Positions 1 to 22,670 of a DNA stretch of 22,670 nucleotides are shown in pieces. This DNA comes from a virus: positions 1 through 22,670 of the IMG/VR virus record IMGVR_UViG_3300027906_000167. One strand, written 5' to 3'. The notes below the pieces were generated by a model that was not told where the DNA came from, ran no database searches, and saw only the letters and a program-made list of their open reading frames with translations. The stretch's first letter is position 1. Every line of letters starts with the position of its first letter. The translations under genes and the position numbers were made by a program.

Positions 1-1764
1 GTTAGGTGAAATACTTGCGTAAGTACCTGCTGTCCTTGATGCATCAGCAGCACCAATACTATTGACTGTCAATGCTTTACCAGTCCTGACAGTGGTTAAG
101 GTACGAGTACCATTATTAAGTGTAGGGGTATCATAGAATGCGTCATTAGCAGCAAATGCCTCTGATCCTTCTCCTATAGTAACCTTCAAATGACATGATG
201 CTGGATAAAAATCTTGGACATATCCATATGGACCAGCAGTAACACCATTTGCTTGAATAGTCTGTGTGTTGCTGGCAACAATGAATGTATCAGCAGCAGC
301 TAATGGTTCTCCTCCAACGTCATAGACATAAACCTCAGTGTATGATGGGTCATCGTTAACACTAACTGAGAGACCAACACCAGTTGTAGATCCAGCAGGT
401 GATCCATCTGCATAGATGAATATGTTTGTCTGAGTAGCTGACGTAATATCAATAGAACTATATGCTCCAGAAGTACCAGCAGTACCTACCTTACTGACTC
501 CAGCAGTATATTCAGTACCTGATCCATTAGTACCTTCTTGATCATCAACCGAGAATTTCAATGGATAGTTAGTACAAGTAGCATCTTCTAAGTTATACTT
601 GTATGTCCTATTAAGGTCATACTGTGGTATAGCAAGAATGGCATGATCCGTAGCAGCAACACCAGTAGTTGAGAAGAGATACCTGATAACAAGTGTTTGA
701 GCAGCAGATGTGTTGAAGTTTAGAGGGACAGTAGCATTAGATGAAGATCCAGTTACAGTCTCACCCTCACTCCAGAAGTTTAGAAGATAAACTCCATTGT
801 CTGTTAATAGAGTTACGTTAACACCATCGTTGTGGTCAACGTCAGTTGTACCATAACGTCCTCTTACAAGACTAAGGTCATTACCGTTAACTTCAGTAAT
901 CTGACATAACTCGTTGTCAATTATGATAATAGCACCAGAAGTAAATCCAGTAGAGTTAGCAACCGTTAGAACTGTATCACCTGCAACATAAGTTGCACCT
1001 TCAGCGATAGTTGAAACAGTAGCAGAAGCAGACCAGGCATTAACTTGACTACCAGCAGGAATGGCAAGTGCAGTTGAACCTAGTTGTCCTCTTGTTATCT
1101 GTATAACATTAGTAGTGGTGTTAATACCAGAGGCATTAATAGTTACAACCTCACCACCTGTTAATGTAGCAGCATCTGTACTATGAGTAATATACATTCC
1201 ATCTGCAAGACCAGTTGTCCTTGAGATGTTTACGCTAGTACCGTTAGTAGCAATATCTGTATACTGGTTCCAAGCACCAATAGTAGAATCCATTCCTCGG
1301 AATATAGAAGTGAAACCTGAAGTTGATCCAGTTAATGTTTCACCAGCAGCAAATATACCTGCCTGATTATCTCCATCAATCGCTGTGGATCCGATGGTTA
1401 AAACTTTTGTAAAGTAATCTACGTCATCAGTAGGTTTGAATACATCTAATATGGTAGCAGTAGCACCATTAGTAGTAGTAAAGGTCGTACCTGGGATAGC
1501 ATTAGAATCCGTGAAACCTGGATCCAACTTCAGTTTATATGCTGATATCGGATTACCTTTAGTAAACTTATATGCAGAAGTATTCAACCCATCTAGGTGA
1601 AGTACTTGCTCATAATCTCTTACTGCAGCCCTATAAGATACACCACTACCAGATTGATTACAAACATTTAAAACTGTGCTTGCACTCTTGGTAATTGGTG
1701 TCCTATACAGAACCGTATTTGTTGTTGCGCCTGGTTTAGTGGCGGCTAATCTTCCTGCTGTCAT
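1..1764 (-). CDS. Large virion structural protein, probably fibre/appendage (3' end outside window)
   Basis: An open reading frame starts with ATG at 1764 and stays open to the window edge, giving at least 588 codons without a stop. The start lies one base after the TAA of the 447-residue gene (TAAAATG), so the two are co-transcribed. The protein begins MTAGRLAATKPG and is rich in Thr, Ser, Gly and Asn, with short beta-type segments, as in phage fibres and virion decoration proteins. Two segments resemble each other: ITRGQLGSTALAIPAG (about residues 224-239) and LVRGRYGTTDVDHNDG (about 295-310). Two others also match (GETLTGSTSG and GETVTGSSSN). I recognise no enzymatic motif. That it is a structural protein is inferred from composition, internal repeats and its place beside a fibre-like gene. 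The exact virion component is unknown. Confidence 0.72.
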   Translation of the reverse strand, partial: MTAGRLAATKPGATTNTVLYRTPITKSASTVLNVCNQSGSGVSYRAAVRDYEQVLHLDGLNTSAYKFTKGNPISAYKLKLDPGFTDSNAIPGTTFTTTNGATATILDVFKPTDDVDYFTKVLTIGSTAIDGDNQAGIFAAGETLTGSTSGFTSIFRGMDSTIGAWNQYTDIATNGTSVNISRTTGLADGMYITHSTDAATLTGGEVVTINASGINTTTNVIQITRGQLGSTALAIPAGSQVNAWSASATVSTIAEGATYVAGDTVLTVANSTGFTSGAIIIIDNELCQITEVNGNDLSLVRGRYGTTDVDHNDGVNVTLLTDNGVYLLNFWSEGETVTGSSSNATVPLNFNTSAAQTLVIRYLFSTTGVAATDHAILAIPQYDLNRTYKYNLEDATCTNYPLKFSVDDQEGTNGSGTEYTAGVSKVGTAGTSGAYSSIDITSATQTNIFIYADGSPAGSTTGVGLSVSVNDDPSYTEVYVYDVGGEPLAAADTFIVASNTQTIQANGVTAGPYGYVQDFYPASCHLKVTIGEGSEAFAANDAFYDTPTLNNGTRTLTTVRTGKALTVNSIGAADASRTAGTYASISPN

Positions 1765-1765
1765 T

Positions 1766-3109
1766 TTACCATCCAGACATAAAGTGTTGTTGTATTCTTA
1801 GTTGTCCTCCAAGGACAGGTGCTGCGAGTGCTCCACCGAATGTAATAGCAACTTCACTAATGTTATTAGTAGAAAGTAGTGTTGCATCGGCATTTGGGAA
1901 TTGAATAGTAACAGCGGTGTCGATGTTACTAGTGTCAATCGAGACTATTCCGTTAAGATCGTCTGGATTATTTATCTTCATCAATTCCAACGTTTTATTG
2001 GTCAGAGTCTGAGTTTTCTTCTCTGAAACAAGTATGTTGGGATCTGTCCCATTATTTAATGGAGCTGTTACCTCATTATCTGGAAAACTAAACGTATAAG
2101 TCTGGTTATCCTCTATGTTAGATAGATCGAATTGAATCTTTCTACCTTCTCCATCTGCGACATCAGTATCACAGAATACTGCGCCTTTATAGACCTTATT
2201 AGATACGGTCTGAGCTGATGCTTCACCAACCACCTTAATGTTAAGGTCTGGCCATATTACAGTACGATCCTGCGTTAATTGTGAAGAATCAAATATTACA
2301 TACCTGGTAGGGTTGTTCTCATCACCTGAAGGAGTGTTTGAGAATGTAGGGTTAACCAAGTTCTTGTTGAAGACATTCTGCTCAGTAATGTCATCAAGTA
2401 GTGTAGATTGTGTATTAGCGGCACCAAAGTCAGGTAGTTTGTATGTGTGAGAACCTGGTGACTCCCAAGTATCAGTTTCAAACTTAGCAATCTTTGATGT
2501 ATCAGTAGATCCAGTAATCTGTAACTCACTGTCCTTAATAAGGATAGTCTTGTTAGTTAAAGTCTGGAAAGTATCATTAGCAACTATAGTTGTGCTTGTT
2601 GAAGTACCAATGTTAGGTAAATCAAAACGACGTGTACCTGACTGTGTAGATATAGTATCTACGTTGAAGTGTGCTCTCTTAGCAGGGTTTTGGTCACCTG
2701 CAAGATAAAACTGTGCGTCAGTCTGGATTAAATCACCATTAACTGTTAGATAACCACTACCTTGTGGTGTAAACTCTATACTAGAAATTGCCGATGCAGT
2801 ATCAATTGCTCTAATTACTAGAGTGCTTGATCCATCGGTGTTTGCTCTTCTACTATTATAGAGGGCTGCAGTACCAAAACTGATACCTATTTCATCTACC
2901 GCTGATTGGTAAATTCCAGTATCTCTGTCAAGGTCAAAAGCCAATCCTGGTTCCGTCGCTGTTCCTGCACTAAGTCCTCTAAACAGTTGGTTAATCTTGG
3001 CCTTTCTGTTTGGTATTAGTGGATCAGAAATAACGATGGGAAGGATAGCTTCACCAGTTACTAGTCCATCTGCAATAGTTTCTAACTGGGATATCCGTTT
3101 AGTTGCCAC
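1766..3109 (-). CDS. Tail-fibre-like structural protein with about 61-residue repeats
   Basis: This encodes 447 residues from a GTG start (MATKRISQLE...), a start type often seen in cyanophage fibre-like proteins. Residues 55-82 (GLAFDLDRDTGIYQSAVDEIGISFG) match the 'G..f..D.DTGIY......i.f' signature common in phage tail fibres. From about residue 147 there are five repeats, each running from an F/I-D segment to an aromatic or hydrophobic residue plus proline (P165, P226, P287, P343, P405). Four of the repeats are followed by a xxNK motif (TNK at 185, FNK at 247, SNK at 303, TNK at 370). This suggests a repetitive beta-rich shaft. A perfect late-promoter octamer lies 28 bases upstream at 3138-3145. 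No clear ribosome-binding site is visible before the GTG. The role as a fibre or other appendage is inferred; the host receptor cannot be told from sequence. Confidence 0.78.
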   Translation of the reverse strand: MATKRISQLETIADGLVTGEAILPIVISDPLIPNRKAKINQLFRGLSAGTATEPGLAFDLDRDTGIYQSAVDEIGISFGTAALYNSRRANTDGSSTLVIRAIDTASAISSIEFTPQGSGYLTVNGDLIQTDAQFYLAGDQNPAKRAHFNVDTISTQSGTRRFDLPNIGTSTSTTIVANDTFQTLTNKTILIKDSELQITGSTDTSKIAKFETDTWESPGSHTYKLPDFGAANTQSTLLDDITEQNVFNKNLVNPTFSNTPSGDENNPTRYVIFDSSQLTQDRTVIWPDLNIKVVGEASAQTVSNKVYKGAVFCDTDVADGEGRKIQFDLSNIEDNQTYTFSFPDNEVTAPLNNGTDPNILVSEKKTQTLTNKTLELMKINNPDDLNGIVSIDTSNIDTAVTIQFPNADATLLSTNNISEVAITFGGALAAPVLGGQLRIQQHFMSGW

Positions 3110-3137
3110 GAAATTTCAACACAATTTGCTACAGTTT

Positions 3138-3145
3138 TATTTATA
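3138..3145 (-). promoter_or_regulatory. T4-type late promoter for the fibre-like genes
   Basis: The minus strand reads TATAAATA, the consensus -10 octamer of T4-type late promoters, which are recognised by the phage sigma-like factor gp55. It is 28 bases upstream of the GTG start of the fibre-like gene, leaving a leader of roughly 20 bases. It faces away from the octamer at 3231-3238. Confidence 0.75.
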
Positions 3146-3154
3146 CTACTTACG

Positions 3155-3174
3155 ACCTAAGTTTTTCATTAGGT
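3155..3174. repeat. Short inverted repeat between divergent late promoters
   Basis: ACCTAA (3155-3160) pairs with TTAGGT (3169-3174) around an 8-base T-rich loop. It is followed by AAAAAC and then TCGTAGG. It sits between the two divergent late promoters. It could be a weak hairpin or a binding site; its function is unknown. Confidence 0.4.
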
Positions 3175-3230
3175 AAAAACTCGTAGGCAATAATTTTTGT
3201 ATCTTTCGTCCTGGTTCTAGGACCAAATCT

Positions 3231-3238
3231 TATAAATA
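3231..3238 (+). promoter_or_regulatory. T4-type late promoter for the small plus-strand gene
   Basis: The plus strand reads TATAAATA, preceded by CT. It lies upstream of the small gene at 3313-3480 and divergent to the promoter at 3138-3145. An imperfect 14-base palindrome (TGGTTCTAGGACCA, 3212-3225) sits just upstream. Confidence 0.7.
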
Positions 3239-3312
3239 GTGGTAGAATTAGGAATATACAAGATGAAGTGAAACTTTCAACTTTGTTATATTATCCCCTA
3301 ATACGAGAGACA

Positions 3313-3480
3313 ATGCACAATCTAATGTCAAAGAATCAATTAGCTGAGTGGAAACACTCCCACGATGACAACCGTTGCTTAAACACACCACAGGATGAAT
3401 TAATAGATGATTATTTCTCCTGTCTTATTGAGAGCGAGGGCTATGAGCAAGAAAGACTCTGTAGACAACTGCTCTGTTGA
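3313..3480 (+). CDS. Small conserved-looking cyanophage protein, unknown function
   Basis: This encodes 55 residues (MHNLMSKNQLAEWKHSHDDN..., ending in CRQLLC) from an ATG preceded by GAGAG five bases or so upstream. The frame is also open from a GTG at 3268, which would give 70 residues, but that extension has a poorer ribosome-binding site and unremarkable sequence. The C-terminal half (ELIDDYFSCLIESEG) resembles the 'DYYFxC..E' pattern I associate with small cyanophage proteins; this is from memory, not a search. It contains four cysteines (residues 22, 37, 50, 55). Support that it is real comes from its own late promoter and a terminator hairpin 60 bases after its stop. It is the only plus-strand gene in the left 19 kb. 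The function is unknown. Confidence 0.6.
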   Translation: MHNLMSKNQLAEWKHSHDDNRCLNTPQDELIDDYFSCLIESEGYEQERLCRQLLC

Positions 3481-3539
3481 CATCCTGGATGTTTCATACT
3501 CAATTCGATCTCCAAAATGACATCTGATTGTGTATCTCT

Positions 3540-3560
3540 TACCCCCGCAAGGGGGTATTT
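3540..3560 (+). terminator. Rho-independent terminator after the small plus-strand gene
   Basis: A seven-base-pair stem, TACCCCC/GGGGGTA, with a GCAA tetraloop is followed by TTTT. It lies between two convergent genes (stops at 3480 and 3567). The T-run is only on the plus-strand side, so it should act mainly for plus-strand transcripts, though the symmetric hairpin may also slow minus-strand ones. Confidence 0.75.
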
Positions 3561-3566
3561 TAATGT

Positions 3567-3794
3567 TCAATAAAATCTTGGTTGGTTTACTTCTACTTCA
3601 ATAGTATCAAATAACCTGTTAAGTGATCTAGCATAGTCTCTGTATCCAGATCCAACGTAGAGTTGACCTGCAACTACAGAGAATGTAGCAATACCCCAGA
3701 AGATGTAATAGAATCTACTCTTCACTTGGTTTCTCTGCTTCTGTCTCCTTGTCGGACCCCATTCTGGGAGTGGTGGTGCTGTCATTTGTTCCAT
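3567..3794 (-). CDS. Small membrane protein with one transmembrane helix
   Basis: This encodes 75 residues from ATG 3794, or 72 from ATG 3785, which has GGAACAA just upstream. It has a Pro-rich, basic N-terminus (PEWGPTRRQKQRNQVKSR), then one hydrophobic segment (FYYIFWGIATFSVVAGQLYVG, about residues 28-48), then a soluble tail (SLNRLFDTIEVEVNQPRFY). The basic flank before the helix predicts the N-terminus stays in the cytoplasm. The first 80 bases overlap, in another frame, the 54-residue gene that follows talC, so translation is probably coupled to it. I believe similar one-helix proteins occur beside talC in other cyanophages, but I cannot check this. The function is unknown; a role in the host membrane is inferred only from the helix. 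Confidence 0.65.
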   Translation of the reverse strand: MEQMTAPPLPEWGPTRRQKQRNQVKSRFYYIFWGIATFSVVAGQLYVGSGYRDYARSLNRLFDTIEVEVNQPRFY

Positions 3795-3879
3795 ATTTAT
3801 TTTCTTTCACTATCCTATCATACTCTTCAGCATTGTCAAGAATAGATTTCTTTAAGTCTTCTAGTGACCATTCTGTCAT
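3715..3879 (-). CDS. 54-residue acidic protein overlapping talC end and membrane-protein start
   Basis: The ATG at 3877-3879 overlaps the talC TGA (ATGA junction), and the frame runs to TAG at 3715. The product begins MTEWSLEDLKKSILDNAEEY, continues DRIVKENKYG, and ends in a polar acidic tail (KETEAEKPSEE). The first 30 residues look like an amphipathic helix with Leu/Ile at regular spacing; the tail looks disordered. It fills an otherwise empty 81-base gap between talC and the membrane-protein gene and then overlaps the latter by 80 bases in a different frame. Helix-like coding quality, the exact coupling to talC and the lack of any other gene in the gap support it as real. The function is unknown. 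Confidence 0.68.
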   Translation of the reverse strand: MTEWSLEDLKKSILDNAEEYDRIVKENKYGTNDSTTTPRMGSDKETEAEKPSEE

Positions 3880-4571
3880 TGAAGTGCGTCTAAATCCCCA
3901 CCATGTCTGGTGCTATTTTGTGGACTGTATACTGTATTCTTTTTGACTGATTCCCAGTCTTTATCAAATATTTCTAATCCTTTATCTGTAAGGACATGGT
4001 TATACATTCCGTTAAAGATCTTAGGTGGCATGGTAACAACATGTGCTCCATTCCAGAATGCTCTTGATACCTTATATACATCACGGATAGATGCAGCAAG
4101 TATCTGTGTCTTTACTTGATGTACTCTGTAGACTTCACTTATAGATCTGACAATCTCCAGCCCAGCAACGCTATTATCGTCCAACCTCCCAATAAAAGGA
4201 CTGACGTACGTAGCACCTGCCTTTGCAGATAAGATAGCCTGAGCAGCATTGAATATAAGCGTAACATTTACTTTAATTCCCTCATCAGATAATTGTTTAC
4301 AAGTCTGTAGACCCTCTACAGTGCAAGGTACCTTAATGGTACACTGGTCTTTAAATATATCATGAAGTCGTTTACCTTCTTCATACATATTCTCCACGAC
4401 TTCCATGCTGATATCTGGTATACCAGACCTAGCTAACTCATGATAAACATCCTCTGGATCTCTACCACTCTTCATAATAAGAGATGGATTAGTCGTCACT
4501 CCATCTATCAAACCTGTGTTATGACAGTTAAGGATCTCAGCAGTATCGGCACTATCAATAAAAATTTTCAC
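3876..4571 (-). CDS. talC: TalC transaldolase (host-derived metabolic gene)
   Basis: This encodes 231 residues of the small TalC/fructose-6-phosphate aldolase family (class I aldolase barrel). Key residues visible are D6 in MKIFIDSAD, N28 in TTNPSL, the Schiff-base lysine K80 in IKVPCT, N102 in VNVTLIF, S124 in SPFIGR and S161 in AASIR. E57 (ISMEVVE) and F126 (SPFIGR) are the residues typical of true transaldolases, whereas fructose-6-phosphate aldolases have Gln and Tyr there, so transaldolase activity is favoured. In cyanophages TalC is thought to support the pentose phosphate pathway and supply NADPH and ribose for nucleotide synthesis. The start is GTG at 4571, overlapping the upstream TGA (GTGA); the canonical N-terminus begins exactly there. 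The end overlaps the next gene by ATGA. Confidence 0.95.
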   Translation of the reverse strand: MKIFIDSADTAEILNCHNTGLIDGVTTNPSLIMKSGRDPEDVYHELARSGIPDISMEVVENMYEEGKRLHDIFKDQCTIKVPCTVEGLQTCKQLSDEGIKVNVTLIFNAAQAILSAKAGATYVSPFIGRLDDNSVAGLEIVRSISEVYRVHQVKTQILAASIRDVYKVSRAFWNGAHVVTMPPKIFNGMYNHVLTDKGLEIFDKDWESVKKNTVYSPQNSTRHGGDLDALQ

Positions 4572-4831
4572 TCAGGAACCTCCTCATAGTTTTCAACGAA
4601 TTCATCAATTGGAAATAGCAAAGGATGACATGCTTCAGCAATTAGATACTGAGAGTATCTATACATGTCATCCATAGTATAACTCTGATTACTAGCAGCT
4701 TCCTGCTGTATCTCTTCTATTGCCATTGGATCTGGCAACTCATCAAAGGTAAAGGGTATGCCCTGTATGTACCACATGTCTACTACCTTCTCGTTTAGGT
4801 AACAGTAGTTTCGTGTGATACGACCTTTCAT
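4568..4831 (-). CDS. Unknown 87-residue protein upstream of talC
   Basis: The product starts MKGRITRNYCYLNEKVVDMW and ends in an acidic tail (DEFVENYEEVPE). It is predicted soluble with mixed helix. Notable segments are GIPFTFDELPDP (about residues 25-36) and a Tyr-rich stretch, YTMDDMYRYSQYLIAE. No family is recognised. The start overlaps the previous stop by one base (TAATG) and the stop overlaps the talC GTG start, so its translation is tied to TalC. Its position suggests a role in the same early cassette, but nothing in the sequence gives a biochemical function. I considered the T4 late coactivator gp33, which has a similar size, but saw no convincing match. Confidence 0.7.
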   Translation of the reverse strand: MKGRITRNYCYLNEKVVDMWYIQGIPFTFDELPDPMAIEEIQQEAASNQSYTMDDMYRYSQYLIAEACHPLLFPIDEFVENYEEVPE

Positions 4832-5088
4832 TACAACCCTTGTGTCATCTCCCGTAGAGCAGCGTCCACATATGTTCGTGTTCCCACTGGATCTGGGACG
4901 AACTCATCGGGGTTTGGAATATTTATATCTGGTGCTTCAGGGTCTTGAGCAACAGATGCTACTGGTGAGATTATACAGACAATGCCCTTGTTAGTAGTAA
5001 CTCTCAAGGTATTCCCCTTCTCCACCAGAGTAAGAGAAAAGGGGACATTCTCCTCGAATTCCCCCTGTGTTAGATTTATGATATTCAT
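4831..5088 (-). CDS. Unknown 85-residue protein
   Basis: The product starts MNIINLTQGEFEENVPFSLT and has a beta-rich first half (LVEKGNTLRVTTNKGIVCIISP) and a Pro/Asp-rich linker (DPEAPDINIPNPDEFVPDP). It ends in a short helix (RTYVDAALREMTQGL). It is acidic and has no signal peptide or membrane helix. No family is recognised. It is coupled on both sides: ATGA overlap with the 67-residue gene and TAATG with the 87-residue gene. A TATAAATA octamer lies inside its coding sequence at 4920-4927 and could give the downstream genes late expression. Confidence 0.68.
   Translation of the reverse strand: MNIINLTQGEFEENVPFSLTLVEKGNTLRVTTNKGIVCIISPVASVAQDPEAPDINIPNPDEFVPDPVGTRTYVDAALREMTQGL
4920..4927 (-). 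promoter_or_regulatory. Candidate internal late promoter upstream of the 87-residue gene and talC
   Basis: The minus strand reads TATAAATA, 89 bases upstream of the 87-residue gene's start. It lies within codons for Asp-Ile-Asn, so a chance match is possible. If used, talC would have both early and late transcription. Confidence 0.4.
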
Positions 5089-5288
5089 ATGTATGTTATC
5101 ATATCGTCTGGGACTAGTCTTTTAAAATGCTGTAAAGTTTCAGTGAACCCATCCACTCCATCTTCACTGAACTCCCACGTCACTATCTCATCATATCCTT
5201 CATTGTCCATGATCTTGACTTCTCTCTTGGATACATCAACCCAGATATGCTCTAGGTATGTCTCCGTGTCTCCTGTTATCTTTGCCAT
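5085..5288 (-). CDS. Unknown 67-residue acidic protein
   Basis: The product (MAKITGDTETYLEHIWVDVS...) is small, soluble and acidic, with predicted beta strands in the first half (HIWVDVSKREVKIMDNEG) and a helix near the end (TETLQHFKRLVP). No family is recognised. Its start lies 38 bases after the stop of the ParB-like gene, and its stop overlaps the next start by ATGA. It is the first of five genes joined by overlapping stop and start codons that lead into talC. Confidence 0.68.
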   Translation of the reverse strand: MAKITGDTETYLEHIWVDVSKREVKIMDNEGYDEIVTWEFSEDGVDGFTETLQHFKRLVPDDMITYI

Positions 5289-5326
5289 GTGGATGGGTAT
5301 ACACTGAATCTACTGTAGCACGGTTC

Positions 5327-6229
5327 CTAGATTTTGGCAAGGAACCTGTTGTACACTCCTCTTTTCTTAAGAGAGGTGTGGTTTAGGTGAGCAGTGCTCA
5401 CACTCAATTGGACTTGACCGTCTTCCTTATCTAAGAGTCGGTCAGTAGTCACACAAAGTAACTGATACATCATCGTTAGACGACCTTCATTACTCATGTA
5501 TGCTGCTTTACCTTCACCTTCCCAGAATTCTACAAGATCTTGTAGAAGTGGGACACTACCGTTCTTTAGTACTGTATCCTCAAAGTATTCCATGAGGACT
5601 TCTGCAACATCACGTAAACCATTGTTAACACATAGGGTTGCCCATGCTCCAATAGTCTTTCTGCTGCCAGACCAGTCAGTACATGAATCGAAGAAACTCG
5701 ATACAATCTTATCTGACTCGATAATGTAGCTTTTCCAATATTCCCATTGCTGTATCGCATTGTTAATGGTGAGTTCTTCACCTCTGCGACGCTTTAACAG
5801 GTCTTTCATCACTGCTACATTTTCAGGTGTAGCAGACTCATCTACCCTATGGATCTCATCAATTGGTTTACGAGGTTTGGCTAGTGCACACTTGGAGAAG
5901 CAATTTGCTTCTACCCCAGTGACAACTATAACTGTAAACCATTTGTCTGGATCTTGCTTTGAAATAGCATTCAACCTATGCTGTGCCTCAGTGAGGTTAC
6001 CTTCTTTGTTGAAGGTTACAGGTTGACCATCCAAGAGCCACCCTTGCTGATTAATATTATTACTAATCTTTTTAGCATGGGTCTTTGACATCTTTCTGTT
6101 GTCAAAGTTGTGATACTTTAGCAGGTAATCTGCTATCACACTGTTGATCTTACAAGTCAGGGCTTCATATACCTCTGACTTAGGGTTAAACGGAAGAGCG
6201 ATTTGGTCTTCCAATATACTTAAGGTCAT
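5327..6229 (-). CDS. ParB-like 'EAQHRL' domain protein
   Basis: This encodes 300 residues from ATG 6229. That start is preferred over GTG at 6238 because AAAAGG lies eight bases upstream of the ATG. Residues 64-89 read GWLLDGQPVTFNKEGNLTEA then QHRLNAI, the pattern of ParB/DGQHR-type domains ('..dGq.i.f...g.l.dGqHRl.A'), with the first residues of the usual DGQHRL motif changed to TEAQHRL. Members of this superfamily include DNA-binding partition proteins, CTP hydrolases and nucleases. The C-terminal half (from about residue 135) is helical and unassigned. No second nuclease motif is evident. The gene leads the talC cassette and has a good sigma70-like promoter inside the end of gp5. A role in DNA handling or in regulation early in infection is inferred only. 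Confidence 0.75.
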   Translation of the reverse strand: MTLSILEDQIALPFNPKSEVYEALTCKINSVIADYLLKYHNFDNRKMSKTHAKKISNNINQQGWLLDGQPVTFNKEGNLTEAQHRLNAISKQDPDKWFTVIVVTGVEANCFSKCALAKPRKPIDEIHRVDESATPENVAVMKDLLKRRRGEELTINNAIQQWEYWKSYIIESDKIVSSFFDSCTDWSGSRKTIGAWATLCVNNGLRDVAEVLMEYFEDTVLKNGSVPLLQDLVEFWEGEGKAAYMSNEGRLTMMYQLLCVTTDRLLDKEDGQVQLSVSTAHLNHTSLKKRGVYNRFLAKI

Positions 6230-6237
6230 ATCTGACA

Positions 6238-6243
6238 CCTTTT
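6238..6243 (-). promoter_or_regulatory. Ribosome-binding site fixing the ParB-like start
   Basis: The minus strand reads AAAAGG, with eight bases to ATG at 6229. A GTG in the same frame at 6238 would overlap this site, so ATG is the likelier start. Confidence 0.6.
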
Positions 6244-6258
6244 GTATAGGACAAATTT

Positions 6259-6287
6259 ATTCTACACTAGTTCAGCAAAACTGGCAA
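6259..6287 (-). promoter_or_regulatory. Sigma70-like promoter for the ParB-like/talC cassette
   Basis: On the minus strand, TTGCCA (6282-6287) and TAGAAT (6259-6264) are separated by exactly 17 bases; each hexamer has one mismatch to the bacterial consensus. Transcription would begin near 6252, 20-odd bases before the ATG at 6229. It overlaps the last codons of gp5. It suggests host-polymerase (early or middle) transcription of the cassette. Confidence 0.65.
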
Positions 6288-8993
6288 CCCGAAGACCTGA
6301 CAAGGACCAGCAGCACAACCCACTGCCATGTAACCGTTGTTGACCACATATGCTCCTAAACCATTGTTACATTGGTTAATAATAGCACCCTGTGGCACGA
6401 ACTCAGCAATAACACCAGTAGGTGCTGAAATAAAGGTAGCATGGAATGCATTGGTAGACCCTGCAAGGATATCTGCCATGCTACTAGGCATTTGCTGACC
6501 TACTGATATTCTAACCTGTGTAGGTGGTGCAACTCCTGGGAATGGTAGGTCTGTAGTTATATCAACAATACATCCCTTAACCATAGCAAACTGTCCAGTC
6601 AAGGACGTTGCTGTCATATTGAATAGTGCAATAAACTCAAATCTACCTGAGTTTAAGAATGATGATATCCAGTTGGCCTGGTTGATTATCTCACCATCAG
6701 CAACATTTTCAATGGTATTACCTTCTATCTTGACGTTTTGAGAGTTGATCATCAACGACTCAATAGCAGCATAACTTGTCTTCGCTGCTTGTACCTTTAA
6801 CTCACCACTGACTGCGATGTCTCTATCACCTTCAAATCTTTCAGAAGATTTCTGCTCTGAAGAATCCTTAAGACCACCTGATAACTGAGGTCCAGTCGGA
6901 GTACGTCCCATATAATCAGCAGAAGGATCGAATGGAATATCTTTTACTGGATAGAAACCACCTAAATTATGTTTCTTAAGTACCTTATCCCTTCCTGAAG
7001 GACCATACATTGCTATGTCTTGTGACTGTGATATCACATCATCTGATACTGTACCCTGAGTAACATTAGTATCTACCTGTGACATAGCACCACCAGTACC
7101 AGTAACATCAGGTTGAGAAGAAGATCCTTCTGACTCTGACTGTGGACCTTGAGAGTAGTGACCATTCCATGATCCTGCTACCTCTTGATGCATGTTACCC
7201 ATGACCTTAACATAGAAGTCACCCTCTACTGTTAAGCAGTAATTACCTTTAATATTCTCACACTTATCCTTAGCAATGATCTTAGTCTCATTGTTAGGTA
7301 CATTGGTATGTCTGTTACCCCATTTATCTTCAAAACTACTGACACCACCAGGTCCACTAACTACTCTCTTAATTTTACCATCAGTAGCATCATCTATAAT
7401 TCTTGTACCACTGAGATGACTGGTTACCTGCATTAAATATGGATTGGTATCCTTAAACATCTGATCGATGTAAGAACCAGTAACTGATGGTCCACCAGTC
7501 CCTGTTGCCATATTCAGAGACGTTAAGTCTTCTCCTGAGACACCTGCTCCTTGATAATCTACATTGATTAAAGCATTAACATTCTCATAGGGAGTACCTT
7601 TAATAGCATCTTCTATGTTGTCGCATTCCGTGGATCCTATCAGTGGGAACCACCCCTTAGACTTCGGCCTCTTTATCTTCCTGTTACAACTCTTTTTAAA
7701 TAGTGCTCCTAGTATTGCCATAAGGATTTGAAGGAGACTACCCCAGTCTAATGAGGTGAAATCAAATTCAAATATACTCTGCACTGTCTCACCCAGTGCC
7801 ATTGCTTTACCTAGCATACCTTTGGCAGTGCTGATAGCAGAGATAACATCACCAGCAACATCCTTAACACGATTCATTGCAGATGTGATACCACTTAGGA
7901 CACGGTTGCTTACTCCTTTAACAGCAGAGTCAATGGTCTTACCTAATTTAGACGTAGCTATCTTATCTACAGCAAGGCTCGCCATTTGGTTAGCAAAGTT
8001 TGCCGTATCACTCAGTGCTCCCTTCACCAGTCCTAACCACATTGGTGTCTTAGCACAGAATAGTGCGAAGATCTGATCCAAGAATGACATCAATAGGTTA
8101 ACAACTATCAGTGGTACGAATGAAGATATAATCTTCACCAACATTCCTACAACCTCAGCAATTAACTTTGCCATTACCTCTTTCAAGGGTGCAAGAATAC
8201 CTGCTATACCACCAGAGAGGAAGTTCATTGTCTTCCCTAGGTGCTCTCTAACTTTATCTCCTGCTATAGTCTTACCAGTGATCAGGGATATCAATCCATT
8301 CTCAGCTCTACCGAGTGCTGCTGACATATTACCTAACTCAGTCAGCATCCTCTTTAAATCTTTCTCAAATCCACCACCAGCAGGACCAGCGACACCATCT
8401 CCAACTGATTGCATATCAACAGGTGGTTTAATGGGGTGAGTTACTGCATTACCAGGCGTTGTTGCCTCTGCCATGTTAATACCACCACCTCTTGCCTCCT
8501 CCTGTTTTCCTGTTGGAGATGCAGGTGTGTTTTCATTCTTAGGGAATGGGTTTCCACTCCTTGCATTATTATTAACAAGGTCAGTCTGTTGTGGAGTGCT
8601 GGTCTTTAATTCATTTGCAGGTCCAGCATCTGCAATAGTCGTGGCACCGTCTGACTGTTCCTGTGAAAATCCTCTGAATGCTCCTAGTACACAAGGTAAC
8701 TGTGCTTCTTCACCATCAAGGAAGAAACCTAATACCCATGCGCCTGGTTGTAATTCTGTTGTAGTACCTGCTGACTTAGTTTGTGGTTGGTCAGTTGGTA
8801 GTAATACTGTTGCCCAAGGGAGTACCTCTTTAGGTACCTCTTCTAAATATGCCTTTCCTTCTGAGTTACCTGTATACCAACCAAGGATACGCACCTTGAT
8901 ACGACCTAGCTCGGAAGGATCTCGAATCTCTTCGACTTCTCCTACCCACCAAGTAAATGTATCTCTTCCAAGATAGTCGGTACGTACGCCCAT
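6267..8993 (-). CDS. 5: gp5-like baseplate hub/spike protein without lysozyme domain
   Basis: This encodes 908 residues. The N-terminal 110 or so form the gp5 OB-fold (WWVGEVEEIRDPSELGRIKV, then LPWATVLLP, LQPGAWVLGFFLDGEEAQLP and VLGAFRG). A polar Asn/Pro/Gly-rich linker follows (about 115-205). A long hydrophobic, helical segment (about 255-330, including FVPLIVVNLLMSFLDQIFAL) and Ala-rich helices come next. The GNY.LTVEGDFYVKVMGN repeats near the middle-to-late part match the gp5 beta-helix spike. The C-terminus has a Cys-containing end (NQCNNGLG...VGCAAGPC). The T4 gp5 lysozyme motif is absent, as I believe is usual in cyanophages. The protein should form the membrane-piercing tip of the tail. 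ATG 8993 lies about 20 bases after a GATAAATA late-type promoter. Confidence 0.9.
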   Translation of the reverse strand: MGVRTDYLGRDTFTWWVGEVEEIRDPSELGRIKVRILGWYTGNSEGKAYLEEVPKEVLPWATVLLPTDQPQTKSAGTTTELQPGAWVLGFFLDGEEAQLPCVLGAFRGFSQEQSDGATTIADAGPANELKTSTPQQTDLVNNNARSGNPFPKNENTPASPTGKQEEARGGGINMAEATTPGNAVTHPIKPPVDMQSVGDGVAGPAGGGFEKDLKRMLTELGNMSAALGRAENGLISLITGKTIAGDKVREHLGKTMNFLSGGIAGILAPLKEVMAKLIAEVVGMLVKIISSFVPLIVVNLLMSFLDQIFALFCAKTPMWLGLVKGALSDTANFANQMASLAVDKIATSKLGKTIDSAVKGVSNRVLSGITSAMNRVKDVAGDVISAISTAKGMLGKAMALGETVQSIFEFDFTSLDWGSLLQILMAILGALFKKSCNRKIKRPKSKGWFPLIGSTECDNIEDAIKGTPYENVNALINVDYQGAGVSGEDLTSLNMATGTGGPSVTGSYIDQMFKDTNPYLMQVTSHLSGTRIIDDATDGKIKRVVSGPGGVSSFEDKWGNRHTNVPNNETKIIAKDKCENIKGNYCLTVEGDFYVKVMGNMHQEVAGSWNGHYSQGPQSESEGSSSQPDVTGTGGAMSQVDTNVTQGTVSDDVISQSQDIAMYGPSGRDKVLKKHNLGGFYPVKDIPFDPSADYMGRTPTGPQLSGGLKDSSEQKSSERFEGDRDIAVSGELKVQAAKTSYAAIESLMINSQNVKIEGNTIENVADGEIINQANWISSFLNSGRFEFIALFNMTATSLTGQFAMVKGCIVDITTDLPFPGVAPPTQVRISVGQQMPSSMADILAGSTNAFHATFISAPTGVIAEFVPQGAIINQCNNGLGAYVVNNGYMAVGCAAGPCQVFGLPVLLN

Positions 8994-9012
8994 AGTATAT
9001 TAGTTGTTTCTT

Positions 9013-9468
9013 TTATTTATCAAGTCTCTCGAAGCAGAATTCACCTTCAGACTCTTCCTTACCCCATCGAAACTTACCAGTCTCTAGATCATACCCAGTA
9101 TCTATAGCACGATACTGTTTACCATTGAATCTTATTTTGGAGACCATCCTCGTATTACCTTGGATGCATTCTCCATCAGTATTGCCATTCCACCAAACTC
9201 CATCCCAGTTCCAAATGAAAGGACAGGACTCAACACCAGTAGTAATATTAGTAGTTTTAGTATAGACGATGTTTTCATCCATCTTCTGCCAATCGTATTG
9301 AATGTAATTATATGGATCGTCTTCTCCCTTATACTTATACCAAGACTTAGCTATGAGTATACCATAACTAGGTTCTACTATTCGTATATCAATCTGAGGC
9401 CATTGTGAAGGATTAGAGAATGCTTGATTTCTATTCCTATAGTGACCTACTACTGCATTAAACAACAT
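9013..9468 (-). CDS. cpeT: CpeT-like phycobiliprotein lyase (host-derived)
   Basis: This encodes 151 residues of the CpeT/CpcT family, whose cellular members attach bilins to phycoerythrin or phycocyanin cysteines. Visible family features are the N-terminal GHYRNRNQAFSNPSQWPQID, a DPYNY segment near residue 50, a conserved Cys pair region (GVESCPFIWNWDGVWWNGNT then DGEC), and the C-terminal YRAIDTGYDLETGKFRWGKE with a final FCFERL. It is shorter than the roughly 200-residue cellular proteins. ATG at 9468 is the start; the TTG one codon earlier is less likely. It overlaps the oxygenase gene by 11 bases. Phage CpeT may alter antenna assembly or bind pigments during infection; activity cannot be judged from sequence. 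Confidence 0.87.
   Translation of the reverse strand: MLFNAVVGHYRNRNQAFSNPSQWPQIDIRIVEPSYGILIAKSWYKYKGEDDPYNYIQYDWQKMDENIVYTKTTNITTGVESCPFIWNWDGVWWNGNTDGECIQGNTRMVSKIRFNGKQYRAIDTGYDLETGKFRWGKEESEGEFCFERLDK
9014..9021 (-). promoter_or_regulatory. Late-type promoter for gp5
   Basis: The minus strand reads GATAAATA, one base off the TATAAATA consensus, 20 bases before the gp5 ATG. It includes the TAA stop codon of cpeT. Confidence 0.55.
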
Positions 9469-10102
9469 CAATATCTTTCCAACTATGGGGATCTATAATA
9501 GCAAACTCATTGTCACTCTTAGCATCAGATGCTGTTACTATTATATCATATGATATAGAATATCTTGGAGTGTTACCATGATACTCTTCTACCTCATGCT
9601 CTATGTTAGATGGGAATATGAATAGTCTACCCTCTTCAGGTACATACTGAGTATCACCATAACTGAGGTCATTCAATTCTTCTACATGTATAGGTAGTCT
9701 ATGTATATTAGGTGAATAGAATTTAAGTTTACCACCAGTCAATGCACTACCTGTCTTAGGATAATATACTACAGATAATACTGAGTTTGGGTGAGTATGT
9801 CTATTGATCTTACCACCCCTCTCTACTACCACAGGCCATGCCTTTGACGCATATATTTTAATCTTATTTACATCAACATTAAAAGCACTGAGGTATTGTC
9901 TACAATGAAATGCCACCTGACTGTTTAACCAGGTGAATCTATCATCATCGAATAACAAATAGTCACCATAGTTATCCCCAGAATAACTGTTGGTTGACGC
10001 AGAAATCCCTCCCATATACTCAAGCATTTGCTGCTTGGTATCCTGAGAGGGGTTTAGATCTTCATGATATATTGCGGTTGGAAACCATAAATCAATCGTC
10101 AT
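9458..10102 (-). CDS. Putative 2-oxoglutarate/Fe(II) oxygenase-like protein
   Basis: This encodes 214 residues resembling the '2OG-Fe(II) oxygenase, putative' family common in cyanophages. The N-terminus MTIDLWFPTAIYHEDL is typical. The core has INRHTHPNSVLSVVYYP (H102, H104), a strand GGKLKFYSP, EEGRLFIFPSNIEHEV (H169) and TPRYSISYDI (R180). H102/H104 and H169 would bind iron and R180 would bind 2-oxoglutarate. The usual HxD is HxH here, which I recall as common in this family. It overlaps CP12 by 11 bases and cpeT by 11 bases, so the three are one translational unit. The substrate is unknown; hydroxylation of protein or small molecules is possible. Confidence 0.8.
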   Translation of the reverse strand: MTIDLWFPTAIYHEDLNPSQDTKQQMLEYMGGISASTNSYSGDNYGDYLLFDDDRFTWLNSQVAFHCRQYLSAFNVDVNKIKIYASKAWPVVVERGGKINRHTHPNSVLSVVYYPKTGSALTGGKLKFYSPNIHRLPIHVEELNDLSYGDTQYVPEEGRLFIFPSNIEHEVEEYHGNTPRYSISYDIIVTASDAKSDNEFAIIDPHSWKDIDVV

Positions 10103-10319
10103 ATACTAGACACTCTGGCTCATCTGGATGTTGATCGCAGAATAATTCTAAAGCATTTGGATCATGATGATCACCTGCTACAATCTCATCGTGGTGATGC
10201 TCTTCATATTCTATTAAGTCATGTAACTCTTCTTTATAGTGCCTTCTAGCAGCAGGGTTGAGTTGAGGATCATCTAGTAATTCCTTATCATGCTCAATGT
10301 GTTGCTCTATAGTTGTCAT
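10092..10319 (-). CDS. cp12: CP12-like Calvin-cycle inhibitor (host-derived)
   Basis: This encodes 75 residues. The C-terminus, ALELFCDQHPDEPECLVYDD, is the diagnostic CP12 motif: C61 and C70 flank a proline turn and the chain ends in YDD, the region that binds GAPDH. CP12 locks GAPDH and phosphoribulokinase into an inactive complex, shutting down the Calvin cycle. The N-terminal cysteine pair and the AWDxVEE phosphoribulokinase-binding motif of plant and host CP12 are absent. The middle is highly charged and His-rich (EEHHHDEIVAGDHHDP). Together with TalC it should favour the pentose phosphate pathway. It is the first gene of a three-gene unit behind a CATAAATA late-type promoter and overlaps the oxygenase gene. 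Confidence 0.9.
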   Translation of the reverse strand: MTTIEQHIEHDKELLDDPQLNPAARRHYKEELHDLIEYEEHHHDEIVAGDHHDPNALELFCDQHPDEPECLVYDD

Positions 10320-10343
10320 GGTTGTCTCTGTAGAGTGTATAGT

Positions 10344-10351
10344 TATTTATG
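10344..10351 (-). promoter_or_regulatory. Late-type promoter for CP12/oxygenase/cpeT
   Basis: The minus strand reads CATAAATA, one base off consensus, 24 bases before the CP12 ATG. It contains the TAA stop codon of the gp27-like gene. No convincing sigma70-type -35/-10 pair is seen here. Confidence 0.6.
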
Positions 10352-11897
10352 CTTCTTGCTTAGGAACTGAGTCTCTAACTAGGTATAACTTGGTCGTTAA
10401 CCCAGTTTTTTGGTAGATATGTGTGAGTCCCGCAATAATATACTTACCACTGAACCTATAATCTAACAAAACCTCTTCATCTTCCTCTGTTGAAGAAGGT
10501 ATCTTTACATCAATGACATTCCCTGCTGTTAATGCAGTATTGCCAGCAACGGTGAGGTTTAACTTAATTGCCTTGAATAAATTATACCTTGCTGCGGCAT
10601 ATTGTGCAACTGCAATGTTATCAATATTAGAGTTTGTTCCATTCTCAACATTTTGATTACTACTCTGATTCTTCATACCAGGTAATGCCCTGATCTTCAT
10701 CCTAGTAGGTTGTGACTTCTCTATGTCAAAGAATTCAGGTATCAAGAATGGTGGTTGTGCTTGGTTACCCCTTGTAGCATCATTACCGTCTACTACTTTA
10801 TTTGCCTTTGCAAATACCTGTTGGAAATTAAGTACCTTAAGAGCACTGATTGTACCACTAGGTGCTGATGATAACCCAGTACCAGAGAATTGTCCAGTCT
10901 CCTGGTCAAAAGCAACAGCATCTACAGACTCATTTGCTGCTGCCTCTTTCTTCTTACCAGATGTAGGAGTATAACTATCCTTCTGTGATGCTAATGATAT
11001 ACCAATAGCAGCAGTCTTATAGGTACCCATCCTCATATTAGCAAGATGATTTGCCTTATCAGGATAGGTTAATGTCTCAATAGCATACCTTGGATCTGCT
11101 CCCTCTTGAGCACCTTGCACATAGGTGTATGTGTAGACACCATTCCTAGTTGCTTCACCTTTAGCAATACTATCAATAGATCTAAAGTTAAATCCATTCC
11201 TATTAGACCAGAATAAGAATCCAGACTGTTTATTACCACCTTTACTAGAAGCTAATCTAGTTACCTTATCTGATAGGTAATGAATAACATCACTAGGTTT
11301 CCAACTACATGCTATGAAAGTAACTTTGGAATGATTCTCAAAATTATATTTGTTTGCCTTCCTACTACCCTTAGTCTTAAGATAAGTGTCACAGATGTGC
11401 TTTGGTATATTCTCTACATCCTTTGACTTCTCTCCTGGACCAAAGGACTTGAATACTTTATTACTCTCGTCATGATACATCTCTGGAGATACACAGTGTA
11501 AGATATACAACTGTCCTCTCTCAGTCTTAGATATACTACCAATCTTATAGACAGTTAACTCAACATCTAAGTGATCATTCCTGATAGCAGTACCAGTTAC
11601 CATCTTAATGATAACCTTCTCACCACCCTGTAGATTCTTATTCCAATCAATAGCATCTAAAATACTGATGTCACACCTTAAGAAAGAAGACTCAATAGAT
11701 TCATGGTACTGAAATTCCAATACCATCTCAGTCATATCATATAGTTTCTTACCGTTTGCTGTTTCTAACTGTAACTTCTGGATCTCAAAATCCCTAGCAT
11801 TGTCAGCATTAAACGCACCCCCACTTGGACTAGCACCATAACTAATCCTCTGCCAGGCAGTCTTTACACCATTAATGTATTCTACTACTTGTGACAT
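10347..11897 (-). CDS. Baseplate hub protein, gp27-like (putative)
   Basis: This encodes 516 residues starting MSQVVEYINGVKTAWQRISY. No signal peptide or membrane helix is present. The beta-rich first half (VLEFQYHESIESSFLRCDIS, LTVYKIGSISKTERGQLYIL, HCVSPEMYHDESNKV) fits the hub fold shared by T4 gp27 and other contractile-tail hubs, where a 'F..SPE' strand is followed by a helical insert. The C-terminal part (LTVAGNTALTAGNVIDVKIP then SGKYIIAGLTHIYQKTGL) has the short motifs seen at the end of such hub proteins. It follows the tape-measure-like gene with no gap (TAAATG) and precedes gp5 in order, as gp27 does in T4-type hub modules. Assignment to gp27 rests on these resemblances and position; I cannot run a profile search. 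Confidence 0.65.
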   Translation of the reverse strand: MSQVVEYINGVKTAWQRISYGASPSGGAFNADNARDFEIQKLQLETANGKKLYDMTEMVLEFQYHESIESSFLRCDISILDAIDWNKNLQGGEKVIIKMVTGTAIRNDHLDVELTVYKIGSISKTERGQLYILHCVSPEMYHDESNKVFKSFGPGEKSKDVENIPKHICDTYLKTKGSRKANKYNFENHSKVTFIACSWKPSDVIHYLSDKVTRLASSKGGNKQSGFLFWSNRNGFNFRSIDSIAKGEATRNGVYTYTYVQGAQEGADPRYAIETLTYPDKANHLANMRMGTYKTAAIGISLASQKDSYTPTSGKKKEAAANESVDAVAFDQETGQFSGTGLSSAPSGTISALKVLNFQQVFAKANKVVDGNDATRGNQAQPPFLIPEFFDIEKSQPTRMKIRALPGMKNQSSNQNVENGTNSNIDNIAVAQYAAARYNLFKAIKLNLTVAGNTALTAGNVIDVKIPSSTEEDEEVLLDYRFSGKYIIAGLTHIYQKTGLTTKLYLVRDSVPKQEA

Positions 11898-14258
11898 TTA
11901 CATAAACTCCACAGGGTCAGTCATAAACTCAGCAATGATGCCATACTTAGGTTGTATATACTTATCAGCATCATGATGATCCTCACCAGGAACAATGATA
12001 GGGTTATCTGTGCTCATATCAGCTCCAGTCATCTGTCCAGGTGCTGCATCATCTACAACTACAGTAGAGGCACTATCTTGAAGAGCATTCTGTAACTTCT
12101 CAAATTTCTGTTGTTGGAATCTCTGTTTTGCATCATCGATTACCTGACCTGCCTTCTGTAACATACCAGATGCTTGATATATCGAATGACCTTGCTTATC
12201 AAAGTCAAAGAATCCTCCTGTTGCCTGATCAGCAGCACCTGCCAACCATCTCATTATACCTCTAGGTTTATCATCCTTAGGCTTCTCTGGTTTTATCTTC
12301 TTCGGTACAGGTGGTTGTGGTGGTTTGTTAGCTTTAATAACTTTACCACCTCTAGCAAAACCTGCTGGTAGAGCATAACCACCTCTCTTTGCCTGTTTTA
12401 ATCTTCTATTTGTTAAACCTTTATCACTTCTGGTAGCAGGAGTATCAAATGGTACTACGAATGCCCCACCTGATGCCATCTTAGATCCAACCCACTCAGT
12501 GCCATGACCAATGAATGATGTTGACTTACCATCTAATGATACAGGATATCCTGACTGTGGACCATGAATCCAACCACCTTTAGCAAACAATCCACCTTTA
12601 GCATAACCACCTTCCTTAATATCCTTAGCTGTCATCCCTGCTTCTTTTGCTTCTTCAGCAGATACAGGTCCACCTGACTTATTATAGTCTTCCATCACAC
12701 CAGCAGGGTAATCATTACCCATCTTCATACCAATTTGAATTGCTACCCTCTGTTTAGGTGACATCTTCTCACCTTCAGTATACCTTTCACCACCATATTT
12801 TGTATACCTTTCTTCTGACTTAGTACTTCCACCTCCTTTCTCCATCTCTTTAGCATCTGTACCACCTGTGAAGAGTTTCAACACAGCAGTTAATGCTTTC
12901 ATTCCAAGGAATAGGGGCCAGAATAGTACCTTGAATCCTATACCAATAATCTTACTGATGATCGGCATATGAGGTTCTACTGCATCAAGAATACCACTTA
13001 GGAATGCTCCAAGAGTAGAGAAGAATTCCTCCATTGGTTTCTTTATATCAGCTATAACAGTACCAAAGGTATCACCAATCATCTTAAAGAATCTACTGAC
13101 TGGTTCTACTATAGGTTGTATCAATCCACCTACTGCATCACCAATCTTACCACCTGCCATACCACCGATAGCACCACCTATGGCACCCATACCTGGTATA
13201 CCAAGTGCTTTACCTGCCATGTCACCTAGTTTGGCACCCACTGCCTGACCACCAGCAGCACCAGCACCAGTAGCTGCTGCCTCGACATTAGTAGCACCAT
13301 CACCTTTCGCTGCTAAGAATCCAGCAGCACCAGCACCAAATCCAGCAGTAAGTTTACCTGCTTTAGAACTAAAGAAGTTACCCTTACCAGCTCTTGCCTT
13401 CTTAAGTTTAAAGTCTCTAAACTTCTGATCCTTACTCTGTAATCCAAATAGTCTCTGAAGACCTCCTACTATACCTCCTATTACCTTCTTAGCACCCTCA
13501 AGCATCAACTTAGGATTCTTGAGTAATGTATATCCAGCAAATATAGGTACCGCACCAGTAAGGAACTTGATTATACCAAAGAATCCCTTCAAACTAATAG
13601 GATTCTCTAAGAATTGTACAAGTCCACCCAGTGACATTCCACCGATGAATGAGAATATATTAAATACAAACTTACCTATAGCAGCTAGAGTTAATCCTAA
13701 CTTAGTAACTGCTTTAGGATTCTTTGATATCCATTCAAATATCTTGAATTTGATCGCATCCATCAACAGACCGAACAATCCAAATATAGCAGCAAACAGA
13801 CCACCACCTGTCTTCTTAGCTGCTCCTATAGCACCAGATACTATACCTTCCTTCTTAGACTTAGCTTTCTCTGCCTTCTCTTCCTTAGTATTCCTTAGTT
13901 GAAACTTCCTTCTCTTCTCTGCTTGCTTATCTTTAAATAATTTTCTCTTTCTATCTTTCTTATCAGTGAGAGCCTCTTGCTTCTGTATCTTATCAGCACT
14001 CTTTACCTGACTTCTAATATTATCTCTCCAACTCTCTACTGTATTCTGTGTATTAGCAGCAATACTATTAAGAGTAGATCCTAATGAGTTTATACCAGAA
14101 ACAATTGACTTAAGTCCAGCTCCAACACTTCTCTCAACAGTTGGTAGTCTCTGAGCAGCAGTTAACGGTGTATATTTCGACTGAACACCAGTGACCCCTT
14201 TATAAGAGATCATCTTATACATGGATGCCTTTTTAACTTTAGCAGAAACTTTTGCCAT
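11898..14258 (-). CDS. Tape-measure-like protein B (paralogue of the 774-residue protein)
   Basis: This encodes 786 residues. Residues about 90-140 are very basic (KDRKRKLFKDKQAEKRRKFQ). Hydrophobic helices follow from about 150 to 270 (FEWISKNPKA, AAIGKFVFNI), then Gly-rich stretches (GAIGGAIGGMAGGKIGDAVG) and another hydrophobic block. The C-terminal third has tape-measure-type FAKGG repeats (YAKGGLFAKGGW, GFARGGK, MASGG). Motifs match the neighbouring 774-residue protein in the same order, so the two arose by duplication. It probably spans or enters the tail tube and may reach the host membrane. Which of the pair acts as the ruler cannot be told. A gap of three bases separates it from the previous gene; an AATAAATA element lies 69 bases upstream. 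Confidence 0.65.
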   Translation of the reverse strand: MAKVSAKVKKASMYKMISYKGVTGVQSKYTPLTAAQRLPTVERSVGAGLKSIVSGINSLGSTLNSIAANTQNTVESWRDNIRSQVKSADKIQKQEALTDKKDRKRKLFKDKQAEKRRKFQLRNTKEEKAEKAKSKKEGIVSGAIGAAKKTGGGLFAAIFGLFGLLMDAIKFKIFEWISKNPKAVTKLGLTLAAIGKFVFNIFSFIGGMSLGGLVQFLENPISLKGFFGIIKFLTGAVPIFAGYTLLKNPKLMLEGAKKVIGGIVGGLQRLFGLQSKDQKFRDFKLKKARAGKGNFFSSKAGKLTAGFGAGAAGFLAAKGDGATNVEAAATGAGAAGGQAVGAKLGDMAGKALGIPGMGAIGGAIGGMAGGKIGDAVGGLIQPIVEPVSRFFKMIGDTFGTVIADIKKPMEEFFSTLGAFLSGILDAVEPHMPIISKIIGIGFKVLFWPLFLGMKALTAVLKLFTGGTDAKEMEKGGGSTKSEERYTKYGGERYTEGEKMSPKQRVAIQIGMKMGNDYPAGVMEDYNKSGGPVSAEEAKEAGMTAKDIKEGGYAKGGLFAKGGWIHGPQSGYPVSLDGKSTSFIGHGTEWVGSKMASGGAFVVPFDTPATRSDKGLTNRRLKQAKRGGYALPAGFARGGKVIKANKPPQPPVPKKIKPEKPKDDKPRGIMRWLAGAADQATGGFFDFDKQGHSIYQASGMLQKAGQVIDDAKQRFQQQKFEKLQNALQDSASTVVVDDAAPGQMTGADMSTDNPIIVPGEDHHDADKYIQPKYGIIAEFMTDPVEFM

Positions 14259-14261
14259 CTA

Positions 14262-16586
14262 TTAACAGGTAAACATTGGGCTTGGTACAGTTGTCACTGC
14301 CCGTGATTTAGTACCAACTGCTACATTATTTATTACTGGTACACGAGTCTTTAATACAACTGTCCTAGGTGGTAGAATGATATCCTGAACAGTTGCATCT
14401 TTCTCCTTCTTCCAAGCAAACTTTGCATGTTGCTCTTGTTGCTTAGCTACCATTGCTTCTATATTAGGTGTTTCACCACCCTGAGAGAATTCTGGTAACT
14501 TCATAGGAGTCAAAAATGGTAGAAGACCACCCTTAGCAAAATCAGATATCCAAGACTCACCTGGTTTAAGACCATGCCTCTTATTAAATGCCTTAATCCT
14601 TAGTGTCTGAAGTTCATCACTAATTGCTCGTGCTTTACTATCTTCATATATCTGATATAAAATCTTTGGTTCAATATGATCACCTGCGGTACCCTCAACA
14701 AGATCCTGAATCTTAGTTGTAGGTTTAATCAACTTCATTGCCTTCAGTTTCCCAAGGATGTCATCATGATGCTTAAGTAAGATGTGATAATATATGAATC
14801 CTAATATCTCATCCATCTCAGTCTCACTTGAGAAGTGAACTAACTCACCATTTTTTATCCTCTGCTCAGTCTTAGTTGTAAACTTAGTCCAAGAATATAC
14901 AAATGTAGGTGGCTCTATATCTTCAGGACCAGTAACAATCTTCCTTATTTTTCCTCCACCAGCATATCCTGATAGTGGTTTCTTCTTAGCAGGTTTACCA
15001 CTAACTACAATCATTTCACCACCATCACCAAAGGATTCTACCTTATCCATCTTCACATCCTTACCAGGATCCTTACCTCTTATAATTTTCCATGCAAATC
15101 CTATGGGATTCTTCATGAAGGCAAATATATTCTTAGCAGCTTTAATAATAAAACCTATAATACCTCCAATTATTTTAATTACACCACTTAATAACCATGT
15201 GATAGGTTTCATTATCCAACCTAACACCTCAAACATCACCTTACCAATCTGACCTAAGAATTTGAATAAGGTACCAAGAAACTCTGTTACACCTGTCTCT
15301 CCAGCAACATCCTTTACTAATTGGAATGCCATACCAAAGAATTTCTGAATAGGTTCAAATAGTGGTTTGATTACTGGTAAGAATGTCTTACCTACCCACT
15401 CACCTAAGAATCCACCTATAGCATTACCAACTATAGGTCCAAATGGTCCTAAGAATGGTGTCAATAAAGCAGATCCTATCATTCCACCTGCTGCCTGACC
15501 AAGACCTGCACCAACTGCTTCAGTCTTATCCTCACCCATAGCAAAACCTGATGCTATACGAGTAAGACCACCAGCTACTGCCAGTCCCTTCTGCATACCA
15601 CCAGGTTGCATTGCCTTCTTACCAAGATTCTTACCAGTTTGTAGTCTGGTAGGATTATTATTTCTGGTATTAAACTGTTTACCAACCTTCCTTGCTTGAT
15701 CGTCTCTACCCTGTGCTCTTAACTTCTTCTGCTGTCTCTCTACTGACTTCTTCTGTGCCTTATATTCTTTCTCAGTGTATATCTTACCTGTCTCTGTATC
15801 CTTATAACCAAACTTACGCCATTGCTCATTTCTTTCCCATGTCAATTCCTTCATGGAAGTATCTCTAAAGAGATTCTTTACCTTTGTGCCATCACTGAAT
15901 AGTTTTAATGGGTTTAATAGATACCGCAGGGTCATAAACCCTGTGAATAATTGTAATAATCCTGTTAGAGGTGCAAATGCTTTAGCAATACCTGTCTGAC
16001 CACCAGCACCAAAGATATTAGTAATACCTTTGGCGTACATATTGACACCAAATCCTAGGATCTTAAAGGCAAACTTACCTATAGCAGCAACTAACTTAAA
16101 GACTCTAGCTGCATCCTTTGCTTTCTGTGGATTAGACAGCCATTTAAAGACTGCCATTGTAACAAATATATCAAATATAGGTGATAGGAAGTTACCTATC
16201 ATCTCAAAGAATCCCAAGGCTTTTTCTTTTGCCTTCTCCTTCATGGGATCTGCTTGCTTCTTCTTCCCAGGTTTCTTCTCTGCCTTATCCTCTTTCTTAT
16301 TCCTCTGTTCAAACTTGAACATGTTTTTAAAACCTTTAGTCCATTTCTGGAATACATTAAGGTCTTGTTTCTCTTCTGCTACGTCCTCCTTAACCTGTCT
16401 ATTACTATCTACACGTAACCAATCTCTTTCAAATGTAATGAGTTTCTCTGTCTCTACCTGATTATGACTAATGCTAGTTACTGTTACACCAGTACGATTG
16501 ATACCCTTCCGAATCTGATTGAAAGTTCCAGAATAGGCACCATCTTCTTTGATGGGTTTGATTTTAACGTAACTCTTAATTGCCAT
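14262..16586 (-). CDS. Tape-measure-like protein A (paralogue of the 786-residue protein)
   Basis: This encodes 774 residues. After a soluble N-terminus it has a basic segment (residues about 95-122, with KKEDKAEKKPGKKKQADPMK), then hydrophobic helices (FKWLSNPQKA at 147, AAIGKFAFKI at 167). A Gly-rich hydrophobic block (GPFGPIVGNAIGGFLGEWVG) follows, then long apolar helices, and a C-terminal region with FGDGG, GYAGGG, FAKGG and FSQGG motifs. The same motif order occurs in the next gene. At roughly 1.5 angstroms per residue, a ruler of this length would fit a tail of about 110-120 nm, in the range of T4-like tails; this is a rule-of-thumb estimate. It starts in a TAATG overlap with gp51. Tape-measure or tail-lumen function is inferred. 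Confidence 0.68.
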   Translation of the reverse strand: MAIKSYVKIKPIKEDGAYSGTFNQIRKGINRTGVTVTSISHNQVETEKLITFERDWLRVDSNRQVKEDVAEEKQDLNVFQKWTKGFKNMFKFEQRNKKEDKAEKKPGKKKQADPMKEKAKEKALGFFEMIGNFLSPIFDIFVTMAVFKWLSNPQKAKDAARVFKLVAAIGKFAFKILGFGVNMYAKGITNIFGAGGQTGIAKAFAPLTGLLQLFTGFMTLRYLLNPLKLFSDGTKVKNLFRDTSMKELTWERNEQWRKFGYKDTETGKIYTEKEYKAQKKSVERQQKKLRAQGRDDQARKVGKQFNTRNNNPTRLQTGKNLGKKAMQPGGMQKGLAVAGGLTRIASGFAMGEDKTEAVGAGLGQAAGGMIGSALLTPFLGPFGPIVGNAIGGFLGEWVGKTFLPVIKPLFEPIQKFFGMAFQLVKDVAGETGVTEFLGTLFKFLGQIGKVMFEVLGWIMKPITWLLSGVIKIIGGIIGFIIKAAKNIFAFMKNPIGFAWKIIRGKDPGKDVKMDKVESFGDGGEMIVVSGKPAKKKPLSGYAGGGKIRKIVTGPEDIEPPTFVYSWTKFTTKTEQRIKNGELVHFSSETEMDEILGFIYYHILLKHHDDILGKLKAMKLIKPTTKIQDLVEGTAGDHIEPKILYQIYEDSKARAISDELQTLRIKAFNKRHGLKPGESWISDFAKGGLLPFLTPMKLPEFSQGGETPNIEAMVAKQQEQHAKFAWKKEKDATVQDIILPPRTVVLKTRVPVINNVAVGTKSRAVTTVPSPMFTC
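14327..14334 (-). promoter_or_regulatory. Candidate late promoter before tape-measure-like B
   Basis: The minus strand reads AATAAATA, one base off consensus, 68 bases upstream of the 786-residue gene. It is inside the end of the previous coding sequence, so chance is possible. Confidence 0.3.
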
Positions 16587-16771
16587 TAGAGAGCCATTTT
16601 ATTCTCGTCTGCTTTTTGCCTTCTCTCTTCCTCTTGAATATGAGCAATAAGAAGGTTCACGTATACATCACGTTCCCACGGTATCATGTCTTCCAACTCA
16701 GTCAGAGAGTATTTGTGATGTTGCATTAATGCGAAGTTAGTCTTGTAGTAATTCTCAAGACTGTCATGCAT
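16586..16771 (-). CDS. 51: gp51-like baseplate hub assembly protein
   Basis: This encodes 61 residues starting MHDSLENYYKTNFALMQHHK. The central SLTELEDMIPWERDVYVNLL is followed by a charged helix (AHIQEEERRQKADENK). The 'I.WER..Y...L' pattern and placement directly after gp26 fit the small cyanophage proteins named gp51, an assembly factor for the baseplate hub that is not part of the finished virion in T4. The gap to gp26 is five bases, and its stop overlaps the next ATG by one base (TAATG). The naming is based on position and size; sequence similarity to T4 gp51 itself is weak as far as I can judge. Confidence 0.68.
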   Translation of the reverse strand: MHDSLENYYKTNFALMQHHKYSLTELEDMIPWERDVYVNLLIAHIQEEERRQKADENKMAL

Positions 16772-16776
16772 TAACG

Positions 16777-17481
16777 CTACTCGAAAAAACTTGCTAGTCC
16801 CTCCAGTACAAGATCACTCTCAACTTTTGTCTTAGGGTTAGTTACCTTTAATGTATATGCCAACTTAGGCATGGTCTCAAAGAAATTTTGAATCTTTGCA
16901 AACTGCTCTGCATTCAGGTCTTCAAGGAAATCTAATGCTTCCTTCTTAGTGAAAGAGTCATAGACTTCTTCTTTATCAAATACCTGAGCAATACATCCTG
17001 CAGCTAATTCAAATACATCCTCTATATTAGGGTTATCAGAAAGATTCTGTTGAATGAATATATCTAATGAAGGATACTTCATTATCACACCAACACTCTC
17101 ATCTAATTGAATCTTAGAATCATGTCCTTCTGGTATCTGCACATCTACCTGACCAAGAGGTACCTGCACATCAACTTGAGTTTCATCATCATCTGGACAA
17201 GTGACTTTAAATTCACTTACCTCACCAACAGCAACAGATCTAATCTTAAGGAAAATATATTCAATCTCAAAAGTAGCGAGATTCTCAACCTTAGTTTTTA
17301 AATTGGTACAGTTTTTAATTATAGTCTTCACTGCTTTGACCATCTGCTTGTTGTCTTGCGACTCCATAGCGAGATAGAGTAATTTCTCTTCCTTAACTAG
17401 GAATGGTCTATATGATATTTGTGTGCCTGTAACAGGCAGGGTCGCTTCATACTCAGGTATGGCTAACTTAGGTAATGGCAT
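16777..17481 (-). CDS. 26: gp26-like baseplate hub protein
   Basis: This encodes 234 residues of the T4 gp26/base-plate family. The N-terminal pattern 'P.y...LP.tg..i.yRPflvkEek.L..a.es.d' is clear (YEATLPVTGTQISYRPFLVK, then EEKLLYLAMES). It is followed by IIKNCTN and FEIEYIFLKIRSVAVGE, then a Cys-containing segment, VTCPDDDETQ, in place of the usual two-cysteine motif. A helical C-terminal half follows (FFETMPKLAYTL). It is a hub component in T4. ATG 17481 is the only sensible start. A TCTAAATA element overlapping the gp54 stop lies 23 bases upstream. Confidence 0.9.
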   Translation of the reverse strand: MPLPKLAIPEYEATLPVTGTQISYRPFLVKEEKLLYLAMESQDNKQMVKAVKTIIKNCTNLKTKVENLATFEIEYIFLKIRSVAVGEVSEFKVTCPDDDETQVDVQVPLGQVDVQIPEGHDSKIQLDESVGVIMKYPSLDIFIQQNLSDNPNIEDVFELAAGCIAQVFDKEEVYDSFTKKEALDFLEDLNAEQFAKIQNFFETMPKLAYTLKVTNPKTKVESDLVLEGLASFFE

Positions 17482-17503
17482 AACGATTGCATTATTATAA
17501 TTC

Positions 17504-17511
17504 TATTTAGA
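17504..17511 (-). promoter_or_regulatory. Weak candidate late promoter before gp26
   Basis: The minus strand reads TCTAAATA, 23 bases upstream of the gp26 ATG, spanning the TAA stop of gp54. It matches the last six positions of the late octamer only partly, but sits where late promoters sit elsewhere in this window. Confidence 0.3.
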
Positions 17512-18259
17512 CACCAAATCCAGCTGCATTTGTCTGTGATCTGTCAATACCAGTGGCAGATAGTCCATCAGATGCAGCATTGACATATCTGTCTGGAGTA
17601 TTAACTCCCATCATGTCAGAACCAACACCATCAAACCTATATCTCTCATGCTTGAACTTAACACTAAACTTAACTAGGTTAGTAGGTCCATTACTATATG
17701 TTGCTCCACCCATGTCATAAGGCCATGCTCCGAAGAATTGCCAAACTGCCATTGATGCATTAAGTCTCTGTCTATAAATTGAATTTGCCTCTGTGAGACC
17801 TTCCCAACTAATAGGAGATCCAACTTCCCATTTTGTTACTATAAGATTAGTAGTATACTCTTCATACAGTCCAGATCTATTCTCCATGTCTGGTGCTGCC
17901 CAATTCATCCAATGCTCAAAAAATCTACGATGATATTGATATTTGTCTGATATAAAGGTAATATCTAAATCATTATTCTGTTGTATCCTTGCATGTGAAT
18001 ATCCTGCACCTTGCCATGCTTGTGCTACTGGAGTATCTAATATTCTCTTACCAGGTATAGACACTTGATCTGCCATATAATTCATGGCATCAAATGCCCA
18101 CCTCTTATCCTTGACTACAAATTGAGTATTTGCTGCCATACATGTAGGAATCCATAATTTAACACCATAAAGATTGGATCTGGAAGGTTCTAGTCTTCCT
18201 GCCGTGACCCTTTCCTTAAAATCTGCAAAACTATTTGGGTTTGATGAAGTTGAAGGCAT
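17507..18259 (-). CDS. 54: gp54-like baseplate/tail-tube initiator
   Basis: This encodes 250 residues from ATG 18259 (MPSTSSNPNSFADFKERVTA...). The frame is open 29 codons further, but that would overlap the upstream gene almost fully; the chosen ATG lies four bases after that gene's stop. Tube-fold features include NNDLDITFISDKYQYHRRFF, EHWMNWAAP, TNLIVTKWEVG, a conserved AWPYDMGG segment, and FSVKFKHERYRF. In T4, gp54 sits on gp48 and starts polymerisation of the gp19 tail tube. Placement next to gp26 and near gp48 agrees. The C-terminal 40 residues are polar and likely flexible. Confidence 0.8.
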   Translation of the reverse strand: MPSTSSNPNSFADFKERVTAGRLEPSRSNLYGVKLWIPTCMAANTQFVVKDKRWAFDAMNYMADQVSIPGKRILDTPVAQAWQGAGYSHARIQQNNDLDITFISDKYQYHRRFFEHWMNWAAPDMENRSGLYEEYTTNLIVTKWEVGSPISWEGLTEANSIYRQRLNASMAVWQFFGAWPYDMGGATYSNGPTNLVKFSVKFKHERYRFDGVGSDMMGVNTPDRYVNAASDGLSATGIDRSQTNAAGFGV

Positions 18260-18263
18260 GATC

Positions 18264-18743
18264 TTATTTAAGTTTTGTCCATATAATGCTACTTGGTACT
18301 TCCATTGTCCTACCAAGACCTTGAGGTCTAATAACAAACTGTTCAACTGGAAGTGGTGTCATGTCTCGCAACTCTTCTTGAGGTACATTATATGCTCTAG
18401 TGACACTAGACATAAAGTATTTATGGTGACAACGCATAGGATATGAAATACCACCTGCTGCCCAGGTATTTGCCATACTTTTCCTACTATTAGGTCTCAA
18501 ATAGTGCATATTACCACCAGAGAATTGCTTCTTCTGGTAATCAACGTCTGTAATCAACGTCATAGGGAAAGTATCCCAGAATTTCAGATCTGGTGTCTGA
18601 GCTGAATAATTGAAGAATATAATATCACCCACAGTAAAACCACCAGTATATTCCTCCAGTCCATACTGGAGTTGCTCTCTATACCATTGTTTAGACTGTT
18701 TGACTCCCATTGCTAAGTCTTTTACGTCTGTGAAGATACTCAT
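18264..18743 (-). CDS. Unassigned 159-residue virion/morphogenesis protein
   Basis: The product begins MSIFTDVKDLAMGVKQSKQW. Its core has GDIIFFNYSAQTPDLKFWDT followed by FPMTLITDV, then FSGGNMHYLRPNSR, so it shows a 'F.Y.a......wD.fP' and 'G.N.HYL' pattern that I associate with small proteins of T4-like phages, though I cannot name the family with certainty. It has no signal peptide or membrane helix. It overlaps gp4 by ATGA and precedes gp54 by four bases, so it belongs to the head/tail completion set. Tail completion (gp3-like) or neck functions are possible. I have not used a gp number because I cannot confirm one. Confidence 0.75.
   Translation of the reverse strand: MSIFTDVKDLAMGVKQSKQWYREQLQYGLEEYTGGFTVGDIIFFNYSAQTPDLKFWDTFPMTLITDVDYQKKQFSGGNMHYLRPNSRKSMANTWAAGGISYPMRCHHKYFMSSVTRAYNVPQEELRDMTPLPVEQFVIRPQGLGRTMEVPSSIIWTKLK
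18418..18425 (-). promoter_or_regulatory. Candidate internal late promoter upstream of gp54
   Basis: The minus strand reads CATAAATA, the same octamer as before CP12. It lies within the 159-residue gene, 158 bases upstream of the gp54 start. It may be a chance match. Confidence 0.3.
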
Positions 18744-19174
18744 ACGTTTAAATGTTTCTCTGTGAGTATAATGAATGAAAACCCTTTATGTGCACAAAAT
18801 TGCCTTGCTGCTCTCCATTTAGCACTATTTACATTCCAAGTCTTAACTTCACTCAGAAAGGTCCGAGCCTTCTGCGATTTACGCTTAGGGGGTTTAGTTT
18901 GATAAGCTGGTTTGATCTCGATGATCGATTTGGCAATTCCTCCGTTCTTGGTTCTTGCTCTAACATAGAAATCAGGATAATAACGGTGAATCCTGTTATC
19001 CAAAGGAGACTTATAAGGTATAATAATTTCTTCACTTCCCCACTCTAAAACGTTGTTATTATTGTCACACCAGTGCATGAACTTCTTTTCCCACAAACTT
19101 CTATAAATAACATTAGTGTGATCACCTTTGTACTTATGTTTGTTTGATGGTCGGAATTTTCCTTTATAAGACAT
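18740..19174 (-). CDS. 4: gp4-like head completion nuclease
   Basis: This encodes 144 residues from ATG 19174; a longer frame reading back to 19243 would overlap gp48, and the family begins MxxKGKF as here (MSYKGKFRPSNKHKYKGDHT). Features are IYRSLWEKKFMHWCD (E29), a GSEEIIIPY strand, RIHRYYPDFYV (D68) and SIIEIKP (E86, K88), a TnsA-like PD-(D/E)xK nuclease pattern, then KTWNVNSAKWRAARQF and GFSFIILTEKHL. In T4, gp4 (50/65) is needed to complete the head. Its start codon shares the CATG at 19172-19175 with the divergent gp48. It overlaps the 159-residue gene by ATGA. Its own promoter must lie inside gp48. Confidence 0.9.
   Translation of the reverse strand: MSYKGKFRPSNKHKYKGDHTNVIYRSLWEKKFMHWCDNNNNVLEWGSEEIIIPYKSPLDNRIHRYYPDFYVRARTKNGGIAKSIIEIKPAYQTKPPKRKSQKARTFLSEVKTWNVNSAKWRAARQFCAHKGFSFIILTEKHLNV
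19102..19109 (+). promoter_or_regulatory. Late promoter for gp48-gp53, inside gp4
   Basis: The plus strand reads TATAAATA, the exact late octamer, 63 bases upstream of the gp48 ATG. It lies within the gp4 coding sequence on the other strand, because there is no space between the two genes. Confidence 0.7.
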
Positions 19175-20168
19175 GGCAGTAACTGTATTTCCCAGAGCGA
19201 AACCTTTAGGAGTCAATTCAGCGAGTAGTAGAGAAACAATCACAGATGGTGCTGCATTCCCAACTGAAGTAATCGATTATCTAAAATTTGAAGTATTCGA
19301 TCAAAAATCAGATAGATTAAATGACACGATATATCTCTATTTACCCAAGCAACTAACTGAAAAGCATAGTCAAGGGTGGGGTCAAGCAAATCTAGGACCA
19401 GCAGGTGAAGCAATGTTAGGAATAGCAGCATCTGCTGCTAATGCTGATACTGGTGGTATTGATACTGATAGTGTTGCTGCTGATATTGAGAAAGCAGCAA
19501 AAGCAGCAATGCCACAAATAGGATATAAAGCTGCTTCCAAAGTCATAAATGCTGCTATATCTGCAACTGGTGGTACTGGACAAGTAAGTAGAGAGCAATT
19601 AACCTCTATAATTGGTAAAAAGATATTCAACCCATACGCAGAAGCAACATATGAAGGTCAAGGGTCATTTAGAGACCATTCCTGGAATTGGGAAATGGCA
19701 CCTAAGAGCACCGCTGATGCTAAGGAAATATACAACATTATTCGTAAATTTAGAGGATATTCACTACCTGGTAAAAGTGGACAAAATTGGTTAACAATAC
19801 CAGAATACTTCAAACTTAGCACTGTTAGATATATTGATAAAGGTGGCGGTAATGAAGAAATCGCTGACCCTGGAAAAGGTGGTCAAGGTGGTATTCTAAG
19901 TCAAGTACTACAATTCCCAACAAAGATGGTCTGCACTAACGTTACCATTGGAATGCCTGACTATACATCTCTAAAATCTTCATACGCTGGATCCAGATTT
20001 ATGGATTTTGGTGCTGTGAAGTATAATCTATCACTATCATTCAAAGAGACTGAATTCCTTACAAAAGAGACTTATGGATTTGATCCAAAAGAGGCAATCC
20101 TGGATGATGCGATTAACAGTATCCTAGGTGACTTTCCACCAAACCCACCTTCTGCAAACATAGCATAA
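19173..20168 (+). CDS. 48: gp48-like baseplate tail-tube cap protein
   Basis: This encodes 331 residues starting MAVTVFPRAKPLGVNSASSR. An N-terminal strand region (LKFEVFDQKSDRLNDTIYLY, then LPKQL) is followed by an Ala-rich, Gly-rich insert (about 77-135, GEAMLGIAASAANADTGG...AAISATGG). The tube-fold core follows: NPYAEATYEGQGSFRDHSWN, WEMAPKSTADAKEIYNIIRKF and YFKLSTVRYID. It ends with LSLSFKETEFLTKETYGFDP. The NPY...F..R.....W.M.P.s..Ea..I..Ii..FR pattern is shared by tail-tube-like baseplate proteins. T4 gp48 caps the baseplate hub and seats gp54. It is transcribed rightwards with gp53, whose ATG overlaps its stop (TAATGG), opposite to the rest of the tail genes. Confidence 0.82.
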   Translation: MAVTVFPRAKPLGVNSASSRETITDGAAFPTEVIDYLKFEVFDQKSDRLNDTIYLYLPKQLTEKHSQGWGQANLGPAGEAMLGIAASAANADTGGIDTDSVAADIEKAAKAAMPQIGYKAASKVINAAISATGGTGQVSREQLTSIIGKKIFNPYAEATYEGQGSFRDHSWNWEMAPKSTADAKEIYNIIRKFRGYSLPGKSGQNWLTIPEYFKLSTVRYIDKGGGNEEIADPGKGGQGGILSQVLQFPTKMVCTNVTIGMPDYTSLKSSYAGSRFMDFGAVKYNLSLSFKETEFLTKETYGFDPKEAILDDAINSILGDFPPNPPSANIA

Positions 20169-21007
20169 TGGCATATTTTACTCACTTACCGATTGTTGCA
20201 GTAAGGACATCTAGTTACCGTCAAAATAACGTAGATCCTTATACTCTTGCAAGAAACCTCTTCAGAAGGATCAAAATACGTGAAAGTCTGGAAGATGTCA
20301 TATTGGGATTTGACCAATATACCATTGCAGTCAATGAAAGACCAGATCAAGTGGCATACAAGAAATATGGTAATATGTCATATGACTGGGTTGTATTGTT
20401 ATGTAACAATATCGTGAATCTATATGAAGAATGGCCCATGGCAGAAGATGAGCTAGAAAGGTATATTGACAATGTATATGATGAAGATGCCGATTCTGTC
20501 CATCATTGGGTAACTCAAAGAATCACAGATCAGAAGGGACGCATCCTAGTAAAAGAAGATCGCATAGTGCCCGAAGATTACACTGTTACTAGACCTGATG
20601 GAACCTTAGTACCTAAAGATGAGACCGTTAGACCTATTTCAGTCTATGACCACGAAGCTGGTAAAAACGACTATAAACGGAATATTTACCTTTTAAGGAA
20701 AGAGTATGTAACTGGGTTTGTTGAAGAATTTACCAGTTTGGTCGGATATCTTCCAAATAGCGAAACTGACGAACAAACAGGAGCTAAGAGATCGATCAAT
20801 ACTACCGAAGAGCAGTTTCAGACCGTTAAACCGACTTATAGCACAAATATCGGTCAAACGAGTTCTATCGAATTTGCTTCAGAAGCAGATTACTCGTCTA
20901 AGGAGTTTGACACCTCTGGTGCCACTATTAGCGAAGGTGACGTATTATCAGATGGAAGCACAGTGGCAGTTACGTCTGCTGGCACTGGATCCACGTCAGG
21001 ATATTAA
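20168..21007 (+). CDS. 53: gp53-like baseplate wedge protein with a low-complexity tail
   Basis: This encodes 279 residues. The N-terminus MAYFTHLPIVAVRTSSYRQN and the segment ERPDQVAYKKYGNMSYDWVV followed by LLCNNIVNLYEEWPMAEDEL match the gp53 family ('P..iAy..Ygn...dWvill.N.i..p..eWP.....l..yi'). KRNIYLLRKEYVTGFVEEF follows. In T4, gp53 links wedges into the hexagonal baseplate. From about residue 205 the sequence turns Ser/Thr/Gly-rich (TNIGQTSSIEFASEADYSSK..., ending GTGSTSGY), an extension that looks disordered. It begins in an overlap with the gp48 stop codon and is followed by a strong bidirectional terminator. Confidence 0.88.
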   Translation: MAYFTHLPIVAVRTSSYRQNNVDPYTLARNLFRRIKIRESLEDVILGFDQYTIAVNERPDQVAYKKYGNMSYDWVVLLCNNIVNLYEEWPMAEDELERYIDNVYDEDADSVHHWVTQRITDQKGRILVKEDRIVPEDYTVTRPDGTLVPKDETVRPISVYDHEAGKNDYKRNIYLLRKEYVTGFVEEFTSLVGYLPNSETDEQTGAKRSINTTEEQFQTVKPTYSTNIGQTSSIEFASEADYSSKEFDTSGATISEGDVLSDGSTVAVTSAGTGSTSGY

Positions 21008-21021
21008 AAAACCCTACAGAC

Positions 21022-21053
21022 AAAAAAATACCCCCGATTTTTTCGGGGGTTTT
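21022..21053. terminator. Bidirectional rho-independent terminator
   Basis: The stem CCCCCGA/TCGGGGG (21031-21037 and 21043-21049) with a T5 loop is flanked by seven As on the left and TTTT on the right. On both strands the hairpin is followed by a T-run, so it can stop gp53 transcripts (plus) and those of the His-rich gene (minus), which converge here. Confidence 0.9.
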
Positions 21054-21085
21054 GCTTGTTCAGAAATCGAAATAATATACGGGAT

Positions 21086-21394
21086 TTATCGGCACCTTTC
21101 CCATGTAATTACATCACGATGCTCATAATATCCTGGGATGTATGTGTTACCATGACCAAGGTATTGACCTGGTACCCAGTATTTCTTAGTGATTACAACC
21201 TCACACCTTCTCCGTCTTGGACGGTGGTAGTGACCGTGGTCATAGCTCCAGTCCCTCCAATGAGGATTAGGACGGTGACTATGACCATGATGATAGGACT
21301 CCTGAAATGGTTCCCAGAATTCCTTCCATGTTAGTGCTTCTGCTCTCACAGGTGCTGCGAAGAGTAGAAGTGGGAGAAACAGGAGTCTTTTCAT
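21086..21394 (-). CDS. Secreted His/Arg-rich small protein, unknown function
   Basis: This encodes 102 residues. MKRLLFLPLLLFAAPVRAEA is a clear signal peptide with likely cleavage after VRA. The mature part has a His-rich segment (YHHGHSHRPNPHWRDWSYDH, then GHYHRPRRRRC, about residues 34-64) and an aromatic/Gly/Pro motif (KKYWVPGQYLGHGNTYIPGY, about 70-89) reminiscent of bacterial YxWVPGxW envelope proteins. Export to the periplasm or outer surface is predicted; the His-rich stretch could bind metal. Two cysteines (64 and 101) could form a disulfide. It starts in a TAATG overlap with the gp32 stop and ends before the shared terminator. A signal peptide on a phage gene coupled to gp32 is unusual; the function is unknown. 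Confidence 0.78.
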   Translation of the reverse strand: MKRLLFLPLLLFAAPVRAEALTWKEFWEPFQESYHHGHSHRPNPHWRDWSYDHGHYHRPRRRRCEVVITKKYWVPGQYLGHGNTYIPGYYEHRDVITWERCR

Positions 21395-22311
21395 TAGTCT
21401 TCGTTAGCGAGGGCGGCAAAGTAAGAGAGATCTGGTGATTCACCTGACTCTTCAACTTCTTGTATCTTAGCACCAAACCCTGACTTTGTGGGGGTAGGTG
21501 GGTCCGCTTTGACAACTGGACTAGTAAGAGGTGCTAGGTTTTCATCCTCTTCATTGGTTTGTACTACAGGTCTTGCTGACTTGTTAAGCACAATATTCAA
21601 TCGTGATGATAGATCTTCATAGGATTTGAAATTCTTAAGATCAGTAAACTCTTTAAGAGAATGCTGTGACTTCCAAACCTTCTCAAGTGCATCATCTTCC
21701 AATCCACCTAACACAGAGGGTGAGTCAAACTCACTCTTATCATAGTTCCAGTATCCACCAATGGTCTGGATCTTGATCTTAAAGTTAGCACCCTTCCAAA
21801 GATCGAAAGGATTGATTGGAGTTTCATCTTCAAACTGTGGCTGCATCGCTGATGCAATCTTGTCATGAATTTTCTTACCATACTTATATAAGAATACTTT
21901 ACCTTCATTTTCTGGATGAAGTTGATCCTTTACAACATAGATGTTACTGTAGTAAGAAAGCTTACGCTTCTGCTTACGTGCAGTATCTTTGTCTGCATCT
22001 AGTCCACTGTTCCACAGTGTCCTATTTAATTCACCTACAGGATCCTTTTGGTTAAGTGTGGTGAGAGAATTCTCGATGTACCAACCACCTGGTCCTTGAA
22101 ATGCATGACTCCATACCTGTGCCCAAGGGAGATCTTCTCCATCTGGCTCTGGTAGGAAACGAATAACGGCATAACCGTTACCACTCTTATCTACCTCTGG
22201 TTTCCAAAGTCTTTCATCTGGACCCCGTCCCTGAGGCTTGGACAGGTTTTCAATCTGTTGTGTAAGCTTAGAAAACTTACCAGACTTGCTCTTTAGGCTT
22301 GCAAATGACAT
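21394..22311 (-). CDS. 32: gp32-like single-stranded DNA-binding protein, cysteine-free
   Basis: This encodes 305 residues. The N-terminal LAST-like basic motif (SLKSKSGKFSKL, 5-16), the strand SGNGYAVIRFLPEPDGEDLP, HAFQGPGGWYIE, KRKLSYYSNIYVVKD, ENEGKVFLYKYGKKIHDKI and FDLWKGANFKIKIQTIGGYW NYDKSEF align with T4 gp32, the protein that coats replicating and recombining DNA and binds partners through its acidic tail. H69 is kept, but T4's zinc cysteines are replaced (IENS for IETC and DPVGE for CPVC), and the protein has no cysteine at all. The tail is acidic (EVEESGESPDLSY). GGAG lies about nine bases before the ATG. A sigma70-like promoter lies at 22353-22384. Confidence 0.93.
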   Translation of the reverse strand: MSFASLKSKSGKFSKLTQQIENLSKPQGRGPDERLWKPEVDKSGNGYAVIRFLPEPDGEDLPWAQVWSHAFQGPGGWYIENSLTTLNQKDPVGELNRTLWNSGLDADKDTARKQKRKLSYYSNIYVVKDQLHPENEGKVFLYKYGKKIHDKIASAMQPQFEDETPINPFDLWKGANFKIKIQTIGGYWNYDKSEFDSPSVLGGLEDDALEKVWKSQHSLKEFTDLKNFKSYEDLSSRLNIVLNKSARPVVQTNEEDENLAPLTSPVVKADPPTPTKSGFGAKIQEVEESGESPDLSYFAALANED

Positions 22312-22352
22312 TCGTATTTGTCTCCGAAGTTGTATTTTAGTATTGCTACTGG

Positions 22353-22384
22353 ATTATAGTAGCATAGTTATTTAGGCTTGTCAA
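22353..22384 (-). promoter_or_regulatory. Sigma70-like promoter for gp32
   Basis: On the minus strand, a perfect TTGACA (22379-22384) and a perfect TATAAT (22353-22358) are separated by 20 bases, longer than the optimal 17. They lie 42 bases before the gp32 ATG. A CCTAAATA late-like sequence lies between them (22368-22375, spanning the upstream gene's TAA stop), so early and late control could overlap. Confidence 0.55.
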
Positions 22385-22652
22385 CACCACCCTCTTGCAA
22401 TTCTCTCCTCCACGTCCGTAGCTTCTCTTCCATCTGATCTAGTACCATAGTGAGGTTGAGTCCACCACTGTACTCAGTGGTCATCATCTCCATCCTACTC
22501 TTAATTTCTTTTGCTGAGTCATCATCCTGTAACTCATTTGCTGCTAGTTGTAACCGTGCATAGAATACCTTCTGCTTCGCTACTAACTCCAGAGTCTTCT
22601 CGATGTGCTCTAGTCTCTCTTTAGGATTGAATTGCTTAAGTCCAGCAGACAT
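22368..22652 (-). CDS. Small helical protein upstream of gp32, unknown
   Basis: This encodes 94 residues (MSAGLKQFNPKERLEHIEKT...), almost wholly helical by eye: LEHIEKTLELVAKQKVFYAR, LQLAANEL, KEIKSRMEMMTTEYSG and LNLTMVLDQMEEKLRTWRRE. There are no cysteines and it has a polar C-terminus (EGGVDKPK). The start is ATG 22652; upstream sequence is mostly outside the window. In T4, gp33 and gp59 lie next to gp32, but I see no convincing match to either. The last helix resembles part of a DUF1825-type cyanobacterial/cyanophage protein, with low confidence. It is probably co-transcribed with gp32, and a helicase-loading, replication-accessory or transcription role is possible only by position. Confidence 0.68.
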   Translation of the reverse strand: MSAGLKQFNPKERLEHIEKTLELVAKQKVFYARLQLAANELQDDDSAKEIKSRMEMMTTEYSGGLNLTMVLDQMEEKLRTWRRELQEGGVDKPK

Positions 22653-22670
22653 CTTTAAGAGCTCAGTATA

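Follow-up and report, generated by a model that had tools for sequence, protein, structure and literature searches.

Downstream of the baseplate gene gp5, the viral stretch analysed here (22,670 nt, positions 1 to 22,670 of IMG/VR record IMGVR_UViG_3300027906_000167; hereafter the window) carries a transaldolase gene, talC, among several small genes on the same strand. The question raised by this locus is whether these genes constitute one functional unit built around TalC, as the first-pass annotation had proposed, or an assembly of separable parts. The reading that we consider distinctly probable is a composite early operon, located in the known gp5 hot spot of T4-like cyanophages, in which a block of talC and two further genes was added behind an older core. 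The viruses concerned belong to an uncultured group of ocean viruses infecting photosynthetic bacteria, and a megablast comparison of the cassette with phage records gave no match.

Layout of the genes downstream of gp5

The ORF list of the window confirms seven genes from gp5 to the 75-residue gene, all on the minus strand. From the gp5 side they encode a ParB-like protein (5327–6238; 303 residues from GTG 6238; phrog_5931), a 67-residue protein (5085–5288; DUF7294/phrog_662), an 85-residue protein (4831–5088; phrog_31964, related to the Phd-like phrog_375), an 87-residue protein (4568–4831; phrog_4134), the fructose-6-phosphate aldolase (FSA)-type transaldolase TalC (3876–4571; 231 residues, GTG start), a fast-evolving, acidic 54-residue protein (3715–3879) that travels with talC and the 75-residue gene, and a 75-residue protein with one hydrophobic stretch (3567–3794; phrog_2000/T4-GC158), whose gene overlaps that of the 54-residue protein out of frame. 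The span originally assigned to the set, 3715–6238, holds for six of these genes, while the 75-residue ORF lies partly outside. The start of the ParB-like gene is probably ATG 6229, which is conserved in relatives, rather than GTG 6238.

The upstream neighbour is gp5 itself (6267–8993, minus strand; baseplate hub/lysozyme), with a late motif GATAAATA at 9021, and a CP12-domain protein (PF02672; 10092–10319, minus strand) is encoded further upstream in the same direction. At the 3' boundary the cassette converges with a plus-strand gene for a 70-residue protein (phrog_665; 3268–3480), and a hairpin between the convergent genes (3540–3557) is terminator-like for the plus-strand gene. The next minus-strand gene after the cassette is a fibre/structural gene (3109–1766) with its own late promoter motif upstream.

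Five successive overlaps were confirmed, of −4 (ATGA), −1 (TAATG), −4 (GTGA), −4 (ATGA) and −80 nt; the gp5/ParB-like and ParB-like/67 junctions do not overlap and have gaps of 28 and 38 nt. Overlapping genes are common across the window (gp32/102, gp4/gp53, gp51/774, cp12/2OG and 2OG/cpeT), which weakens the overlaps as a sign of a special unit. In relatives, the 67/85 junction is −4 in most contigs of the spanning set, the 87/TalC junction is −4 in 19 of 21 contigs, and in contigs without the 87-residue gene the 85/TalC junction is −4 in three of four; the 54/75 overlap measures 44–83 nt in all 23 contigs. TalC would be joined, and presumably coupled in translation, by a 4-nt overlap to whichever gene precedes it.

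In profile searches, TalC matches PF00923 over the whole domain with 175.9 bits (cut-off 27), and phrog_440 with an E-value of 1.9e-91. The TIKVP segment is present with its lysine, the catalytic residue in FSA. After a variable linker, the protein ends in the motif RHGGDLDALQ (3879–3908, minus strand), which is conserved in TalC of the window's clade and which none of the 12 isolate and reference sequences compared contains. A general docking role of this tail, of the clamp or SSB type, is not supported: only TalC carries the motif among the 243 ORFs of a 199-kb relative and the gp32 C-termini lack it.

Probable core and passengers in the gp5 slot

Gene content was compared in 44 distinct contigs running from gp5 to the fibre gene, which are metagenomic and were collected through similarity to the cassette genes themselves. 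Among them, the 67-residue gene occurs in 44, the 85-residue gene in 43, the 87-residue gene in 33, talC in 25 and the ParB-like gene in 5, with eight presence patterns of small genes. The order and overlaps seen in the window recur in one clade of uncultured relatives. The idea that the 67-, 85- and 87-residue genes always accompany talC does not survive this comparison: the core genes stand without talC in 19 of the 44 slots, and P-TIM40, the closest isolate, has the small genes after gp5 and talC after nrdAB. The 87-residue family also occurs without the 85-residue gene. The small genes are therefore shuffled in part independently of talC and the ParB-like gene, and the latter, far from being a fixed member of the cassette, is a rare optional insert in the slot.

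The talC region has its own history. Between the window and its nearest relative (L003), DNA identity falls over talC-54-75 only, so this block was exchanged separately from the ParB-67-85-87 genes. Within the clade, slot talC shows 75% identity compared with more than 90% for the flanks, and the TalC tree conflicts with the gp5 tree, on which phages with talC in the slot form a single clade. Elsewhere, talC is found in many different places among cyanophages, including beside gp32 in another uncultured group. P-SSM2 has a homologue of the 75-residue gene flanked by gp44 and denV, and P-SSM7 has one in its gp5 slot, where no talC is annotated. A psbA-type gene was found in related contigs. The core without talC, the placement of talC elsewhere in P-TIM40 and the exchange of talC-54-75 together indicate that the small genes belong to the hot spot, with talC as a passenger that has become fixed in a single clade. 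No evidence of a functional tie between TalC and the small proteins was found, and a unit built around TalC is contradicted both by gene content and by the separate exchange of the block. The single clade with talC in the slot would still be compatible with the linkage having been functionally useful over the long term.

Among the core proteins, the 85-residue protein (AF2 model, pLDDT 79.5) is predicted to have an N-terminal domain with a Phd/YefM antitoxin-like fold: Foldseek comparison of the model with Phd, YefM and VapB46 gave probabilities of 0.98–1.00 at E-values of 0.02–0.2 (0.02–0.5 for the Foldseek matches overall), and 26 of 29 relatives match phrog_375, annotated as "Phd-like antitoxin". 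The Pfam Phd/YefM family PF02604 was not reached (one of 29 relatives, E 0.07). Profile and PDB searches matched the neighbouring 67- and 87-residue proteins to no toxin family, and a PDB sequence search with the 85- and 87-residue families returned nothing credible.

Promoters, late motifs and the ParB-like leader

An early-type, sigma70-like promoter, TTGCCA-17-TAGAAT (6259–6287, minus strand), straddles the gp5 stop codon. It had been placed inside gp5, which is true of one half: the −35 element lies in Leu-Pro codons of gp5 and the −10 element just past the stop. A single site of such quality is not above chance in the window (34 found, 37 expected in shuffled sequences); the site is called real because it is conserved far above chance across relatives. 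Of 58 gp5 ends that precede the 67-residue gene, 55 keep it (random 100-nt stretches, 11%), and 73% of 73 gp5 3' ends score at least 10 of 12, compared with 3% of random stretches. The Leu-Pro codons at the −35 position are TTG-CCA in 40 of 46 cases (about 6% expected), and where the promoter was lost a nearby TTGACA promoter replaces it. It is present at 31 of 32 talC-positive and 24 of 26 talC-negative gp5 ends, and P-TIM40 carries it at its gp5 stop as TTGCCA-17-TATGAT. The proposed early-type transcription unit from the gp5 end is supported by this conserved promoter and by the lack of a late motif at its start. A second promoter-like site, TTGCCA-17-TACAGT (5312–5340, minus strand), spans the stop codon of the ParB-like gene ahead of the 67-residue gene, and a counterpart accompanies each of the four slot copies of that gene.

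Late motifs (NATAAATA) flank the cassette on both sides: besides the motif of gp5 on one side, TATAAATA on the other precedes the fibre/structural gene (3138–3145, minus strand; 44 of 44 relatives) and also the 70-residue gene (3231–3238, plus strand). Within the cassette, a T4-type late-promoter motif TATAAATA (4920–4927, minus strand) lies inside the 85-residue gene, 96 nt before the 87-residue gene. The motif NATAAATA occurs at the same codon position in 26 of 57 relatives, and the Ile-Asn pairs at this position are coded ATA-AAT in 26 of 26 cases (13% expected). None beyond background precedes the 67-residue, 85-residue, ParB-like or TalC genes in the relatives compared. Such a motif would free the 87-residue protein and TalC from coupling to the genes at the head of the cassette, and its presence in the window and many relatives counts against the fixed ratios of small proteins to TalC that had been supposed. 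In most of the window's subclade the motif is changed to CTAAATA, and combined early and late control of the 87-residue gene and talC may therefore not be general.

The ParB-like protein shares the motif LDGQPxTFNxxGNLTExQHRL with its relatives, of which none among 20 matches the Pfam ParB domain. A fold search gave best probabilities of 0.54 for sulfiredoxin and 0.30 for SbnI, all with E above 1, and a PDB sequence search of the family returned nothing credible. Neither the window nor the relatives examined showed a recognisable ParA-like gene beside it; elsewhere, the gene adjoins helicase or replication genes. Between the −10 element and its start lies a palindrome, TTTGT-CCTAT-ACAAA (6241–6255, minus strand), in the same place as the palindrome of the family at other loci, where GTTGA-CTTAC-TCAAC or ACTGA-CTTAC-TCAGT, with compensatory arms, stands just before the start codon. 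This palindromic leader is private to the family (21 of 21 collection-wide matches) and is present in the cultured S-RIM4. In a permissive scan with uncontrolled counts, 24 distinct ParB-like loci had a terminator-like stem-loop on the 5' side in 15 and on the 3' side in 14; in the slot of the window's clade, the scan matched only inside gp5, with 4-bp arms. Tentatively, the ParB-like proteins may form a new self-regulating phage family that recognises its private leader palindrome and moves among cyanophage loci together with its promoter and leader as one cassette. The palindrome of the window's clade is changed as if it had co-evolved with the protein once the gene had entered the gp5 operon; in this reading, the small genes and talC behind it would come under control of the protein as well.

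Proposed origin of the operon and comparison with known systems

That the seven genes form one functional unit, with fixed ratios to TalC and a link from carbon metabolism to DNA-related or membrane functions, appears very improbable. The order 67-85-87-TalC-54-75, stable in one clade with conserved 4-nt overlaps, and the single clade formed on the gp5 tree by phages with talC in the slot would agree with such a unit, but the slots and isolates with the core and no adjacent talC, the rarity of the ParB-like gene, the separate exchange of talC-54-75 and the late motif inside the 85-residue gene all speak against it. Purely accidental placement, in which talC was inserted at a hot spot, gains nothing from the early operon and is kept by descent only, is somewhat less implausible given the scattered positions of talC (PMC3037559) and its occurrence beside gp32; however, inside the clade one talC allele has taken over from another in the slot, with position and 4-nt overlap unchanged, a pattern that suggests selection on where the gene sits. 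More serious, if still unlikely, is the view of the core as an anti-defence or toxin-antitoxin module, with the 85-residue protein neutralising a host toxin or pairing with the 67- or 87-residue protein and talC an unrelated passenger. The Foldseek probabilities, the phrog_375 matches, the early-type promoter and the type II systems reported for Synechococcus CB0101 (PMC5498466) are consistent with this view, whereas the modest Foldseek E-values, the failure to reach the Pfam family, the lack of a recognised toxin family beside the gene and the 87-residue genes without an 85-residue partner argue against it.

In the favoured composite-operon reading, the old core would consist of the promoter at the gp5 stop codon, the 67- and 85-residue genes and usually the 87-residue gene; the talC-54-75 block would have been placed behind it in one uncultured clade, and talC would have taken over its early transcription. 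In the window, the late motif should also serve the 87-residue gene and talC, both of which would then be expressed early and late ("middle" expression). TalC would act as in other cyanophages, drawing host carbon out of the Calvin cycle and into the pentose phosphate pathway to supply nucleotides, accompanied by the CP12 encoded upstream. The ParB-like gene, an insert that can be absent, would be flanked by promoters on both sides, carry a palindromic leader and probably regulate itself. The result would be an early operon pieced together from parts, rather than a single dedicated machine, in which the core, here told apart from its passengers talC and the ParB-like gene, keeps its own conserved switch with or without talC. 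A metabolic gene could gain early timing by insertion behind a promoter that lies concealed where a structural gene ends; another allele could later be exchanged for it in place. The protein with the predicted antitoxin-like fold is a core member in nearly all relatives; this fold, the private palindrome and the clade-specific TalC motif are new details, and the stop-codon promoter, the leader palindrome and the TalC tail are directly testable.

The 85-residue protein resembles Phd/YefM type II antitoxins in its beta-alpha-alpha-beta-beta N-terminal domain followed by a C-terminal helix, and differs in its own conserved C-terminal region, INIPxPEEFVPDP, and in having no adjacent recognised toxin. 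The ParB-like protein may be related to the ParB/sulfiredoxin superfamily, given its motif and its top fold probabilities (sulfiredoxin and SbnI, all with E above 1); it differs in having no Pfam ParB match, no ParA-like gene nearby and a helical C-terminal part of about 180 residues. ParB-like genes outside the slot resemble the PeSL promoter-terminator cassettes of T4-like phages (cited in PMC4503421), often having a terminator stem-loop with TTGAC in the loop and then a −10 element, whereas those in the gp5 slot have promoters only. The FSA-type TalC, with CP12 upstream in the same direction, is shared with the talC/cp12 genes of Thompson et al. 2016 (PMC5082946), which are middle genes in P-HM2; the TalC tail past the last conserved block is mostly 27–37 residues in the window's clade and mostly 9–17 in isolates. 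Early and late promoters together constitute a middle mode of control in RB49 and S-PM2 (PMC2984593), and the sigma70-type promoter and NATAAATA before the 87-residue gene and talC are comparable, except that the late motif of the window sits in coding sequence and is CTAAATA in most close relatives. Finally, the cyanophage hot spot near gp5, with tRNAs and variable talC/cp12 positions, sometimes near gp5 (Sullivan et al. 2010, PMC3037559), likewise has variable small genes after gp5. The tRNAs, a typical but not essential feature of the hot spot, are present in this region in S-RIM4 and S-WAM1 and absent from the window (ARAGORN); here the 67-85(-87) core and its stop-codon promoter are conserved, and talC is a clade-specific addition.

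Gene content of the gp5 slot

The window covers 22.7 kb of a T4-like cyanophage genome. All of the features listed by the first-pass annotation were found on the minus strand, where gp5 is followed by genes for a ParB-like protein, proteins of 67, 85 and 87 residues, TalC, and proteins of 54 and 75 residues; the junctions from the 67-residue gene onward (-4, -1, -4, -4 and -80) are as claimed. Family searches assigned these products to phrog_5931 (ParB-like), DUF7294/phrog_662 (67), phrog_31964 and, more weakly, the Phd-like phrog_375 (85), phrog_4134 (87), transaldolase (TalC) and phrog_2000 (75), and returned no family for the 54-residue protein. The 54- and 75-residue genes overlap out of frame (window 3715-3794); this overlap measures 44-83 nt and is kept in 23/23 contigs that have both. 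CpeT and a CP12-domain protein are encoded upstream of the cassette in the same direction. The presence of a PF00124 (psbA/psbD-type) gene on related contigs identifies these phages as cyanophages. The closest isolates, P-TIM40, P-RSM6, S-SZBM1 and S-WAM1, share just 38-43% identity in gp5.

Approximately 310 loci from IMG/VR scans and protein searches of phage records were collapsed by shared k-mers to 128 distinct contigs, and slot genes were counted on 44 contigs spanning gp5 to the fibre gene. The 67-residue gene is present in all 44, the 85-residue gene in 43 and the 87-residue gene in 33, versus only 25 for TalC; the 54/75 pair occurs in 21, TalC being present every time, and the ParB-like gene in 5. 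In P-TIM40, the stretch at 21-26 kb holds, in order, gp5, genes of 62, 84, 95 and 162 codons and the fibre gene; talC is located behind nrdA and nrdB, at 169 kb. Related genes and tRNAs follow gp5 in S-WAM1, where talC follows nrdAB. P-SSM7 has the 67-, 85- and 75-residue families after gp5, with talC not annotated there, and P-SSM2 has the 75-residue family between gp44 and denV, some 49 kb from talC. Further isolates carry talC near psbA/psbD, petE, cp12 or tRNAs, and another uncultured T4-like group carries it directly after gp32. The slot counts, together with these other placements, indicate that it is gp5, and not talC, that the small genes accompany. The features are confirmed as first described and the early-type unit is supported, but the small genes are not constant companions of talC, and a functional unit centred on TalC is not supported.

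In the uncultured group with talC right behind gp32 (L048, L051, L061, L069, L073-L076, L078-L080 and L084), the TalC tail is often 40-70 residues long. Locus L086 has the order nrdA-nrdB-talC-glutaredoxin, followed by proteins of 64 residues (4611-4805; Phd-like in appearance, judged by eye) and 158 residues (5825-6301).

History and tail of TalC

DNA identity between the window and its nearest relative, L003, is mostly 84-100% across the gp5 end and the ParB-like, 67-, 85- and 87-residue genes, falls to 71-86% across TalC, the 54- and 75-residue genes and the convergent 70-residue gene (3268..3480, plus strand), and is back at 88-100% in the fibre gene (3109-1766, minus strand). Because identity falls between high flanks, we conclude that TalC-54-75 was exchanged as a block. 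Identity to a second relative, L004, is about 84-98% throughout, with no drop. In the gp5 tree, phages with talC in the slot form one clade (29 rows, 95/95). In the TalC tree, in which some branches are long, the proteins of this clade are scattered over several separate places, some with P-TIM40/S-WAM1 and others with S-8S55/S-CAM9. The simplest reading of these trees is that the place was captured once and the gene in it replaced afterwards; more than one capture is a possible alternative.

Nearly all main-clade TalCs end in a variable linker followed by a conserved G-(G/K)-D-L-D and one to a few residues (window 3879-3908), with synonymous codon variation. The motif lies within longer tails in two gp32-adjacent groups, and thus occurs at two unrelated genome positions; TalCs bearing it include those of L010, L032, L074 and L051. 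It is absent from 12/12 isolate and reference TalCs examined and is not generally shared by protein C-termini in the 199-kb related genome. It looks like a candidate short binding motif. The 158-residue protein of L086 contains a GGDLDALDNV stretch identical to part of some TalC tails.

The 85-residue and ParB-like proteins

An AlphaFold2 model of the 85-residue protein (29 relatives) shows a beta-alpha-alpha-beta-beta fold with a C-terminal helix. Its top PDB matches are mostly Phd, YefM and VapB46 antitoxins (leading probabilities 0.98-1.00), many with an rmsd of 1.1-2.8 across about 40 residues, at E-values of just 0.02-0.5; 26/29 relatives match phrog_375. The protein is predicted to act like, or derive from, a Phd/YefM antitoxin. 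Family searches recognised no partner toxin among its cassette neighbours, and a DNA-binding regulator and an anti-defence protein are both possible roles.

The ParB-like protein carries the motif LDGQPxTFNxxGNLTExQHRL in its N-terminal half; its model best matches sulfiredoxin and SbnI, weakly, and profile searches with it and its relatives did not reach Pfam ParB. Homologues elsewhere adjoin an SF2 helicase or sit among gp44, RegA, a DNA methyltransferase and gp43; that of S-RIM4 is located among tRNAs. In 1.83 Mb there are 17 copies of the element TGACT[TC]ACTCA, always a few nucleotides (mostly 5-8) ahead of a ParB-like gene, and the 5-bp arms of the element pair in 75/75 cells, with two compensatory positions. 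Across the whole collection of 2.9 million viral contigs, GTTGACTTACTCAACNNANTATG has 21 matches, 20 in contigs previously found to carry the ParB-like gene and one running into the start of such a gene. The window clade has TTTGT-CCTAT-ACAAA at this position (window 6241-6255). Self-regulation through this putative leader operator is likeliest. Loci with this family's private palindromic leader immediately upstream of the ParB-like start include L001 (7982), L223, L242, L245 and L352.

Early and late promoters

Where the 67-residue gene comes next, the gp5 3' end carries a sigma70-like site with a score of 9/12 or more in 31/32 talC-positive and 24/26 talC-negative contigs (11% of random 100-nt stretches); at a score of at least 10/12 it is found at 73% of all 73 gp5 ends versus 3% of random stretches. 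The contigs are related and their rows not independent, so that these and the following motif ratios exaggerate significance. The -35 element TTGCCA encodes Leu-Pro in gp5, and the TTG-CCA codon pair is used in 40/46, where gp5 codon usage predicts ~6%. The remaining six have TTA-CCA or CTT-CCT and, nearby, a new TTGACA-17-TATA(A/C/T)T, a compensation that argues strongly for function. The proposed early-type unit is supported by the conservation of this site with or without talC. All four ParB-like slot copies bear a promoter-like site across their own stop codon, and the insert would thereby restore the promoter of the core.

The late promoter of cyanomyoviruses, NATAAATA (PMC2984593), lies upstream of the fibre gene in 44/44, of gp5 in 59% and of the convergent 70-residue gene in 68%. 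Among the relatives scanned it was not found before the TalC, ParB-like and 85-residue genes, and it precedes the 67-residue gene in 2% (random 1.3%). Since the motif marks the bordering genes and not those of the cassette, the cassette is an early-type island amid late genes. NATAAATA also occurs inside the 85-residue gene, at one codon position, in 26/57 contigs, mostly 96-98 nt ahead of the next gene; Ile-Asn pairs there are spelled ATA-AAT in 26/26 (13% expected), and most of the window's subclade has Leu, with the DNA reading CTAAATA. The window has a perfect TATAAATA inside this gene (4927-4920, minus strand). We infer from these motifs that the 87-residue gene and talC may be under both early and late control in the window.

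At cp12 in the relatives, 30% of 3' ends (window about 10092) have a sigma70-like site scoring at least 11/12, and 49% of starts have NATAAATA upstream; cp12/cpeT may be under similar double control. A CP12-like gene between the hub gene and cpeT (L001:2720-2932; S-RIM4 QBQ74899) is annotated merely as hypothetical.

Early and late control of the 87-residue gene and talC would fit the assignment of talC and cp12 to the middle genes in P-HM2 (PMC5082946). Overall, the gp5-end gene slot is of a known type, and some of its regulatory detail is new and well supported.
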